Assembly (NCBI RefSeq): GCF_020514235.1
Contig: NZ_VTLB01000001.1
Location: forward strand, 248,001-312,000
DNA: 64,000 nt
Source of the DNA: Synechococcus sp. MU1617
GTDB taxonomy: Bacteria; Cyanobacteriota; Cyanobacteriia; PCC-6307; Cyanobiaceae
Direction of reading: 5' to 3'
Part shown: positions 1-64,000 of the stretch, piece after piece
Layout of the letters: each line of letters starts with the position of its first letter
How positions within the stretch are numbered: the first letter of the stretch is position 1
Notes under the pieces: model-generated
The model's input: the letters and a program-made list of their open reading frames with translations, nothing else
What the model was told of the DNA's origin: nothing
The model's database searches: none
Position numbers and translations under genes: made by a program

Positions 1-62
1 ACGCCGGGGTGACAGCAGCCGTGGCTGACCCAAACTTGCCCTGAGGCTGGTGTGACGCAGGC

Positions 63-1652
63 ATGAAACGCCAAACCCGGTTGCTGATCGGTCTCGCCGT
101 TGCCTTTGTGGCTCTCGTGCTGATCGGCGTTGCTGTTCAGACCATCCGCAGCCTGCTGTGGGATCTGAGTTACTTCCTGCCTCCCTGGTTGCTAACGCCG
201 GTGCTGCTGCTGGGGTTCGTGCTGGTGGCCACCGTGGCGGTGCAGGTGGGTTGGCCGATGTGGAAACGCCTTAAAACACGCCCAGACCAACGCCAAAGTC
301 AACCCACCGCCGCTCCAAAGAACCGCCGGGATGCCGCAACCACCAGCCTGGGCCATGTGGATCGTCTAATCGAACGCATCCAGGACGACATCAGCCGCCG
401 CAGCCTTCAGAACGAACGCGATCGGGTCGCTGAGGAGCTGAAGCGAGGCGATCTGGTGGTTGTGGTCTTCGGCACCGGATCGAGTGGCAAGACATCGCTG
501 ATCCGTGCCCTACTCAATGAAATGGTCGGCGATGTGGGTGCGCCCATGGGCGTGACCAAAACAAGCCGTGCCTACCGCCTGCGTTTGAAAGGTTTGGAGC
601 GTGGTCTTCAGCTCGTGGACACCCCAGGAATCCTGGAAGCTGGAGAAGAAGGCCTTAGCCGAGAGGAAACAGCCCGTCGTCGGGCGGTTCGCGCCGACCT
701 GTTGATTGTGGTGGTGGACGGAGACCTCAGAGCCTCGGAATACACCGTCGTGAGCTCTCTCGCCAGTCTCGGCAAGCGCCTGCTCCTGGTGCTGAACAAG
801 CGGGATTTACGCGGTGTTGAGGAGGAAAGGAGGCTCCTGCAAGTGCTTCGTTCCCGTTGCCAGGGACAGCTCAACGCTGCGGATGTGGTGGCCTGCAGTG
901 CATCTCCTCAATCGATTCCTCAACCAGGACGTCGCCCGCTGCAGCCGCTGCCTGACGTCAGCGATCTGCTGCAGCGCCTCGCCGTCGTGCTGCATGCCGA
1001 GGGGGAGGAATTAATTGCCGACAACATCCTTTTGCAATGCCGATCCCTCGACAGCCGCGGGCGCGACCTGTTGAACGACCAGCGGTCTCGGGAAGCCAAA
1101 CGCTGCATCGACCGCTACAGCTGGATGGGAGCGGGGATCGTCGCCGCCAACCCGCTGCCTGGGATGGATCTGTTGAGCACAGCAGCGGTGAATGCCCAGA
1201 TGATCCTGGAGATGGCCAAGATTTACGGGGTCGAGATGTCCCGTGATCGCGCCAAGGATCTGGCCCTGTCCCTCGGACAGACTCTGGGCAAGTTAGGCAT
1301 CGTCAAAGGTGCCATGAGCTTGCTGGGCACCAGCCTGAGCCTGAGTTTGCCCACCTTGGTTCTGGGTCAGGTGCTCCAAGGGGTGGTGACCGCATGGCTC
1401 ACCCGAATCGCAGGAAGCAGTTTCATGCGCTATTTCGAGCAGGACCAAGACTGGGGTGACGGCGGCATGCAGACCGTTGTTCAACAGGCTTTTGAGCTCA
1501 ACCGACGGGAACTCTCACTGCAGCGCTTTCTGGCCAGTGCGATGCGGCAAGTGGTTGAACCGCTTCAGACGGCGGCGGCGGGACGGCTTCCCCCCCGGCC
1601 AGGGCCTCAGCAGGAGGGGGAAGCATCGGACCCCGGGCATCCAGAACCGTGA
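63..1652 (+). CDS. Membrane-anchored Era-like GTPase with DUF697 domain
   Basis: Predicted GTP-binding protein of the YcjF/DUF697 type found throughout cyanobacteria; its cellular role is not established. Two hydrophobic segments lie at about residues 8-28 and 42-62, followed by a charged linker. The G domain shows a P-loop GTGSSGKTS at 137-145, DTPG at 186-189 and NKRD at 245-248. The last 170 residues contain hydrophobic helices (AGIVAANPLPGMDLL near 357) typical of DUF697. The protein probably sits at a membrane with the GTPase in the cytoplasm. The ATG at 63 gives the first membrane segment. The 3' end overlaps a convergent small gene by 155 bases. Family assignment is firm, function inferred. 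Confidence 0.9.
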   Translation: MKRQTRLLIGLAVAFVALVLIGVAVQTIRSLLWDLSYFLPPWLLTPVLLLGFVLVATVAVQVGWPMWKRLKTRPDQRQSQPTAAPKNRRDAATTSLGHVDRLIERIQDDISRRSLQNERDRVAEELKRGDLVVVVFGTGSSGKTSLIRALLNEMVGDVGAPMGVTKTSRAYRLRLKGLERGLQLVDTPGILEAGEEGLSREETARRRAVRADLLIVVVDGDLRASEYTVVSSLASLGKRLLLVLNKRDLRGVEEERRLLQVLRSRCQGQLNAADVVACSASPQSIPQPGRRPLQPLPDVSDLLQRLAVVLHAEGEELIADNILLQCRSLDSRGRDLLNDQRSREAKRCIDRYSWMGAGIVAANPLPGMDLLSTAAVNAQMILEMAKIYGVEMSRDRAKDLALSLGQTLGKLGIVKGAMSLLGTSLSLSLPTLVLGQVLQGVVTAWLTRIAGSSFMRYFEQDQDWGDGGMQTVVQQAFELNRRELSLQRFLASAMRQVVEPLQTAAAGRLPPRPGPQQEGEASDPGHPEP

Positions 1653-1740
1653 TCAGGAGCAGATAGAGCACACCAATCGCCACGGAGATCGCCCCGGTGA
1701 CGATGGCAACCCAGCGTGAACCCTGCTGCTGTTCCGACAT
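1498..1740 (-). CDS. Small conserved single-pass membrane protein
   Basis: An 80-residue product with a hydrophilic start (MSEQQQGSR), one clear membrane helix (about residues 10-30, VAIVTGAISVAIGVLYLLLI) and a Pro/Ala-rich tail. I do not recognise a function. The N-terminal half reads as a genuine membrane protein, while the C-terminal half overlaps the end of the GTPase gene on the other strand by 155 bases, so its composition there is constrained by two frames. Gene order and the ATG with no competing upstream gene support it. The true stop could differ if there is a frameshift in the overlap, but none is visible. Confidence 0.6.
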   Translation of the reverse strand: MSEQQQGSRWVAIVTGAISVAIGVLYLLLITVLDARGPMLPPPAEALAGGEAVPPPPSEAVQPLAASHWPESAAVRVPVG

Positions 1741-1773
1741 GGGAGCCTTACAAACGATGGCGATTGTGAACGA

Positions 1774-3234
1774 TCAGGCTGGAGCCAGGGATCCATTCAG
1801 TCGTCCCGACAAGTCGCTGAGGTGCTGAGCCGTGGTGTGGGGGTTACCAAAAACCGCCTTGAGACAGAAACGGTCGCCGTAGAAGGGTCGCGACAGCATG
1901 TAGCCGTGAGACAGCAGCATTTGACGGGTAGCTTCACTCCAACGGCCGGCTGCATCAACGCCCCCCTCCTTGGCATGGAATGCCAGCAGGTGAAGATCAC
2001 CGGCCAACAAGGTGAACTTCTCTGGATCCAACTGGGCGGCAAAGGCGGTCCGCCGTTGCAAAGCTCCGCCGAGCGTCGCTTCGATGCCCGCCTCGCCCAA
2101 CTGACGCAGGCCCAGCCAAAGCTTGAGGATCTCCGCAGGTCGGGTGCCCTGCAAGCCGATCTCCCCGCCGTGATCCATCCCCTTGGGCGCCTCCATGTAG
2201 GGCAAACCCGTTGAAAAGGCCTGACGGAGATGGGTTCGGTCCCGCAGCAAGAGCAGGGATGACGCCTTGGTGATGCCCAGCAATTTCTGGGGGTTGAGCG
2301 TGATCGAATCCGCCAGTTCCATGCCGTCCATCAGAGATGCATGGCTGGAACTCAGCGCGAACACACCGCCGATGGCAGCATCAACATGCAACCAGACCTC
2401 AGCATCACGGCAGAGGGTTGCCACATCCAACAGAGGATCAATGGCTCCGCGCACTGTGGTGCCGGCCGTGGCCACGACCGCCAAGCAAGGACGCCCCTCG
2501 GCTTGCAGGGATCTCAAACGCTCAGCCAAAGCCTCGAGGCAAAGGCCACCATCGGCAGCCACGGGAAGCGTCTGGAGCGCATCATCCGCCAGCCCCATCA
2601 CCCTTGCGGCCTTGTTGATCGAGACGTGTGCATCTTGGCTGCACAGCAGCACAGGATCCCGATGTCTGGCCCCCAACGCCGCCCGTGCCGCCACCAGCGC
2701 CATGAGATTGCTCAGGGTTCCGCCGCTGGCCAGAACCCCTCCAGACCCCGTGGGCAAGCCAATCCTGTGGCAGAACCAGCGGCAGAGGTCATGTTCAAGG
2801 CCTGTCAGACCAGGCGAAAGCTCCTCGGCCAGGAGGTTGTTGTTGAGACCTGCACAGACCAATTCCGCCGCAATTGACGCGGTGAGCGGGGGTGGATCGA
2901 GATGGGCCAGAGCACCGGGATGGGACGGCTGATACGCCCCATCCATCACCTGCTGAAGGTCACTGAGCAGCGATTCAACGCTAGCCCCCTCAACACCTGG
3001 GGCCACATCAGGCAAGGGACGCATGACGGGGACCGGGCTGGATCGATCAGCGGAGCCGATCCAACGGCAGAGCAGATCTGAACTGCGATGCAGGAAGTCC
3101 CTCAGCACCGGATCTGAAGCCGAGGGGATGGCGAACGGAGCAAGCCGATCCGGGGGGTGCTGAGACTCGGAACAGGCTTGCAACGGAGACCCGTGAACTG
3201 CAGTGATCTTCGCGTCTCGTGGGAAGGTGCTCAA
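1774..3234 (-). CDS. Group II PLP-dependent amino acid decarboxylase
   Basis: Pyridoxal-phosphate decarboxylase of the glutamate/aromatic/2,4-diaminobutyrate decarboxylase superfamily, cytoplasmic. Visible landmarks: SGGTLSN at about 170-176, a cofactor-ring Asp in HVDAA at 283-287, and the Schiff-base Lys317 in LNPQKLLG. The usual Asn-Pro-His-Lys is here Asn-Pro-Gln-Lys. Its 486 residues are normal for the family. The substrate cannot be read from sequence: 2,4-diaminobutyrate, aromatic amino acids or glutamate are all possible. The first 35 residues look poorly conserved, so translation may begin further in. It diverges from tadA, with the two starts only about 20 bases apart. Confidence 0.85.
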   Translation of the reverse strand: MSTFPRDAKITAVHGSPLQACSESQHPPDRLAPFAIPSASDPVLRDFLHRSSDLLCRWIGSADRSSPVPVMRPLPDVAPGVEGASVESLLSDLQQVMDGAYQPSHPGALAHLDPPPLTASIAAELVCAGLNNNLLAEELSPGLTGLEHDLCRWFCHRIGLPTGSGGVLASGGTLSNLMALVAARAALGARHRDPVLLCSQDAHVSINKAARVMGLADDALQTLPVAADGGLCLEALAERLRSLQAEGRPCLAVVATAGTTVRGAIDPLLDVATLCRDAEVWLHVDAAIGGVFALSSSHASLMDGMELADSITLNPQKLLGITKASSLLLLRDRTHLRQAFSTGLPYMEAPKGMDHGGEIGLQGTRPAEILKLWLGLRQLGEAGIEATLGGALQRRTAFAAQLDPEKFTLLAGDLHLLAFHAKEGGVDAAGRWSEATRQMLLSHGYMLSRPFYGDRFCLKAVFGNPHTTAQHLSDLSGRLNGSLAPA

Positions 3235-3253
3235 AGGACAACGTGGGACAGCG

Positions 3254-3727
3254 GTGGATCAGCGGGATGAGTTCACTCGCTGGATGGACGTTCTGCTCCA
3301 GCGCGCCGAGGAGGCTGGAGTGGAGGGAGAAGTGCCGGTGGCCGCTGTGATCCTCGATGGAGAGGGACGAGCCATCGGCCATGGACGCAACCGGCGCCAG
3401 AGCCACAGGGATCCCCTCGGGCACGCCGAACTGGTGGCCTTGCAACAGGCAGCGATCGTTCAGGACGACTGGAGATTCAACAACTGCACCCTGATCGTCA
3501 CCCTCGAGCCCTGCCCCATGTGTGCAGGGGCCTTGGTGCAGGCCCGCATGGGAACTGTGGTTTTTGCGGCAACAGACCCCAAGCGCGGTGGCCTGGGGGG
3601 AAGCCTTGACCTCTCTACCCATGCCAGTGCTCATCACCACATGAGGGTGATTCAGGGCGTGCGCGAACCTGAGGCGAGGGGGCAGCTGGAACGCTGGTTC
3701 AGGCAGCGGCGGCGACAGAACCGCTGA
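3254..3727 (+). CDS. tadA: tRNA-specific adenosine deaminase TadA
   Basis: Zinc-dependent deaminase that converts A34 to inosine in tRNA-Arg(ACG). The zinc and proton-shuttle motif is HAE at 57-59 and the second zinc motif is PCPMC with Cys87 and Cys90. The start is uncertain. The open frame reaches a GTG at 3203, but that overlaps the divergent decarboxylase; the GTG at 3254 gives 157 residues beginning just before EFTRWMDVLL, which aligns with the first helix of bacterial TadA, whereas the ATG at 3284 would cut that helix. The 3' end overlaps the convergent aminotransferase gene by 29 bases. Essential housekeeping function expected. Confidence 0.9.
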   Translation: MDQRDEFTRWMDVLLQRAEEAGVEGEVPVAAVILDGEGRAIGHGRNRRQSHRDPLGHAELVALQQAAIVQDDWRFNNCTLIVTLEPCPMCAGALVQARMGTVVFAATDPKRGGLGGSLDLSTHASAHHHMRVIQGVREPEARGQLERWFRQRRRQNR

Positions 3728-4883
3728 AGCGAGGCAGCTCTGTCTCAAACAGGTTGAGCAGACGGTTCACGTTTTCAGGGTTGGAGTTGTACCCCATAAG
3801 ACCGATGCGCCAGATTTTTCCGGCCAGGCTGCCGAGTCCGCCACCCACCTCGATGCCGTGGTTGTTGAGCAGGTGTTGGCTAAAGGCCTTGCCATCCACA
3901 CCTTCAGGAATGCGAACCGTGGTGAGGGTGGGCAATCGGCGGTCGGCTGGGACATGCATCGAAAGGCCGAGGCTTTCCAGACCACTCCAGAGCATCTCCG
4001 CATTGCTGCGATGGCGTGCCCAGGCCTGATCGAGACCTTCTTCTGCCAAAAGACGCAGAGCCTCACGCATGCCGAAGTTCATGTTGACCGGCGCAGTGTG
4101 GTGATAAACGCGGTCACTTCCCCAGTACTGATTCAGCAGGGAGACATCCAGGTACCAGTTGGGAACCTTGCCCTGACGAGCTGTCATCTTGGCCTCAGCA
4201 CGGGGACCCATGGTGAAGGGGCCGAGTCCGGGAGGGCAGCTCAGGCCCTTCTGGCTGCAGCTGTAGGCAAGATCAACCTTCCACTCGTCGATGTAAAGCG
4301 GTACACCCCCCAGGGAGGTGACGGTGTCGAGCAGCAGCAGGCAATCGTGCTTCCGGCAGAGGTCGCCAATGCCCTCCATGGGTTGGCAGACACCCGTTGA
4401 GGTTTCGGCATGAACCATCGCCAGGATGGCAGGCTTGTGCTCGATCAGCGCCGCTTCCAGCTCATCGAGGGAGAACCACTCACCCCAGGGCTTCTCAATG
4501 GTTTTCACCTCAGCGCGGTAGCGGCCGGCCATGTCAGCCAGTCGCAGGCCGAAGTATCCCTTGACCGCCACGAGAACGGTGTCTCCCGGTTCGACGGTGT
4601 TGGCCAGGGTTGCCTCCATGGCAGCACTGCCGGTGCCGCTCATCGGAAGTGTGAGGCGGTTGTCGGTCTGCCAGGCGTAACGCAGCAGCTCTTGGACCTC
4701 ACCCATCAGCTCCACGTAGAGAGGATCAAGGTGACCAATCGGCGTTCTCGACAGAGCCTTCAGAACCGTTGGGTGGGCATTTGAGGGGCCGGGTCCAAGC
4801 AGAAGGCGGTCGGGTGTGCCGATCGGTGCAAAGGCTTTGCGGTGACGATCGTCAACAGGAAGGAGTGAGTTCGTCGTCGCCAA
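3699..4883 (-). CDS. Class V aminotransferase, alanine/serine-glyoxylate type
   Basis: PLP-dependent aminotransferase of fold type I, class V, resembling alanine-glyoxylate and serine-glyoxylate aminotransferases; in cyanobacteria such enzymes act in photorespiratory glyoxylate metabolism. Visible features: the N-terminal LLGPGPSNAHP motif, the cofactor loop SGTGSAAMEA, an Asp in LLLDTVTSLGGVP and the Schiff-base Lys in SCSQKGLSCPPG. At 394 residues it is full length. The gene ends inside tadA on the opposite strand. Amino donor (alanine or serine) cannot be decided here; a soluble hydrogenase small-subunit label used for close homologues in old annotations is historical. Confidence 0.88.
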   Translation of the reverse strand: MATTNSLLPVDDRHRKAFAPIGTPDRLLLGPGPSNAHPTVLKALSRTPIGHLDPLYVELMGEVQELLRYAWQTDNRLTLPMSGTGSAAMEATLANTVEPGDTVLVAVKGYFGLRLADMAGRYRAEVKTIEKPWGEWFSLDELEAALIEHKPAILAMVHAETSTGVCQPMEGIGDLCRKHDCLLLLDTVTSLGGVPLYIDEWKVDLAYSCSQKGLSCPPGLGPFTMGPRAEAKMTARQGKVPNWYLDVSLLNQYWGSDRVYHHTAPVNMNFGMREALRLLAEEGLDQAWARHRSNAEMLWSGLESLGLSMHVPADRRLPTLTTVRIPEGVDGKAFSQHLLNNHGIEVGGGLGSLAGKIWRIGLMGYNSNPENVNRLLNLFETELPRFSGSVAAAA

Positions 4884-4989
4884 AGCCCTGATCGTTGGTT
4901 CGTGATGGTGAGCCTACGCAGTCACGCCCCTTGGGAGGGTGAGGAAAGCGCAATTGCAATCTGTTCGAATCTTGCTTGAACCTGTGGGC

Positions 4990-5514
4990 TCAGCGCTGGC
5001 GCACGTTCGTTTCACCAAGGCCCTTGGCCAGGTGATCAAACGGCTGAAGGACGGTGGAGAGCTGATCGGATGCAGCACCGTTGGCCAGAAGCATCTCGGA
5101 AACAACTTCTCCCAACAAAACGATGCTGCGGACTGTTGGGCCGGTGGGTACGCCGAGACTCTTATAGGTGTCGTCGAGTCCGTTCAGAACACGCTCATTG
5201 AGGATCGTGGAGTCACCAGCCACCAGGGCGTAGCTGGCGTAACGAAGGAAATAGTCCATGTCCCGCAGGCAGGCGGCGAGCCGGCGGGTGGTGTAAGCGT
5301 TGCCGCCAGGCAGAAGCAGGTCGGGTTCATCCCGGAACAAGCGCTGACTGGCTTCACGCACAATCTCGGCAGCAGAGCCGTTGATCAGCTCAACGGCCTG
5401 AATCCGCAGCGTGGATTCATCTAGGTACGCATTGATGCTGTCGATCGCTGGACGATCGAAATAACGACCCAACTGGTCGTAGCGACCGATCAGACCGCTG
5501 ATTGCATCGCGCAT
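4990..5514 (-). CDS. apcF: Allophycocyanin beta-18 subunit (phycobilisome core)
   Basis: Phycobiliprotein of the phycobilisome core, replacing one beta-allophycocyanin in the terminal-emitter trimer near the membrane-core linker. The sequence begins MRDAISGLIGRYD and carries the phycocyanobilin attachment Cys82 in AACLRDMDYFLRYASYALV, plus the beta-subunit Asn72 that is usually methylated (GNAYTTRR). Its 174 residues compare with about 169 in other ApcF; the extra residues are at the C-terminus (GLGETNVRQR). It stands alone rather than in the apcABC cluster, as usual for this gene. It is divergent from glnA and shares the 206-base upstream region with it. Confidence 0.93.
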   Translation of the reverse strand: MRDAISGLIGRYDQLGRYFDRPAIDSINAYLDESTLRIQAVELINGSAAEIVREASQRLFRDEPDLLLPGGNAYTTRRLAACLRDMDYFLRYASYALVAGDSTILNERVLNGLDDTYKSLGVPTGPTVRSIVLLGEVVSEMLLANGAASDQLSTVLQPFDHLAKGLGETNVRQR

Positions 5515-5641
5515 GTCCCTGAATCTCCAGAGGATCCCCAGCGGAAGCTAACACCGTTGAGGCGGTCAGATCCTTTGGCAGGCCTGCATTTCAGCCAAGT
5601 TGACAGAAACGGTTACGCAGTCGCCCTCTAGCGGTTAAAAC

Positions 5642-5683
5642 GTACCCCTTGATACAAAATGGTGGCTTGTGGCTGTTTACGGT
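5642..5683 (+). promoter_or_regulatory. NtcA-activated promoter of glnA
   Basis: A perfect NtcA site GTA-N8-TAC lies at 5642-5655 (GTACCCCTTGATAC). Twenty-two bases after it, at 5678-5683, is TACGGT, matching the TAN3T -10 element. This GTAN8TAC-N22-TAN3T layout is the canonical class II NtcA promoter (site centred near -41.5). It predicts transcription starting near 5690, about 30 bases before the glnA ATG. NtcA activation of glnA under nitrogen limitation is well established in cyanobacteria; the site here is read directly. Confidence 0.9.
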
Positions 5684-5720
5684 CACATCACTGCACAATT
5701 CAGTCGAACAGTCCTTTCTT

Positions 5721-7142
5721 ATGTCGAAATCCCCCCAGGACGTCCTGCGCCAGATCAAGGACGAAGGCATCGAACTGATCGACCTCAAATTCACCGATCT
5801 GCACGGCAAATGGCAGCACCTCACGGTCTGCACCGATCTGCTGGAGGAAGAGTCCTTCACTGAGGGCCTGGCATTTGACGGCTCATCCATTCGCGGATGG
5901 AAAGGCATCCAGGCCTCCGACATGGCCATGGTGCCGGACCCCAATACCGCCTGGGTGGACCCCTTCTACCGGCATAAGACCCTGAGCATGATCTGCTCGA
6001 TTCAAGAGCCACGCACCGGCCAGCCCTATGAGCGCTGTCCCCGCGCCCTGGCCCAGCGAGCTCTGAACCACCTGGCCAGTACCGGGCTGGCCGACATGGC
6101 TTTCTTCGGCCCTGAGCCGGAGTTCTTCCTCTTCGACGACGTCCGCTACAACTCGGCCGAAGGTGGTTCCTTCTACAGCGTTGACACCATCGAGGCGGGC
6201 TGGAACACCGGACGCATCGAGGAAGGCGGCAACCTCGCTTACAAGATCCAGGAGAAAGAGGGCTACTTCCCTGTCGCTCCCAACGACACCGCACAGGACA
6301 TCCGCTCCGAAATGCTCCTGCTGATGGGTCAGCTGGGCATCCCCACCGAGAAGCACCACCACGAGGTGGCTGGCGCGGGCCAGCACGAACTCGGCATGAA
6401 ATTTGCTGAGCTGATCGAGGCCGCCGACAACGTCATGACGTACAAGTACGTCGTTCGCAACGTGGCCAAGAAGTACGGCAAGACGGCCACCTTCATGCCC
6501 AAGCCGGTGTTCAACGACAATGGCTCCGGCATGCACGTGCACCAGAGCCTTTGGAAGGGCGGTCAGCCCCTGTTCTTCGGTGAAGGCACCTACGCCAACC
6601 TCTCGCAGACGGCCCGCTGGTACATCGGCGGCATCCTCAAGCATGCTCCCGCCTTCCTGGCCTTCACCAACCCCACCACCAACAGCTACAAGCGTCTGGT
6701 GCCCGGGTTTGAAGCACCGGTCAACCTCGTCTACTCCGAAGGCAACCGCTCTGCCGCCGTGCGGATCCCGCTCACCGGCCCGAGCCCGAAAGCCAAGCGC
6801 CTCGAGTTCCGTTCGGGTGATGCCCTTGCCAACCCCTATCTCGCCTTCAGCGCCATGCTGATGGCCGGTCTGGACGGCATCAAGAACCAGATTGATCCCG
6901 GCGATGGCGAAGACCGCGACCTGTTCGAACTGGCAGCTGAAGAGCTGTCCAAGATCGCCACAGTTCCTGCGTCACTCAACGGCGCTCTCGAAGCGTTGAA
7001 TGCCGATCGCGCCTTCCTCACCGCTGGCGGCGTGTTCAGCGACGACTTCATCGACAACTGGATCGACCTGAAGTACGAGGAGGTTCAGCAGCTTCGCCAG
7101 CGGCCGCACCCCCACGAATTCACCATGTACTACGACGCCTGA
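5721..7142 (+). CDS. glnA: Glutamine synthetase type I
   Basis: Catalyses ATP-dependent amidation of glutamate, the entry point of ammonium into metabolism through GS/GOGAT; a dodecamer in the cytoplasm. The product starts [20 protein letters not shown] and shows the GS beta-grasp segment ([10 protein letters not shown]), catalytic motifs [24 protein letters not shown] and [14 protein letters not shown], and the C-terminal [13 protein letters not shown]. The 473-residue length fits GSI-beta. The frame is open back to a TTG at 5649, but that codon lies inside the NtcA site and upstream of the expected transcript start, so the ATG at 5721 is chosen. The tail keeps an adenylylation-like Tyr region, though cyanobacterial GS is normally controlled by inactivating factors instead. 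Confidence 0.97.
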
Positions 7143-7164
7143 TCAGCGCCCATACATCCCACGA

Positions 7165-7191
7165 CCCGCCTCCCTGGAGGCGGGTTTTTTT
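7165..7191 (+). terminator. Intrinsic terminator after glnA
   Basis: A GC-rich inverted repeat CCCGCCTCC / GGAGGCGGG (7165-7173 and 7176-7184) is followed at once by seven T residues (7185-7191). It begins 22 bases past the glnA stop, so glnA is probably monocistronic. Confidence 0.9.
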
Positions 7192-7256
7192 GTGGACTGC
7201 TAAGCACGCGATTGCGCGTCACATTCGCTGGAATAGCGCTGTTGTCTGGATCCGCG

Positions 7257-8330
7257 ATGGCATCAACGCCCCTGAGCAAGCTTGCGTACCAAACGCTTCA
7301 GCAAGGCAAAAGCATCGCGGGCCTGGCCCACAAAGAGCTGAGCACAAAGCTGATGGAGCTGCTGGCTCCCGATGCCGTTCCCAAGACGGAACCCGTGTCC
7401 GCAGAAGTTCTTGGAGAGCTCCGCCTGGACATGGGCAAGCTCCAGGAACAGGATTGGCAGGATGCCGAACAGGGGATTTACCCCGAGCAGTTGTTGTTCG
7501 ATGCCCCCTGGCTCGACTGGGTCAGCCGCTACCCGCAGGTTTGGATGGATCTTCCCTCCACGTGGGATCGACGTCGTGAGCGCAACGTGCGCGATCTGCC
7601 CAAGGAGACCGACAAAGAGCTTTACCCCGAGTACTACCTCCAGAATTTTCATCATCAAACCGACGGGTATCTGAGTGACCACTCGGCCGGTCTCTACGAC
7701 CTGCAGGTGGAAATCCTCTTCAATGGCACCGCCGATGCCATGCGACGGCGGGTCTTGGCTCCGCTGAAACGGGGCTTGAAGCACTTCGCAGACCGTGCAC
7801 CCGGCTCCCTGAAGATTCTCGATGTGGCAACCGGCACGGGCCGGACATTGCACCAAATCCGGGCTGCTGTGCCCCACGCACAGCTCATCGGAACCGATCT
7901 CTCCGAGTCGTACCTGCGTCAAGCCAACCGCTGGCTGAATGACGGCGATGCATCGCTGGTTCAGCTGATCCGTGCCAACGGAGAATCCTTGCCATTGGCG
8001 GGAGGATCGGTTCAAGCCGTTACCAGTGTGTTTCTGTTGCACGAACTGCCGGCGGAAGCACGCCAGAACGTCCTGAACGAGGCCTGGCGTGTACTCGAGC
8101 CTGGTGGAGTGTTCGTGCTGGCCGACTCTGTTCAGATGGCTGACTCACCCAAGTTCGCTGCAGTGATGGAAAACTTCCGGCGTGTCTTCCATGAGCCCTA
8201 CTACCGCGATTACATCGGCGATGACATCGACGCCCGCCTCTCAGCTGCAGGGTTCGAAGGCATCACCGCGGAAACCCACTTCATGACGCGGGTCTGGTCA
8301 GCGCGCAAACCCATCGCAGAGGCCAGCTGA
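7257..8330 (+). CDS. SAM-dependent class I methyltransferase
   Basis: A 357-residue protein with an N-terminal region of about 185 residues of unknown fold (contains SRYPQVWMDLPSTWDRRRER and YPEYYLQNFHHQTDGYLSD) and a C-terminal Rossmann methyltransferase. Motif I is LKILDVATGTGRTL; the post-I acidic residue is in LIGTDLSESYL; later blocks include VFLLHELP and EAWRVLEPGGVFVLADS. The substrate is unknown; the methyltransferase_11 class includes small-molecule and lipid or quinone enzymes. The start at the ATG 7257 (MASTPLSKL) is preferred over a TTG at 7212, which would prepend residues without family support. Homologues are widespread in cyanobacteria. Confidence 0.82.
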   Translation: MASTPLSKLAYQTLQQGKSIAGLAHKELSTKLMELLAPDAVPKTEPVSAEVLGELRLDMGKLQEQDWQDAEQGIYPEQLLFDAPWLDWVSRYPQVWMDLPSTWDRRRERNVRDLPKETDKELYPEYYLQNFHHQTDGYLSDHSAGLYDLQVEILFNGTADAMRRRVLAPLKRGLKHFADRAPGSLKILDVATGTGRTLHQIRAAVPHAQLIGTDLSESYLRQANRWLNDGDASLVQLIRANGESLPLAGGSVQAVTSVFLLHELPAEARQNVLNEAWRVLEPGGVFVLADSVQMADSPKFAAVMENFRRVFHEPYYRDYIGDDIDARLSAAGFEGITAETHFMTRVWSARKPIAEAS

Positions 8331-8404
8331 GGGGATTCCCTGACAGCGTCCCTTGCACGAACGGCTGCGAGCCATAGGGTGTGATCGATTCTGAAGGGAA
8401 CTTC

Positions 8405-8695
8405 ATGACAAATCCCTTCCGGCTGCGTTGGCTTCAGGGCTGGACGTTTCAGGTGGTGCTGATGGAAGGCCATGTGCAGGTGGAAGCCCACGGTTTCGGC
8501 ATCTGCCTACGCACGGCTGTGATGCCAGGGGAAAGTCCTCAGGCAGCGGCCGATCGTTTGGTCTTATCTGAAGATCGACGCAGGCGGGCTCTGCACAATG
8601 CCTGGCTTCGTGGTCAGGACATGGCGCAGCCCACTGAAGTGTCAACGACGAAGGAGGTTGCCCCCTCCTCCAATTCGCTGGTGGTGGTTGGCTAG
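8405..8695 (+). CDS. Conserved hypothetical small protein
   Basis: A 96-residue protein starting MTNPFRLRWLQGWTFQ. The purine-rich GAAGGGAA just upstream is a good ribosome site for the ATG at 8405, better than the GTG at 8381. The first 65 residues look folded, with alternating hydrophobic strands and an RLVLSEDRRRRALHNAWLRGQD helix; the last 25 are Ser/Thr/Pro-rich and probably disordered. No family recognised and no catalytic motif seen. It follows the methyltransferase by 74 bases on the same strand. Confidence 0.65.
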   Translation: MTNPFRLRWLQGWTFQVVLMEGHVQVEAHGFGICLRTAVMPGESPQAAADRLVLSEDRRRRALHNAWLRGQDMAQPTEVSTTKEVAPSSNSLVVVG

Positions 8696-8732
8696 GCCCA
8701 TCGCCAACAGGTGACCTGTTCTCCTGATCTAT

Positions 8733-9002
8733 TCAGAGCCGAGCAAGAAACCAAGCCAAAGCAAACCCTGCTCCACCAAAACGCATTGCCCTCCAGAAGC
8801 GCTCCCCCGAAGACGGTGAGAGGGGCCATCCCACAGGTGGCTGGCTAATCAGGTTGGAGCCAAGCTTGCCTCGTTGCACCCAACGCCGCGCAGCAACACC
8901 CGACCGGGCATGGGCCTGACATTGGCCTTGCAATAGAAGGCGGGAGGCACGGTGGAGCCAACGCAATGCACTGCTGGGACGTTTGCCTTTGCGCTGTTCC
9001 AC
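8733..9002 (-). CDS. Hypothetical small protein with C-terminal hydrophobic segment
   Basis: An 89-residue open frame, strongly basic in its first half (Arg/Lys-rich, pI clearly high) and ending in a hydrophobic segment (GGAGFALAWFLARL) that could be a membrane anchor. I do not recognise the family. Support is moderate: it fills an otherwise empty 320-base gap and its tail reads like a designed membrane anchor, but Arg/Ala/Gly-rich composition is also what a chance frame in GC-rich DNA gives. Confidence 0.45.
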   Translation of the reverse strand: MEQRKGKRPSSALRWLHRASRLLLQGQCQAHARSGVAARRWVQRGKLGSNLISQPPVGWPLSPSSGERFWRAMRFGGAGFALAWFLARL

Positions 9003-9051
9003 GCCGTTGCACCCACATCACCCGAAACTAGATCGATCTTCTGATCCAGGG

Positions 9052-9306
9052 ATGACTTCACCCGACGCCCCATGGCCCGACTCCGCCAAAGCCAAGGCGG
9101 AAGAGCTGCATCAGTTGCTCCGCATCGGCGATCGCGACTGGCATCAGCTGAAGAGCCACCGACAGCGGCGTGGAGCCGAGTTGCTGGCGGCTGCGATGGT
9201 GCAACTGCTCCGCCAAGGGAACAGCTCCGACGTGGAGAAGCTGACCCAACAGGCGCTCGGATGGTTCAAAGGAGAGTTGAAGGATCCGGGCTGTCCGCGT
9301 CACTGA
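9052..9306 (+). CDS. Small conserved helical protein (possible DUF6439)
   Basis: An 84-residue, mostly helical protein beginning MTSPDAPWPDSAKAKAEEL, with the conserved-looking core LLRIGDRDWHQLKSHRQRRGAELLAAAMVQLL split over helices 2 and 3. It resembles a small family known from cyanobacteria and plastid-bearing plants, which I believe is DUF6439, but I am recalling this and cannot confirm it. The ATG at 9052, with CCAGGG just before it, is preferred over an upstream ATG at 8983. The 3' end overlaps the convergent anti-sigma kinase gene by 41 bases. Confidence 0.68.
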   Translation: MTSPDAPWPDSAKAKAEELHQLLRIGDRDWHQLKSHRQRRGAELLAAAMVQLLRQGNSSDVEKLTQQALGWFKGELKDPGCPRH

Positions 9307-9703
9307 CGGGCCGGCGGCAGGCCAGCTGCAGGCGATTCCCGCGCCGGCTCCAGCGGACATCATCAAAACATTGGTGGATCAGAAACAATCCACGGCCGCT
9401 GGCAGCATCAAGCGCGGTCGGCAGAGTTGCGGTACGGGACTGCTCTGGAAGGCCACAACCCTCATCTTGAACCTGCCAGACCATCCAATTGGGCGTGAGG
9501 ATGCGGCGAACGCGCAGCTTCTTGGCGGGGTTCTCAGCGTTGCCATGGCGAACGGCATTGACCAGGGCTTCATGCAATCCCAGTTCAATCCGCTGACTGG
9601 TGAGAACACAACCAACTGGCTCAGTGAGCAGCTCCAGCAAAGGGGCCAACTGCAGGGTCGACGGCAAGTTGAACTCAGCCCAGCGAAACCTCTTGGACGG
9701 CAC
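9266..9703 (-). CDS. RsbW-like anti-sigma factor serine kinase
   Basis: HATPase_c_2-type regulatory kinase of the partner-switching class: such proteins bind a sigma factor or other client and phosphorylate a STAS-domain antagonist. The GHKL ATP-binding boxes are clear: N box LHEALVNAVRHGN, G1 box VQDEGCGLP and G2 box GRGLFLI. The 145-residue length is normal. It lies 53 bases after GUN4 on the same strand, so the two may be co-transcribed. A STAS protein that could be its antagonist is encoded at 53504-53899. Client identity is unknown. Confidence 0.85.
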   Translation of the reverse strand: MPSKRFRWAEFNLPSTLQLAPLLELLTEPVGCVLTSQRIELGLHEALVNAVRHGNAENPAKKLRVRRILTPNWMVWQVQDEGCGLPEQSRTATLPTALDAASGRGLFLIHQCFDDVRWSRRGNRLQLACRRPVSDADSPDPSTLL

Positions 9704-9756
9704 AGTTGGGCACGTAGACGTCGGTTATTCGAACTTACCGTTGATGGGAAGTCCCG

Positions 9757-10485
9757 TCAGAATCTCCGGGCCACAAGTGCCGGATGATTCAACAGGGAAT
9801 CCATCAGGCGAACGCCACGAAGCTGATTGATCAACGGCATATGCCCCTCTGGGGCCTCGATCGACCAGGTGAAGGCACTTGGATAACGCGTCCAGACGCC
9901 ATCGCATTTCCAGCCGATCCGGGGCCAAAGGCGTTCGTAACGCCCATCGAGGGCTGACAACAACTGGGACTGGGCTGTGAAGCCAAAGCGACCTTGGGAA
10001 TACACCGTCCAGAGTCGATCGAGACTGACCAGATCAACGCCGGACATCGGCGCTACTTCTGAGAAATAGACGTAGCCCCGTTTCACGGCGGCATCACCGG
10101 CTAATTCGCGGAGGCACTGACTGGTAATGCGATCTGCCTCCTCAAAGTTCTGATGGAGCAGCTCCTGCTGCAGCGGCCCATAATCCAGGCCAGCCCCGGA
10201 ATCTGTGGTCAACCAGCCTCGATCGGACGACGGGATCAGAGCGGAAACAGCATCGGGCTGGTGGCGTTGCAACACCTGCAAAATCCAACCTGCAGCCCAG
10301 TCATCACCTGCGGGGTCGAAACCAGAGAGCAGTTCTGGTCCAACCGCAGCCAGCTCCTCAACACGGGTTTCGATCTGCTTGATCAGAGGACGTCGCTGGC
10401 GAGGTGTTCCCTTCGCGAAACGATCCAGCAGCTGGTCAACGCTGAGTTTTGTGGCGGGTGTTGAACCGGAGAGCATGAGTCGCAA
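9757..10485 (-). CDS. gun4: GUN4 domain protein, Mg-chelatase activator
   Basis: GUN4 binds protoporphyrin IX and Mg-protoporphyrin and stimulates Mg-chelatase in chlorophyll synthesis. The C-terminal 150 residues carry the GUN4 fold: DYGPLQQELLHQNFEEADRIT, the short acidic and aromatic segment VSLDRLWTVYSQGRFGFTAQ, and the conserved W-P-RIGWK and YPSAFTWSIEAPEGH segments. The first 80 residues form an N-terminal helical bundle as in cyanobacterial GUN4 (242 residues overall). Two starts are possible, 10485 and 10476 (MLSGSTPATK). It diverges from mnmH and is followed by the anti-sigma kinase. Confidence 0.92.
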   Translation of the reverse strand: MRLMLSGSTPATKLSVDQLLDRFAKGTPRQRRPLIKQIETRVEELAAVGPELLSGFDPAGDDWAAGWILQVLQRHQPDAVSALIPSSDRGWLTTDSGAGLDYGPLQQELLHQNFEEADRITSQCLRELAGDAAVKRGYVYFSEVAPMSGVDLVSLDRLWTVYSQGRFGFTAQSQLLSALDGRYERLWPRIGWKCDGVWTRYPSAFTWSIEAPEGHMPLINQLRGVRLMDSLLNHPALVARRF

Positions 10486-10515
10486 CCGGCCCCAACTGGC
10501 TCGGTGTGGCCCACT

Positions 10516-11559
10516 ATGTCAGGCATGGGCGAGACATGTTCAATCGAAATCCTGCAGCTGCGCGAGCTGAAGGGACCTTTGGTGGACGTGCGCAGCCCCA
10601 GCGAATTTGCGAAAGGCCACTGGCCTGGGGCCATCAACGTGCCTCTCTTCGACGATGAGGAACGCGCCGCAGTCGGCACTGCCTACAAGCAGCAGGGACG
10701 GACACCAGCGATTCACCTGGGGCTTGAACTCACCGGCCCCAAGCTCAGCAGCTTGGCCCGTCAAATGGAAGGCCTTCGTCACCAGGGGGATCCACGGATC
10801 TACTGCTGGCGGGGCGGAATGCGCTCGGCCAGTGTGGCCTGGCTTGCCCGGCAGATCGATCTCAAGCCGAGGCTCCTTCAAGGGGGATACAAGAGTTATC
10901 GGCGCTGGGCTCAGAGCCGATTTGAACAGACCTGGCCCCTTCGCGTGATGGGCGGACGCACGGGAACAGGGAAAACCGATCTGCTGTTGGCGATGGCGGC
11001 GCGCGGTGCAGCCGTCGTTGATTTGGAAGGGCTTGCCAACCACCGCGGAAGCAGTTTCGGCGGCCTTGGCCTGCCGGATCAACCCAGCACCGAGCACTAC
11101 GAGAACCAATTGGCTGAGGCTCTGGATCAACACCTCCACCGTGGGGCCACGGCGATCTGGTTGGAAGCTGAAAGCATCCAGGTGGGCCGCTGCCGCATTC
11201 CCAAGCCCCTGTTCGATCAGATGCAACAGGCCCCTGTGCTGGAGATTCAGCGCGACCTAAGAGAACGGGTGAGCCAATTGGTGCAGGTGTACGGCCACCA
11301 GGGGAGAGCCGCTCTGGCTGAGGCAACCGAACGGATCAGTCGACGCCTTGGCCCCCAGCGCACCAAGGAAGCCCTCGAAGCGATTGCCAGGGAAGACTGG
11401 GCCAGCGCCTGCCGCGCCACGCTCGACTACTACGACCGCTGTTACGACCATGAGTTAGCGCGAACGCCCAGACGCGAGGCGATCGATCTCTCGGGGCTCA
11501 GCGCTGATGAAGCCGCCGAGAAGTTGATCAACCGGGGGTTCATTGAAATCCCCGATTAA
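10516..11559 (+). CDS. mnmH: tRNA 2-selenouridine synthase (SelU/MnmH)
   Basis: Replaces sulfur by selenium at 2-thiouridine 34 of tRNA-Lys/Glu/Gln, through a geranylated intermediate in the characterised E. coli enzyme. The N-terminal rhodanese domain has LVDVRSPSEFAKGHWPGAIN and catalytic Cys97 in YCWRGGMRS; starting at the ATG 10516 puts this Cys at the same number as in E. coli. A P-loop GRTGTGKT follows at 147-154, then a GHWDR-free C-terminal helical region. Selenophosphate synthetase (SelD) is not in this window, so selenium use is open; geranylation or other activity would remain possible. An ATG at 10525 is an alternative start. Confidence 0.92.
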   Translation: MSGMGETCSIEILQLRELKGPLVDVRSPSEFAKGHWPGAINVPLFDDEERAAVGTAYKQQGRTPAIHLGLELTGPKLSSLARQMEGLRHQGDPRIYCWRGGMRSASVAWLARQIDLKPRLLQGGYKSYRRWAQSRFEQTWPLRVMGGRTGTGKTDLLLAMAARGAAVVDLEGLANHRGSSFGGLGLPDQPSTEHYENQLAEALDQHLHRGATAIWLEAESIQVGRCRIPKPLFDQMQQAPVLEIQRDLRERVSQLVQVYGHQGRAALAEATERISRRLGPQRTKEALEAIAREDWASACRATLDYYDRCYDHELARTPRREAIDLSGLSADEAAEKLINRGFIEIPD

Positions 11560-11589
11560 GATCGCCTCCAGCGATGGTTCGAGAACGAC

Positions 11590-11973
11590 GTGAGCAAAGC
11601 AGCGATTCAGTTCTTTCGGGGAGTCAACGAGCCGGTGGTGCCCGACATCCGTCTGACCCGCAGCCGTGACGGCCGTACAGGTCAAGCCACTTTCCGTTTC
11701 GAACAGCCCGCTGCGATTGCTCCCGAAACCATGGGTGACATCACCGGAATGTGGATGGTGGATGAAGAAGGCGAAATGGTCACCCGCGAAGTGAATGGCA
11801 AATTCGTAAACGGCACCGCCAGTGCCCTTGAAGCCGTTTATTCATGGAAATCCGAAGAGGACTTCGAACGGTTCATGCGCTTCGCCCAGCGCTACGCCGA
11901 TGCCAATGGCTTGGGTTATTCACAAAGCCAGGATTCCGATCAGACTGACGGGGCCGACGATCAACAAGCTTGA
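11590..11973 (+). CDS. psb28: Photosystem II assembly factor Psb28
   Basis: Psb28 binds CP43/CP47 assembly intermediates of photosystem II on the cytoplasmic side of the thylakoid and affects chlorophyll protein synthesis. The product is 127 residues and has the family signature: [67 protein letters not shown]. Initiation is at a GTG. The C-terminal tail ([17 protein letters not shown]) is acidic and longer than usual. Its stop overlaps the start of the next gene by four bases, implying translational coupling to a permease. Confidence 0.96.
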
Positions 11974-13049
11974 GACTGCCCCAGTGGCTGTCATTGACAG
12001 CCTTCATTGCAGCCATCGTTCTGCTGTGGTCGCTGCGTGATCTGCTGCTGCTGATTTTTGCAGCAGTGGTTCTAGCCATGGCGTTGTGCACGCTGGTGGG
12101 CATCCTTCGAGAGCGGCAGCCGATGCAGAGGCCCCTGGCCGTGCTGCTCTGCATCGTTGGGCTGTTGTTGGTGGCGGCAGGTGCGGCAGGCGTTGTTGTC
12201 CCTCCTTTCCTCGAGGAATTTGCACTGTTGTTGCAGAAGCTGCCGGAAGCAGGGCAGACCCTGGTTCGACTAGGCCTCGGTTGGATCGACAGCATCAGTG
12301 CGTCCATTTATGGCGTCGATGCATTCCCCGATCTCAACGAACTGGGCCTGAACGGTCCACGCCAGCTCGTGCCCGACGGTTCATCACTCGCCGCTGGCGT
12401 GGGCAATGGATTGCTGGGTCTGCTCGGTTTAGCGGGCAACCTCGGCAACGGTGTTCTGCGTCTGTTGTTCGTGGTGGCGGTGGCCCTGATGATCAGCATT
12501 CAGCCCCAGGCCTATCGGAGTGTTGGGCTTCAGTTGATTCCCTCCTTCTACCGACGCCGGGGGCGCCGCATCCTGGATCAATGCGGTGCTGCGTTGAGCA
12601 GCTGGATGGTGGGTGTGCTGATCAGCTCCCTAGCCGTGTTTGTGCTGTGCAGCATTGCGTTAACACTTTTGGGAGTGAAGCTCGTTCTGGCCAATGCACT
12701 CCTTGCAGGCCTTTTGAACGTGATTCCCAATCTGGGACCCACGATGAGCACAATCTTTCCGATGGCGGTAGCCCTGTTGGATGCCCCCTGGAAAGCAGCT
12801 GCGGTGCTGGGTGCCTACGTGGTGATCCAGAACATCGAGAGTTATGTGATCACACCATCGGTGATGCACCACCAGGTGAAGCTGCTCCCAGGGTTGACCC
12901 TGGCAGCGCAATTTCTGTTCACGTTGCTGTTCGGACCTCTCGGCCTGTTGATGGCGCTGCCGCTGGCGGTGGTGCTGCAGGTGATCATCCGTGAGGTGCT
13001 GATCCACGATGTGCTGGACCGCTGGAAACGTCTGGAGCCGGCACGATGA
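11970..13049 (+). CDS. AI-2E family transporter (PerM-like), first of two
   Basis: Polytopic membrane protein of the AI-2 exporter superfamily; members move small molecules or ions and the substrate cannot be predicted. The pattern is typical: paired N-terminal helices ([38 protein letters not shown]), a third helix, a soluble amphipathic region, then four or five helices ending in [23 protein letters not shown]. Initiation is at TTG 11970, overlapping the psb28 stop (TTGA). Its own stop overlaps the next gene. Length 359 residues is normal. Confidence 0.85.
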
Positions 13050-14035
13050 CAGCCGGCACGTTTCTCGTTGCCCTCACCCTTGTGGTGCTGGTGCTGCTGC
13101 TCTGGCACCTGCGCTGGGTGCTCCTTGTGCTATTCGGCGCCGTGGTTGTAGCCGTCGCCCTTGATGTGCTGATTGTTCAGCTTCAGAAGCGATCCCCACT
13201 GGAGCGCCCCCAGGCCCTGGCTGTCGTGCTGGGGATTTTGATCTTGGCCGGGGGACTGCTTGGGCAACTGCTGGTTCCGGAGCTGATCAGCCAGTTCCAA
13301 CAACTGGGTCGGGATCTACCGCAGTTGGTCAGCAAGGTGTCCGACCTGCTGAGCAATGAGCCTCGCCTGGCGCAACTGAATGACGCTTTGGGTGAGGGCC
13401 TCAATCTGAAAGGGCTTCAGCCGTTGCTGGGTTTCGCAGGAGGTGCAGCGAACTCGCTGATTCAACTGTTCTTGATGGTTCTGCTCGCGATCCTGCTGGC
13501 CTTGGATCCCAACGCCCATCGGCGCATGGTGGTGGCTATGACGCCCCGACCGGCACGTCAGCAGATGGAACATCTGCTCGATGAATGCCGTCAAGCGTTG
13601 GGGGGGTGGCTCAGTGGCATGACCCTTTCCGCCACCACAGTGTTTCTGCTTACTTGGGGCGGCCTGTTGCTGCTGAAAGCCCCCCTGGCCCTGTTGAGTG
13701 CCCTGGTCTGTGGCCTGCTCACATTCGTGCCGACCATCGGCCCTACCGCTGCAACGCTACTGCCCGCGGGATTGGCCCTGCTGCAGTCGCCGCAATTGAT
13801 GGTGTCGGTGCTGGTGTTCCGCCTGGTGCTGCAGAACCTGGAGGCTTTTCTGCTCACACCGCTGTTGCTGCGCAAAACCGTGAATCTGCTGCCCACCGTG
13901 GCCTTAACAGCTCAGCTCAGCCTTGGTGCCCTGTTGGGACTTCCTGGTGTTCTGCTAGCCCTTCCCCTGGTGGTGGTGCTTCAGGTGCTGATGCAGCGCG
14001 TGGTGGTGCAGCAGATCATGGATCGCTGGGCGTGA
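13046..14035 (+). CDS. AI-2E family transporter (PerM-like), second of two
   Basis: A paralogue of the preceding gene, joined to it by an ATGA overlap. The same topology is visible: FLVALTLVVLVLLLWHLRWV, LVLFGAVVVAVALDVLIV, then a soluble domain and C-terminal helices including the hallmark GLLTFVPTIGPTAATLLP and LLGLPGVLLALPLVVVLQVL. The two proteins are clearly related but divergent, so the duplication is old. They may form a heteromer. Transport substrate unknown. Confidence 0.85.
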   Translation: MTAGTFLVALTLVVLVLLLWHLRWVLLVLFGAVVVAVALDVLIVQLQKRSPLERPQALAVVLGILILAGGLLGQLLVPELISQFQQLGRDLPQLVSKVSDLLSNEPRLAQLNDALGEGLNLKGLQPLLGFAGGAANSLIQLFLMVLLAILLALDPNAHRRMVVAMTPRPARQQMEHLLDECRQALGGWLSGMTLSATTVFLLTWGGLLLLKAPLALLSALVCGLLTFVPTIGPTAATLLPAGLALLQSPQLMVSVLVFRLVLQNLEAFLLTPLLLRKTVNLLPTVALTAQLSLGALLGLPGVLLALPLVVVLQVLMQRVVVQQIMDRWA

Positions 14036-14101
14036 GCCGAGAAACCAATCGTGTATCGAACTGAACACTTGGTAACAAGGGTCACACCTGAGACCAGCCC
14101 T

Positions 14102-14123
14102 GACTAAGTATTTTTACTGAGTC
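14102..14123. other. Imperfect palindrome after the permease operon
   Basis: GACTAAGTA, four T residues, TACTGAGTC: a nine-base stem with one mismatch, 67 bases past the permease stop. There is no T-run after it on either strand, so it is a weak terminator at best. It could also be an operator or a transcript-stabilising hairpin. Confidence 0.35.
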
Positions 14124-14183
14124 GTGAGAACGACGCGTCGAGCATTGGGGCTCTTGGGAGAGGGTCCCATTTTTTTGTCTTCT

Positions 14184-14363
14184 TCAGAGCAGCTGACGTT
14201 TCTTTTTCTCGCTCGAATCGCGCTCTCGCTCAACCGCTTGCCAGTAAGCCGCGGAGACCGCAACCTCCTGCCCCCGTTCAATTCGGCTCAACCGCGCCTT
14301 CAGCGCTTCCACCTCGGCACGCAAGCCAAACACCACCTCACTAAGACCAGGATTCAACTCCAT
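14184..14363 (-). CDS. 59-residue coiled-coil-like small protein
   Basis: Reading the minus strand from an ATG at 14363 gives 59 residues: MELNPGLSEVVFGLRAEVEA, then LKARLSRIERGQEVAVSAAY, then WQAVERERDSSEKKKRQLL and a TGA. Heptad-spaced hydrophobics (V, L, V, L, L, I) in residues 11-30 suggest a short coiled coil, and the tail is highly charged. Composition is protein-like and quite unlike a chance frame. It occupies most of the otherwise empty 14036-14477 interval. No family recognised. No strong ribosome site is seen upstream. Confidence 0.6.
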   Translation of the reverse strand: MELNPGLSEVVFGLRAEVEALKARLSRIERGQEVAVSAAYWQAVERERDSSEKKKRQLL

Positions 14364-14477
14364 GGAACCTGAGCAACCAATCGAGTCGTAGCTCAGGCTT
14401 GAAAAGCAATGACGTTCACCGCGATACCGAAGAAGCCATCTTGACGCCCTTCAATCCAATAGTGTGTCCAAGAGGTC

Positions 14478-14714
14478 TTGAGACGAACCGGATTGGACGT
14501 CATCTTCAATTTCTCCCGTTATGAGGAACTGAGGCAGGCCGTGATGCAGCTGGTTCGCGAGAATCTTGACCCTGAGTTGCTGCACGAGGAAGCCCACGAT
14601 CTGTTCGAATCGTGGTGGGCCTCAACCCACAGCCAGGGGCAGTGGAATGCCGACGTGAAACAACGCACCTGGGATTCGATCTGGCGTGAATTTGGCAACA
14701 GCCCCAAGCGCTAA
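14478..14714 (+). CDS. Conserved hypothetical small acidic protein
   Basis: A product of 78 residues from TTG 14478 or 73 from TTG 14493 (LDVIFNFSRYEELRQAVMQL). It is rich in Glu, Trp and aromatic residues: LLHEEAHDLFESWWASTH and QRTWDSIWREFGNS. It reads as a compact helical protein. No domain is recognised; similar short proteins occur in marine picocyanobacteria. There is no ATG in frame, and AAGAGG at 14470-14475 lies too close to the first TTG and 17 bases before the second, so the start is unresolved. The stop overlaps the end of the convergent small membrane gene. Confidence 0.6.
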   Translation: MRRTGLDVIFNFSRYEELRQAVMQLVRENLDPELLHEEAHDLFESWWASTHSQGQWNADVKQRTWDSIWREFGNSPKR

Positions 14715-14932
14715 CCGAAGCGACGCCACAAAGAACCGGAACCCAGCAAGACCAGCACAGCAAGCTGATGATGCCGAATGGCATAACCAAGCCCTGTCAT
14801 GGTGAACTGATCACTGAGCAGCAGGACTTCGGTGCGCAGATCACCGAGAGCCAGCAGGATCAACAGAATCGGGAACCAACGGGCCGGAACAGCACGGCGT
14901 CTGCGCTCTGAACCGGCGCTGGGATTAGTCAC
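14711..14932 (-). CDS. Small two-helix membrane protein downstream of secF
   Basis: A 73-residue protein initiated at a GTG that overlaps the secF stop by eight bases (14925-14932). After a basic N-terminus (SERRRRAVPARW) there are two hydrophobic segments: WFPILLILLALGDLRTEVLL and HHQLAVLVLLGSGSLW. The overlap implies translational coupling to secF and a membrane location. A longer frame to 15022 would lie inside secF and is rejected. A role with the SecDF complex is only a guess from position. Confidence 0.68.
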   Translation of the reverse strand: MTNPSAGSERRRRAVPARWFPILLILLALGDLRTEVLLLSDQFTMTGLGYAIRHHQLAVLVLLGSGSLWRRFG

Positions 14933-15914
14933 GGGCGCTGTCCCAGAGCGTGAGCAGCGACGGTGCCAGGGCGATACTCGACCAGGAACCAACAACAACC
15001 CCGAGGGCAAGGGCGATCGCAAACCAATACAGCGTTGCCCCCCCGAAAAACACGAGAGCCAAGAGGGGCAGCAAGGTGGTTCCGCTGGTGTAGAGGGTGC
15101 GGGTCAATGTGGCAGAAACCGCTTGATCCACTTGCAATGAGAGGGGCAAGTCGGCGGCGTCCTTGCTGCGTTCGCGGATGCGATCGAAGACCACCACCGT
15201 GTCGTTGACCGAATAACCAGCAATCGTCAGCAGTGAAACCGCAAACAAGCTGTCCACCTCTAGCTGAAGCACAACCCCGAGCCAGGCGAAGACACCACAC
15301 ACGATCGCTACGTCATGGGCCAGCGCCACAAGGGCAAGGAAGGCGTAGCGGCGGTCGTAGCGGAAGCTGATGTAGGCCGCAATACCGCTGAAGGCCACCA
15401 GCAGAGAAATCAGGCTGCTGCGAAGCAGTTGCTTGCCCAGGCTCGGCCCGATGGTGTCGACCGATTGACCACCGGAGAGGAACGGCCCTGCGACGGGTTC
15501 AACGGCCGCAATGACCGCTTGGCCCTGGGCAGCCGACAACGTTGGCAGGCGCAACAACAACGACTGCCCCCCATCCAGAAGCTGAACCCGGGGTGCGCCC
15601 AGATTGGGGAGAGGTTGGCCCTCCTCTTGAGGCAGGTCCAGGTTGCGGATCACATCCGAGACCGCAATCGCCTTGAGCTCAGCGCATGCGTCATCACAAC
15701 GACGCTCCAGTTGGATCTGCGTGCCGCCGGTGAAATCCAAGCCCGGACGGAGGGGAGCACGAATCCCAGGATCCAACCAGCTGAGCAACAAGCCCAACAG
15801 ACTGATCAAAACCACCAGACCAGAAATCAGCCACACCTTGCGGCGCATGCTGCTGAGGGACCAGCGCAGGCTGAGGACCGTGCCCGCTTGTGCCGATGAC
15901 GATGCTTCAGTCAT
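14925..15914 (-). CDS. secF: Protein translocase subunit SecF
   Basis: RND-family membrane subunit that with SecD uses ion-motive force to pull preproteins through SecYEG, in the plasma or thylakoid membrane. The first helix (VWLISGLVVLISLLGLLLSW) is followed by the P1 domain with DFTGGTQIQL, then five helices with the SecF signatures SLLTIAGYSVNDTVVVFDRIRE and YTSGTTLLPLLALVFFGG. The length is 329 residues, with about 25 extra residues before helix 1. It starts three bases after secD ends. Confidence 0.97.
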   Translation of the reverse strand: MTEASSSAQAGTVLSLRWSLSSMRRKVWLISGLVVLISLLGLLLSWLDPGIRAPLRPGLDFTGGTQIQLERRCDDACAELKAIAVSDVIRNLDLPQEEGQPLPNLGAPRVQLLDGGQSLLLRLPTLSAAQGQAVIAAVEPVAGPFLSGGQSVDTIGPSLGKQLLRSSLISLLVAFSGIAAYISFRYDRRYAFLALVALAHDVAIVCGVFAWLGVVLQLEVDSLFAVSLLTIAGYSVNDTVVVFDRIRERSKDAADLPLSLQVDQAVSATLTRTLYTSGTTLLPLLALVFFGGATLYWFAIALALGVVVGSWSSIALAPSLLTLWDSARD

Positions 15915-15917
15915 GGT

Positions 15918-17402
15918 TCAGGCGGTGGGGGAAGGAAGTTGCCCAGTGGGCAGGAAATTGCTGGCACGACGCAGACCGGCGTAGCCCATCAGGAAACGAA
16001 GCAGAGTGCGGGTGCACGTCAGAGCTGTGAACAAACTCAGCAGAACACCGATGCCCAGGGTCGCTGCAAAGCCCTTGACCAGGCCGGTGCCAAGGAAGAA
16101 GAGAGCTGCGCAGCTGATCAACGTGGTCAGGTGACCATCAACGATCGATGAAAAGGCCTCGGAGAAGCCTGTATCGATCGACCGGATCAAGGTGTTGCCC
16201 CGCCGCAATTCGTCTTTGATGCGCTCAAAAATCAGCACATTGGCATCCACGGCCATGCCGATCGAGAGGATGAAACCAGCGATTCCCGGCAAGGTGAGGG
16301 TGACCGGGATCAAGGCGTACACCGCCAGGTTGAACAGGGCATAGAGGCTGAGGGCCATCACGGCCACCGCCCCAGGCAGGCGATAGGCCACCACCATGAA
16401 CACAGCCACCAAAGCCAGACCCGAGAGGGCTGCCACCAGGCTGCGGCGGATGTTCTCTGCTCCGAGCGTGGGCCCGATGGTGCGGACCTCGATCACCTCA
16501 ACGGGCAATGGCAGGGAGCCACCCCGGAGCTTCACCTCGAGCTCACGGGCCGTTTCCGCGCTGAAATTGCCGCTGATGGTGGCTGCTCCACCTGAGATTC
16601 CAGCGCTTTTGAACTGGGGGCCAACGCTGGCGGCGCTGATCAACTGATCATCCAATGTGATGGCAAGCAACCGATCGGTACCGGCAATCGATTTGGTGAG
16701 ATCAGCGAAAGCCTCAGCACCCTCACCATCGAAATTGAGGGTCACCTCCCAACTGTTCGGGTTGTTCTGGAGCGGTTGTCGGCCTGCTGTCACCAGCTGC
16801 TTGCCCGTCAGCGCTGCCGGCTCGAGCATCGTGAGCAGATCGGAATCAACCTTCTTCAGAAGCTCGCGGAGCTGCTCCTCCTCTGAGCTGGCCTGCCCAT
16901 CAAGACCCAGAGTCTCCCGGGTTGACTTCAGCTGATCCAGATCCAGAGGCTCCGGTGTTTCACCGCGGCGGATCTGATCCTCACGCAACCTGAGGATCGC
17001 TTCCACCTGAGAGCGGAGCTGCCTCAGACCACGGAACTCAGCTTCGGTATCAGGCTTTTGGGAACGAAATTCCAGCAGAGCCGTATCACCAAGAACCCTC
17101 GCGGCGGCGGTGGGATCCTGTTCGCCGGGGAGCTGCAACACCAGCTGCGACTCACCAACCGTCTGCAGGGTGGACTCGGCCACACCAAGGCCGTTGACCC
17201 GACGATCGAGAACGGCTTTCACTGCTTCCATCTCTTCGGAGCCGACCCGAGTGATTTCCCCGGCTGGCTTCACTTCAACGGTGAGCTGACTGCCGCCCCG
17301 TAGATCGAGGCCCAGTTCCAGCGGCGTACGAACCAAAAACATCCCGGCAGCGATCGCCAGGGCAAGAACAAGGGCAAACCAACCCTGATAACGCGCCATC
17401 AA
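15918..17402 (-). CDS. secD: Protein translocase subunit SecD
   Basis: Larger subunit of the SecDF motor. The N-terminal helix (WFALVLALAIAAGMFLVRTPLELG) leads to GLDLRGGSQL, then the periplasmic P1 and P4 regions (residues about 40-310), then six helices including GMAVDANVLIFERIKDELR and DGHLTTLISCAALFFLGTG, the conserved transmembrane motifs that carry the proton-relay Asp. At 494 residues it is of usual cyanobacterial length. It begins two bases after the pdhB stop, so pdhB, secD and secF form one transcription unit. Confidence 0.97.
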   Translation of the reverse strand: MMARYQGWFALVLALAIAAGMFLVRTPLELGLDLRGGSQLTVEVKPAGEITRVGSEEMEAVKAVLDRRVNGLGVAESTLQTVGESQLVLQLPGEQDPTAAARVLGDTALLEFRSQKPDTEAEFRGLRQLRSQVEAILRLREDQIRRGETPEPLDLDQLKSTRETLGLDGQASSEEEQLRELLKKVDSDLLTMLEPAALTGKQLVTAGRQPLQNNPNSWEVTLNFDGEGAEAFADLTKSIAGTDRLLAITLDDQLISAASVGPQFKSAGISGGAATISGNFSAETARELEVKLRGGSLPLPVEVIEVRTIGPTLGAENIRRSLVAALSGLALVAVFMVVAYRLPGAVAVMALSLYALFNLAVYALIPVTLTLPGIAGFILSIGMAVDANVLIFERIKDELRRGNTLIRSIDTGFSEAFSSIVDGHLTTLISCAALFFLGTGLVKGFAATLGIGVLLSLFTALTCTRTLLRFLMGYAGLRRASNFLPTGQLPSPTA

Positions 17403-17404
17403 TT

Positions 17405-18388
17405 TCAGATGCCTTTGTTGACCAATGCCTGCGCCGCCTCAACGATCTGATGCGGCTGAATGATCGTGAGATTCTCCAGGGAACCGTTGTAGGGGGTGGG
17501 AATGTCCTGACTGGAGAGACGCACAGGTCGAGCATCCAGGTCGTCGAAACACTGCTCGGTGATCAGCGCAATCAACTCGGCCCCGATGCCGCCGGTCTTC
17601 ATGCATTCCTCCACCACGATCACCTTGTTGGTCTTCCGGATGGAGCGACCAATCGTCTCCATGTCGAAGGGCTTGAGGCTGATGAGATCGATCAGTTCAA
17701 CGCTCACCCCCTCAGCCTCCAGTTGCTCAACGGCCTTGAGGCAGTGATGACGCATCCGGGAGTAGGTGAGGATCGTCACATCAGTGCCTTCCTGAACCAG
17801 ATCAGCCTGATCGAGGGCACAGGTGTAGTCGCCTTCGGGGAGCTCCTCACTGAGGTTGTAGAGCAACACGTGCTCGAAGAAGAGCACAGGATTGTTGTCG
17901 CGAATCGCGGCCTTCATCAGGCCTTTGGCATTGGTGGGCGTGCTGCAAGCCACGATCTTGATGCCGGGGACAGCATGGAAGTAGGCCTCAAGCCGTTGGC
18001 TGTGCTCTGCGCCAAGCTGACGACCCACACCACCAGGGCCGCGCACCACGGTGGGAATGGTGAAGTTGCCGCCGCTGGTGTAGCGGAGCATCCCCATGTT
18101 GTTAGAGATCTGGTTGAAGGCCAGGAGCAGGAAGCCCATGTTCATGCCCTCAACAATCGGCCGGAGGCCGGTCATTGCGGCACCAACCGCCATTCCGGTG
18201 AAGCCGTTCTCAGCAATTGGAGTGTCGAGCACCCTGAGATCGCCGTATTTCTCCGCCAGATCCTTGGTGACCTTGTAACTGCCGCCGTAATGGCCGACGT
18301 CCTCCCCCATCACACAGACGTGGGGGTCTCTCCCCATCTCCTCGTCGATGGCTTCCCGGAGGGCGTTGAAGAGAAGTGTTCCTGCCAC
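17405..18388 (-). CDS. pdhB: Pyruvate dehydrogenase E1 component, beta subunit
   Basis: With the alpha subunit (not in this window) binds thiamine diphosphate and decarboxylates pyruvate for acetyl-CoA synthesis. Clear transketolase central and C-terminal domains: [38 protein letters not shown] (with the catalytic Glu), a potassium-site region [15 protein letters not shown], and C-terminal [15 protein letters not shown]. At 327 residues it matches other cyanobacterial and plastid E1-beta. It is embedded in a run of translation, isoprenoid and secretion genes, and is transcribed into secD. Confidence 0.96.
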
Positions 18389-18450
18389 GGCGTCACAGTG
18401 ATCCCGGCCAATCCGGGTGGTGAGGCCAAGCTATCTCAGTCAGCGCAGGG

Positions 18451-18546
18451 TCAACCGCCAGCCGCGAAGGTGAACAACAACAAAACGGAGAGCAGCATGG
18501 CCGGAGACAGCAGCAACGCCAGCTGGCCGAGGTCGTGGGGCGTCAT
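18451..18546 (-). CDS. 31-residue single-helix membrane microprotein
   Basis: Between the DUF3082 gene and pdhB, on their strand, an ATG at 18546 opens a 31-codon frame: MTPHDLGQLALLLSPAMLLS followed by VLLLFTFAAGG and a TGA. It has a short polar N-terminus and one uninterrupted hydrophobic helix, the shape of thylakoid microproteins, but it does not match PsbX, PsaM, PetL, PetN or Ycf12 as I know them. An AGGG sits about eight bases before the ATG. It lies in the only sizeable gap of this operon, which supports a real gene. Confidence 0.5.
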   Translation of the reverse strand: MTPHDLGQLALLLSPAMLLSVLLLFTFAAGG

Positions 18547-18570
18547 CCAAACCCTGGCAATGAGCGGACG

Positions 18571-18888
18571 CTAGGCAGGGTTCTGATCGCGAGCCGTAAA
18601 GAGACTGCGAAGAAACACCAGGGTCAAACCAAGGGCCACAAACCCTGAGCTGAAGGTGGCCAAGAAGGACAAGCCCACCAGCAGGGTCTTGAGGGTGACG
18701 GCGATGTTTTGGGCAATCGGCGAGCTGTAATGCGGGGGGTGAACAGCGAAATACACCACCATCCGCCGACTCAGGCCCAGGGCCAGCCAGGCCAAAAGCC
18801 CAGCCGTCAGCGCTCCGGAGAGAAAACTCAGCGGACCTTTACGCGGATCCCTTGGTTCGGGGCTCTGTGGTGTGGGGGCGTCAGTCAT
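18571..18888 (-). CDS. DUF3082 family membrane protein
   Basis: A 105-residue protein with a Pro-rich cytoplasmic N-terminus ([20 protein letters not shown]) and three hydrophobic segments: [40 protein letters not shown] and [15 protein letters not shown]. It matches DUF3082, a family conserved in cyanobacteria and plastids without known function. The ATG at 18888 overlaps the ispE stop as ATGA; a longer frame to 19017 runs inside ispE and is rejected. Confidence 0.85.
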
Positions 18889-19808
18889 GCCTCGATCCTC
18901 ACGCCATCGCTGCGGAGGGCGCAAGACCAAGCCTTCAAGCCGCTGCGCTCCAGCTGGGGGGTGAGCTGATCCTGCGCCTGGCGGCATGACGCCAGATCGG
19001 AGAACAGCGCGAAACAACTGGGTCCAGAACCGCTCATTGCCACTGCCAGGCTGTGCGGAACGCTCTTCAACAAATCGAGCGCCGAACGCACCGCAGCTGT
19101 TTCAGGAGCGACCACCTCCTGCAGGTCATTGCGCAAGGGAGGTGGCAGATCGCTGCGCAAAGGGTGGAGCCAATCGATGCTGCGCAAGGCTTGCCGGCGT
19201 TGTTCAAAAGCCGCCTCATCAGCGAGGTATTGGGATTGATTGAGCTCACGGCAACGCTTGTAGGCCCAGGGCGTTGAGACGCTCACCGTGGGGTCTTTGA
19301 CCAAAAGCACCGCCAGGGGTTGGGGCGTTGGCGACACGGCTTCCAGTTGTTCACCTCGCCCGAAACAGAGCTGACATCCTCCGGCCACACAGAAGGGCAT
19401 GTCTGAACCGAGCTCAGCGGCCATTCGCTCCAGCGCCGCTGGGCTATGGCCCAACCCCCACAGGGCATTCAGTCCCACCAATGCTGCGGCGCCGTCGCTG
19501 GAGCCACCAGCCAGGCCAGCTCCGATGGGGATGCGCTTCTCCAGATGAATCGACGCCCCCAGTTCACTGAAACCAGAACGGTCCCTGAGCAGTTGGGCCG
19601 CCTTGATGATCAGGTTGTCGTCGCCGACACTGAGGCTGGTGTCATCGCACGTGAGGCTGAGTTGAGCATCGGCGGTGTTCTCAAAGCTCAGGCGATCCGC
19701 CAAGTCGATGCTCTGCATCACCATGGCCAGCTCGTGGAAACCGTCCGACCGCAGCCCCAGAACCTCAAGGTGCAGATTGACTTTGGCCGGGGCCGTCACC
19801 GTGATCAT
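18885..19808 (-). CDS. ispE: 4-diphosphocytidyl-2-C-methyl-D-erythritol kinase
   Basis: GHMP kinase of the MEP pathway that phosphorylates CDP-methylerythritol, needed for carotenoids, the phytyl tail of chlorophyll and quinones. It begins [26 protein letters not shown] and has the GHMP ATP loop [19 protein letters not shown] and the C-terminal motif [14 protein letters not shown]. The 307-residue length is normal. It starts nine bases downstream of rsmA, and the DUF3082 gene overlaps its stop. Confidence 0.96.
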
Positions 19809-19817
19809 GGTGGTTGT

Positions 19818-20642
19818 TCAGTCGGTCCGATTCAAACCCCTGGCCAGGGCGACCCAGGTGTCGGGCGCGAGTTCCTGAGGGCGTTGCTGCAGGCTGAAAC
19901 CTGAAGAGGCCGCCAGATCTTTTAAGCGCTGTGGCTCAGCCACGCCCGCCAGGGTGTTGCGCAACATCTTGCGCCGCGCCAAAAACGCCTGCTTCAGCAG
20001 CGATTCCACCCGGACAGCCAAAGCTGGCTCCACCCGCTCCGAGGCCGGCAAGGGATCCAGGCAGATCACTTCTGATTGCACCTTTGGTGGAGGCTGGAAA
20101 CAGCGCGGCGGCACCGGACAAACCGAACTGCACCGGGCCAGCAACTGCATGCGAACGCTCAGAGCGCTGAAACTGCTGTGGCCGGGCCGAGCACGAATCC
20201 GTTCCGCCACTTCCTTCTGCACAAGCAACACCAGCCGTTGGTAGGGCGGATCCACCGGCCGATCCAATCGGCCCACCAACCGCTCCAGCAGCGGGCCAGT
20301 GATGTTGTAAGGGATGTTGGCCACCACCTTGTCGGCGATGCGGCCATCGCTCAATTCAAGTGGAGCTTCGAGAACATCCCCTTGATGGAGGCTGAACTCA
20401 GGCTGAGCCTCAAAACGCTCCTGAAGACCGTCCACCAGATCGCGGTCGAGCTCAATCGCATGCACCGCCTTCACCCCCTCGGCCAGCAGACGCTCCGTTA
20501 ACGCCCCCCGACCGGGACCCACCTCAAGCACCCGATCGGAGGACTGCAAATCAGCAGCCTCGATAATTCGTTGCAGTACTGAGTCGTCCCGCAACCAGTG
20601 CTGACCGAAACGCTTGCGGGCGTGATGTCCGGAGAAACCCAT
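19818..20642 (-). CDS. rsmA: 16S rRNA (adenine1518-N6/adenine1519-N6)-dimethyltransferase
   Basis: KsgA/RsmA dimethylates two adjacent adenines near the 3' end of 16S rRNA, a late checkpoint in small-subunit assembly. SAM-binding motif I is VLEVGPGRGALTERLL, motif IV is the diagnostic NIPYNITGPLLERL, and the N-terminus KRFGQHWLRDDSVLQRI is the family start. The 274-residue length is normal. The ispE-rsmA pairing is common in bacteria. Confidence 0.96.
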   Translation of the reverse strand: MGFSGHHARKRFGQHWLRDDSVLQRIIEAADLQSSDRVLEVGPGRGALTERLLAEGVKAVHAIELDRDLVDGLQERFEAQPEFSLHQGDVLEAPLELSDGRIADKVVANIPYNITGPLLERLVGRLDRPVDPPYQRLVLLVQKEVAERIRARPGHSSFSALSVRMQLLARCSSVCPVPPRCFQPPPKVQSEVICLDPLPASERVEPALAVRVESLLKQAFLARRKMLRNTLAGVAEPQRLKDLAASSGFSLQQRPQELAPDTWVALARGLNRTD

Positions 20643-20656
20643 GGCTCAACTGTGCA

Positions 20657-21019
20657 TCAGCACAGCCGTTCCACATCAATCCAGCGAATCGTTCGGCGGG
20701 ATTTCATCAAGGGAACAAGGGCCAGCTTGACCCGGAGCAGCTGCTCCGCTGACGCCGGATGCACAGCTCTCCAACTACTGATCGCACGAGCCATGCGGCG
20801 CCGTTTGGCGGGGTGAAAGGCATCAAGGCCATGGCGGTCCCGACAACCAGTGCGACGGCCTTTCACCTCCACCACCAACAGCTGCTGCTGCCGCTCCAGC
20901 ACCAGATCGAGCTCGCCCCAGCGGCAGTGCCAGTTGCGGTCCAGCAACCGCCATCCCTGCGCTTCCAGCTGCTGCAAGGCCTGCTGCTCCGCCCAGCTAC
21001 CGCTGCATTGAGACTCCAC
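20657..21019 (-). CDS. YraN/UPF0102 family endonuclease-like protein
   Basis: A 120-residue protein with the restriction-endonuclease-like core of UPF0102: [24 protein letters not shown], then [23 protein letters not shown] with the E-D-ExK catalytic pattern. Most likely a Holliday-junction-resolvase-related nuclease, but its biological role is not established. It is the first gene of the minus-strand run and is 14 bases from rsmA. A divergent promoter region of about 60 bases separates it from the pentapeptide gene. Confidence 0.88.
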
Positions 21020-21082
21020 CGGCTTAAACCATCACGTCTTGGTTCAAACCATTCCCCCCAGGAACAGTTCTAGGGTTCAGCG

Positions 21083-21583
21083 GTGATGGTTCCGATCATG
21101 CGCAGACGCTTCACGGCCGTACTGATCTCTTTGGTGGTGTTCACATGCCAGTGGCTGTTGGCGGCTCCGGCCCACGCTGCGATGGATGTGGCCAAACAGG
21201 TGTTGATCGGTGCCGACTATTCGAACAAAGACCTGCGGGGGGCCACCTTCAACCTCAGCAACCTGCGCGAGGCCAACCTCTCCGGATCGGACCTGCGGGG
21301 AGCCAGCCTCTACGGCGCCAAGCTGCAGGACGCCGACCTCAGTGGCACCGATCTGCGCGAAGCCACCCTGGACGCCGCTGTGATGACAGGGACCAACCTT
21401 GAGGATGCCGTGCTGGAGGGGGCTTTTGCCTTCAACACTCGCTTCAGCGATGTGTTGATCACGGGAGCCGACTTCACCGACGTTCCCATGCGCGGTGACC
21501 AACTCAAAAATCTCTGCGCCGTTGCCGACGGAACGAATTCCGTCACGGGCCGCAGCACCCGCGAGAGCCTCGGTTGCGCTTGA
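21083..21583 (+). CDS. Exported pentapeptide-repeat protein, probably thylakoid-lumenal
   Basis: A signal peptide (MMVPIMRRRFTAVLISLVVF, cleavage near APAHAA about residue 32) is followed by tandem A(D/N)LXX pentapeptide repeats from 45 to about 130: ADYSNKDLRGATFNLSNLRE, ANLSGSDLRGASLYGAKLQD and further turns. These fold as a right-handed quadrilateral beta-helix. The C-terminal 30 residues carry two Cys (NLCAVADG, LGCA), which could form a disulfide as in plant lumenal TL17/TL15 proteins. Function unknown. It is followed four bases later by the next gene. Confidence 0.85.
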   Translation: MMVPIMRRRFTAVLISLVVFTCQWLLAAPAHAAMDVAKQVLIGADYSNKDLRGATFNLSNLREANLSGSDLRGASLYGAKLQDADLSGTDLREATLDAAVMTGTNLEDAVLEGAFAFNTRFSDVLITGADFTDVPMRGDQLKNLCAVADGTNSVTGRSTRESLGCA

Positions 21584-21586
21584 ACC

Positions 21587-22015
21587 ATGAGTTTTGATCC
21601 CCGAAGCCTCGAGCGCCTGCGTGAGTTGGGGCGTCAACTCCCTGCACGCCTGCCGGAACCGGAGAAGCCTTCAGCCGCTCCCAAAGCCAGCCAGATGCGC
21701 CATCGCGTTGAGACCGAGAAGAACCCGGAGGAGCTCTTCCGAGAACTGATGAAGGCCAGCCAAGACGGCACCATTCCTGAGCATCTGATGGCCCGCCTCA
21801 AACAGTTGGAGGCCCAACGCAAACCATCGGCTCAACCGTTGCCGTTCAACAGCAACGAAGACACCCCAGCCCTTTCCGCACCAGCGCGCAGCCAGCCCGG
21901 ACCCGGAAAAAACACCCAGCCGAAACGGCCGAAGGTTGACCCCGGTAGCGAGGAGGAAAGCCTGTATGTGGCTTTCGGGCAGCTGCTGCTCGAGGACGAG
22001 GGAGACGACGCTTGA
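21587..22015 (+). CDS. Conserved hypothetical protein, largely disordered
   Basis: A 142-residue, highly charged protein. Residues 1-75 are helical with heptads ([47 protein letters not shown]). Residues 76-120 are Pro/Ser/Lys-rich and probably disordered. A short acidic end ([20 protein letters not shown]) looks like a conserved peptide. No family recognised. It overlaps the start of rlmH by four bases, so translation is coupled. Confidence 0.75.
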
Positions 22016-22446
22016 ACCCGGCCCGTTGCCGGATTCTTGCGGTGGGCAAAGTTCGTCGTGGCTGGATTCAAGACGGTATTGACCTGTACCTCAAACGCCT
22101 ACCTGGGCTAACCATCAGCGAACTTCGCGACAGCAACCCAGACAAGGAAGCCGATGCCATCAGAGCGGCCCTACGGCCCGATGAAACCCTGATTGCGCTG
22201 ATGGAGCAGGGCGACACCTTGGCGTCGGTGCCTTTCGCGCAACGACTCGAACAATTCGGCAACCAGCGGCTGGCCTTTGTGATTGGTGGAGCCGACGGTC
22301 TCACAGCTGAGCTCAAGGCTCAGGCCCAATGGCGTCTGAGCCTCTCCCCGATGACCTTCCCCCACGAACTGGCGCGGCTGATGCTCGTGGAACAACTGTT
22401 CCGGGCCCAGGCGATTGTCCAAGGCAACCCTTATCACCGCGCCTAG
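22012..22446 (+). CDS. rlmH: 23S rRNA (pseudouridine1915-N3)-methyltransferase
   Basis: SPOUT methyltransferase RlmH that modifies helix 69 of 23S rRNA after 70S assembly. The knot region FVIGGADGL is followed by [29 protein letters not shown] and ends with the invariant NPYHR. The length of 144 residues is close to the 155 of E. coli. Initiation is at a TTG that overlaps the previous stop; a later start would lose the N-terminal strand RILAVGKV. Confidence 0.95.
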
Positions 22447-22455
22447 GGTTCAGCG

Positions 22456-23319
22456 ATGGCCGCTGATCTCTGCTCCTCGACCATGCGTCTGGCTCTGCTG
22501 TCTCCGATTCATGGCCAGTCGATTGAACACATCGCCCGACAACTGGAGAACTACAGGGTGTTTCTTGCACCCTTCGAGCTGCGTCATTACTTCCACGTGT
22601 CTCTGGAGAGTCACTCGGATCTCCAATCCGAGCTCACCGCCTTCGCCGAAAGGGAGGGGCACAGCATTGTTTTCACCGAACGCAGGCAACCCACCTGGCG
22701 GCCCTGCACGGCCTATGCCCTGTGTGAACTGATCAAAACGGCGCTGGCCGATCACCACAGTCACGACAAAGTCCTGATTCACACCGATACCGATCTGCTG
22801 GTGTCTGCCAAAGCCAAAGATCAGCTCCAGAACCACCGCATTGGCTGCGGCAACAGCGCATTTCGCTACGACAAAAAAAGCGCTTGGAAATGGGCAGCAC
22901 CAGCCGTCGCCGATCCTCGACTCAAGCGCTTCGCCACAGAAATGCTGGATGGAGACGCTTCAAAACTCCGCAGCGGGCGAGTTTGCGGTGCCTACATGCC
23001 CTGGTCGGTCTTCAAAACGTTCGGCGTCATTTACAACTACTTCTTCAAAGACGATTACTTCAAGAGAAAGCCGCATCGCATTTGGCCGTTGGCTGAAATC
23101 GCCATTCCCAGCATTCTTCATCTCTTGGAGAATCAAGACGCCAGCTTTCAGCCGCCTTTGATCAAAGTTCCCAAGAAAAAGAAAGTGTCCTGCAAAAGCA
23201 TCGATCGCATGATCGAACGCCGCGACAGCTTTGGGCTCAAAAAAATTGCTCGTGACACCGACAGTGAGGCGTTTCAATACGTGATGCGCCTGCAAGCACA
23301 AGCTGCTGGGGAGGCCTGA
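22456..23319 (+). CDS. Hypothetical protein, possible GT-A-like glycosyltransferase
   Basis: A 287-residue protein with no family I can name. The N-terminal strand MRLALLSPIHGQSIEHIARQ, the acidic patch VLIHTDTDLLVS (Asp-Thr-Asp at 111-113) and the overall alpha/beta look resemble GT-A glycosyltransferases, where a D-x-D binds metal and nucleotide sugar. That reading is weak: other motifs are not obvious. The C-terminal third is Lys-rich and ends in helices. It follows rlmH by nine bases and precedes a 2OG oxygenase gene by two, so the last two are surely co-expressed. The second in-frame ATG (residue 10) is a plausible alternative start. Confidence 0.7.
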   Translation: MAADLCSSTMRLALLSPIHGQSIEHIARQLENYRVFLAPFELRHYFHVSLESHSDLQSELTAFAEREGHSIVFTERRQPTWRPCTAYALCELIKTALADHHSHDKVLIHTDTDLLVSAKAKDQLQNHRIGCGNSAFRYDKKSAWKWAAPAVADPRLKRFATEMLDGDASKLRSGRVCGAYMPWSVFKTFGVIYNYFFKDDYFKRKPHRIWPLAEIAIPSILHLLENQDASFQPPLIKVPKKKKVSCKSIDRMIERRDSFGLKKIARDTDSEAFQYVMRLQAQAAGEA

Positions 23320-23321
23320 CT

Positions 23322-23921
23322 TTGCTGCACGTCATCGACAACCTTCTGCCCGCCAGCACCCTCCAGGACCTACGCGACCTCTGTGACATCCATGGGCGGC
23401 TCAAGGAGCAACATGACGGCGATGCTCAATTCAGCTGGCGACCCGAAACCGGTTCTCCCCGCTCGATTCACGCAACCGCTCAGCAAGCCGTTGTCGATCG
23501 CTACCTCGACGAGGCCCTGCTCCCTGTGGCAACACCGTTCGCCCCCCAGCGGGCCGGAGTCGAGTGGTGGTGCAACACCAACAACGATCTCGACTGGCAC
23601 ATCGACAAGGACGAGCTGGAAGGTCGACGCAGCGGCCGTTTCTTGCTTCCGTTGCTGTCCACCGTGTTCTACCCCCACGTGAGCTGCGCTGGCGGCGAAC
23701 TGCTCGTGGCCGACAATCCTCCGATCAAGAACGGATACCAGGGGCCGTTACCCACATTCCGCTCGGTGATCTCGATCCCACCGGTGGTGAACCGCCTGGT
23801 GCTGTTCTCCCCCGGCATCCTGCATCGGATCAACCCGTTCGAAGGCGAACGCTATTCCGTGGCCGTGAACATCTGGGAGCAAGCACCCCTCACCACAACG
23901 GCTGCAGAGCCACCGGCTTGA
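23322..23921 (+). CDS. 2-oxoglutarate/Fe(II)-dependent oxygenase, prolyl-hydroxylase-like
   Basis: A 199-residue double-stranded beta-helix oxygenase. The iron triad is visible: His93 and Asp95 in DWHIDKDE, and the distal His168 in SPGILHRI; Arg177 in EGERYSVAVNIW is placed to bind the 2-oxoglutarate carboxylate. The Gly-rich GGELLVAD between them fits the P4H/PKHD type. It starts at a TTG two bases after the preceding gene. The substrate could be a protein side chain or a small molecule. Its 3' end overlaps a convergent gene by 32 bases. Confidence 0.85.
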   Translation: MLHVIDNLLPASTLQDLRDLCDIHGRLKEQHDGDAQFSWRPETGSPRSIHATAQQAVVDRYLDEALLPVATPFAPQRAGVEWWCNTNNDLDWHIDKDELEGRRSGRFLLPLLSTVFYPHVSCAGGELLVADNPPIKNGYQGPLPTFRSVISIPPVVNRLVLFSPGILHRINPFEGERYSVAVNIWEQAPLTTTAAEPPA

Positions 23922-24282
23922 ATTTTTCGATCGAAACCGTCCAGGCCCGCGGGGACAAAGCCTGCAATCCCGCTTTGAACGCGGCCGTATCCCCTGTGTT
24001 CAACCAGTCCGCCTTGAGCCTGGGCACGTCCTCCGGCAGCCGTTCCATCGGCAGCTCCACCAGCAGCAGGCTGTCGGCTCCAGCCGCACGCTGCAGCACA
24101 CCCTGATCACTGCGCTGCCACACCCTCAGCAACAGCTCCAGCACCAGAGCATGGCCCAACGCATCCGGAGCCTCACCCTGCGGAGCCACCTCTTTCTGAG
24201 ACCGCCCCCCCAGGGGCAAAGCGCGCTGGCCCTGCTGATCGATCAGCGCCATGGCCACGAGGTAAGGGGAGTCAGCCAACAC
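23890..24282 (-). CDS. Hypothetical protein divergent from umuD
   Basis: A 130-residue protein from a GTG at 24282 (MLADSPYLVAMALIDQQGQR). Its mid-section DALGHALVLELLLRVWQRSD and end RLKADWLNTGDTAAFKAGLQ read as a normal soluble protein, but I recognise no family. The frame stays open with protein-like sequence (GGFGEDGALRNLVLADS) back to a TGA that touches the LexA-type site at 24330, without an ATG, so the true N-terminus is uncertain. It shares the 85-base region with umuD and could be under the same operator. Confidence 0.6.
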   Translation of the reverse strand: MLADSPYLVAMALIDQQGQRALPLGGRSQKEVAPQGEAPDALGHALVLELLLRVWQRSDQGVLQRAAGADSLLLVELPMERLPEDVPRLKADWLNTGDTAAFKAGLQALSPRAWTVSIEKFKPVALQPLW

Positions 24283-24329
24283 CAGATTTCGAAGGGCACC
24301 ATCCTCACCGAATCCTCCCCACAGGAATC

Positions 24330-24343
24330 AGTACATACGTACT
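24330..24343 (+). promoter_or_regulatory. LexA (SOS) operator upstream of umuD
   Basis: AGTACATACGTACT is a 14-base site with perfect outer arms AGTAC-N4-GTACT and fits the cyanobacterial LexA consensus RGTAC-N3-DGTWCB. It lies 24 bases before the umuD GTG and overlaps a possible -10 element TACTAT (24340-24345), so LexA binding there would block transcription. It also lies 48 bases from the start of the divergent gene. Confidence 0.85.
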
Positions 24344-24367
24344 ATTTAGTCAGCTGTTGCTGCCGCC

Positions 24368-24799
24368 GTGGAGCTCCAACACAGACCGCTGCCCCTGCAG
24401 CCCAAGCGCAGTCGGCTCACGCTGCCCCTGGCTGGGGAACGGGTCACCGCCGGCTTCCCGTCCCCCGCCGATGACTACGTCGATGTGGGGATCGACCTCA
24501 ATGAACAACTGATCCGGCATCCCAGCAGCACCTTTTTCCTGCATGTGAGCGGCGAATCAATGACCGACGCCGGCATCCACGACGGCGATCTTCTGGTAGT
24601 CGATCGCAGCCTCGACCCGCGCCCGGGCCAGGTGGTTGTGGCTGTGCTCGACGGTGCCTTCACCCTCAAACGCCTGATGCGTCATCGCGGCCGGTTGCGC
24701 CTGGAAGCCGCCCATCCGGACTATCCGCCACTGGAGCTTCATTGCTGCGGCGAAGTGCAGATCTGGGGCGTCGCCATCCACGTGATCCATCCGCTCTGA
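24368..24799 (+). CDS. umuD: SOS mutagenesis protein UmuD (S24 peptidase family)
   Basis: UmuD self-cleaves on RecA filaments to UmuD', which with UmuC forms DNA polymerase V for translesion synthesis. The cleavage site is Ala28-Gly29 in TAGFPSPADDY (E. coli has Cys-Gly; LexA has Ala-Gly). The catalytic dyad is Ser64 in HVSGESMTD and Lys101 in GAFTLKRLM. The 143-residue length is normal. Initiation is at GTG. Its usual partner umuC is not next to it but 14.4 kb downstream, beyond one giant gene. Confidence 0.94.
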   Translation: MELQHRPLPLQPKRSRLTLPLAGERVTAGFPSPADDYVDVGIDLNEQLIRHPSSTFFLHVSGESMTDAGIHDGDLLVVDRSLDPRPGQVVVAVLDGAFTLKRLMRHRGRLRLEAAHPDYPPLELHCCGEVQIWGVAIHVIHPL

Positions 24800-24893
24800 G
24801 GCGAAAAATGTCTGATAGGCAGATCAGAAAACTGGTCCAGCCTTCAAGACGGAACAAAGCGGCTAACTAGCGTCAAAGTGAGAACGAAGTTGC

Positions 24894-27800
24894 ATGAGAA
24901 AAGCAAGCAACACGATCTGGAGATATTGCCTTAGCGCAGTTGCGTTTGCTGCCATTATTAATGGTGGAGAAAGTATCGCCCAAAGCAGCAATTTACCAAG
25001 CAGCGAAAATCCTTATACATATCCAAGTGATTTCGAAGATGGTTCGGAGAATTTCGTTCCGGTCTATCTTTATTTCACGGGTGGAGGTGGAAATCCAGGC
25101 GGGAATGGAGCGACAATTGATTTCAATATTGAAAGCCTGCCAGCAACAACAGGGGAATTTTATAGCTGGTATACAGGAGCTCAATCACAGGGTGGAAATG
25201 GCAACAAAGGTTCGGACGGAAATTGTGACGACATACTAAAAGTAACGGATTGCCATGCCACAGGTGGAAAAGGTGGAGACGGCGGGAATGGCGGGAAAGT
25301 AAGTGTAAATCTAGGCTCGGCTGATAGCTACGACGTAAGCAATAGGATCAAAATCCAAACATCGCAAGTAACAGAATCTGGGGGATCGTACATTGTAGGA
25401 GCAATTGCTTCAAGCATTGGCGGAAATGGCGGAAAAGGTGGGGCAAGTTCTTCAATATCAGTAGACGCCAATGGTGGCAAAGGTGGTAACGGAGGCAATG
25501 CGGAAAGCGAAGCTCCGCCAACCACATTGACAATCAATAAAAATGTAGAGCTAAGAGCGTTGAGTAGTGGAAACGAATTGATTCCAATCGGTGGATTGGC
25601 TCAAAGCGCAGGTGGTATCGGTGGTGATGGAGGAGACTGCGATTCAATTGGTGGCTGCCCAGATAAAGATCGAGGTGGTGGAGGTGGATTTGCAGGCGAT
25701 ATAACCATTAACAATGATGGAATTATTGAGCTCGAAATAACTGATCAACAATGCAGCAACACTGAGGACGGTGAGAGCTGCGCAGGCGGAGCCGGCCTAT
25801 TGGCTCAATCAGTGGGTGGACAAGGCGGAAACGCAAGTGCAACAGGAATCTCCCTGGTGACCTTCGGTGGCGCAGGGGGAACAGGGGGTGGTGGTGGGAA
25901 AATCAATGTCACACACACGGGACTGATTACAACCACGGGAATTGGGGCGATCGGGATTAATGCCCAAAGCGTGGGCGGCAGTGGAGGTTCAGTTCCGGAT
26001 AGCTATTCGGCAGTCACACTGGGAAGCTCAGAAGGTGGATTGGGAGGAGAGGCTCAAACCGTATCGGTGAACCTGGATGCAGGCATCATCAAAACAAATG
26101 GAAATTACGCACCAGGAATTCTCAGCCAAAGCATTGGTGGAGGTGGTGGTTCAGTCGGATCACAAACAAGCCTGATTACTGTTGGATCCGACGCAGGGGG
26201 AGGAGGAGATGGCGGGGAGGCAGCAATCACGTTGCAAAACAACGGATTGATCGAGACAGGTGAACATTTCAAATTAAACACCACAACAAGAGAAGGATTC
26301 TTTTCACCTGCCGTCATTGTCCAATCGGTAGGCGGGGGCGGAGGTAACGCAGGAACCAATACAGGAACAATCAACGTTGGCTCATCGGGAGGAGATGGTG
26401 GTGATGGCGGAAATGTCACGGCGGTATTGAATCAATCAACGCTTGGAACATGGCGGGGATTTTCACCAGGGCTCGTTCTACAGAGCATTGGTGGTGGTGG
26501 AGGTCATGGCGGTGATGTAAGTAGTGCTGACACAGGCCAAGTTTCAGTTGGCGGTGGTGGCGAAGGCGGTGGAGGTGGAAATGCAGGGGAAATTAATGCT
26601 TTTCAAGATGTCTTTGGTGAAAGCACTAAGATCATTACGCATGGCATTTTTTCACCAGGAATACTTGTTCAAGGAATTGGTGGTGGTGGCGGAAGTGGAG
26701 GAAGTGCAACCTCTCTCACATTAAGCCCAGAGCCATCGATAAGCGTTACTGTTGGAGGACAAGGCGGAGATGGAGGAGATGCTGGTGTCATCAACTTTGG
26801 ATCGGATATTGATGAATCAATTGAATTATCTGTAAAAACTCAACGAGCCTTCTCACCTGCCATCAGCATGATGAGCGTGGGTGGTGGTGGTGGTCAAGGT
26901 GGCCAATCCAGCACATACGGAGCAAGTCTGACAGTATCAGCCTCAGTAAGTGCAGGGGGGCAAGGAGGAGCAGGAGGAAGTGGTGAGAATGTAACGGCAT
27001 ATCTGAAAGGAAAAACAGAAACTTCCGGCTTCATGTCACCGGGCCTGTCAATCAGCAGCATCGGTGGTGGTGGTGGAGATGGAGGCTCAGCCACAAGCAT
27101 GAATGCAGGAGGAATTGCATCTGCATCAGTGGCTATTGGAGGAAGTGGAGGTGAGGGAATGAATGGTGGAGATGTAACCCTTACTTATCAAGGGAGCAGC
27201 ACAACACAAGGTTTATTTTCGCCGGCAATAAAAATCAGAAGTATCGGTGGTGGCGGTGGCAGTGGAGGATCATCAACGACAGCGGATGCGTCAAGTACCG
27301 CAAGCATTGGCGTAGGCATCGGGGGAGCTGGTGAAGGCGGAGGAGATGCAGGAGAGGTTTACCTTGATTTCGAAGGATTAGCGTATACAAACAATGCACT
27401 TTCACCTGTATTACTGCTACAAAGTATTGGTGGTGGTGGTGGAGATGGTGGCGGGGCGACAAGTGGAAGTATGGCTATTAGTCCATATCCAAATATAAGT
27501 GCAGTAGCAACAATCGGCGGAAGTGCCGGTATGGGTGGGAACGGAAATAACATCACTCTGAATCTTGGAGGAGTCATCAAGAGCGGCAATGATGCGGCTG
27601 TAGATCCGCTGAAAAGATCAGGATTTTCACCAGGAGTCATTATTCAAACAATCGGTGGCGGAGGCGGACACGGCGGGGTGGCGACCTCAGGCTCTGCGAG
27701 CATTTCAGCCGAAGCAGCCGTCACAGCGAACGTGGCGATTGGCGGACCGGGGGGGGCAGGTGGAAACGCAGGAACTATTGAAATCAGCAGTAAAAAAATC

Positions 27801-30800
27801 AGCGCAATCGAGACCTACGGAAAATTCTCACCAGGATTGATTGCGCAAGCCATTGGTGGTGGTGGTGGAAATGGCGGATCGAGCATGAGCCTGTCTGGAA
27901 CGATTGGTGGGGATGGAAGTGCAAGTGGTGGTGTGTCTATGGGTGGTAGTGGTAGCGAAGGAGGAACAGGAGGGGGAATCGATCTAGATGGTTTACAAGG
28001 TGGAATTCACACAAGGGATGAATTTTCACCAGGAATAATTCTTCAAAGTATTGGAGGAGGTGGAGGAAACGGTGGAACATCGTTGAACTATTCCTTGTCG
28101 GCAGGTGGAGACGGTGCTATCGACGCAACCGCATCGATTGGCGGGAGTGGAGCGGCAGGAGGATCAGGCGGTGATGTAGAGATCAAGATCGGATCACAAA
28201 TCGAAACCGAGGCTGATCATTCGCCAGGCCTCGCGGTGCAGTCAATTGGTGGGGGCGGAGGAAACGGAGGTTCAAGCCATACAGTTTCAGCGACCGGTTC
28301 AACAAAAAATACGTTTACAGCAGGAGCAAACCTTGGAGGGTCTGCCGGAGATGGTAATAAAGGAGGGGACATCACCATTGAATATGAAAACGAATTCGCT
28401 CAAACAAAAAGCTTAGTGCAAACAAGTGGTGCATTTGCGCCTGCAATTGTTGTTCAATCCATTGGCGGCGGTGGCGGCAATGGAGGAAATTCATCAACAC
28501 TAAGTGCAAGTCTGAGTGGGGAAGATGCTCTCAGTGCAAATGTAAATCTAGGGGGAAATGGTGGCTCAGGCAGTGACGCCGGAAAGATCGAACTAAGCAT
28601 CAAGGGTGATCTAAGAACGGGATGGAGCGAAGCAAGAAGAACAACATCATCGCACGCACCAGGAATTATTGCTCAATCGATTGGTGGCGGTGGTGGACAT
28701 GGAGGAACAGCAACTCGAGGAGAAATAACCATTGCCGGGAAAGATTCGGCAAGTGTAGGAATTGCAAATTTTGGCAATACTGTTGGGGGAGGGAGTGAGC
28801 CACAGGGAGGGGAAGGAGGCGATGGAGGGAGCGGTTCAAATGTGAGTATTGAAGTCCTAGAAAGGGGCAGCATCACAACAAGTGGTGATTATTCTCCCGG
28901 TGTTATTGCCCAAAGTATTGGGGGTGGAGGCGGAACAGGAGGTTCAAGTAAGTCTGGATCAATCAGCCTTACTGGTGAAACTCAGATTCAGCTCAACTCG
29001 GTCATTGGCGGAAATGGTGGTTGGGCAGGAGATGGCGGAAATATCGTTGTACTAAACACAGGTAAAATCAGAACTGGTGAACAACATCTATTACGGACGG
29101 ATGGACGATTCTCACCAGGCCTTTTCGCCCAATCTATCGGTGGTGGCGGCGGGATGGGCGGATCCGCTTATAACGGGACAATCACTGTTGCTGGAGAGTC
29201 TGAAAGTGGATTGGGTTCAATCGATGGAGGTGTAGTTGTCGGTGGACGCGGTGGCGCTGGTGGAGATGCAGGAAGCGTGGAAATTAACAGTATGGGTGAA
29301 GAGATAAGAACTCAGGCAGACTTTTCGAGTGGAATACAAGCAGTTTCGGTAGGAGGAGGTGGCGGAACGGGCGGAAGTGCAAGGTCAAAGAGCAGCAATT
29401 ATGGAACGGCAACAAATAACCTTAGTGTGGTTTTAGGGGGAGATGGAAGTGGGGGTGGAGATGCAAGTGAAGTAACGATTACAAACAGAAGCATCATCAA
29501 GACAGGAGGAAGAGACCAAACGCGTAGAGGACAACACTCATTTGGAATCTTTGGGCAATCTGTTGGCGGTGGTGGTGGCAATGGAGGGAGCAGCTCGACA
29601 GACAACACCAGCATCGAAATTGATGAATCAGAAGAAAAAAAGGCTTACACAATCGATGTCAACCTCGGCGGAAAAGCAGGCAAAGGAGGATCAGGTGGAA
29701 ATGTTCGTATCAACAACACATCACCATTAATCAGTACAACAGGTCATTTTGCAGCAGGTATTTACGGCCAATCAATTGGTGGCGGGGGTGGAGCCGGTGG
29801 TAATAGCACTTCAGTCAATAACGTGGAGGTAATTTCCGAGACATCCGTGATTGGTGGAGTCAGTCTTGGGGGTGAGGGTGGAACAGGAGGAAAGGGAGGA
29901 GATGTATGGATCAACTCGGATAAGGAAAGAAAATCATTTGCGCCAATACAAATTAAAACCTTAGGAGCCTTTGCCTATGGACTTTTTGCGCAATCAGTGG
30001 GTGGTGGCGGTGGATCTGGTGGAAGCACCCTAGTGAGTAATAGGACAACATCAATCGATGGAGATTCAATTATTGCTGAAGGTGGTGGGTCAATCAAATT
30101 AGGAGGAATTGGTGGGGAAGATTGGGGAGTTGGTGGAGAAGGTGCCAGTGGGGGAGACGTCAGTATTGATGCACAGGGTTTAATTGCTACGGAGGGAATT
30201 GGGGCGATTGGACTGGTAGGTCAATCAATCGGTGGAGGTGGTGGAGCAGGTGGAAGCTTCACAGCAACAAGTTCACAGGATGAAGCAGATGAGGGTGAAT
30301 TTGAGGAAGAAGACGAAGAGATAGAGGAAGATCTGGAAGAAGAAGGTGAGACAAAAGAGAGAAACGATGCCTACATCAATTTCATACTCGGTGGTGATGG
30401 AGGGGAAGGCCATGATGGAGGAGAAGTATCCATCAGCAATAAAGATCAAAAGCAACTGCAGATCAACACCAAGGGAATTAATGCACCAGCAATTGTTGCC
30501 CAGTCCATTGGAGGTGGTGGTGGAATTGGAGGCAGTACAACAGACAATGCCGAGGTCGTCAAAGCATCCCAATACAGTATTGGCGGATTAGGAACAGTCA
30601 CAGGAAGTGGGGGAAATGCAGGAAACGGCGGGGTTGTGAATCTTGGGGCAAGGAGAGAGACACTCAATCTCCGTTTGAAGACTGAAAAGGCAGCTTCGCC
30701 ATCAATAATTGTGCAATCCATTGGTGGTGGAGGTGGAGCAGGTGGAGGTACGGTCACCAACTCCACCGGATCAGCCTTTTCAGGATCATTCGACTTCGGC

Positions 30801-33800
30801 ACCAAGGGGGGCAAAGCAGGATCAGGGTCTGATGTCAGTACACACGCCACACTGGATCTGACAACACTGGGCTACCAGTCCACTGCACTGATCATCCAAT
30901 CAATTGGTGGCGGTGGGGGACAGGGCGGAAATGTGAGCAATACAAGTACCACTAGCTATGAAGACAATGAAAACAAGGAGGAAGAAAAAATTGAAGAAAA
31001 TATAAAACAAGAAGAGAGCAAAGAAGGCGGGAATACAAACGAGAAAGACAAAGAAGATAAAGAGAAAAAAGGTTACACCATGAATTTCGGAGTAAGTAAA
31101 TCAGGAAAAGGTGGTAGTGGTGGAGATGCAGGAGATATTAATGTCAATATTGAAGGAAAAATTCTCACGGTACGAACAGGAAGTGATGGAGGCTTGATCC
31201 AAAGCATTGGTGGAGGCGGCGGAAGCGGAGGCACAACAACAACCACTCCGACAACAGAAGGGAACGAAGAGGGCTCAATCTCAATCCCTGTTGCAATGAA
31301 CTTTGGCGGTCGCGGAGGAGGTGGCGGAAACGCAGGTGATATCAACTATCGAAGCAACGGGAGACTTTTTGTCCAAACTGAAGGAAACAACTCTCTCGGC
31401 TTAGGCCTGCAAAGTATTGGAGGCGGAGGCGGTCGCGGCGGGAGTGTAACAACAACGAATACAAACAATTCAAAGAGCGAATATACATTTGGCGCCTCCG
31501 TGAGCAAAGGTGCAAAAGGTGGTGGCGGAGGACGATCTGGTGAGGTTTCACTTGATCTTCTGGGAAGAAGGTCGAAGATCCAAGTTGCCACTCATGGAAT
31601 CAACTCCCCTGGACTAGTTCTTCAAAGTATCGGCGGTGGCGGTGGAATAGGATCAAATTCAAACGCAGGTAACAGCGCTGGAAATATCTCCGTGGGATTT
31701 ACCATGGGTGGTCGGGGAGGTCGTGGCGGCGGAAGTAAACGCGTCGATCTGAATGCTGACCTATCGGTCAGCACAAAATCGGCACATTCCGAAGGCGTAC
31801 TCATTCAATCGATCGGTGGCGGCGGCGGACGTGGTGGCAGTGTTGCAGCGAACGTAAAAGCCGAAGGCCATGAATCAGAGAATAAATTTAGTCTTGGTCT
31901 AACAGGGGCGCTCGGTGGTAAGGGCGGACTGGGAGGCAATGGTGCTGACGCCACAGCATCGATTAATGGCTTAGTGACAACTCAAGGCCATATTTCATCA
32001 GGAATCACAATCCAATCAATCGGCGGCGGTGGTGGTAAAGCAGGAGCAATTTTTAATGCCAGTAATGCAAAGGGAAGCGCTAAAAATATGGCAACTGGTT
32101 TTTCGCTCGGTGCATCCGGTGGTGGAGCTGGTGAGGCGAAAGCAGTACGTCTTGTCAGCAAAGAGGATAAAAAATTAGGTGTATTTACATATGGTCATGC
32201 AAGCCCTGGTGTGATGCTCCAAAGCATTGGAGGGGGTGGAGGGAATGGATCACTGGTGCAAAATGTGAGCAGAAGTAGCTCCAATGAATTCTCGCTCGGT
32301 GCTTCAGTATCAAAAGGAGGCAGAGGTGGAAGTGGCGGCAACAGCGGCGCAGTTGCCGTGGATCTGCAAAATTTGGTGATCGCAACCGAAGGAGCTAATT
32401 CAAGCGGATTGCAGGCTCAGACCATTGGTGGAGGTGGTGGAAATGCGGGGTCAGTGAATGCCAAAACCGGAAAAGGGGATTACCAAATCAGTCTTGCTCT
32501 TGGTGCTAACGGGGGGAAAGGAGGATCTACAGGGAACGCTTCAATTGAAATCGAAGATGCAATTATTACAACACAAGGTGCATCATCCAATGCCATTCAA
32601 ATCCAAGCCATCGGCGGTGGAGGTGGTAACGCTAGCCATGTAACTAACCGTGGATCAAAAGCAACCATTCAGGGTGAGCTTGGAAGTCAATCCGGTGACG
32701 GCGGAAATGGAGGTGTTGTCAACGTTACAAGCATTGCTGATTTACGAACTGCTGGAAACAACTCTGCAGGACTCTTTGTGCAAAGCATTGGTGGCGGCGG
32801 TGGTTCAACGAATGTAACGACTACCGGAGACAGAGATTTACTGAAGTCTGACGATTTGAAAGGTTTTATAGCGGTAGGTGGCCAAGGAGGAGAAGGTGGC
32901 GATGGAGGGGAAATCAATATAGATTCAACAACAAACATCACGACGTTAGGCGAACAAGCACATGGCTTGATATCTCAAAGTCTTGGAGGTGGTGGCGGAA
33001 GAGTTGCACTACAAGCAGGCCCCATCCTGGCGGCATCAGACATGTTGATGCACCTCGGTGGAACATCAGGAAAAGGGGGGAATGGAGATACAGCTGTCGT
33101 TAGCAATAAAGGTTATGTATCAGTACACGGAGATTCAAGCTATGGATTATATGTTCAATCAATCGGAGGTGGTGGAGGTTCCGTATCGAGCACATCACCA
33201 ATCAAAGTGAATCTTGGCGGAACAGGAGGAGATGGTGGACATGGTGGAGACATAGAAGTTGTTAATCAGAAAACAGGGATCATTGAATCTCGTGGCAAAA
33301 ATGGAATAGGTGTATTTGCAATGTCACTTGGGGGAGGTGGCGGTGATGTTGGAACAACTCAAGATCTTGTCACGATGGGTAGCAAGGTTGGAGTTGGCGG
33401 TAACGGTGGTGATATCGCAATTTTGAATCGGGGGACAATCAGAACCACTGGAGAAGGAGGTGTAGGAATTCTTGCAAGAAGTCTTGGTGGTGGTGGTGGA
33501 CGAGTGGCTTCAAGTATCAATAGTGGAAATCTTCATCTCGGATCAACTAGCTCAGAAGAAGCCAAGGGCGGAGAAGTTACTGTTATCAATACTGGAAACA
33601 TCTATTCCTTCGGACACGATTCGACGCCATTACAACTCGATGGAATAGGCGGGGGAGGTGGAGATGCACGGAAGAACTATGGACGTTTGGAGCTGGGAAG
33701 CAAAAACGGTTCTGGTGATCAACGATCAAAGAGAAGTGAGCTTAATAACAAAGGTTTCCTTTATTCAGCGCAGAATTTTTCACCGGCACTGATTCATCAA

Positions 33801-36800
33801 AGCCTAGGTGGTGGTGGTGGAAGTGTAATTAATGGTAAGGATCATGCTCAACTCGGAAGCCAACACGGATCTGGATTGCAATCAACCGGGAAACTGATAC
33901 TCAACAATCGAGGCTCAGCAATTACCGAGGGAACGAATTCGCCGGGCGTATTTGTCCAAACCATTGGTGGGGGGGGTGGACGCGTAACCCGAGTGGATGG
34001 AACAGCTCATCTTGGCAGCCATCACACCAAACACCTTGGCGACTTTTCGTCAGGTCGCATTCAGCTGAGCAACAACGTAAAAACTATAAGAACTGCAGGG
34101 CATCTCAGCCCAACACTGGTTAGCCAAAGTATTGGCGGAGGTGGAGGTTGGATTGGCATCGCGCAAGGTGACCTGAGTCTTGGAGCCGTCAACTCCAATG
34201 GTGCACTATCAGCCGGGCCAATCAAAATTCAAAATGATGCAGAACTCAGAAGTGAGGGAGATGGATCAGTTGGCTTGATGAGTCAAACGATTGGTGGTGG
34301 TGGTGGTTATTCGGCTTATGCAAAGGGAGAGTTAAAACTTGGTTCATTGACTTCAAAGGGCAACCTTTCAGCAGGCAAAATTGACTTAAGCAATACCGGC
34401 TCAATTCTCACACTGAATGACAATTCACCAGTTATTATTAGTACTAATATTGGCGGAGGTGGGGGATTCATTGGTGGTACTAACCATCTGAAAACCAATG
34501 GAGAGGGTAATATCAGGCTTGGCAGCTTGAACAGCGAAGGCAATCAATCATCCAAAAGCAATAAAATTAGGAATACTGGCTATCTTCAATCACAGGGAAA
34601 TTATTCACCGGCCGTTCTTCAACAGACAATCGGTGGCGGTGGAGGAAGCGTTGTTCATGGCAAAGGGCATGCTCAGTTAGGAAGTGGAAGCGGTTCTGGG
34701 GATCAATCCGCAGGAGATCTTATCTGGCTGAACAAAGGAAGAATCATTACATCAGGGGATCATTCACCTGCTGTTTTTAACCAATCAATAGGCGGTGGTG
34801 GAGGTCGAGTCAGCCGAGTTAATGGAACAGCACATTTGGGTAACAAAGAAACTCTTCGATCGAGTTTTCTAAATTCGGGCGAATTATCAATCAGAAATGA
34901 AGGCCAATTAGTTGCTACTGAAGGAAATTTGAGCCCTGCAATCGTGAGCCAAACCATCGGTGGCGGGGGCGGCTGGCTTGGAATCAGTGCTGATGACTTG
35001 AAATTGGGGTCAAGTGAAGCTCTTGGTGATCAATCTTCGGGTGATCTTGTTCTAACGAACAAAGGACATTTGATTACACGTGGTGTTGCTTCTGGTGGAA
35101 TTCTTGCGCAATCAATTGGAGGTGGTGGTGGCTACACAGCATTCGCCAACGGATCACTTCAATTGGGAGCACTCAATTCCCATGGTGTGCTTTCAGCTGG
35201 ACAGGTTGATCTTAAAAATAGTTCTTCAATACGAACTGATGGTAAGAACTCACCAGGAATTGTGGCAACCGGCGTTGCAGGGGGTGGTGGCTTTGTAGCA
35301 GGTCAAGCAGGAGAGATTGTAAACGTCGTGCATCTGGGCGGTTCTGGTCGAACAGTATCCAAGGCTGATCGGCTCAGGATCAAGCTTGATCGCTCGTCAG
35401 AAGTCATCACCAAGGGGCACAATTCACCTGGAGTTCTAGGGCAATCGATTGGCGGTGGAGGTGGATATACGAGTCAGCGTGGGCGTTTTGTCAACATGGG
35501 CCAACAGGGTGGAATCGGCCATGCCGGCAACGTTGACATTGAAAATGAAGGAAGAATTTCTACCAGAGGGAATCACTCCCATGGTGTTGTTGCACAAAGC
35601 ATCGGAAGCGGTGGAGGAACTGCATTCCTCAGTGATCGACGTGCTGTTCTTGGTTCAACCAATGGATCCAATGGAAACGCAGGATCTGTAGTTGTTAACA
35701 ACCGTCGTGGAATCATTTCCACGCATGGGAAACACTCCATCGGAGTGGTTGCTCAATCTGTTGGCGGTGGTGGCGGACGGCTAGCTGAAGCGAAGGGTGA
35801 TGTTCAACTTGGTGCTGATGGTGGATCCGGACATGGCGGGCTTGTGGAGATCATTAATGAACGTGCGCTGATCAGCACTACCGGAAACTTTTCACCGGCT
35901 TACCTCATGCAGAGTGTCGGAGGTGGTGGTGGGCACATTGCCGCTCGCCGTAACGGTGAAACCGAAGCCAACACGCGTCTGATTCTCGGGGGAGGACAAC
36001 AAGGTGCCGAAGGAAATGGTGGACCAATCCAACTCAAGAATTTCACGGGTGAAATCAACTCAAGTGGAAAGTTTTCCCCTGGAATCGTTCACCAGTCCAT
36101 CGGTGGTGGTGGTGGCTGGTTGGGTGAATTATCTGGAATCAGCACAAGCCTGGGTGGTCGCTCACTTGGCCGATCCAGTGGTGCAAACCTGAACATGAGG
36201 CTTCCACTGGCCGTTAATACTCTCAGTGCGACCAGCCCCGGAGTCGTGATTCAGAGTATTGGAGGAGGTGGGGGTGCTTCTGGAAACATCAAACGTGCTG
36301 CCTACTTGGGTGGTCGACCAGATTCCGGGTCAATTGTGCGTGGGGGAACAATTGGTTTTGTCTCCAAGCAACCCATCAAAACTTTTGGTTTGAATTCCCC
36401 TGGTGTGCTGCTGCAAAGTATTGGTGGTGGTGGTGGATATGTTGGATCAGCGAGAAAACGCGTTGAGCTTGGAGGAACAATCCATCGCTTGGCTGATGCA
36501 TCAGCAGGCAACATTGAGACGATCAATCGTTCTTTGATCTCAACATCCAACAAACGCTCACCAGGTTTCGTTGCTCAATCCATAGGAGGCGGCGGTGGTT
36601 TCATTCTGTCTGGTGAATCAGCAGTTCTAGGATCAAAAAACGCAAAAGAGAATCGCTTGACTCTTAACGAACGTGCAGGTACGACAAAATTAATCAATAA
36701 AGGAGCCATTCAAACCCAGGGTGAGCACAGCATGGGTGTGCTCATCCAATCAATTGCCAATGGTGGTGGCATCGGCAGCAGTAATTCTGGCAATGTTGAC

Positions 36801-39155
36801 TTGAGATCAAAGAGTCAGTCTGAATCAGGTGAGATAACAATTGAGAATTCAGGAATAATTGAAACCTCAGGAACTGGCTCTCATGGGATTGTCGCCCAGT
36901 CAATTTCTGGTTCCGGGGGCTTTGTCTTTGGAAACTCACAAAAACATCAACCAATAGAACTAGAACGACAAATCACAGCGGAATCCAAAGACATTACACT
37001 CAAAAATACGGGAACAATTCTGACTCGTGGAGACAATGCAATTGCTGTGCTTGCGCAAACCGCAGCAGGTGGTGCCTACATCTACCAAAATCCTGACGGC
37101 ACAACATCTCGTGTCACATCAGCGCTTACTCATCCGAGCAAAAAAGCCGGCGATGTTGTCGTCATTAATAGTGGGTCAATTATCGCAACGGGGAGAGGCG
37201 GTATCGGCATCACAAAGAGCACAAATCCTGTTCCAATTGAATCCAATCTTCGTGTTGTAAATACAGCGACTGGTATTATTCGCGGTGGAGAAGGTGGTGC
37301 AGCTGTTCAGTTGCCTACAAGAGAGCGAGAATCGATTGATAATCAGGGCATCATGATTGGTGGCCTCTTAGGTCAAGGAATTGTGATTGAGGGGCTTGGA
37401 GGTAATGACGAAATCGTCAATTCCAATCTGATTGCTGGGAATATTCTGCTTCAAGGTGGTCGCAATACCATTGCCAACTCCGCCAATGCGAGACTCGAAG
37501 CCACTGATATCGTCCTGGGCCGTCGCGCAGAACTGGTGAACGCAGGCACCCTTTCTCCTGACGGAGCCCATCGGATTGGAACGATGGATTTAGTTGCCAA
37601 ATACTTCCAAACAAAAACAGGAAATTATGAATTTGATCTTGATATCTCCGATGGCCAAACAGATTATTTTCATATTGCTTCTGTTGGATTACTTGAGGGC
37701 GATGTCACTCTCGTACCAACAGAAACCGGCCTCGCCAAGCCTGGTCGATTTACAAGCACAGAGTTTTTGACTGCCCGTGATATTCCGCTCGACAGACTTT
37801 CATTCAAATACCCAAAATCAGCCATCGCAGATTACAAGCTACTCGATGTCTCAAGCGATAAAGGTGATGGCCTCCAAGTGGAATACAAGATTGATTACTC
37901 CCCTCAGGGGCTTTCACCTAACAGCCGCCGCTTAGGCAATGCTATTAACCGTATCCAAGCCGATGGTGTTGATTCAATTGAACAAAGAGTGAATGCTGCA
38001 TACCTATACTCAATCGAAACAACAGATGAACTGAATGAGGTTTATCAGCAATTGTCTGGGGAGCAAAACACAAATTATTCACAGCCCATTATCGACTCTT
38101 CCTTGCTGTTCTTGAAAGCTGCACAAGATCAGATTGATCAGGCATCCAATCAAATCAGCCTGGCATGTGCGAACAAGGACGTCTCAGAAGCCCCTGATCA
38201 AACCAATGAATCTCAAGATTCATCGGTCTGCCAGCGATTCCATGCATGGAAAGAAAGCTCGGGTACATCCGACACCTATGAAGGAGGAGGAAGTTCAGAT
38301 CAAAGCGGCTATGAGACCAACTCTTACAACTCTTCCATTGGCCTTAGTTACCAACTCAATCCACGCATCATGGTTGGTGGTTTCGGTCAATTTTCCAAAC
38401 TTTGGACAACATCCACGGGATTGAGTGGCCATGGAACAACTGAGCTATGGAATGCCGCCGGATTCCTCAATGTTGCCCTATCCAAGGACACACCAAACAC
38501 CCTTCTATCATTGATGATCGGTGGAGGAACGGCATCAACAGACATCAAGCGAACCATTGATCTTCCGAACACCTCAACCGAAAAGAGCAGCGCAGACAGT
38601 ACCCAATTCATGGGCAGGATTCAGCTCAGTCATGAGTTTTCTACAGGCGACGGACCTCTATCAGGACTGATCACACCACAACTTGGCATCAGTGCCATTC
38701 ACTACTCACAAAAGGGCTATCAAGAACGCACCTCTTCAAGTAGCCAGTCTTGGGCTCCTGGCCGCCACCGTTTTTCTGAATCTATTGAAATCGAACCATC
38801 ACACAGCCTTCGCTATTCCGAGGCAACGTACACATCAATCCCTCTCGATTTCAATATCAAGTTCTCACAGCCTTTCCAAATTGGAACTGTTCGATTCAAT
38901 CCACAACTCTCCGCTGGCTACAGCATCGATCTGAGTGACACCAGTCGGTCCCTTGAAGCGGCGTTCGTTAATCAACCTGGACACCGCTTCAAGGTTGAGG
39001 GAACCGACGCACCTCAATCCTGGTGGGATTTTGGCCTCAATCTGGATGTCCACATCAGCGACTCCTTTGCGCTGTACGCCAACACTCGAGCTGAATTGGC
39101 CGCTGGCACCAAGAGCTCCTTCAACTACGGCGGCGGCTTCCGCTGGAAGTTCTAA
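24894..39155 (+). CDS. Giant Gly-rich-repeat autotransporter (type V secretion adhesin)
   Basis: A single uninterrupted frame of 4,753 codons. A signal peptide covers about residues 1-30 (YCLSAVAFAAIINGGESIAQ). The passenger runs to about 4180 and holds roughly sixty repeats of about 60-65 residues, each with a (V/L/A)QS(I/V)GGGGG block next to SPG and N-x-G-x-I-x-T segments, consistent with a long beta-solenoid. Two acidic low-complexity inserts occur near 1795-1825 and 2020-2060. From about 4182 there is a non-repeat stem, then a linker (GLSPNSRRLGNAINRIQADG, DELNEVYQQLSGEQ) typical of autotransporters, and a beta-barrel from about 4445 ending GGGFRWKF. It should be exported by Sec and displayed on the outer membrane. 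Similar AQSIGGGGG passengers are known to me from alpha- and beta-proteobacteria. Base composition is far more AT-rich than the neighbours, suggesting transfer. Substrate or ligand unknown. Confidence 0.92.
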   Translation: MRKASNTIWRYCLSAVAFAAIINGGESIAQSSNLPSSENPYTYPSDFEDGSENFVPVYLYFTGGGGNPGGNGATIDFNIESLPATTGEFYSWYTGAQSQGGNGNKGSDGNCDDILKVTDCHATGGKGGDGGNGGKVSVNLGSADSYDVSNRIKIQTSQVTESGGSYIVGAIASSIGGNGGKGGASSSISVDANGGKGGNGGNAESEAPPTTLTINKNVELRALSSGNELIPIGGLAQSAGGIGGDGGDCDSIGGCPDKDRGGGGGFAGDITINNDGIIELEITDQQCSNTEDGESCAGGAGLLAQSVGGQGGNASATGISLVTFGGAGGTGGGGGKINVTHTGLITTTGIGAIGINAQSVGGSGGSVPDSYSAVTLGSSEGGLGGEAQTVSVNLDAGIIKTNGNYAPGILSQSIGGGGGSVGSQTSLITVGSDAGGGGDGGEAAITLQNNGLIETGEHFKLNTTTREGFFSPAVIVQSVGGGGGNAGTNTGTINVGSSGGDGGDGGNVTAVLNQSTLGTWRGFSPGLVLQSIGGGGGHGGDVSSADTGQVSVGGGGEGGGGGNAGEINAFQDVFGESTKIITHGIFSPGILVQGIGGGGGSGGSATSLTLSPEPSISVTVGGQGGDGGDAGVINFGSDIDESIELSVKTQRAFSPAISMMSVGGGGGQGGQSSTYGASLTVSASVSAGGQGGAGGSGENVTAYLKGKTETSGFMSPGLSISSIGGGGGDGGSATSMNAGGIASASVAIGGSGGEGMNGGDVTLTYQGSSTTQGLFSPAIKIRSIGGGGGSGGSSTTADASSTASIGVGIGGAGEGGGDAGEVYLDFEGLAYTNNALSPVLLLQSIGGGGGDGGGATSGSMAISPYPNISAVATIGGSAGMGGNGNNITLNLGGVIKSGNDAAVDPLKRSGFSPGVIIQTIGGGGGHGGVATSGSASISAEAAVTANVAIGGPGGAGGNAGTIEISSKKISAIETYGKFSPGLIAQAIGGGGGNGGSSMSLSGTIGGDGSASGGVSMGGSGSEGGTGGGIDLDGLQGGIHTRDEFSPGIILQSIGGGGGNGGTSLNYSLSAGGDGAIDATASIGGSGAAGGSGGDVEIKIGSQIETEADHSPGLAVQSIGGGGGNGGSSHTVSATGSTKNTFTAGANLGGSAGDGNKGGDITIEYENEFAQTKSLVQTSGAFAPAIVVQSIGGGGGNGGNSSTLSASLSGEDALSANVNLGGNGGSGSDAGKIELSIKGDLRTGWSEARRTTSSHAPGIIAQSIGGGGGHGGTATRGEITIAGKDSASVGIANFGNTVGGGSEPQGGEGGDGGSGSNVSIEVLERGSITTSGDYSPGVIAQSIGGGGGTGGSSKSGSISLTGETQIQLNSVIGGNGGWAGDGGNIVVLNTGKIRTGEQHLLRTDGRFSPGLFAQSIGGGGGMGGSAYNGTITVAGESESGLGSIDGGVVVGGRGGAGGDAGSVEINSMGEEIRTQADFSSGIQAVSVGGGGGTGGSARSKSSNYGTATNNLSVVLGGDGSGGGDASEVTITNRSIIKTGGRDQTRRGQHSFGIFGQSVGGGGGNGGSSSTDNTSIEIDESEEKKAYTIDVNLGGKAGKGGSGGNVRINNTSPLISTTGHFAAGIYGQSIGGGGGAGGNSTSVNNVEVISETSVIGGVSLGGEGGTGGKGGDVWINSDKERKSFAPIQIKTLGAFAYGLFAQSVGGGGGSGGSTLVSNRTTSIDGDSIIAEGGGSIKLGGIGGEDWGVGGEGASGGDVSIDAQGLIATEGIGAIGLVGQSIGGGGGAGGSFTATSSQDEADEGEFEEEDEEIEEDLEEEGETKERNDAYINFILGGDGGEGHDGGEVSISNKDQKQLQINTKGINAPAIVAQSIGGGGGIGGSTTDNAEVVKASQYSIGGLGTVTGSGGNAGNGGVVNLGARRETLNLRLKTEKAASPSIIVQSIGGGGGAGGGTVTNSTGSAFSGSFDFGTKGGKAGSGSDVSTHATLDLTTLGYQSTALIIQSIGGGGGQGGNVSNTSTTSYEDNENKEEEKIEENIKQEESKEGGNTNEKDKEDKEKKGYTMNFGVSKSGKGGSGGDAGDINVNIEGKILTVRTGSDGGLIQSIGGGGGSGGTTTTTPTTEGNEEGSISIPVAMNFGGRGGGGGNAGDINYRSNGRLFVQTEGNNSLGLGLQSIGGGGGRGGSVTTTNTNNSKSEYTFGASVSKGAKGGGGGRSGEVSLDLLGRRSKIQVATHGINSPGLVLQSIGGGGGIGSNSNAGNSAGNISVGFTMGGRGGRGGGSKRVDLNADLSVSTKSAHSEGVLIQSIGGGGGRGGSVAANVKAEGHESENKFSLGLTGALGGKGGLGGNGADATASINGLVTTQGHISSGITIQSIGGGGGKAGAIFNASNAKGSAKNMATGFSLGASGGGAGEAKAVRLVSKEDKKLGVFTYGHASPGVMLQSIGGGGGNGSLVQNVSRSSSNEFSLGASVSKGGRGGSGGNSGAVAVDLQNLVIATEGANSSGLQAQTIGGGGGNAGSVNAKTGKGDYQISLALGANGGKGGSTGNASIEIEDAIITTQGASSNAIQIQAIGGGGGNASHVTNRGSKATIQGELGSQSGDGGNGGVVNVTSIADLRTAGNNSAGLFVQSIGGGGGSTNVTTTGDRDLLKSDDLKGFIAVGGQGGEGGDGGEINIDSTTNITTLGEQAHGLISQSLGGGGGRVALQAGPILAASDMLMHLGGTSGKGGNGDTAVVSNKGYVSVHGDSSYGLYVQSIGGGGGSVSSTSPIKVNLGGTGGDGGHGGDIEVVNQKTGIIESRGKNGIGVFAMSLGGGGGDVGTTQDLVTMGSKVGVGGNGGDIAILNRGTIRTTGEGGVGILARSLGGGGGRVASSINSGNLHLGSTSSEEAKGGEVTVINTGNIYSFGHDSTPLQLDGIGGGGGDARKNYGRLELGSKNGSGDQRSKRSELNNKGFLYSAQNFSPALIHQSLGGGGGSVINGKDHAQLGSQHGSGLQSTGKLILNNRGSAITEGTNSPGVFVQTIGGGGGRVTRVDGTAHLGSHHTKHLGDFSSGRIQLSNNVKTIRTAGHLSPTLVSQSIGGGGGWIGIAQGDLSLGAVNSNGALSAGPIKIQNDAELRSEGDGSVGLMSQTIGGGGGYSAYAKGELKLGSLTSKGNLSAGKIDLSNTGSILTLNDNSPVIISTNIGGGGGFIGGTNHLKTNGEGNIRLGSLNSEGNQSSKSNKIRNTGYLQSQGNYSPAVLQQTIGGGGGSVVHGKGHAQLGSGSGSGDQSAGDLIWLNKGRIITSGDHSPAVFNQSIGGGGGRVSRVNGTAHLGNKETLRSSFLNSGELSIRNEGQLVATEGNLSPAIVSQTIGGGGGWLGISADDLKLGSSEALGDQSSGDLVLTNKGHLITRGVASGGILAQSIGGGGGYTAFANGSLQLGALNSHGVLSAGQVDLKNSSSIRTDGKNSPGIVATGVAGGGGFVAGQAGEIVNVVHLGGSGRTVSKADRLRIKLDRSSEVITKGHNSPGVLGQSIGGGGGYTSQRGRFVNMGQQGGIGHAGNVDIENEGRISTRGNHSHGVVAQSIGSGGGTAFLSDRRAVLGSTNGSNGNAGSVVVNNRRGIISTHGKHSIGVVAQSVGGGGGRLAEAKGDVQLGADGGSGHGGLVEIINERALISTTGNFSPAYLMQSVGGGGGHIAARRNGETEANTRLILGGGQQGAEGNGGPIQLKNFTGEINSSGKFSPGIVHQSIGGGGGWLGELSGISTSLGGRSLGRSSGANLNMRLPLAVNTLSATSPGVVIQSIGGGGGASGNIKRAAYLGGRPDSGSIVRGGTIGFVSKQPIKTFGLNSPGVLLQSIGGGGGYVGSARKRVELGGTIHRLADASAGNIETINRSLISTSNKRSPGFVAQSIGGGGGFILSGESAVLGSKNAKENRLTLNERAGTTKLINKGAIQTQGEHSMGVLIQSIANGGGIGSSNSGNVDLRSKSQSESGEITIENSGIIETSGTGSHGIVAQSISGSGGFVFGNSQKHQPIELERQITAESKDITLKNTGTILTRGDNAIAVLAQTAAGGAYIYQNPDGTTSRVTSALTHPSKKAGDVVVINSGSIIATGRGGIGITKSTNPVPIESNLRVVNTATGIIRGGEGGAAVQLPTRERESIDNQGIMIGGLLGQGIVIEGLGGNDEIVNSNLIAGNILLQGGRNTIANSANARLEATDIVLGRRAELVNAGTLSPDGAHRIGTMDLVAKYFQTKTGNYEFDLDISDGQTDYFHIASVGLLEGDVTLVPTETGLAKPGRFTSTEFLTARDIPLDRLSFKYPKSAIADYKLLDVSSDKGDGLQVEYKIDYSPQGLSPNSRRLGNAINRIQADGVDSIEQRVNAAYLYSIETTDELNEVYQQLSGEQNTNYSQPIIDSSLLFLKAAQDQIDQASNQISLACANKDVSEAPDQTNESQDSSVCQRFHAWKESSGTSDTYEGGGSSDQSGYETNSYNSSIGLSYQLNPRIMVGGFGQFSKLWTTSTGLSGHGTTELWNAAGFLNVALSKDTPNTLLSLMIGGGTASTDIKRTIDLPNTSTEKSSADSTQFMGRIQLSHEFSTGDGPLSGLITPQLGISAIHYSQKGYQERTSSSSQSWAPGRHRFSESIEIEPSHSLRYSEATYTSIPLDFNIKFSQPFQIGTVRFNPQLSAGYSIDLSDTSRSLEAAFVNQPGHRFKVEGTDAPQSWWDFGLNLDVHISDSFALYANTRAELAAGTKSSFNYGGGFRWKF
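25402..37080 (+). repeat. About sixty coding repeats with QSIGGGGG core
   Basis: In-frame protein repeats spaced on average near 190 bases, each marked on the plus strand by a G-rich run of the type GGTGGTGGTGGTGGA. Two subtypes are visible. Up to about 33,500 each unit has a second Gly-rich block (such as GGXGGXGG) after the first. From about 33,500 to 36,700 that block is replaced by an LGS-x-x-S-x-G-x-QSSG segment and a Leu-x-Asn strand. The last units before 37,080 are degenerate (SIANGGG, SISGSGG, TAAGGA). Confidence 0.9.
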
Positions 39156-39163
39156 AGCCTTCC

Positions 39164-39183
39164 TATACTAGTACAAAAATACT
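39164..39183 (+). promoter_or_regulatory. LexA-type operator and -10 element of umuC
   Basis: AGTACAAAAATACT at 39170-39183 matches AGTAC-N4-GTACT with one change (G to A in the right arm). Directly before it, TATACT at 39164-39169 is a strong -10 element, nine bases past the giant gene's stop. Transcription would start near 39176, giving a very short leader before the umuC GTG. This lets umuC be SOS-controlled independently of umuD. Confidence 0.7.
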
Positions 39184-39188
39184 ATGGC

Positions 39189-40463
39189 GTGGTCTTCGTT
39201 ACTGCCCTGATCGATGGAAACAATTTCTATGCCTCCTGCGAACAGAGTCTGGACCCGGCTCTGATCGGCCACCCCGTTGTGGTGCTGTCCAACAACGACG
39301 GCTGCATCGTGGCGCGCAGTGCCGAAGCCCGTGCCCTGGGCATTCGCATGGGGACGCCGTACTTCAAGGCGCGCCGGGAGCTTGAACGGCACAACGTGGT
39401 GGTGCGCAGTTCGAACTACGCGCTCTATGCCGACATGAGCCAGCGGATGATGAGCCTGCTGGAGGCCCACTGCGAAGAGCTGGAGGTGTACTCAATCGAT
39501 GAAGCCTTCGGGAGGATTCGTCGTCCCCGCAATGGCGACCTGCAGGGTTGGGCCCGCCAGCTGCGGGCACGGGCACGGCAAAACCTCGGCCTTCCGATCG
39601 CCATCGGCCTAGGGGCCAGCAAGGGCCAGGCCAAGCTGGCCAATCGCCTGGCCAAACAGACCCCAGACCATGCCGGGATGTTCGACCTCGGCCAATGCGA
39701 CAACCCCGATCGCTGGCTGGAAACGATTGCGATCGAGGATGTCTGGGGGATCGGTCGCCAGTTGGCCCATTGGTGCCGCCTGCGGGGCATCAGCAACGCA
39801 CGACACCTCCGGGACATGCCGAGCGGTGAACTGCGCGCCAAATGCGGCGTGGTGGGTCTGCGGCTGCAACAGGAGCTGCGGGGCCATGCCTGCCTGCCGC
39901 TGGAGCTTGCACCGGCACCGAAGCAAGAAACCTGCGTGAGCCGCAGTTTCAGCCGACCCATCACCAGCCAGGAGGAGCTGCACCAGGCCATCGCCACCTA
40001 TGTGGTGCGCGCCGCCGAGAAATTGCGCAAGCAACGGCAACGGGCAGCAGCCCTCACCATCTACACCCGCACCAGCCCGTTCGCTCCTGGGTTTTACAGC
40101 CAAGCCGCCAGCACGCAGCTAGACCTACCCAGCAATGACACTGCCGTGCTGCTGCAGGCGGCACGACCCTTGGTGGCACGGATCTTTCGCCCCCACCGTC
40201 CGCTGGCCAAGGCCGGCGTGCTGATGCAGCACCTGCAGAGCCACGACATCCTGCAGACCCATCTGATGGTGCCGATGAGTGAGGAGCAGCAGCAGAAACG
40301 GGAGTGCCTGATGCAGACCATCGACCGGATCAATCGGCGTTACGGGCGTGGAACCCTGCAATGGGCCGGTTGCGGACTGCAGCCCAGTTGGTTGATGCGG
40401 CGGGAGCAACTCAGCCGTGCCGCCACCACCCGTCTGCAGGATCTGCCGGTGGTGAGGGCCTGA
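39189..40463 (+). CDS. umuC: DNA polymerase V catalytic subunit UmuC
   Basis: Y-family translesion polymerase that copies damaged templates when bound to UmuD'. Palm motifs are clear: ALIDGNNFYASCEQSLDPAL with the first metal Asp, SNNDGCIVARSAEARALGI, and VYSIDEAF with the catalytic Asp-Glu pair. The thumb and little-finger regions follow (LPIAIGLGASKGQAKLANRL, CVSRSFSRPI), and the end is the UmuC-specific C-terminal domain. 424 residues matches E. coli UmuC (422). Initiation is at a GTG with no visible ribosome site and a very short predicted leader. GC-rich like the backbone, unlike the gene before it. Confidence 0.95.
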   Translation: MVFVTALIDGNNFYASCEQSLDPALIGHPVVVLSNNDGCIVARSAEARALGIRMGTPYFKARRELERHNVVVRSSNYALYADMSQRMMSLLEAHCEELEVYSIDEAFGRIRRPRNGDLQGWARQLRARARQNLGLPIAIGLGASKGQAKLANRLAKQTPDHAGMFDLGQCDNPDRWLETIAIEDVWGIGRQLAHWCRLRGISNARHLRDMPSGELRAKCGVVGLRLQQELRGHACLPLELAPAPKQETCVSRSFSRPITSQEELHQAIATYVVRAAEKLRKQRQRAAALTIYTRTSPFAPGFYSQAASTQLDLPSNDTAVLLQAARPLVARIFRPHRPLAKAGVLMQHLQSHDILQTHLMVPMSEEQQQKRECLMQTIDRINRRYGRGTLQWAGCGLQPSWLMRREQLSRAATTRLQDLPVVRA

Positions 40464-40484
40464 TCAACGCAATCCAGAAAGGCC

Positions 40485-40781
40485 TCAGACCTCCTGCAGC
40501 AACTGAATGACCTGTTCACGGGTGCTGAGCAGCAACACCATCCGCTCACCGTGGGCATTGAGGCCCGTCTGCTCCCGCACCAGATCGGTGCTGGCCAAAG
40601 CCAATCCGCCGGTTTCCGTGAACAGCACTGGCAGGGTGCCCTGGTGCCCGCGCATGCCCTGCAGATCCAGCGCCTGACGAACAGCCCGCTGGGCTTTGTC
40701 GGAACCCAGACGCTCCACGAAGGCCGGCCAGAGGTGGTTGACCGGATCGAGCGCGGCGAAATCAAGCTGCGAATCAGTCAT
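40485..40781 (-). CDS. Conserved hypothetical protein
   Basis: A 98-residue soluble protein (MTDSQLDFAALDPVNHLWPA) with a compact alternating pattern: KAQRAVRQALDLQGMRGHQG, TLPVLFTETGGLALASTDLV, GERMVLLLSTREQVIQLLQEV. I recognise no named domain; it looks like a conserved small cyanobacterial protein. Its ATG overlaps the stop of the upstream small gene by one base, so the two form a pair. Convergent with umuC. Confidence 0.75.
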   Translation of the reverse strand: MTDSQLDFAALDPVNHLWPAFVERLGSDKAQRAVRQALDLQGMRGHQGTLPVLFTETGGLALASTDLVREQTGLNAHGERMVLLLSTREQVIQLLQEV

Positions 40782-41038
40782 CAGGACGGCAACAACGCAA
40801 GGGCTTCGCTGATCATCTGCGGGGTGACGGCAATGCGCTCGAGCGGATCGGCATTGTCGAGATAGGCCTCAAACGACGCAAAGCGCTCAATCACGGGGTC
40901 GGCCCCCTCGGCGGCGCAAGCCTCGACCCAATCCCCCTCCTCCGGCTTCACCGCGACGTAGGCCTGCAGAGCTTCCTCCAGATCACCGCCGTCGCCGACG
41001 CCCTCGCCGTGCCAGATCGCTTCGAAGAATTCAGACAT
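40781..41038 (-). CDS. Conserved hypothetical acidic protein
   Basis: An 85-residue, strongly acidic protein starting MSEFFEAIWHGEGVGDGGDL and ending with the helix PQMISEALALLPS. No domain recognised. The ATG at 41038 is chosen over a longer frame reaching 41275 inside dnaG. It lies 55 bases after dnaG and immediately before the 98-residue gene, probably in one transcript with dnaG. Confidence 0.7.
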   Translation of the reverse strand: MSEFFEAIWHGEGVGDGGDLEEALQAYVAVKPEEGDWVEACAAEGADPVIERFASFEAYLDNADPLERIAVTPQMISEALALLPS

Positions 41039-41093
41039 CTTCAGCTTGAGGAACAGATCCTGATGCAGTTTGCCCAGACCACCGGCCCATGGC

Positions 41094-43142
41094 TTAGGCG
41101 GCAGGGGGAACGGTGTAACTGGCGCAACGTTGCTGATCCAGATGGCCGATGTGTTTTCTCTCGGTGTAATAGAGCTCCTGGTAGCGCAGTGCATCCCGGT
41201 TGAGGTCGTCGAAAAGGGCCTGTATCCGCACCTCCATATCCACGGAGGCCTGATCTGACGAAGCCTCCTGATCAATCAGTACAGCGATGCAGGATTCCAG
41301 GGTTTGCAGACGCTGGCCGCCCCAGGCCTCCAACAAGTGCCTGCAGCGCTTCAAGCTTTTCTGCCGCTCCAGCAGGGCAGCAATGCCCCGCAGCTGCTCC
41401 AGCGGCTCCGCCAGGGCGACACGCTGCAATTCACCAGGCTCCAGCAGAGGCGTCAAGCGGGACACCAGCGCACTGCTCTCCAGCAGGAGTTGATCGGTGA
41501 GCAAGCGGGGCAGATCGATGAGATCCAGACCCTCGCCGTCGTCGTCGCATCGGCTAATCGACTCCAAGCGCCCCTCACCCAGGTTGGTCTCCTCCAAATC
41601 CGTAATGGCCGCCCAGAGATGGCGGTGATGGGGGATGGCGAAATCCTCCAGTTCGCGTTTGCGCAGCTCCTGGCGAATCGTGGCCCGATGCCGAGGGCAG
41701 TGCAGATACAGCCGCAGCAGATCGGCCTCACAGCGCTCCCGCTGCCCGGATTCACCAGGCTGCTCGTGACGGCTGGAGCGCCCATGCCAACGCTGGCCCT
41801 TCACCTGCTGGCGCAGGTCGTCCTCGAGCTGAAGCGCTAGCCGACCTTGGCCACCACTGAGGCGTTCCGCCACCCGCTGCAGGTAATGGGTGCGCACGGC
41901 GGACTGGGGCAGTTTGCCCAGCAGCCCCACCAGGGCCGTGACCGCCTGTTGGAACTGGTCGGCCCTGGTGAGATCGCGCTCCTCCAGCACCTGCTCGATC
42001 TGCCAATCCAGCCAGAGGGGGGCCTGATCCAGCAGAGCGCGGTAATCGCCGGCACCGTTCTGTTTGAGGAACTCATCGGGATCCTTCCCGGACGGCAGGT
42101 GCAGAACCCGCAGCTCCAGCTGGCCCTGCATCGCCAGCTGCTCCACCTCGCCGATGGCCCGATTGGCCGCACGAACACCGGCCCCGTCGGCGTCGAAATT
42201 CAGAACGATCCGCTTGCTGTCGCTGACGCGGCACAACTGGGTGATCTGCTGACTGCTCAGGGCCGTGCCGAGGGAGGCCACAGCGTTGGTAATGCCGGCG
42301 GCATGGAGGGCGATCACATCGAAATAACCCTCCACCACGACGGCCCTGTCGTCCTTGCGGATGGCATTGGAGGCCTTATCGAGGCCGAACAGATGCTTCC
42401 CCTTCTCGAACACTTCGGTCTCGGGGGAGTTGAGGTATTTCGGTTCGCTGCCATCAAGGCTGCGTCCCCCGAAACCGATCACCCGACCCTGACGGTCATG
42501 GATCGGCACGATCACCCGATGGCGGAAGCGGTCATAAAACCCGTTGCCGCCCTTGCGGGGAACCACCAGCCCTGCAGCCTCGAGAAGCTCCGGCGCCAGC
42601 CCCTCCACCTGTTGAAGATGCTTCAGCAGACCATCCCACTGATCCGGCGCATAGCCAAGCTGGAAGGTCTCCTGGGTGGCAGGGCTCAGCCCTCTGGCCT
42701 CACTGAGGTATTTGAGGGCCTCTGCGCCCGTGGGTGCCATCAACTGGCTGCGAAACCAACCGGCAGCCAGGGCAAGGGCCCGTTGCAGCTTGTCCCTGCG
42801 GGACAACTGTTGCCGCAACCGCTCCTGCTGCGGACCATCGACCGTCTCGATCGGCAGCTGATATCGCCGCGCCAGATCCAGCACCACATCGCTGAAACTC
42901 TGGCGCTGGAACTCCATCAGGAACTTGATGGAGTTGCCGCCCGCACCACAGGAGAAGCAGTAGTAGAACTGCTTGGCGGGCGACACCGTCATCGACGGTT
43001 TGCTGTCGTCATGGAACGGACAGATCCCGACGAATTCCCGTCCCTTCTTCTTGAGCACCACGTGCTCGCCCACCACATCAACGATGTCGGCCCGTTCCTT
43101 CACGGCCTCGATCGTTCTGGGGTGCAGGCGGGCGTTCACCAT
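41094..43142 (-). CDS. dnaG: DNA primase
   Basis: Synthesises RNA primers for lagging-strand replication. The N-terminal CHC2 zinc finger is visible (GICPFHDDSKPS, YYCFSCGAGGNSIKFL). The catalytic core and Toprim domain follow with the acidic motifs AVVVEGYFDVIAL and NFDADGAG. The C-terminal 230 residues are the poorly conserved helicase-binding region. The length is 682 residues. Start ATG at 43142 gives the standard MVNARLHPRTIEAVKERADI beginning. Divergent from the EamA transporter gene. Confidence 0.97.
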   Translation of the reverse strand: MVNARLHPRTIEAVKERADIVDVVGEHVVLKKKGREFVGICPFHDDSKPSMTVSPAKQFYYCFSCGAGGNSIKFLMEFQRQSFSDVVLDLARRYQLPIETVDGPQQERLRQQLSRRDKLQRALALAAGWFRSQLMAPTGAEALKYLSEARGLSPATQETFQLGYAPDQWDGLLKHLQQVEGLAPELLEAAGLVVPRKGGNGFYDRFRHRVIVPIHDRQGRVIGFGGRSLDGSEPKYLNSPETEVFEKGKHLFGLDKASNAIRKDDRAVVVEGYFDVIALHAAGITNAVASLGTALSSQQITQLCRVSDSKRIVLNFDADGAGVRAANRAIGEVEQLAMQGQLELRVLHLPSGKDPDEFLKQNGAGDYRALLDQAPLWLDWQIEQVLEERDLTRADQFQQAVTALVGLLGKLPQSAVRTHYLQRVAERLSGGQGRLALQLEDDLRQQVKGQRWHGRSSRHEQPGESGQRERCEADLLRLYLHCPRHRATIRQELRKRELEDFAIPHHRHLWAAITDLEETNLGEGRLESISRCDDDGEGLDLIDLPRLLTDQLLLESSALVSRLTPLLEPGELQRVALAEPLEQLRGIAALLERQKSLKRCRHLLEAWGGQRLQTLESCIAVLIDQEASSDQASVDMEVRIQALFDDLNRDALRYQELYYTERKHIGHLDQQRCASYTVPPAA

Positions 43143-43195
43143 CGGTCCATTCTGCGAAGTCGCAGGGTTCCGTGCACCCCGTCATCAGAACAGCC

Positions 43196-44086
43196 ATGGC
43201 CGAACCGCAGAACCCACAACCCTGGTGGAACCGGGAATCGTTGCGGGGCAGCCGTGCCCTGATCCTCAGCTCCCTGGCCTTCAGCCTGATGACGGTCTGC
43301 GTCAAGCAACTGAACAGTCGGCTTCCGGTGGCGGAAATCGTGCTCTGCCGGGCCCTGATCAGCATCGTTCTGACGGCTGTGGGGCTGCGTCTGGCTGGGG
43401 TCTCCCCCTGGGGCAATCGACGGGGGCTCTTGGTGGCACGGGGAGTGCTGGGCAGCTTGGCCCTGCTGTGCTTCTTCGAAGCAATTGACCAGCTACCGCT
43501 CGCTTCAGCGACGGTGCTCCAGTACACCTACCCCACCTTTACGGCCGTGGCAGCGCTGTTGCTGCTCGGCGAGCCCCTGCGCCGACGCATCAGTGCAGCG
43601 GTTCTGCTGGGCTGGATCGGCATCACCCTGGTGGTGCAACCGCAGTGGCTCACGGGAACAACGCAACCTGCACAACTGATCCCTGCCCTGATCGGCATTG
43701 GAGGCGCTCTGATGACTGCCCTGGCCTACGTCAGTGTGCGGCGGCTGTCTCAAACCGAGCACCCGTTAGTGATCATCCTCTATTTCCCGATGATCTCGGT
43801 GCCCCTGACCCTGCCCTGGGTTCTTCACCAAGGAGTCTGGCCCCAGGGCATCGAATGGTTTTGGCTCCTGGGGGTCGGGGTGATGACCCAGCTGGGCCAG
43901 ATCTGGGTGACCGAGGGACTGCGCTGTCTGCCCGCGGCGCGAGCCACATCGATTAACTACGTGCAGGTGGTCTTTGCCGCTGGCTGGGGCTGGCTTTGGT
44001 TTGCCGAGTCGATCAATTCTTGGCAGGTGGGTGGCGGGATGCTGGTGCTGGCCGCCACCCTGATCAGCCTGTCGGCACGACGTTAG
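43196..44086 (+). CDS. EamA/DMT family transporter
   Basis: Ten-helix drug/metabolite transporter made of two EamA repeats: the first from SLAFSLMTVCVKQLNSRL to GWIGITLVVQPQWLTG, the second from LIGIGGALMTALAYVSVRRL to GGGMLVLAATLISL. The first repeat contains the characteristic ATVLQYTYPTFTAVAALLLLGEPL. Exported substrate unknown. The ATG at 43196 (MAEPQNPQPWWN) is preferred over a GTG at 43172 very close to the divergent dnaG start. 296 residues. Confidence 0.85.
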   Translation: MAEPQNPQPWWNRESLRGSRALILSSLAFSLMTVCVKQLNSRLPVAEIVLCRALISIVLTAVGLRLAGVSPWGNRRGLLVARGVLGSLALLCFFEAIDQLPLASATVLQYTYPTFTAVAALLLLGEPLRRRISAAVLLGWIGITLVVQPQWLTGTTQPAQLIPALIGIGGALMTALAYVSVRRLSQTEHPLVIILYFPMISVPLTLPWVLHQGVWPQGIEWFWLLGVGVMTQLGQIWVTEGLRCLPAARATSINYVQVVFAAGWGWLWFAESINSWQVGGGMLVLAATLISLSARR

Positions 44087-44089
44087 AGC

Positions 44090-44551
44090 TCAGGCTTTCT
44101 CCAACCCCAAGGGGTAGGTCAGCCAAGCCTGACGGTCGTCGGATCCACCCTTGGGCCTGGCCAGGCGCCAACTCTGACCACGGGAGCCCCGCTGCAGAAA
44201 CAGCTCAAACGGGCTATCCACCTGCACACGATCTCCGGGCAGTTGCCAATCAAAGCGGCCTGAAATCCTCAGGCCCTGCTCATCACCCAGGGCAAAGCTT
44301 TCCTGGTCCTCCACCCGCACACGGCTCACGCTGGGGGCAATGGGCATCGGGGTGAGATCGAGGGAGCTGGCAATGGCCGACTGGGTGAGCTGAATCTGCA
44401 GGGCGAGCGCTTCATTCAAAAGAGCGCGTGGCGGCTGAGATCCATTACATGCCGTCAACGAAACCACGATCGATAGAACGCACAGCGCCTGAAGCAAGCG
44501 GCGAACAAGGCGCTTGAAAGCAGAGACAGGCAATGACAGCTGCGGCAACAT
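44090..44551 (-). CDS. Predicted lipoprotein
   Basis: A 153-residue protein with a basic N-terminus, a hydrophobic stretch ([17 protein letters not shown]) and a lipobox ending in Leu-Thr-Ala-Cys, so it should be lipid-anchored. The mature part has no domain I recognise; it is rich in beta-strand ([37 protein letters not shown]). The ATG at 44551 gives a proper signal peptide; a longer frame to 44623 runs into ruvA. It diverges from ruvA and converges with the transporter gene, three bases away. Confidence 0.75.
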
Positions 44552-44573
44552 GACGCGGTTGAAACCTCTCCCC

Positions 44574-45218
44574 ATGATCGGCTGGCTGCAGGGACGACCT
44601 ATGGAGTGCTGGACCCAAGGCAACCGTAGCGGCGTTCTGCTGCTCTGCGGTGGTGTCGGTTATGAAGTGCACCTGACTGAGCGGCATCAGCACAACCTTC
44701 CGGCTGATGGCGATTTGAACCTATGGATTCATCAAGTGCAGCGGGAGGACGGCAGCAGCCTCTACGGCTTTCCCCTGCGCCAGGAGCGGGATTTGTTCCG
44801 GCTGTTGATCAGCGTCAGCGGTGTGGGCCCCCAGGCGGGTCTGGCACTTATGCAGGAATGCAAGCCCCAGGAGCTGGTGGAAGCGATCAGCAGCGGCGAT
44901 CTGCGTCGCCTCTGCAAGGCGCAGGGCATCGGCAAACGCACCGCTGAGCGCCTGGCGGTGGAACTCAGGGCCTCGATTGCGGCTTTCGCGGGCGTGGATC
45001 CAGCCCCATCGCTGGCGGAAGGCGTCAGCTCGGAGCAGATGCCGGCAAGCGGTGCCGACGTCGAAGCCACCCTCTCAATGCTGGGTTACGACGATCTGGA
45101 AATTCGTCGGGCCATCCGTGCCATCGCGGAGGGGGCAGATGGCGAACCACCTGCTGGAGACGACCAGGACGCCTGGCTGCGGGTCTGCCTGCAATGGCTG
45201 AGCCGCGAATCGGCCTGA
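44574..45218 (+). CDS. ruvA: Holliday junction branch migration protein RuvA
   Basis: RuvA tetramers bind four-way junctions and load the RuvB motor. The OB-fold domain begins [20 protein letters not shown], two helix-hairpin-helix motifs are visible ([15 protein letters not shown] and [16 protein letters not shown]), and the C-terminal RuvB-binding domain follows a flexible linker ([20 protein letters not shown]). The family-typical start MIGWLQG at 44574 is chosen over an upstream in-frame ATG at 44514. 214 residues. Confidence 0.95.
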
Positions 45219-45274
45219 GCCGTCCCACGCGAAGGTAAGCTGGTTGTTTGCACTGACAGGGCCGCCCCCCGCGC

Positions 45275-45544
45275 ATGTCGCTTGATACCACCGAGAAGCA
45301 GCAGCTGATCAACACCCACCAGACCCACGGCACCGATACCGGTTCGGCCGAGGTCCAGGTGGCCATGCTGAGTGAGCGGATCAACCGTCTCAGCAGCCAC
45401 CTGCAGAACAACATCCATGACTTCTCCTCACGCCAGGGGCTGCTCAAGATGATTGGCCGCCGCAAGCGCCTGCTGAGCTACATGCGGAGCAAGAGCGAGC
45501 AACGCTACGCCGATACGATCGCCAAACTGGGCATCCGCGGCTGA
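45275..45544 (+). CDS. rpsO: 30S ribosomal protein S15
   Basis: Binds 16S rRNA helices 20-22 in the central domain. The sequence [20 protein letters not shown] is followed by the diagnostic [23 protein letters not shown], and it ends [20 protein letters not shown]. Its 89 residues are exactly the usual length. It starts 56 bases after ruvA on the same strand and is followed 12 bases later by the PAM68 gene. Confidence 0.98.
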
Positions 45545-45556
45545 TCAACCTGCCCC

Positions 45557-45970
45557 ATGCCTGAGCAACGCAATGCCCTCCCCTTTGAGCCGAAAGGGTC
45601 TGGGAAGGTGAGTAAGCCTGCTTCAGGGATGCCTCGGCAGGAAGCCATTCCTCGCTACGTGGCCGATCGGATGGCCCGTCGCGTTGCTGTGTTTGCTGGA
45701 CTCCCGTCCCTCGCTGGGATGGGAGTTTTTGTTGGCAGCTATTTCGTGGTCACCCGTGGCATTGCCGATATCGCTCCTGGACTAACGCTGACGGGCTCCG
45801 GCCTGTTTTTCCTCTTGGGCCTGGTGGGCCTCAGCGTTGGCGTGTTGACCGCCAGCTGGGATCCCGAACCGGGTTCTCTGCTCGGCTTCGAGAACTTCAA
45901 GCCAAACGTTCAACGGATGAAGGAGTCGATCCGGGCCCAGAAGCAGCAGCAAAAGCAAGAAAAGTCCTGA
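45557..45970 (+). CDS. PAM68-family photosystem II assembly protein (DUF3464)
   Basis: Two-helix thylakoid membrane protein of the PAM68/CGLD11 family, which helps chlorophyll loading of CP47 and PSII assembly in cyanobacteria and plants. After a soluble N-terminus (PFEPKGSGKVSKPASG, IPRYVADRMARRVAVFAG) there are two hydrophobic segments (LAGMGVFVGSYFVVTRG and LTGSGLFFLLGLVGLSVGVL) and the conserved SWDPEPGSLLGFENFKPN. The tail is Gln/Lys-rich. 137 residues. Co-directional with rpsO. Confidence 0.9.
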   Translation: MPEQRNALPFEPKGSGKVSKPASGMPRQEAIPRYVADRMARRVAVFAGLPSLAGMGVFVGSYFVVTRGIADIAPGLTLTGSGLFFLLGLVGLSVGVLTASWDPEPGSLLGFENFKPNVQRMKESIRAQKQQQKQEKS

Positions 45971-46013
45971 TCAAATTTTGTTGATCAGAACCTCCTGATC
46001 AGGCGATCAGGAG
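45967..46013. terminator. Two adjacent palindromes between convergent genes
   Basis: CTGATCAA / TTGATCAG (45967-45974 and 45981-45988, six-base loop) begins at the PAM68 stop codon. CTCCTGATC / GATCAGGAG (45992-46000 and 46005-46013, four-base loop) overlaps the dnaE stop. Both stems are perfect but no long T-run follows, so bidirectional termination or transcript-end protection is likely rather than proven. Both stems contain the core CTGATC. Confidence 0.5.
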
Positions 46014-49000
46014 AGCACCAAACGGTCGCTGCTACGGGCCTCAAACGATTGGGTGCGCAGCGACGCGATTGCTGCATCAACGTCTTTTACGCAGAACTGG
46101 GAGCCAAGTCGCACATAGCGAACGCTGTCGCCGTGGCACACTTCGGCGACAACAGGCACCTTCACGCCCAGCTCATCCCGCTCGGGGCGATGTTGGTTCA
46201 GGCATTCCCTCAGCTTGTGCTGAATGGCGATGTCGCTGGCCTGATCAGAGGGAAGCTGAACCAGCAGCAGATTGAGCTCATCAACGGCGCGGCAGTCGTC
46301 AATGATCAGCTGAACGCGCTCGTCACGCCGATCAACGCCAGCCCAGACCAAGAGGCGTGCTTCAGCCATGAGATGGTCCGCGAGGCGGGCGTAGCTCTTG
46401 GGGAACACCACGGCTTCGCAACTTCCGGTGAGATCCTCGAGCTGCAGGATCGCCATGCGATCGCCCTTACGGGTGGTGACTTGGCGCATTTCAGCCACCA
46501 TCGCAATGGCACTCACCTTGGCTTTGTCTGGCTGCTCTTCCAGGGAGCCCAGGCCAATGGGCGCCAGCAACTTCGACGAGGGCGTGAGCTGTTTAAGCGG
46601 GTGATCTGACAGGTAGAAGCCCACCAGATCTTTTTCGAGACGAAGCTTTTCGGTTGGGGGATAGTCCGGCACCGGTGAAGCCTTGGGTGCATGGCTGAGA
46701 TCCGCTGGCCCATCGGTATCGGCGACAGGAGCCATCAGATCAAAGAGATTGCCCTGGCCGCTGTCTCGGTCTTTGGCCCGTGATGAGGCCCAGTCGAGCA
46801 GAAGATCCAGATCAGCCATCAACTGAGCACGGTTGGCCTGCGGATCCATGGCATCCAGGGCACCGCAGTGAATCAACGACTCCAGACCACGGCGGTTGAG
46901 CACCGAAGACGGGATCCGGTCACACAGATCCGCCAGGGAACGGAAGGGTCCATCGCTATCGCGGGCGGCGATCAATCGACGGATCGCACCATCACCAAGG
47001 TTGCGAACGGCGGAGAGGCCAAACAGGATCCGATCGCCGTTGGGGGTGAAATCGATAAGCGAGGCATTCACATCCGGGGGCATCACCTCAATCCCCATTG
47101 CATTGCAATTGGAGATGTAGCGCTGCACCTTGTCGGCGGCTCCGGCATTCACCGTAAGCAGAGCCGCCATATAAGCGACCGGGTAGTGCGCTTTTAAATA
47201 AGCCGTCTGATACGTGACGGCGCCATAGGCCGTGGAATGGCTCTTGTTGAAGCAGTATTCAGCGAAGAGAACCATCTGATCGAACAGTTCGTCGGCGACC
47301 TTTTCATCAACGCCGCGCTCTCCAGCACCCTGGACGAAGATGCCGCGGTGCTTCTGCATCTCGGACACCTTTTTCTTGCCCATCGCTCGCCTAAGCAGGT
47401 CTGCCTGACCCAGGGAGTAACCAGCTAGATCCTGCGCGATGCGCATGATCTGTTCCTGATACACCATGATCCCGTAGGTCTCTGACAGGATCGGCTCCAA
47501 AATCGCGTGAGCGAAATCGATCGCCTCGCGGCCGTGCTTGCGGTTGATGAATTTAGGAATCAACCCGGCATCAAGGGGACCCGGCCTGTAGAGGGCAAGG
47601 ATCGAGGAGATGTCTTCCAGCGATGAAGGCTTGAGATCACGCACGATCTGCCGCATTCCGCTGGATTCCAACTGGAAGATCCCCTCAAGATCACCTCGCG
47701 CCAGAAGGGCAAAGGTCTCTTCATCCTGAGGCGGCAGTTTGTCGGGGTCGACACGGGTGCCGCTACTCACCTCCACCAACTCGAGGGTCTTTTCGATCAT
47801 CGTGAGGTTCTTCAACCCCAGGAAATCCATCTTCAACAGACCCATGGATTCCACGTCTTCCATGAAGTACTGCGTGATCACCTGACCGTCGTTGTTGCGC
47901 TGCAACGGAACCAGTTCATCGAGGGGGTCAGCGGCGATGACCACACCAGCCGCATGAACACCGAAGGTTTTGTTGGTGCCTTCAATCCGCATCGCCATAT
48001 CAACCCAACGCTTCACTGTTGGTTCCGCCTCGTACTTCTCGCGGAACTCGGGGTTGGGGGATTCCTCACCGATCATTGCCTTGAGCTTGGCGGGCTTGCC
48101 ACGAACCACTGGGATCAGCTTCGCCAGACGGTCGGCATCGCCGTAGGGAATATCGAGCACCCGGGCCACATCCTTCAAAACCGCCTTGGAGGTCATCCGG
48201 TTGAAGGTGATGATCTGCGCCACCTTGTCATCGCCATAGCGCTCGGTGACGTAGTCGATCACCTCACCACGACGCTCGATGCAGAAGTCGGTGTCGATAT
48301 CAGGCATCGACTTGCGTTCCGGATTGAGAAAGCGTTCAAACAGGAGACAGTTGGTGATCGGATCGATGTTGGTGATCCCAAGGCAATAAGCGACAAGCGA
48401 CCCTGCAGCGGAGCCACGGCCAGGGCCGACGGGAATGTTCTGTTCCCGGGCAAAACGGATGTAATCCCAGACCACTAGGAAGTAAGTGGGGAATCCCATC
48501 TGCTCCATGATCTTGAGCTCATGGGCCATGCGCTCGGCGTAGTCGTCGGGCAAGGGAGCGTCCGGGCTGAGCTCGAGCCGATCCCGCAATCCCTGCTCCG
48601 TCACCTCCCTCAGGTAGCTGACGGGGGTATGGCCCTCGGGAATCGGGAAGTGAGGCATTTGATAGCGCCCGAGGATGTCGTAGGGCTCCACCTTCTCGGC
48701 CACCTTGACGGTGTTGGCGATCGCTTCCTGAACCACCTCAGGCTCGAGGTGATCCCCGAAGAGAAGACCCATCTCCTCTTCGGTCTTGATGTATTCGGTA
48801 CCGGTGTAACGCAGCCGCTTCTCATCGGTGATCAGCTTGCCGGTGAGCACGCAGAGCAAGGCGTCGTGGGCTTCAACGTCCTGCTTGCTCAAGTAGTGGG
48901 CATCGTTGGTGGCAACGATCTGGATGCCGAGTTCCTTGGCAATTTTGACGATCTCAACGTTGACGATCCGATCCTCCGGGGAGCCGTGGTCCTGGATCTC

Positions 49001-49525
49001 GAGGTAGTAGTCGTCGCCGAAGACCTCCTGGTACCAAGCCGCCACCTTGCGAGCTACATCGGGGCGACCACGCAAAATCGCCTGGGCGATCTCGCCACCG
49101 AGGCACGCCGTCGCGATGATCAGGCCTTCGCTGTGTTGCTTCAGCAGCTCCTTGTCGATGCAGGCACGGGAGAAAATCCCGCGTCCACGCATCCCCCGCA
49201 GGTGACTGATGCTGGTGAGCTTCACCAGATTGCGGTAGCCGGTGGCGTTTTTCGCCAACACCACCAGGTGGTATCGCTTCTCCTTCTTGGGTTGCGGGTC
49301 GTCGATGGACCCATTGATCACATACATCTCATTGCCGATGATCGGCTTGAGATCTGTGCCCTGACAGAGCTTCAGCAGCTCAATCGCGCCGTACATCACG
49401 CCGTGATCGGTCAAGGCGATGGCTGGCATGCCCAGCTGCTTCGCCCGCTCCACCATGGCCGGCAACTGCGACGCACCATCCAGAAGGCTGTAGTCGCTGT
49501 GGTTGTGGAGAGGAACGAAAGCCAT
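46007..49525 (-). CDS. dnaE: DNA polymerase III alpha subunit
   Basis: Replicative polymerase. The N-terminal PHP domain starts [20 protein letters not shown]. The C-family polymerase core follows, with the catalytic Asp pair in [13 protein letters not shown] and the [22 protein letters not shown] motif, then tandem HhH, and an OB-fold near the end ([20 protein letters not shown]). The gene is one continuous frame of 1,172 codons: it is not split, and there is no DnaE intein of the kind known from many other cyanobacteria. Start ATG at 49525. Confidence 0.97.
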
Positions 49526-49563
49526 GGGGTCAGCCTAGGACCCGACGCAAGATCCAGCGTTCA

Positions 49564-49579
49564 GGGGGTACACACCCCC
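49564..49579. other. GC hairpin between gatA and dnaE
   Basis: GGGGGT, four bases, ACCCCC, 16 bases past the gatA stop and 39 bases before the dnaE ATG on the same (minus) strand. No T-run follows, so it may be a weak terminator of gatA or part of the dnaE leader. Confidence 0.35.
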
Positions 49580-49594
49580 CACATGTGGCGCAGC

Positions 49595-51055
49595 TCAGGG
49601 GACCAGCGCGGCTTCCGGACGTGACGCAAACACCTGCGCAGCCTGCTCGTACTGGTGAGCCACCTGAAGAAGACGTGGTTCATCCAACACATTGCCGATC
49701 AGCTGCATCCCGATCGGCAGACCCGCCGCACTGAATCCACAGGGAACACTGATGGCCGGAAGTCCAGCCAGGTTGACCGGAATCGTCAGCAGGTCAGCCA
49801 AATACATCGCCAGAGGGTCATCGGCGTGAGCGCCAGCCTTGAAGGCCGTGGACGGTGCTGTTGGCGTCAGCAGGACATCCACACTCTGGAAGGCCGCATC
49901 AAAGTCTCGCCGGATCAGGGTGCGCACCTGCTGCGCTTTCTTGTAGTAGGCATCGACATACCCGGCAGAAAGGGCATAGGTGCCGATCAGGATTCGACGT
50001 TGCACCTCAGCGCCAAACCCTTCAGCACGGCTGAGCGCAGTCATCGAAGCAAGACTCTCGGCGTTTTCTGCGCGGAAGCCGTATTTGACCCCGTCATACC
50101 GCGCCAAATTGGCCGAGGCCTCCGATGGTGCAATCACGTAGTAGGTGGCGATGCCGTCGTTGAACCGGGGGCAGCTCACCTCCACCAGTTCAGCGCCAAG
50201 AGCCTCCAGTTGAGCAGCAGAGGCCTGCACCGACGCCTTCACCTCATCATCGAGGCCTTCGGCGTCGAAGCACTCCTTGATCACCCCCACCTTGAGGCCC
50301 TTAATGGGCTGGTTGAGGCCAGCGCTGAAGTCGGGAACCGACACATCAAGACAGGTGGAATCGCGAGGGTCGGGCCCGGCGATCACCTGAAGCAGTTCGG
50401 CCACATCAGCAACGCTGCCGGCGAAAGGACCCACCTGATCCAGGGAACTGGCGAAGGCCACCAGGCCCCAACGGCTGACCCGGCCGTAGGTGGGTTTGAG
50501 GCCCACCACGCCACAGAACGACGCCGGTTGGCGGATGGAGCCACCAGTGTCGGAACCAAGCGAAGCGAGGCAACTACCGGCGGCGACGGCCGCTGCACTG
50601 CCACCGGAGCTTCCACCCGGCACATGGGCGGTGTTCCAGGGATTCTGTGTGGCACCAAACGCAGACGTTTCGGTTGAGCCGCCCATGGCGAACTCATCCA
50701 GGTTTGTCTTGCCGACTAACACACCTCCGGCCTGCCAAAGCCGCTCGGTGACCGTGGATTCGTAGGGCGGCACAAACTGCTCGAGCATGCGGCTGGAGCA
50801 GGTGGTGCGAACACCTTTGGTGCAGAGGTTGTCCTTGATCGCCAGTGGCAATCCCGCCAAAGGGCCAAGCTTCTCGCCGGCGGCCCGGGCTTCATCGATA
50901 CGCGACGCCTCAGCACGTGCTTTCTCGGCCGTGACTTCAACAAAAGCGTTCAACGAAGGCTCAGAACTTTCGAGCCGCTTGAGGTGCTGATCAACGAGCT
51001 CGCGGGAGGAGACCTCGCCGCTCTGCAATTGCTGACGCCACGCGCTGATCGTCAT
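49595..51055 (-). CDS. gatA: Glutamyl-tRNA(Gln) amidotransferase subunit A
   Basis: Amidase subunit of GatCAB, which converts Glu-tRNA(Gln) to Gln-tRNA(Gln). The Ser-cisSer-Lys triad region is visible: [11 protein letters not shown] (Lys), [16 protein letters not shown] and [16 protein letters not shown]. The start [20 protein letters not shown] at 51055 gives 486 residues, the family length, and has AGGGA just upstream; the ATG at 51070 is close, and a longer frame to 51244 has no support. The gatB and gatC genes are elsewhere. Confidence 0.95.
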
Positions 51056-51098
51056 GTCCCTGCGATCCATTGCAGGGAGGACGCTATCAGCCGCAGGA

Positions 51099-51344
51099 TC
51101 AGCCCTCAGCCGTGATGGTGAGGGGCTCAGAGCGCCGAGTCCGCAGCAGGGAGTGGCTGATCGACTGGGGTTGCTCTGACTTGACGTCGTCCAGGAAGGA
51201 ACTGAGCTCACTCTCAAGCCCCTTGCGGGTGATGAAGGGACCAAACCAATAGGTCACATCAGGGCCTGAGGTCTGAACACGAGCCCACCAAGCGAATCCA
51301 AAGCCATTGGCAAGGCTGCGCAGCGGCCGAATCAGGGGACTCAT
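51099..51344 (-). CDS. DUF1816 domain protein
   Basis: An 81-residue protein with the DUF1816 pattern: [20 protein letters not shown] then [19 protein letters not shown]. The family is cyanobacterial, sometimes fused to or near phycobilisome linker genes, and has no known activity. The start at 51344 ([14 protein letters not shown]) is chosen; an in-frame ATG at 51368 would add eight residues. It lies 43 bases upstream of gatA on the same strand. Confidence 0.8.
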
Positions 51345-51400
51345 GGGAGAAAAGGGACCTGGGGGCATTGTGCCCCGAGATCTTGGAATTCGTACTGTTT

Positions 51401-53080
51401 TCAGGGAGATAGCTGGATGTTCTGATCGAACGGCAAGACAGCATCCGGCTGAGATGGATTCAGATCCAGATCAATCCGATGTTCCGGTGCCTTCTCCACA
51501 GGAGCTTCAGCCTGTTCAGGCAGAACAGCCTGCTCAGGCGGAGCAGCCGACTCAGAGGCCTCTGTCAGCTCAACGGGCGATTCAGAACCTGCAAGCTTGG
51601 GCCGCCGAATCGGCGGAGACGGCGCTTGGCCGTGAATGTCCTTCATCCAGTTGCGCCGTGCCACTTCGTACACACAAAGGGCTGTGGCGACGGAGGCATT
51701 GAGGCTCGGAGTGATGCCCCGCAGCGGGATGCGAACCAACTGGTCGCAATGACGCCGGGTCATCAGTGACAAGCCTTGGTCCTCGGATCCAGTGACCAGC
51801 ACCATCGGCCCAGTGAGATCGACATCGGTGAGGGTCACATCTCCTTCAGCAGCAAGGCCCACCACCCTGTAGCCGGCGTCTTTGAGCTTTTCCAGGGACC
51901 GGTTGAGGTTCACCACGCGCGCCACCGGCAGATGTTCCAGCGCTCCTGCGGCCACCTTGGCGGCGGAACCTGTCAAGCCAGCGCTGCGGCGCTGGGGGAT
52001 CACCACACCGTGAGCTCCCATGGCCTCAGCGGAGCGAACAACCGCCCCGAGGTTGTGCGGGTCGGTGACACTGTCCAAGGCCACCAACAAGGGGGGTTCC
52101 CCCAAATCCGAGCAGCCCTCGATAAGGGTCTCGAGATCGAGGGTTTCCGCCGCCGCCGTCTGCAGGGCGATGCCCTGATGAACGGACCCACCTGTGATCT
52201 GTCCCAGCCGAGCCCAGGTCACCTCTTCCACGAGAACGCCTGAGGCCTTGGCATCGCGCAGGAGCTGGAGAAATTTGGAGGCACTGCGCATCTCGGGAGT
52301 GCACCAGATGCGATGGATGGGTCGTCCGGCCTCCAACGCGGCCTGGGTGGCATGACGTCCCCAAATCAAATCGTCCGCTGGGGGTGTGGCCGCTGCAGCC
52401 TCCGATACTGGATCCGGGCGCTGAGAAGAACGGCCCTCGTCGTACCGGGATCTGGAGCGCTGGGCCGGTTGGCGCCGTTCATCCCCGGAGCGACGGCGGT
52501 CGCCGTAGCGATCGTTGCGATCGCGAAAACGTCCAGGCCCTGAGCGGTCGTTTTGAGAGTCCGAACGGGAGGCGTTCTGATCTCGCTCGAAGGAACGGGA
52601 ACGATTGCCGAACCGCTCTTTCGGGCGATCACCAAAGCGTTCTCCGGCTCGATCACCGGCTCGATCACCGGCTCGATCACCGAAACGATCCCCAGACCGC
52701 TCAGTAAACCGATAACCGGGTCGATCACCAGAGCGCTCACCAAATCGATTGTTGGGTCGATCACCAGAGCGCTCAGCAAATCGATTGTTGGGTCGATCAC
52801 CACCTCGCGACTGCTCCCAGCCTCCATCCCGTGGCGCGCGTCGTTCGCGATAACCGACGCCGTCACGCCCAGGCTTGGCATAGGGGGCACGACCGCCATC
52901 AGAACGGCGGTTGCTGGGCATGGGGCGACCGTTATCCGAGCGCCCCATCGAGGAGCGGCCAGCGGATGCGCGTCCACTGGGCGGCCTGCCTCCTGGCGGT
53001 CGAGCACCCCCACTGCCTCCTGGCCCCGAACGGCCATCGCGGGATGGGCCGCTGGAGCGGCGTTCAAAGCGAGGGCTCAT
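51401..53080 (-). CDS. rlmB: 23S rRNA 2'-O-ribose methyltransferase, TrmH/RlmB family, with repeat-rich N-terminal extension
   Basis: SpoU-type methyltransferase, most likely for G2251 of 23S rRNA. The substrate-binding domain (LIWGRHATQAALEAGRPIHR) and the knotted SPOUT domain follow each other: LVALDSVTDPHNLGAVVRSA, MVLVTGSEDQGLS, RIPLRGITPSLNASVATALC. Unusually, about 250 residues precede them, rich in Arg, Gly, Asp and Ser with near-perfect repeats, and about 60 acidic/Pro-rich residues follow. Core enzymes are about 250 residues, so more than half of this 559-residue protein is extension. The N-terminal part could bind RNA, as RGG-type tails do. Start ATG at 53080 (MSPRFERRSSG). Confidence 0.9.
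   Translation of the reverse strand: MSPRFERRSSGPSRDGRSGPGGSGGARPPGGRPPSGRASAGRSSMGRSDNGRPMPSNRRSDGGRAPYAKPGRDGVGYRERRAPRDGGWEQSRGGDRPNNRFAERSGDRPNNRFGERSGDRPGYRFTERSGDRFGDRAGDRAGDRAGERFGDRPKERFGNRSRSFERDQNASRSDSQNDRSGPGRFRDRNDRYGDRRRSGDERRQPAQRSRSRYDEGRSSQRPDPVSEAAAATPPADDLIWGRHATQAALEAGRPIHRIWCTPEMRSASKFLQLLRDAKASGVLVEEVTWARLGQITGGSVHQGIALQTAAAETLDLETLIEGCSDLGEPPLLVALDSVTDPHNLGAVVRSAEAMGAHGVVIPQRRSAGLTGSAAKVAAGALEHLPVARVVNLNRSLEKLKDAGYRVVGLAAEGDVTLTDVDLTGPMVLVTGSEDQGLSLMTRRHCDQLVRIPLRGITPSLNASVATALCVYEVARRNWMKDIHGQAPSPPIRRPKLAGSESPVELTEASESAAPPEQAVLPEQAEAPVEKAPEHRIDLDLNPSQPDAVLPFDQNIQLSP
52640..52789 (-). repeat. Tandem coding repeats in the rlmB extension
   Basis: A 36-base unit occurs twice in tandem (52718-52753 and 52754-52789) with one difference, encoding the 12-residue unit RPNNRF(A/G)ERSGD. 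A 12-base unit GGCTCGATCACC occurs three times at about 52640-52676, encoding Gly-Asp-Arg-Ala. Recent tandem duplication or slippage is the likely origin, and copy number may vary between strains. Confidence 0.85.
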
Positions 53081-53096
53081 GGTGTGCGAGGCAACG

Positions 53097-53507
53097 TTAT
53101 GGGTTGGATCCGGCTTGCTCCAAGTGGTCGAAGAGCTCCGCAAGCCGGGCTGGATTGTTCAGAAACAGCCAGCCAACCATTGTCTCAAACCCCGTGGCCC
53201 TTCCATAAACAGCGGCGTCCGCGCGCCTTGGACCCCGACCGGCACTGTTGCGGCCGCGACGCACCAGATCGAGTTCCTCTGAACTGAGAAGTTCACGGTC
53301 TTCCAGCCAGCTCAGCAAGCGGGACTGGGCGTCAGCACGGACATCGGCCACAACGGCCCGATGCAATTGATCAGAGCGTCCAGGCCTAGCGCCATGGCGC
53401 AGCCGTTGATGCAGCTCCCACACTGCATCTCCAATCCAAGCCAGTTGCAATGGTCCCAGCTGTTCGTTGATGTCACTGGGAGACTGGCTTTTGATCCAAT
53501 CGCTCAA
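53097..53507 (-). CDS. mrnC: Mini-ribonuclease III
   Basis: RNase III catalytic domain without a dsRNA-binding domain; MrnC trims 23S rRNA precursors. The fold signature is clear: LQLAWIGDAVWELHQRLR carries the catalytic Asp, then the helical core, and GRGPRRADAAVYGRATGFETMVGWLF with the second acidic site. The 136-residue length is normal. It overlaps the STAS gene upstream by four bases (ATGA) and lies 16 bases before rlmB, so three genes are coupled; pairing of rRNA processing and rRNA methylation is sensible. Confidence 0.93.
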   Translation of the reverse strand: MSDWIKSQSPSDINEQLGPLQLAWIGDAVWELHQRLRHGARPGRSDQLHRAVVADVRADAQSRLLSWLEDRELLSSEELDLVRRGRNSAGRGPRRADAAVYGRATGFETMVGWLFLNNPARLAELFDHLEQAGSNP

Positions 53508-53899
53508 GCGGCCAACTGGTTCAGGGCTGTGGGCAGATCCTCCACCAAATGAAGGAACTGCTCAAGACGCACCAACTTGATCGTCTGCTTCACCCTGGTG
53601 TTGCCCACCAAAAGAAACGACCGCTTTGCATCCGTGCATTGCTTGGCCAGCTGCACCAGCGCCCCAAGGCCGGATGAATCGAGGAAATCGATCTTGCTGA
53701 GATCGAGGACAGAAGGAAGCTTGTTGGCCTTCAAAACATCGCCCACGTACTCCATGAACTGCTTCTCGGAGTACGCATCCAGCTGACCGGTGAAATGAAA
53801 CACCAGACAGCCATCTTTCTGTTCAAATCCGCCCCGTAGAGAGACGGTCAGTCGCTGCAGTTCGCTGATGGGATCAAGCCCCCCAGGCATCATCGGCAC
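53504..53899 (-). CDS. STAS-domain anti-sigma factor antagonist
   Basis: A SpoIIAA/RsbV-type STAS domain of 131 residues: GCLVFHFTGQLDAYSEKQFM, then VLDLSKIDFLDSSGLGALVQLAK with the phosphorylatable Ser in DSSG, then SFLLVGNTRVKQTIKLV. It should be phosphorylated by a GHKL anti-sigma kinase and, when dephosphorylated, release the kinase's client. An RsbW-like kinase is encoded at 9266-9703. It is the first gene of the STAS-mrnC-rlmB group. Confidence 0.88.
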   Translation of the reverse strand: MPMMPGGLDPISELQRLTVSLRGGFEQKDGCLVFHFTGQLDAYSEKQFMEYVGDVLKANKLPSVLDLSKIDFLDSSGLGALVQLAKQCTDAKRSFLLVGNTRVKQTIKLVRLEQFLHLVEDLPTALNQLAA

Positions 53900-53935
53900 G
53901 AAGTGTAGTGATGCTGAGCGTTGGCTACCACCTCA

Positions 53936-55075
53936 TCAACGGCGATCGGCCATCAGCGTCACAAAGCGGGCGAAATGATGGTCGGCGTCATGGGGGCCCG
54001 GACTCGCCTCCGGGTGGTACTGCACCCCGAATACAGGCTTTTGACGATGGGCAATCGCTGCCACGGTGCGGTCGTTCAGATTGAAGTGGGTGACGTCAAT
54101 CACCTCTGAATCCAGGGAATCGGCGGAGAGGGCAAAGCCGTGGTTCTGACTGGTGATTTCAACCTGGCCTGTGGTGCCGCAGGGATGGTTCAAGCCGCGG
54201 TGGCCATAGGACAGCTTGAACGTCTCTCCGCCCAGGGCCAGACCGAGGATCTGATGGCCCAGACAAATGCCAAAAAGGGGTAGATCGGAATCCTCCAGCA
54301 ACATCTTGGCCAGGGCAATCCCATGGGTCACCGCTGCCGGGTCACCAGGGCCGTTGGACAGAAAGACACCATCCGGGCGATGGGAGCGAACCGTGGCCAG
54401 ATCCGTGTCTGCCGGAAGAACCGTGACATCACAGCCATGGGCGACCAGTCGATCGAGAATGGCGCGCTTGATGCCGAAATCGATGGCGACAACGCGGAAG
54501 GGCGCGTCGCTGCGGCGCTGCAAACGCTGATCGAAGCCAACTCTGCAGGCCTGATTCCACTGGTAGGGCTCACGGGTGGTGACGCGGTCCGCGAGGTTCA
54601 GCCCTTGCATCGACGGGGCCTGTTTGAGGAGCTCTAGCAACTGCGCCGGGCGCTGGCCGTCACTGCTGATCACTCCATTCATGGCCCCCACCTCACGCAG
54701 ATGACGCACCAAGGCACGGGTATCCAAACCGCTGATGCCCACCAGCTGATGGGTCTTCATCCAGCTCTCAAGCGGCTGCTCACAGCGCCAGTTGCTGGGC
54801 AATGGGGCCAGCTGGCGGGCAATCACGCCACGGGCGTGGGGGCGATCAGCTTCTTGATCGTCAGCATTCACCCCTGTGTTGCCGAGTTCGGGATAGGTGA
54901 AGCTCACCAACTGTCCGGCGTAGGAGGGGTCTGTCAGCACCTCCTGGTAACCGGTCATGCCGGTGTTGAACACCACCTCACCGATGGTGGTGCCGCGATG
55001 GCCGAAGCCGACACCGGTGAGAACCGTGCCATCGGCAAGGACGAGATAAGCCTTGTCTGATGGGGAATCGGGCAT
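53936..55075 (-). CDS. carA: Carbamoyl-phosphate synthase small (glutaminase) subunit
   Basis: Supplies ammonia from glutamine to CarB for arginine and pyrimidine synthesis. The N-terminal CPSase small domain ([40 protein letters not shown]) precedes a class I glutamine amidotransferase with the nucleophile Cys in [13 protein letters not shown] and the His-Glu pair in [15 protein letters not shown]. The ATG at 55075 (MPDSPSDK) gives 379 residues; a slightly longer frame reaches 55096. It lies 28 bases after trpD on the same strand. Confidence 0.96.
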
Positions 55076-55103
55076 CGAAGGGCCGCCGCAGGTCATCAGT
55101 CAC

Positions 55104-56150
55104 TCATTCTCCATCCCCGTCGGACAAGGCATCCCGCAGAGCAACAAGCTTGTCCCAGGCTTTGCCCTCATTGAGAACAGTCAGAGCCTGAGCAACAGCA
55201 TCCGACAGATCGCTTTGCAGCCCGGCAGCCCAGAGCACCAGTGCTGTGTTGAAAGCCACGACTTCCGTCTGGGCCAGCGATCCCTGCCCCTGCAGAACGT
55301 TCTGAAGGATCTGCTGGTTCACCGCGCAGTCGCCACCGCGCAGCAGCTCGAGACCGGCACGGGTCAGGCCCAGGTCTTCAGGGGAAACCTCCTTTGAAGT
55401 GATGCCCCCGGATTCGATGAAACGCAAGGCATTGGGACCCGCCAACGAAGCCTCATCGAGGCCTCCAGCGCCGTGAACGACGACAGCACGGCTCAAACCC
55501 AATTGCTGCAAAGCTCCCGCCATGGAGTCGAGGAGCTCTGGACGCGCCACGCCAAGAACCTGCGCCTGAGGCTGAAGCGGATTGACCAGGGGGCCCAGCA
55601 GGTTGAACACCGTGCGAACCCCCAAGGTGCGTCGCAGCGGCGCCAGATTCACAAGTGCTGGATGCCAGGCGGGAGCGAACAGGAAGGTGACACCGGTTCC
55701 CGGCAAAGCCTCCACCACCTTGTTCAAGGGTGCCTTGAGGTTGAGACCGAGCCCCTCGAGCACATCGGCTGAGCCCACTTTGCCGCTGGCGCTGCGATTG
55801 CCGTGCTTGGCCACATTGACTCCGCAAGCCGCGGCGGTGAAGGCGACCGCCGTGGAGATGTTGAAGGTGTCTGCACCGTCACCACCGGTGCCGCAGGTGT
55901 CGACCATGGCCAGATCGGGCCGGTCGCAGGGAAGGGGGCAGGCCTCGCGCAGGACAGCCGCCATGGCAGCCAGCTCATCGGCCACCATCCCTTTGGCCCT
56001 CAGTCCAGCCAGAAATGCCCCCGTCTGCACAGGCTCGAGCTCTTCAGCTAGCCAGGCACGCATCAGTTTGGTGGCCTGATCAGAGCTGAGGTTGTTGCCC
56101 TGCAGCAGATGGTCCAAGTAACCGGACCAGGAACGCGGGTCTGAGGACAT
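55104..56150 (-). CDS. trpD: Anthranilate phosphoribosyltransferase
   Basis: Second step of tryptophan synthesis, joining anthranilate and PRPP. The PRPP-binding loop [22 protein letters not shown] and the [20 protein letters not shown] segment are diagnostic. The length of 348 residues is normal. It is the first gene of a trpD-carA pair. An intrinsic terminator structure lies 19 bases upstream of its ATG on the same strand, which suggests attenuation control. Confidence 0.96.
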
Positions 56151-56168
56151 GGAAGGGAAGCTGGCAGT

Positions 56169-56197
56169 AAAAAACCCGGGGTGCGAGGCACGCCGGG
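56169..56197 (-). terminator. Intrinsic terminator in the trpD leader (candidate attenuator)
   Basis: On the minus strand a ten-base stem (CCCGGCGTGC / GCACCCCGGG with one internal mismatch, three-base loop; 56175-56197) is followed at once by six T residues (56174-56169). The trpD ATG is only 19 bases further on. No minus-strand gene lies upstream that would need a terminator here. A second stem GGGATAG / CTATCCC sits upstream around 56206-56224. No obvious Trp-rich leader peptide was found. Confidence 0.7.
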
Positions 56198-56301
56198 CCA
56201 GGTGATGGGGATAGCCCCACTATCCCTCAGATCAACGGCGAACGACCAGCCGTTGAAGCCGGATGCCTAGGTTGGCCTGCCAACGGGACCAACGAGCTCG
56301 C

Positions 56302-58065
56302 ATGGCCGCCCTTCGTCTCGACCTGATCGGCCGCTATCTGCGTCCCCACCGCCGCACGGTGCTGCTGGGCGCCATTGCCTTGGTGTTGGTGAACGTTTTG
56401 CGGGTCACGATCCCGTGGGAAGTGCGCAGCGTTGTGGACGAGCTGCAGGAGGGATTCAGTTACGCCGGAGTCCTGCGCCAGGCGGGATGGGTTGTGCTGC
56501 TCGCGAGCACCATGGGCGTGATCCGGCTGACCTCGCGCCAACTCATCTTTGGGGTGGGTCGGCAGGTGGAAGTGGATCTGCGTCAGCGCCTGTTCGAGCA
56601 GATGCTCCGCCAGGAACCCGATTGGATTCAGAGCAAGGGCAGCGGTGAAGTAATCAGTCGCGCCACCAGCGATGTGGAAAACATCAGGCGCCTGCTCGGA
56701 TTCGCGATTCTCAGCCTGACCAACACCCTGCTGGCCTATGCACTGACGCTGCCCGCGATGTTGGCCATCGATCCGTGGCTGACCCTGGCCGCCGTCGGGC
56801 TCTACCCCGTGATGCTCAGCACAGTGCGCCTGTTCGGTGGGCGCATGATGCGTCAAAAGCGCACGCAGCAGGAAGAACTCTCCGCCCTAAGCAACTTGAT
56901 TCAGGAGGATCTCTCGGGGATCGGGGCCATCAAGATCTACGGCCAAGAGGGTGCGGAACAGGAGGCCTTCGCCACACGCAACCGCCGCTATCGCGACAGC
57001 GCCATTCGGCTGGCGAGAACACAAAGCACCCTGTTCCCGCTGCTTCAGGGCATCTCCTCCCTCTCTGTTCTTTTGCTGTTGGCCATCGGCAGCGGGCAAC
57101 TCGAAGCCGGTCGTCTGAGCATTGGAGGACTGGTGGCCCTGATTCTTTATGTGGAGCAGCTCGTCTTTCCCACGGCATTGCTGGGATTCACGCTCAACAC
57201 CTTCCAGACAGGCCAGGTGAGCCTCGAGCGGGTGGAGGAATTACTCAAACGGGAACCAGAGATCAAAGACCCTGATCCCTCTGATGTGAAGCCCCATCCA
57301 ACGAGCGAACGCCAGGGGCGTTTTGAAGCCCGCGGCCTGACTGTCCAATACCAAGGTGCTGAGCAGAACACCCTGAATGGCCTGCAGTTCTGCATCGAGC
57401 CAGGAGAGTTGGTGGCTGTTGTGGGGGCCGTGGGCTGCGGCAAGACCACCCTGGCTCGAGCGTTCGGTCGCATGGTTCCACTGAACCCCGGACAACTGTT
57501 CCTGGATGGCGTGGATGTCACCCAGATGCCCCTGAAGGCCTTGCGCCGTGACGTGGCGATCGTTCCCCAGGAGGGCTTTCTGTTCACCAGCACCCTGGCG
57601 GACAACCTCCGCTATGGCGACCCTGAAGCCAGTGATCAGCGGGTTGAGTTGGCGGCAGAGCAAGCCCGCCTGGCTGATGACGTGAAGGGCTTTCCCGATG
57701 GCTTCGGAACCATCGTTGGGGAACGCGGAATCACGTTGAGTGGTGGTCAACGTCAACGCACAGCCCTCGGCCGGGCTCTGCTGATGTCGGCTCCGGTGTT
57801 GATCCTCGACGACGCCTTGGCCAGCGTCGATAACAACACGGCAGCGGCGATTTTGGATTCGATCCGAGCTCAGGATGATCGGACCATCGTGATGATCAGC
57901 CATCAACTTTCAGCTGCAGCAGCCTGTGATCGCATCCTGGTGATGGAGAACGGACGCATCGTTCAACAGGGACACCACAACGCTTTGATCCAACAGCCGG
58001 GTGTGTACAAACGTCTTTGGGAGCGTCAGCAGGCATCGCAACAACTGGATGCGTTGGCTTCCTGA
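56302..58065 (+). CDS. ABC transporter, fused permease and ATPase (MsbA/exporter type)
   Basis: Type I ABC exporter half-transporter: six helices in the first 310 residues (TVLLGAIALVLVNVLRVTIP and others) and an ATPase domain with Walker A GAVGCGKTTLA near 375, signature LSGGQRQRTALGRA near 480 and Walker B VLILDDALASVD near 500. It would act as a homodimer or with a partner to export lipids, peptides or drugs. Note that Walker A reads GAVGCGKT, within the allowed GxxGxGK(S/T). The ATG at 56302 is preferred over an earlier in-frame TTG at 56263. 587 residues. Confidence 0.9.
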   Translation: MAALRLDLIGRYLRPHRRTVLLGAIALVLVNVLRVTIPWEVRSVVDELQEGFSYAGVLRQAGWVVLLASTMGVIRLTSRQLIFGVGRQVEVDLRQRLFEQMLRQEPDWIQSKGSGEVISRATSDVENIRRLLGFAILSLTNTLLAYALTLPAMLAIDPWLTLAAVGLYPVMLSTVRLFGGRMMRQKRTQQEELSALSNLIQEDLSGIGAIKIYGQEGAEQEAFATRNRRYRDSAIRLARTQSTLFPLLQGISSLSVLLLLAIGSGQLEAGRLSIGGLVALILYVEQLVFPTALLGFTLNTFQTGQVSLERVEELLKREPEIKDPDPSDVKPHPTSERQGRFEARGLTVQYQGAEQNTLNGLQFCIEPGELVAVVGAVGCGKTTLARAFGRMVPLNPGQLFLDGVDVTQMPLKALRRDVAIVPQEGFLFTSTLADNLRYGDPEASDQRVELAAEQARLADDVKGFPDGFGTIVGERGITLSGGQRQRTALGRALLMSAPVLILDDALASVDNNTAAAILDSIRAQDDRTIVMISHQLSAAAACDRILVMENGRIVQQGHHNALIQQPGVYKRLWERQQASQQLDALAS

Positions 58066-58132
58066 AGAATCTCAGGGTGGTTTCTGACAACTCCAACGTC
58101 CGTGGCTTAGCTGTGAATACATCTCCTTGCCT

Positions 58133-58396
58133 ATGACCAGCGGATCCCCCTTTGCGGTGCGCTGCACGCTCACCTTTGGCGATATTTACGGACAGGTGCT
58201 GGCCTGGATGGCCGTCATTTTTGTCAGTCTGGCTGCGGGGCTTGCCCTAATGGGCTCCTCGCGTCCGATTTTTGCGCTCGTGGGAGTGGGGCTGATTTTG
58301 GTGCTCAGCCTGCCGTTTCTGCTCTTCGCCTTCGTCACAACACTGCTGAATCACATCCAGCTCAACCCGGTTGAGGGTGAAGCCAAAGCCTCCTAA
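58133..58396 (+). CDS. Small conserved two-helix membrane protein
   Basis: An 87-residue protein (MTSGSPFAVRCTLTFGDIYG) with two hydrophobic segments: VLAWMAVIFVSLAAGLALMG and PIFALVGVGLILVLSLPFLLFAFVTTLL, then a short polar tail. I recognise no named family; it looks like a conserved picocyanobacterial protein. The ATG at 58133 is chosen over a TTG six bases before. It follows the ABC transporter by 67 bases and could be co-transcribed. Confidence 0.72.
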   Translation: MTSGSPFAVRCTLTFGDIYGQVLAWMAVIFVSLAAGLALMGSSRPIFALVGVGLILVLSLPFLLFAFVTTLLNHIQLNPVEGEAKAS

Positions 58397-58909
58397 GCAA
58401 CCACGGCAACAGGAAGCGAAGGCATATCACCACGTCCGAAACGGCTGCCCCGAGACCTAGGGAGCGGGATTACTTGCTGATTGAAATTCGAATGAAGGAG
58501 GTTCCGCAGGACAAGACCACAGTTCCTTCATCGGCCATCACCAGAAGCTCATTACGCCGTGTACAGCGATTGACAACAGATATTTCTGACGCAGGTGCGA
58601 TGCCTGATTCACCAGAATCACTAGCCATCAATCAATCGCTTTCAATGGGTTGATCCAGCAAATACGTCTTGCTTTCTGATCATGTGCCAGCCATCAGCAA
58701 GATTCAGGTTGAAAGCTGCTGACAAAAGAATCAACACCTTTCCGCAGAACATTGTTCAAATAAGAACCACTTTTAGATACAACCTTGATTCGTTCCTTTT
58801 CATCCCTTACTTGGAGGAGCAATCGCTGAAAATTCACTGATTGCCCTCGAGGAGGCAGCATCACTCCGTTGAACCAACTTCCTAAGCTTTCCGGAACCAC
58901 TTAATCAAC
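58397..58909. other. 513-base interval without a confident gene
   Basis: No protein family, tRNA or clear terminator is seen. A plus-strand frame from an ATG at 58492 (MKEVPQDKTTVPSSAITRSS) stays open for 53 codons and a little further upstream from a TTG; it carries GAAGGAGG around its own start. A minus-strand frame at 58694-58900 gives 68 residues of mixed composition. The interval is AT-richer than its neighbours. Either frame may be a small gene or the decayed remains of one, or an unannotated small RNA may lie here. Confidence 0.4.
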
Positions 58910-59623
58910 ATGCTTCCTTCCTGGCTGTCTCCCCGCGGCGACGCCGAACCATCTGCACCGGCAACGCACGCTGTGTTGGGAACACCGCTGATGGCCCCGC
59001 TGATGGCCGACCAGGAAGAAGCAATCTTTGCCTGTGGATGCTTCTGGGGCGCTGAGAAAGGGTTTTGGCGACTACCAGGGGTGGTAAGCACTGCCGTGGG
59101 CTACGCGGGCGGCCAAATCGAGCAACCGACCTACAACCAGGTCTGCTCCGGCAGAACCGGGCACACGGAAGTGGTGCGCGTGGTGTGGAGCCGCCCCGCT
59201 CTGGACTTCAGCGACCTGCTGAAACTGTTCTGGGAGTGCCACGACCCCACCCAGGGCAACCGGCAGGGCAATGACACCGGCAGCCAATACCGATCAGCCA
59301 TCTACACGTTCAATCCGGAGCATCTGCAACTGGCCCTGGCCAGCCGGGACGCCTATCAAGCTGCCCTCTCAGCCAAGGGCTATGGCGCCATCACAACCGA
59401 AATCCTTGCGGATCAAACCTTCTATTTCGCCGAGGACTATCACCAGCAGTACCTCGCCAAACCGGGCAGCCGCCCCTACTGCTCTGCGATGCCAACACAG
59501 ACGCTGCTTGGGGAATTCGAAGGATCGAACTACAAGCTCCCCAAGCAGGTCTGGGATAAGTACGACTGGTCTATCAGCCACTGCGTGCTTCGATCCGACA
59601 ACAGCCCAATCTCTCTAAGCTGA
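58910..59623 (+). CDS. msrA: Peptide-methionine (S)-S-oxide reductase
   Basis: Repairs oxidised methionine using thioredoxin. The catalytic motif [15 protein letters not shown] has the nucleophilic Cys in GCFWG at about 42-46; further conserved parts are [19 protein letters not shown] and [13 protein letters not shown]. The 237 residues include about 35 extra N-terminal residues without signal-peptide character and a C-terminal extension ending in SHCVLRSDN, which may supply a resolving Cys. Expected to be cytoplasmic. Confidence 0.95.
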
Positions 59624-59657
59624 TTCGGCCAGGATGGGGATGATCCCTACCCATGTC

Positions 59658-59822
59658 ATGCCTGAGCCGTTGTCTGATCGACAGGTGATCCTGGCCATCG
59701 CCCTCACCTTGATTTTGGTTCTGGGACTGATCCTCGGCAGTGTGTCCCGCAACCGAGAGCAACAGGCTCCGATGCTTTGGCGGGAAACACCCCAACCCAA
59801 AGCAACACCATTGGCAATCTGA
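59658..59822 (+). CDS. Small single-helix membrane protein
   Basis: A 54-residue frame from an ATG at 59658 (MPEPLSDRQVILAIALTLIL) with one strong membrane helix (VILAIALTLILVLGLILGSV) followed by a polar tail. The shape is convincing but the frame is short, no family is recognised, and the ribosome site is weak. An ATG at 59634 gives a longer N-terminus. It sits between msrA and another small membrane gene on the same strand. Confidence 0.5.
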   Translation: MPEPLSDRQVILAIALTLILVLGLILGSVSRNREQQAPMLWRETPQPKATPLAI

Positions 59823-59889
59823 CCACCAGCCCACAGGCACGCGTCCTCTTGGTGCGATCGTGGGTGGAGAAGGACTCCTCCGTTCTGCA

Positions 59890-60225
59890 GTGAGTGAACG
59901 GCCTGATCCATCCGAGCAGCGACAACTGCATCCTCTGCCGAGGGGGCTGGTGGAGCTCTATGGCTTGATCGCTGTTCTGGTGGTGCTCATCCCCGAATGG
60001 TTGGCGGATGGAACCCTGAATCTGGGCCAAGCCAAAGGCCCTGCTTCGCTCCCGATGCGCTCCAGAGCCTGGCGCACCCTTCCTGAACTGCGCTTAGCGG
60101 CGATGACCCTGGCCGAGCTTCGTCAGGCTGCTGCAGAACTGCGGATGTACCACTACGGATCCGCAACGCGAAACCAACTCACCATTCGGTTGCTCAGGCG
60201 ACTCAGACGCCGGGATGCACTGTGA
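59890..60225 (+). CDS. Hypothetical protein with one membrane segment
   Basis: A 111-residue protein from GTG 59890 (MSERPDPSEQRQLHPLPRGL). One hydrophobic segment (VELYGLIAVLVVLIPEWLAD) is followed by a basic helical C-terminus: PELRLAAMTLAELRQAAAEL, then RNQLTIRLLRRLRRR. The C-terminal part looks like a SAP-type helix-extension-helix, a small nucleic-acid-binding fold, but this is a guess. The frame is open upstream to 59740 without protein-like character, so the GTG at 59890 is chosen. It ends 14 bases before a tRNA gene. Confidence 0.68.
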   Translation: MSERPDPSEQRQLHPLPRGLVELYGLIAVLVVLIPEWLADGTLNLGQAKGPASLPMRSRAWRTLPELRLAAMTLAELRQAAAELRMYHYGSATRNQLTIRLLRRLRRRDAL

Positions 60226-60239
60226 TAACTTAAATCTGA

Positions 60240-60313
60240 CGGGGCGTGGCGCAGCTTGGTAGCGCACCACTTTGGGGTAGTGGGGGTCGTGGGTTCAAAT
60301 CCCGCCGCTCCGA
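60240..60313 (+). tRNA. tRNA-Pro (anticodon GGG)
   Basis: A full cloverleaf of 74 bases: acceptor stem CGGGGCG / CGCTCCG (one G-T pair), D-arm GGCGCAGCTTGGTAGCGCA, anticodon stem CCACT / AGTGG with loop TTGGGGT (anticodon GGG, G37), T-arm GTGGG TTCAAAT CCCGC and discriminator A. The 3' CCA is not encoded. The TTGGTAGCGCAC D-arm and C1-G72 pair are typical of tRNA-Pro. Confidence 0.95.
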
Positions 60314-60359
60314 TTCAACCGTCTTGTTTCCCCACCTGAAGATCAACACTTCAGGGTTT

Positions 60360-60388
60360 GAGCCGGCAATTACGCCGGCTCTTTTTTT
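60360..60388 (+). terminator. Intrinsic terminator after tRNA-Pro
   Basis: A perfect eight-base stem GAGCCGGC / GCCGGCTC (60360-60367 and 60374-60381, loop AATTAC) followed by seven T residues (60382-60388). It ends the tRNA transcript just before the convergent regulator gene. Confidence 0.93.
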
Positions 60389-60394
60389 GTGCAT

Positions 60395-61042
60395 TCAGCG
60401 GCGGCCGGTGCCGGTGACCACAAGATGCCTGGAGGCATCAATTTGAAGCCAGCCTTCATCCCGCAGCTGACCCAACACGCGGGTCACGGTCACCCTTGTG
60501 GTGCTTAGGGCGCTGGCGATCTCCTGATGGGTCAAGCGAAGGTTGAGGCGAAGACCAGCATCACAGGGTTCGCCAAAGTCCTTGGCGAGCAGCTCCAGGA
60601 AACCCCTGACCCGTTCTTCAACGCGCCGCAGCCCCAGCAAAGCCAGGAGCGACTCCGCCTGGCGGTAGCGTGCTGCCATGGCCTTGGCCAAGCCGAGCGC
60701 CAACTGAGGAGACTGCTCAAGCTCCGCCAAATTGCAGCAGAGCAGATCGCAATCGGTGAGCGCTACAGCCTCGTAGGCCTCCACGTTGGTGAATGCCGCA
60801 CCAAAGGGTTCATTGGGCCCCACAAGGCCAAGCACCAGTTCATCGCCATGCACCGACAGCGCCCCCAGCTTCACCATGCCGCGAACCACAAACCAAACGC
60901 TGTTCTTCAGAAGAGGAACAAAACTTCCCGAGGTGACATGAACAACATTTCGATTGTCGTAGCTGCTTTCAAGAAACGCCTTAAAACCCAGAGCTGTTGA
61001 ACTCAGGTCAGCGGACGGAGTGGCAAGCATTTGGAATTCCAT
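60395..61042 (-). CDS. ptrA: Crp/Fnr-family transcriptional regulator, PtrA-like
   Basis: A 215-residue regulator with an N-terminal cupin-like sensor domain (VHVTSGSFVPLLKNSVWFVV, LVGPNEPFGAAFTN) and a C-terminal winged helix (LRLTHQEIASALSTTRVTVTRVLGQLRDEGWLQID). The classic cAMP pocket residues are not evident. It is next to a pstS gene. In marine Synechococcus the Crp-family regulator PtrA, needed for part of the phosphate-stress response, lies beside pstS, so I assign ptrA on family plus neighbourhood; the symbol would fall if the orthology fails. Half-sites GTTAGAGC and CTTAACCC (61103-61121, minus strand) spaced 11 bases lie in its upstream region. Confidence 0.8.
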   Translation of the reverse strand: MEFQMLATPSADLSSTALGFKAFLESSYDNRNVVHVTSGSFVPLLKNSVWFVVRGMVKLGALSVHGDELVLGLVGPNEPFGAAFTNVEAYEAVALTDCDLLCCNLAELEQSPQLALGLAKAMAARYRQAESLLALLGLRRVEERVRGFLELLAKDFGEPCDAGLRLNLRLTHQEIASALSTTRVTVTRVLGQLRDEGWLQIDASRHLVVTGTGRR

Positions 61043-61151
61043 GAACCCAAGAAAACTGTATTGAGGACAACATCGATTCCCAACAAAGAGCTGGGAGAGA
61101 TTGGGTTAAGAAGGCTCTAACATTGATCTCAATTCCAATTATTCAGCGCAC

Positions 61152-61177
61152 AAAAAAGGGCCCCGAGGGACCCTTTG
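61152..61177 (-). terminator. Intrinsic terminator after the downstream pstS
   Basis: An inverted repeat AAAGGG-CCC / GGG-CCCTTT with one internal mismatch (61155-61176). Read on the minus strand it is followed by six T residues, and it begins about 34 bases past the pstS stop, separating it from the regulator gene. Confidence 0.85.
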
Positions 61178-61210
61178 ATTTTTGGTTTTTAAAACCAATT
61201 CAAGCCAAAA

Positions 61211-62188
61211 TCACTTGCCGATCTTGTTCACAGCAGCCTTGGACTTGGCCAGGATGTCGCCCTTGAGGGGAACGAAGCCCAGGGAAGGAGCTTTGTTCTG
61301 AGCAGCGTCGCTCAACATGTAGTTGAAGGCGTCCTGCACCACCTTGGCGTTGTCACCGTTGCCTGTTTTGTAGGCCAGAACCCAGGTGAGGGTTGCGATG
61401 GGGTAGGCACCCTTGGCGGTGGGGTTGGGGTTCTTGCCAGCCAGATCCTTGTCCAGGCTGATGCCGTTGAGGGCCTTGGCACCTGCAGCCACGGAGGGCT
61501 TGAGGAACTCACCGGACTTGTTCTGGAGAGCGGCGGCCACCACCTTGCCTTTGATGTACGACTGGTTCACGTAACCAATTGCGCCTTCGCGGTTCTGGAT
61601 CAGGCCAGCCACACCAGAGTTGCCTTTCGCACCAACGCCAGCAGGCCACTTGACGGACTTGCCGGTGCCGAGGGTCCAGGTCTTGGAGAAAGCCTCCATG
61701 GAGTTGGTGAAGGCCTTGGTGGTACCCGAGCCATCAGAGCGGTGCACCCAGGTGAGGGTGCCAGGCTTACAGCCGAGCTCCTTCCAGTTCTTGATCATGC
61801 CCATGGCAACCTTCACGGCCTGCTCCTGGGTGAGCTTCAGGTTGCAGCCGGGCTTGTTGTAACCGAAGGCGATGGTGCCACCCACCATGGGGATCTGAAC
61901 CACGCCGCGGCCAACCTTGGCCATGTCCTTCTTCTTCATCGGATCATCCGATGCACCGAAGTTCACGGTCTGGTCAATGAAGGCTTTACGGCCGGAACCG
62001 GAACCCACGGCCTGATAGTTCACCTGAGGTCCGCCAGCCTTGGCCAGGTCAGCGAACCAACGCTGATAGATCTTGGCTGGGAAAGACGCCCCTGCGCCGT
62101 TGAGCCGTTCAGCGGCAGAAGCCGACATGCTGGCCCCGAGGGCCAAAACGGAGGAAAGGAGGAGAGCCTTTTGAGCGAAACGAGTCAC
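61211..62188 (-). CDS. pstS: Periplasmic phosphate-binding protein PstS, first copy
   Basis: High-affinity phosphate-binding protein feeding the Pst ABC transporter. A signal peptide (FAQKALLLSSVLALGASMSA, cut near SASA-A) precedes the mature sequence LNGAGASFPAKIYQRWFADL. Phosphate-contact motifs are visible: GSGSGRKAFID, FGASDDPM and HRSDGSGTTKAF. No lipobox, so it is soluble in the periplasm, unlike the neighbouring copy. The GTG at 62188 gives a normal signal peptide; a TTG at 62218 would add ten hydrophobic residues. 325 residues. Confidence 0.95.
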   Translation of the reverse strand: MTRFAQKALLLSSVLALGASMSASAAERLNGAGASFPAKIYQRWFADLAKAGGPQVNYQAVGSGSGRKAFIDQTVNFGASDDPMKKKDMAKVGRGVVQIPMVGGTIAFGYNKPGCNLKLTQEQAVKVAMGMIKNWKELGCKPGTLTWVHRSDGSGTTKAFTNSMEAFSKTWTLGTGKSVKWPAGVGAKGNSGVAGLIQNREGAIGYVNQSYIKGKVVAAALQNKSGEFLKPSVAAGAKALNGISLDKDLAGKNPNPTAKGAYPIATLTWVLAYKTGNGDNAKVVQDAFNYMLSDAAQNKAPSLGFVPLKGDILAKSKAAVNKIGK

Positions 62189-62246
62189 AACCAGAAAGAA
62201 GAGGACTGTTGCAACCAAGACCTAATCGGCCATCGAGCGGGATGTC

Positions 62247-62273
62247 GTTAATGGAGCATTAACAAGGGTTAAA
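62247..62273 (-). promoter_or_regulatory. Candidate Pho box upstream of pstS
   Basis: Three TTAA cores in direct repeat at 62269-62272, 62259-62262 and 62248-62251 (minus-strand order TTTAACCC, GTTAATGC, ATTAACGA), spaced 10 and 11 bases. Cyanobacterial PhoB/SphR boxes are 8-base CTTAACCT-like repeats with 3-base spacers, i.e. one turn apart. The array ends 59 bases before the pstS start, a suitable place for activation. Confidence 0.7.
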
Positions 62274-62300
62274 GACGGCCAAACGGCACGTAAAAACATC

Positions 62301-62332
62301 AAAAAACCCCGGTTTGGCCATCCAAACCGGGG
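62301..62332 (-). terminator. Intrinsic terminator after the upstream pstS
   Basis: A perfect 11-base stem CCCCGGTTTGG / CCAAACCGGGG (62307-62317 and 62322-62332) with a four-base loop, followed on the minus strand by six T residues (62306-62301). It ends the lipoprotein-type pstS transcript, so the two pstS genes are separate transcription units. Confidence 0.95.
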
Positions 62333-62362
62333 CATGACGTTCACCAAATCAAGGGTTCGCAT

Positions 62363-63343
62363 TCAGGGCTGAATGCCTGCCACGGCACTGCGGGATTTTT
62401 CGAGGATGCTGCCCCGGAGAGGCACAAAGCCCAGGGCCGCAGCACCCTCCTGGGTGGAATCCTCCAGCATGTAGTTGAAGACATCTCGAACGGCTTCAGC
62501 TTTGGTGCCATTGCCCTCGGCATAGGCCAACACCCAGGTGAGCGTTGCGATGGGGTAGGCACCAGCGGCCGACGGGTTGGGGTTGCTGCCAGCCAGATCC
62601 TGATCAAGCTCAATGCCGTTCAGAGCTTTGGCACCAGCTTCCACGGAGGGTTTGAGGAATTCACCGGATTTGTTCTGCACCGCAGCAGCCTGCACATTCC
62701 CTTTGATGTACGACTGATTCACGTAGCCGATTGCGCCAACCCGGTTATCGATCACCCCGGCCACCCCGGAATTGCCCTTGGCACCAACACCCACCGGCCA
62801 TTTGACCGATTTTCCGCTGCCGAGGGTCCAATCCGGTGAAAAGGTCTGCAGCGAATTGGTGAAGGCCTTGGTGGTGCCGGATCCATCCGAGCGATGCACC
62901 CAGGTGATCGTGCCCGCGTCACAACCAAGCTCTTTCCAATCACTGATGCGGCCAGTGGCCACCCCCACAGCCTGCTGCTGGGTGAGCTGAAGCTCGCACC
63001 CAGGCTTGTTGTATCCGAAGGCAATGGTTCCCCCCACCATGGGGATCTGGACCAACCCTCGGCTCACCTGCTTGCGGTCAGCCTCCTTGATCGGGTCGTC
63101 CGAAGCGGCGAAATCCACAGTGCCATCAATGAAGGCTTTGCGGCCGGAACCGGAACCCACTGCCTGGTAGTTCACCTTGATTCCGCCGGAGCCGGCCAGA
63201 TCGGCGAACCAGCTCTGGTACACCTTGGCGGGGAAGGAGGCTCCCGCCGCATTGAGGCTGGACACACTGGGACTTCCACCACAGGCAGCAAGGCCAACAG
63301 CGAGGACGCTCAGGCTTGAAACAACCAGGGAACGATGTACCAA
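62363..63343 (-). CDS. pstS: Phosphate-binding protein PstS, second copy, lipoprotein form
   Basis: Close paralogue of the adjacent pstS with the same core motifs (LNAAGASFPAKVYQSWFADL, GSGSGRKAFID, FAASDDPIK, HRSDGSGTTKAF). Its signal peptide ends in a lipobox (VLAVGLAACGGS), so the mature protein should start with a lipidated Cys and stay membrane-attached. 326 residues. I see no TTAA-repeat Pho box in front of this copy, and it has its own terminator, so its regulation probably differs. Confidence 0.95.
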   Translation of the reverse strand: MVHRSLVVSSLSVLAVGLAACGGSPSVSSLNAAGASFPAKVYQSWFADLAGSGGIKVNYQAVGSGSGRKAFIDGTVDFAASDDPIKEADRKQVSRGLVQIPMVGGTIAFGYNKPGCELQLTQQQAVGVATGRISDWKELGCDAGTITWVHRSDGSGTTKAFTNSLQTFSPDWTLGSGKSVKWPVGVGAKGNSGVAGVIDNRVGAIGYVNQSYIKGNVQAAAVQNKSGEFLKPSVEAGAKALNGIELDQDLAGSNPNPSAAGAYPIATLTWVLAYAEGNGTKAEAVRDVFNYMLEDSTQEGAAALGFVPLRGSILEKSRSAVAGIQP

Positions 63344-63358
63344 AACCGTCTGTGTGAA

Positions 63359-63652
63359 TTACTCCATCTTCCCGCGTCGTGGATCCAGGCTCAGGCAGGA
63401 AGTTGGCACAACAGTGAGCCTCGTTGCCACCGAGTAACACCGCAACCAGCGGTTCACCCGTTTGCGGTGGTGAGCTGGAACCTCCCCAATCAACTGGCTG
63501 AGTTCATCAGCCCCCATACGTCGCAGAGCGCGCACGTCCACATGCCAGAGCGCTTCGGCTTCACGAATCAACCGTGCCCAGGTGCGCACCTGCTGCCACT
63601 GGCGTAAGCGGGAGCGAATCGGCCGTTGATAGGGATGCAGAAAAGCCGTCAT
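63359..63652 (-). CDS. Conserved hypothetical basic protein
   Basis: A 97-residue, Arg-rich helical protein (MTAFLHPYQRPIRSRLRQWQ) with the region REAEALWHVDVRALRRMGAD and HHRKRVNRWLRCYSVAT. It may bind nucleic acid, but no domain is recognised. The stop lies 15 bases before the lipoprotein pstS start on the same strand. The following gap to 63732 has no gene. Confidence 0.62.
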   Translation of the reverse strand: MTAFLHPYQRPIRSRLRQWQQVRTWARLIREAEALWHVDVRALRRMGADELSQLIGEVPAHHRKRVNRWLRCYSVATRLTVVPTSCLSLDPRRGKME

Positions 63653-63731
63653 GACTTCAGCGTGCTGCTTTCAGCGGCGCTCTCTGCAAAATCACCCAGA
63701 CGCTTCGGAGTGCTGAAGCAAATGCGCAGTC

Positions 63732-64000
63732 TCAGGCGCTGAGGCGATCGGCCTCAAGCTCAACGGGGGCGACAGGAAAATCAAGTTCCGCCACCTCGCG
63801 ATCGCTCAAACGACGGGTCCAAGCCCCCTTGATCGGATCGTTCCAACGAAAACCCGCTGCTTTGGCCAGATGGCGTTCTTCGAATGACACCCGGGCACGC
63901 ATCAACTGGCGCGGTTCCAGGCCCCGCTCCAACAGCTGCTCAAGGTCGTCACAACGTGCGAACACCTCAGCGATGTAAATGCAATCGCTGAGGGCGCGGT
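63732..64000 (-). CDS. DnaQ-type 3'-5' exonuclease, 3' part only (truncated by window edge)
   Basis: The minus-strand frame is open to the window end, so the gene begins outside. The visible 88 or so residues start RALSDCIYIAEVFARCDDLE, where the Asp after RALS fits the last catalytic Asp of the DEDD exonuclease fold (motif ExoIII, H/R-x-A-L-x-D). The remaining part (LEPRQLMRARVSFEERHLAK, AGFRWNDPIKGAWTRRLSD) is a C-terminal domain seen in cyanobacterial exonuclease-like proteins. It is probably a repair or RNase T/DnaQ-like nuclease. An internal GTG at 63965 should not be taken as the start. Confidence 0.7.
   Translation of the reverse strand, partial: RALSDCIYIAEVFARCDDLEQLLERGLEPRQLMRARVSFEERHLAKAAGFRWNDPIKGAWTRRLSDREVAELDFPVAPVELEADRLSA

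Follow-up and report, generated by a model that had tools for sequence, protein, structure and literature searches.

In marine Synechococcus, giant surface proteins have been associated with motility and with resistance to grazing (PMC9387257, PMC4949707). SwmB of Synechococcus WH8102 (10,791 aa), which is encoded in a genomic island, resembles the protein described here in being a giant surface protein of a marine Synechococcus, a likeness drawn by description only. We know of no autotransporter barrel in SwmB. The 10,429-aa betaproteobacterial protein BigE is likewise a giant autotransporter and grew by replication of passenger units (PMC3419190), but it has a BrkA-like passenger and belongs to another phylum; it too is compared by description only. 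Vag8- and pertactin-type passengers share the predicted β-helix fold of our protein, although their solved chains have about 400–500 residues, whereas our passenger has about 4,184 residues and contains glycine tracts.

The window analysed here, a stretch of 64,000 nucleotides from Synechococcus sp. MU1617, genuinely encodes a giant type Va autotransporter, which is complete and belongs to a known, uncharacterised kind. No internal stop codon interrupts the frame at 24894–39155, which is organised as follows:

24894–39155, forward strand: giant autotransporter gene, a single open frame with an ATG start and 4,753 codons; product of about 464 kDa
24894–24980, forward strand: putative signal peptide, residues 1–29 (from hydropathy and sequence pattern; homologues have a comparable N-terminus)
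24981–26123, forward strand: Gly-rich N-terminal passenger, residues 30–410, with four degenerate repeats at residues 172, 236, 304 and 357
26124–33152, forward strand: long-type repeats, residues 411–2753, mostly 59–79 aa, many with two Gly tracts
33153–36914, forward strand: short-type repeats, residues 2754–4007, 51–61 aa, with one Gly tract
36915–37532, forward strand: passenger end, residues 4008–4213, modelled as a β-helix without GGGGG cores
37917–38186, forward strand: predicted α-helical linker, residues ~4342–4431, containing DELNEVYQQLSGEQ (low-confidence model; conserved in alignments)
38262–39152, forward strand: outer-membrane β-barrel with C-terminal Phe (PF03797 match at 38262–39083)

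An earlier note, made from the sequence alone, had proposed a signal peptide, a long repeat passenger, an autotransporter linker and a barrel ending in Phe, and each of these elements was recovered. The N-terminus resembles a Sec signal peptide: a positively charged n-region and a hydrophobic stretch precede SIA/QSS, which by sequence pattern looks like a signal peptidase I site. DELNEVYQQLSGEQ, the proposed linker, falls within the helical stretch predicted at low confidence and aligns with the linker sequence of alphaproteobacterial autotransporters. Comparison of the C-terminal 353 aa with the Pfam autotransporter β-domain PF03797, the check that the note had suggested, gave a highly significant match (E 3.8e-29, 102.6 bits, cut-off 26), and the last residue of the product is Phe. 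Pfam and NCBIfam scans were run on pieces, since scans of the whole protein gave no useful match; the Pfam scan of all 4,753 aa missed PF03797, probably owing to composition. In the AlphaFold2 (AF2) model, which used an alignment of only four sequences, the barrel has a pLDDT of about 40 or less, so that the evidence for the barrel is the HMM match. A sequence search of the C-terminal domain against solved structures found nothing.

Analysis of the passenger revealed 57 QSIGGGGG-type cores between residues 411 and 3951, spaced 51–101 aa apart; the GGGGG-core pattern was observed 54 times, against a mean of 0.5 (maximum 3) in 500 shuffles of the repeat region. With the degenerate copies, repeats occupy the passenger from about residue 170 to 4007, and strongly acidic insertions lie inside repeats at residues 1776 and 2001. 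AF2 modelling of residues 984–1411, with other repeats from the same protein as the alignment, yielded an all-β fold (pLDDT 78.9, pTM 0.75), the closest structure to which is the springtail antifreeze protein with nine PPII helices (Z 12.4, rmsd 1.6, 125 residues), followed by Vag8 (Z 12.2) and pertactin (Z 11.9). Foldseek alone returned no match at E < 0.001. The GGGGG tracts may thus form polyglycine-II ribs on a β-helix, an assignment for which Gly-rich alignments can mislead. A second model, of residues 3733–4753 with three relatives in the alignment, gave a β-helix for the passenger end (3733 to about 4213; pLDDT mostly 60–97, and mostly 58–97 for residues 4008–4213, model residues 276–481). 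The best structural match of residues 3733–4213 is Vag8 (7akv; Z 24.4, rmsd 2.5, 274 residues), and Fap2 is also among the matches (Z 16.4). Residues 4008–4213 could represent an autochaperone region. Both repeats and passenger end are therefore predicted to be solenoids, as the earlier note had expected, and the combination of signal peptide, QSIGGGGG repeats, helical linker, PF03797 β-domain and modelled Vag8-like β-helix makes the assignment as a classical, type Va autotransporter close to certain.

Many type Va passengers carry enzymes, and the giant passenger could accordingly be an enzyme or toxin cargo delivered by the barrel, with no structural fibre. We consider this very unlikely: repeats run from about residue 170 to 4007, and neither Pfam nor NCBIfam, scanned in pieces, placed a catalytic or any other domain in the passenger. 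Matches to DXP_redisom_C (E 0.016–0.24) and Calycin_like (E 0.25) fell under the cut-off and were judged to be chance. Because no catalytic domain was detected and relatives vary greatly in length, the protein is probably a structural surface fibre that acts as an adhesin or a steric shield.

When 59 related genomes were searched at the protein level, the C-terminal domain was recovered from its own genome only and from none of the congeners, which gave weak profile matches only, to other autotransporters. Full-length relatives came to light in a single sister genus when 400 Cyanobiaceae genomes were searched with a profile; the carriers include Synechococcus sp. UW105 and UW140. These relatives have the same signal peptide, repeats, linker and barrel, and their frames span 4,603–10,741 aa with 56–150 repeats, some being broken by contig ends or frame breaks; complete ones are mostly longer than ours (7,446–10,741 aa, 103–150 repeats). 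Identity to our protein is 40–43% over the first 400 aa and 36–38% over the C-terminal 560 aa. Up to three giants occur per genome, often in tandem, and they lie elsewhere, whereas ours lies within umuDC. Tandem giants of 7.4–10.7 thousand residues are found at L072–L074 (genome G250) and L075–L078 (genome G299). The identity of two G250 copies across the final 1,700 bp suggests that gene conversion or a recent duplication has taken place; in one G250 copy the N-terminal part lies in a frame of its own. Variable length, patchy presence and, in the sister genus, tandem duplicates with homogenised C-termini characterise the family.

Another cyanobacterial family (L119, genome G608) also has a frame of this type, 4,170 codons long, in which QSIGGGGG repeats, linker and C-terminal domain are all present, so these proteins are not confined to Cyanobiaceae. 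Alphaproteobacteria (Sphingobium TKS, Ancylobacter and Tistrella) share the order of AQSIGGGGG repeats, linker and barrel, in proteins annotated as ‘autotransporter outer membrane beta-barrel domain-containing protein’, but these are plasmid-borne, form a separate clade and have only ~20–23% identity in the C-terminal domain. The closest homologues of the giant protein are cyanobacterial. In the tree, our sequence groups with the sister-genus giants (support 87/85), a placement that is tentative given the moderate support and a long branch. A tblastn search of plasmids with the passenger repeats gave no match, although low-complexity masking hides Gly repeats in such a search, and no relevant paper came up in a text search of the literature for the repeat motif. 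A phage carrier is unsupported, scans of the viral collection having yielded no relative of the C-terminal domain. The same genome encodes three other PF03797 autotransporters, L001 and L002 (contig C3, ~189.6–194.5 kb) and L003 (contig C1, ~631.6 kb); they have different passengers, and the barrels of L002 and L003 are closely similar.

The earlier note had set such proteins apart from the known giants of marine Synechococcus, a claim that needs correcting, since several occur in the sister genus, the longest with 10,741 aa, and the architecture is also found in Alphaproteobacteria. Giant surface proteins that serve swimming and grazing resistance in marine Synechococcus (PMC9387257, PMC4949707) do offer a precedent for a motility or grazing-defence factor that works like SwmB, but the repeat type differs and the giant protein has its own autotransporter barrel, so that we regard this role as unlikely.

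Comparison of the flanks with congeners (blastn and local alignment against G003 and G001) delimited an inserted segment, which the earlier note had not mentioned:

24330–24343: perfect LexA box AGTACATACGTACT, 38 nt before umuD
24368–24799, forward strand: umuD (Peptidase_S24), 79–98% identical to congeners
24805–39200, forward strand: inserted segment of 14,396 bp, which replaces 22 bp of the umuD–umuC junction
39170–39183: LexA-like box AGTACAAAAATACT with one mismatch, within the insert, in the 33-bp gap from the giant gene stop to umuC
39189–40463, forward strand: umuC (IMS, IMS_C, DUF4113), its first residues replaced by the insert

The flanks are 92–95% identical to both congeners up to 24804, and the match resumes at 39204 (G003) or 39201 (G001). 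umuD and umuC are contiguous, without the giant gene, in all 26 congener loci, and are also adjacent in 11 sister-genus loci. Insertion between umuD and umuC is close to certain. The giant gene has a GC content of 0.49 and a GC3 of 0.36, against a GC3 of 0.68–0.78 in neighbouring genes; this foreign base composition, together with the absence of the insertion from congeners, points to horizontal gain. No direct or inverted repeat of at least 8 bases is common to the two insert ends, so that no transposon signature is apparent. A segment of foreign composition that is absent from congeners, in an assembly of 10 contigs, could also reflect foreign DNA wrongly joined into umuDC. Such a chimera is barely credible: both breakpoints lie within one contig, the closest homologues are cyanobacterial, a LexA-like box stands at the join, and the umuC frame is kept by an in-frame restart at a new GTG (VVFVTALIDGN here, MPQATALIDGN in congeners). 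Elsewhere in the window, at 20644–20879, congener G001 has an additional ~4.6 kb, which separates a KsgA-like rRNA methylase gene from the genes preceding umuD.

The cyanobacterial LexA consensus is AGTACWNWTGTACT (PMC3091678), and mitomycin C induces umuC in two marine Synechococcus and umuD in one of them, CC9311 (PMC3744912). The AGTACATACGTACT box, one of five such sites found in the genome, has a counterpart at the same position in 16 of the 26 congener loci. The other LexA-type boxes lie at 15547 on contig C1, 177304 on C3, and 51061 and 159273 on C5, one of them close to where a DprA-like frame begins. The giant gene, on the same strand as umuD, starts 94 bp after it, and no terminator-like site was found on the coding strand between the two. 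Owing to this spacing and the lack of a terminator, co-transcription with umuD is likely, which in turn would make the giant gene, lying behind the LexA box, likely to be SOS-inducible.

A credible, less probable reading is that the same autotransporter is transcribed independently, from a promoter situated in the 94-bp leader, with umuDC as a neutral landing site and SOS irrelevant. The sister-genus relatives agree with this in that they are not at umuDC, which is therefore not the usual home of the family; several of them adjoin genes that resemble, as judged by eye, sugar or LPS genes. No perfect LexA box was found near the sister-genus giants in the regions fetched, and together with their location this implies that the family as a whole is not under SOS control. 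The AGTACAAAAATACT box, a level of match reached in 0.2% of gap shuffles, may restore to umuC an operator of its own, so that read-through from the giant gene would not be needed. Against a separate promoter stand the short same-strand spacing behind umuD, the lack of a coding-strand terminator and a σ70 consensus scan of 24100–24950 that returned no promoter, although the scan also missed that of umuD.

Our preferred reading, to which we assign a probability of roughly 0.6, is a horizontally acquired giant type Va surface fibre, adhesin or steric shield, that is most likely carried on the LexA-repressed transcript of umuD and raised by DNA damage. A mechanism is proposed where the Sec system exports the protein, the barrel becomes integrated into the outer membrane and the 4,184-residue passenger folds outside the cell as a right-handed β-helix, possibly with polyproline/polyglycine II ribs contributed by the Gly tracts; with ~20–25 residues per rung, the fibre would be very roughly 80–100 nm long. 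Horizontal acquisition brought the gene to its place between umuD and umuC, from which it most likely shares the umuD transcript.

The giant autotransporters form a family that is common to cyanobacteria and Alphaproteobacteria and is uncurated, with no NCBIfam match and only the barrel detected by Pfam. The surprising part is the location inside an SOS operon. A hybrid fibre of β-helix and glycine polyproline II that came under SOS control through its landing in umuDC, and that alters the cell surface upon DNA damage, by clumping or shielding, is a tentative proposal; the location thereby raises the question of whether DNA damage induces a giant surface fibre in a marine cyanobacterium.

Follow-up and report, generated by a model that had tools for sequence, protein, structure and literature searches.

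A giant glycine-repeat autotransporter gene between umuD and umuC of Synechococcus sp. MU1617: repeat architecture, relatives and apparent horizontal arrival

The giant gene and its repeat units

The window, the whole 64-kb stretch of DNA that was analysed, belongs to the 2.32-Mb genome of Synechococcus sp. MU1617 and has a G+C content of about 60%. The host genome is marine Synechococcus-like, and the neighbouring genes are those of an ordinary bacterial chromosome (glnA, mnmH, secD, dnaG, dnaE, carA). Between umuD and umuC we found a single open reading frame of 4,753 aa without internal stop (Table 1). Read by eye, its N terminus is basic, then hydrophobic, and runs into ...ESIAQ. A Pfam scan of the C-terminal part alone detected the outer-membrane beta-barrel PF03797 of type Va systems with 99.8 bits against a cut-off of 26; the protein is a type V autotransporter. 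Glycine makes up 22.8% of all residues, and this bias is probably the reason why profile scans with the whole protein gave nothing useful in Pfam (one match below cut-off) or NCBIfam. Sequence searches against the PDB returned no match and a search of IMG/VR no relative. A first sample of 38 other genomes, none of them from the sister genus (g20), gave no match to the C-terminal 703 aa. The single named relative from the scan was an uncultured Synechococcus contig (L007) with 42% identity over the last 50 aa, which starts inside the gene.

Table 1. Features of the locus, in window coordinates.
Feature	Position	Strand	Basis
LexA/SOS-like box before umuD	24330..24343	+	sole exact AGTACNNNNGTACT in the 64-kb window
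umuD-like gene (Peptidase_S24) flanking the insertion on the left	24368..24799	+	PF00717, E 3e-28
Inserted segment, missing from 26/26 umuC loci of 25 further genomes in the genus	24805..39200		locus comparison
Giant autotransporter	24894..39155	+	ORF call, C-terminal PF03797
Signal-peptide-like N terminus	24894..24983	+	read by eye
Early units (index 2-39), each with two Gly-rich blocks, predicted beta-solenoid with polyglycine-II bundle	25806..33476	+	unit counts, model
Worn copy 1 of 4-unit A-B-C-D block (units 26-29)	30714..31622	+	phase string
Worn copy 2 of 4-unit block (units 30-33)	31623..32417	+	phase string
Late units (index 40-61), without second Gly block, half with an aromatic after the pentaglycine, predicted plain beta-helix	33477..37061	+	unit counts, model
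5-unit block, copy 1 (units 42-46)	33798..34622	+	matrix diagonal, tree, identities
5-unit block, copy 2 (units 47-51)	34623..35441	+	matrix diagonal, tree, identities
Off-consensus last two units (60, 61), reciprocal best hits of the last two G403 units	36747..37061	+	unit comparison
Autotransporter beta-barrel PF03797	38262..39083	+	two stretches; E 2.8e-28
Second LexA-like box, 1 mismatch, just before umuC	39170..39183	+	motif search
umuC, with a start codon and first residues other than the native ones	39189..40463	+	locus comparison

Repeat units were defined by a relaxed core pattern. In total we counted 62 of them, in agreement with the first-pass annotation, which had put the units sharing a QS(I/V)GGGGG core at about sixty; 53 contain an exact pentaglycine and 43 the form Q(S/T)(I/V/L)GGGGG. 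We counted 43 exact copies of the DNA core CARWSNNTNGGNGGNGGNGGNGG in the window, against none in 100 dinucleotide shuffles. At the DNA level tandem repetition is almost absent, with one 18-bp x 2 array reported by Tandem Repeats Finder. We set the boundary between early and late units at unit 40 (position 33,477). The second glycine-rich block that had been described for the early units only is indeed confined to them: GGxGG outside the core is present in 30/38 early and 0/22 late units, and GGGGGxGG in 25/38 and 0/22, respectively. The LGS segment said to take its place was found, as LG(S/A/G/N), in 19/22 late units, but 18/38 early units have it as well, so that it is not a pure replacement. 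Likewise, of the residues W, Y and V proposed to follow the pentaglycine only W and Y hold, the third being F (11/22 late against 0/38 early units for all three). The four motifs quoted in the annotation were located at 33825, 34650, 33981 and 34806, and the final units, which it called degenerate, do leave the core (QSIANGGG at 36747, QSISGSGG at 36897). Units 24 and 27 (30222-30500 and 30897-31199) carry long acidic/lysine-rich inserts, with units of up to 101 aa; the inserts sit at the stretch that separates the two glycine blocks in other units.

A 14.4-kb segment between umuD and umuC

In all 26 other umuC loci, which are every such locus found besides the window's own and come from 25 other genomes of the genus, umuD and umuC are separated by a gap of 13-37 nt without any match to the insert, while 14.4 kb lie between them in the window. 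The nearest umuC relative (G003, 99% identical) has an uninterrupted locus. The native umuC start reads MPQATALIDGNN, here it is a GTG start with VVFVTALIDGNN. GC3 of the giant gene is 0.36 (0.45 in tail and barrel) compared to 0.65-0.80 in 15 genes of the window. Because of the adjacency of umuD and umuC in the other loci and this contrast in codon use, the gene looks horizontally acquired, and recently so.

An older residence in the genus, with precise deletion in the other sampled species and a low GC3 due merely to odd composition, would be the alternative. Low GC relative to the surroundings (0.45-0.53) is seen in the genus's other autotransporter genes as well, so this alone is no proof of arrival. 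The homologue in the g20 genome G403, however, has a GC3 of 0.80, which shows that the protein does not demand low GC3; the uninterrupted loci include umuC relatives at 98-99% identity, and native bases, among them the umuC start codon, gave way to the insert. We regard an old resident as unlikely on these grounds and prefer horizontal arrival. As for the route of such an arrival, no tRNA was found in the insert (the window's only one is at 60240), Rfam gave no match between 20000 and 45000, no direct repeat >7 bp joins the insert ends and no mobile element was seen; thus we found no integration mechanism.

The motif AGTACNNNNGTACT before umuD is one which we take to be the cyanobacterial LexA box. 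The one-mismatch box at 39170-39183 lies 5 bp upstream of the present umuC start, and only the exact box at 24330 is a better match in the 64 kb. It may serve the displaced umuC as a new SOS promoter, brought by the insert or evolved at the site.

The genus also has an unrelated autotransporter lineage of its own (L026, L027, L028, L029, L033), with GC-poor passengers and lengths of 1,134-3,530 aa. At L026 a frame of 906 aa, signal-like at its start, is separated by one stop codon from a 2,646-aa frame in the same phase that carries the barrel, and this gene may be split.

Relatives, unit order and block copying

Searching 400 genomes of the family for the core pattern, we found more than 10 matches in nine (43 in the genome holding the window, G000; 184 in G352, 94 in G393, 110 in G403, 113 in G409, 204 in G571, 308 in G614, 17 in G649 and 11 in G601) and 0-2 in all others. 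Within the window's genus 1/34 genomes has more than one match, and in a sample of the phylum 6/386 genomes have at least 41. The homologues of G403 and G409 are ORFs of 9,151 aa (129 units) and 9,433 aa (133 units). G614 was omitted from the comparison for an N stretch and a split gene, and the genes of G352 and G393 are partial.

The repeat order of the window protein is colinear with that of G403. The chain score against the G403 units is 2,235, compared to a maximum of 929 when all units were shuffled and 1,004 +- 72 (maximum 1,194) when they were shuffled within their class (200 shuffles each). Reciprocal best hits exist for 37/62 units, and 31 of these units follow a single ascending order, where 2,000 shuffles reached 15 at most. 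These include the boundary units W38-W41, which pair with G403 units 59-62, and the last units W60 and W61, which pair with units 127 and 128. A joint tree was built from 179/191 units; those longer than 95 aa in the window protein or 90 aa in that of G403 were left aside, as were the outermost ones. With about 55-70 columns per unit its single branches are weak. The early/late label changes 3 times on it (shuffled minimum 46) and the host label 35 times (shuffled minimum 42). In a tree of the window units alone the separation is less sharp, with 8 changes and a shuffled minimum of 13. Given the colinearity, the subtype switch and the off-consensus last units predate the split of the genera, and both appear to be inherited design and not traces of recent growth. 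Beyond the family, shorter late units are present in the homologue of Tistrella, absent in those of G252 and Labrenzia and only weakly marked in Ancylobacter and Sphingobium; judged from these sequences, the subtype split is not universal among distant homologues.

This bears on the central claim of the first-pass annotation, that two subtypes and a decaying end record stepwise growth; taken in full, such a view would have the array extend at one end while old units decay. Block duplications exist and early and late units do separate on the tree, so that the outcome named as its refutation, a tree with neither block structure nor separation, did not occur. But the boundary and the terminal units are colinear with the sister-genus protein, where the off-consensus ends are conserved rather than decayed, and the one insertion that can be placed (units 48-51 of G409) is inside the early part and not at an end. 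Unit orthology largely refutes growth from one end, which we consider improbable, and we keep to an inherited layout within which blocks were copied.

The proposal that several repeats were duplicated as a block held up well. Among the late units the best unit-by-unit diagonal has an offset of 5 from unit 42 and was matched by none of 500 late-unit shuffles, and the unit tree joins 42/47, 43/48 and 45/50 as nearest neighbours. Unit 44 clusters with a sister-genus unit away from its block partner 49, thus the block may in part be older or partly converted. The eight offset-5 pairs share 35-62% protein identity, and their agreement at four-fold sites (0.09-0.58) is at the level of chance, which is 30% from glycine codon use and 34% in background pairs; the silent sites are randomised, hence the duplication is old. 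Early units compared with each other gave a weak offset-2 signal, equalled by 8/500 shuffles. Compared with the sister-genus homologue, units 26-33 follow the phase order A-B-C-D-A-B-C-(B or D), and the string ABCDABCD ranks 4 of 65,536 for these units. These observations support growth of the array by copying of blocks of several units.

Copy number differs by one block between the two g20 homologues, though this comparison involves a sister genus and not the sister strains that had been suggested. In a unit-by-unit alignment, units 48-51 of G409 are the only ones by which the two proteins differ in unit content, with a median DNA identity of 0.93. Offset-4 pairs starting from units 38-47 of G409 have 97-100% DNA identity in six of ten cases and 77-94% in the other four, and pairs at the two ends of the block region drop to about 55%. 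The 4-unit block whose A-B-C-D order units 26-33 of the window protein follow is thus in active tandem expansion in the sister genus. Blocks with an offset of 7 are seen in G393. Giant gene copies vary as well: at least two partial genes in G352, two in tandem in G571 and three in G614, with a largest ORF of 10,770 aa and one of the three split around an N stretch. The tandem pair of G571 (C1:225019-277912) is identical over the C-terminal 690 aa, which suggests recent duplication or gene conversion. G649 carries an AT-rich (GC3 0.32) QSIGGGGG autotransporter (C1:179396-184667) that is truncated by the end of the contig and has another barrel type, which groups with G252.

A further gene, encoding a protein of 237 aa that looks secreted by eye (C1:416051-416764 in G614), is present in 6/31 g20 genomes, exactly those that carry the g20-type giant autotransporter. 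It adjoins the giant gene in five of the six (G614, G403, G409, G571, G352) and is on another contig in G393. No match was found in G000. A Pfam scan of the protein gave no family; its likeness to Tic22 is an impression only. If it aids export, the copy in the window manages without this partner.

In a tree of the barrel region the window protein is sister to the g20 clade (98/99 support, best identity 40%), apart from the genus's own autotransporters (100/100). The tree is based on alignments of non-overlapping segments (A3, A4), after overlapping ones (A1, A2) had slid onto each other and were dropped. We infer from it an unsampled g20-type relative as donor; a donor that matches in codon use did not turn up. 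Plasmid-borne autotransporters with the same repeats also occur in alphaproteobacteria (WP_145907795.1 of Sphingobium TKS, WP_244451219.1 of Ancylobacter, and proteins of Tistrella and Labrenzia). They share the core, the barrel and mostly a period of 50-62 aa, and some have shortened last units, but the two-part layout is clear only in Tistrella. A tblastn search of plasmids with the repeats themselves came back empty, owing to the low-complexity filter. Recent direct transfer from such a bacterium is nevertheless highly unlikely in our judgement, as identity in the C-terminal 703 aa is just 26-31%, the barrel-region tree places the window protein with picocyanobacteria, and the plasmids searched held no proteobacterial homologue closer than g20.

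Predicted fold and proposed surface fibre

Structure models were built with 7 (early) and 5 (late) rows, all from the protein itself. The model of four early units (pLDDT 86.5, pTM 0.79) has as top VIA-align match 7jjv_B (Z 13.7, rmsd 1.3, 116 of 126 residues, 42% identity), a springtail antifreeze protein with a nine-helix polyproline-II bundle, and as second match a beta-solenoid (Z 9.8). For the model of five late units (pLDDT 86.9, pTM 0.88) the top match is Vag8 with Z 14.3 and an rmsd of 1.9 over 138 residues; 7jjv is not among the matches listed for it, which carries no evidential weight. With Foldseek alone, neither model had a match at E <= 0.001. The predicted fold of the early units is a beta-solenoid to which a polyglycine-II bundle is attached, and that of the late units is the plain beta-helix of autotransporters. 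That the array is a product of low-complexity slippage without defined fold, as the high glycine content might suggest, we consider extremely improbable in view of the single short DNA repeat array, the orthologous unit order across the genus split and the confident regular models of both parts.

Compared to the type Va autotransporters Vag8, Ag43 and Fap2, the likeness lies in the C-terminal PF03797 barrel and in the late units, which fit the Vag8 beta-helix, and a beta-solenoid passenger is present by prediction only (all-beta models and the Vag8 match). Differences are the 62 glycine-block units, the early half being modelled with a polyglycine-II bundle, and the size, which is 4,753 aa in the window and reaches 10,770 aa in a relative. 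The springtail and snow flea antifreeze proteins (7jjv, 2pne) are polyglycine-II bundles on which the early model superposes (7jjv_B), but here the predicted strands attach to a beta-solenoid. Glycine content may have led to the resemblance by convergence, and we do not claim ice binding.

We propose that the passenger would be a long stiff surface fibre, held by the C-terminal barrel. Its outer part would consist of the early units, with the glycine-rich blocks packed as a polyglycine-II bundle along a solenoid spine, and its membrane-proximal part of the late units as a plain beta-helix with aromatics where glycine was. At about 1 nm per unit the fibre would measure about 60 nm. Its length would change as whole blocks of 4-7 units are added or removed, with the solenoid register preserved. 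In this view the division into two parts and the peculiar final units are ancestral to the picocyanobacterial family, with blocks added inside the parts; the copy in the window holds old duplications (4-unit early, 5-unit late). The 14.4-kb segment would have come in a single insertion between umuD and umuC, and its donor would have been AT-rich at third codon positions. This account as a whole, a giant type V fibre of ancestral two-part layout that grew by blocks and arrived in one step, we hold to be probable. Of its elements the array, block homology, unit order, barrel, empty sites and codon contrast are observed, and the fold is predicted. The giant protein is presumably exported to form the surface fibre, and it might act as a shield against grazers or phages, or in adhesion.

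Giant ORFs of 5,016-84,534 bp with deviating composition and patchy presence have been noted in marine Synechococcus since 2008, when SwmB was the sole one characterised, according to excerpts of PMC2441476. Together with other island genes they have been linked, as a suggestion, to the avoidance of grazers and phages in passages of PMC2441476, PMC4949707 and PMC9387257. The gene in the window resembles these ORFs and SwmB in size class (14.3 kb), deviating composition (GC3 0.36 against 0.65-0.80) and uneven distribution (more than one pattern match in 1/34 genomes of the genus). The word 'autotransporter' does not occur in PMC2441476 or PMC4949707, and the giants tabulated in PMC9387257 have cadherin-like or RTX-type repeats, unlike the present glycine units. 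Among the matches listed from the open-access literature, none dealt with this family or with autotransporters that carry polyglycine-II.

One group of giant ORFs hereby gains an anchor, a predicted fold and a family that is orthologous at the level of single units, together with a cleanly delimited transfer and a live copying step, one 4-unit block by which two genomes of the sister genus differ. We suggest tentatively, at somewhat less than even odds, that picocyanobacteria display autotransporter fibres of great length, built as a beta-solenoid with a polyglycine-II bundle running continuously along it; these fibres would lengthen in register by blocks, and each could pass between genera as a single gene. 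The reach or stiffness of the fibre against block number becomes testable, and a solved structure of the hybrid of beta-solenoid and polyglycine-II bundle would establish a construction principle new among bacterial fibres.
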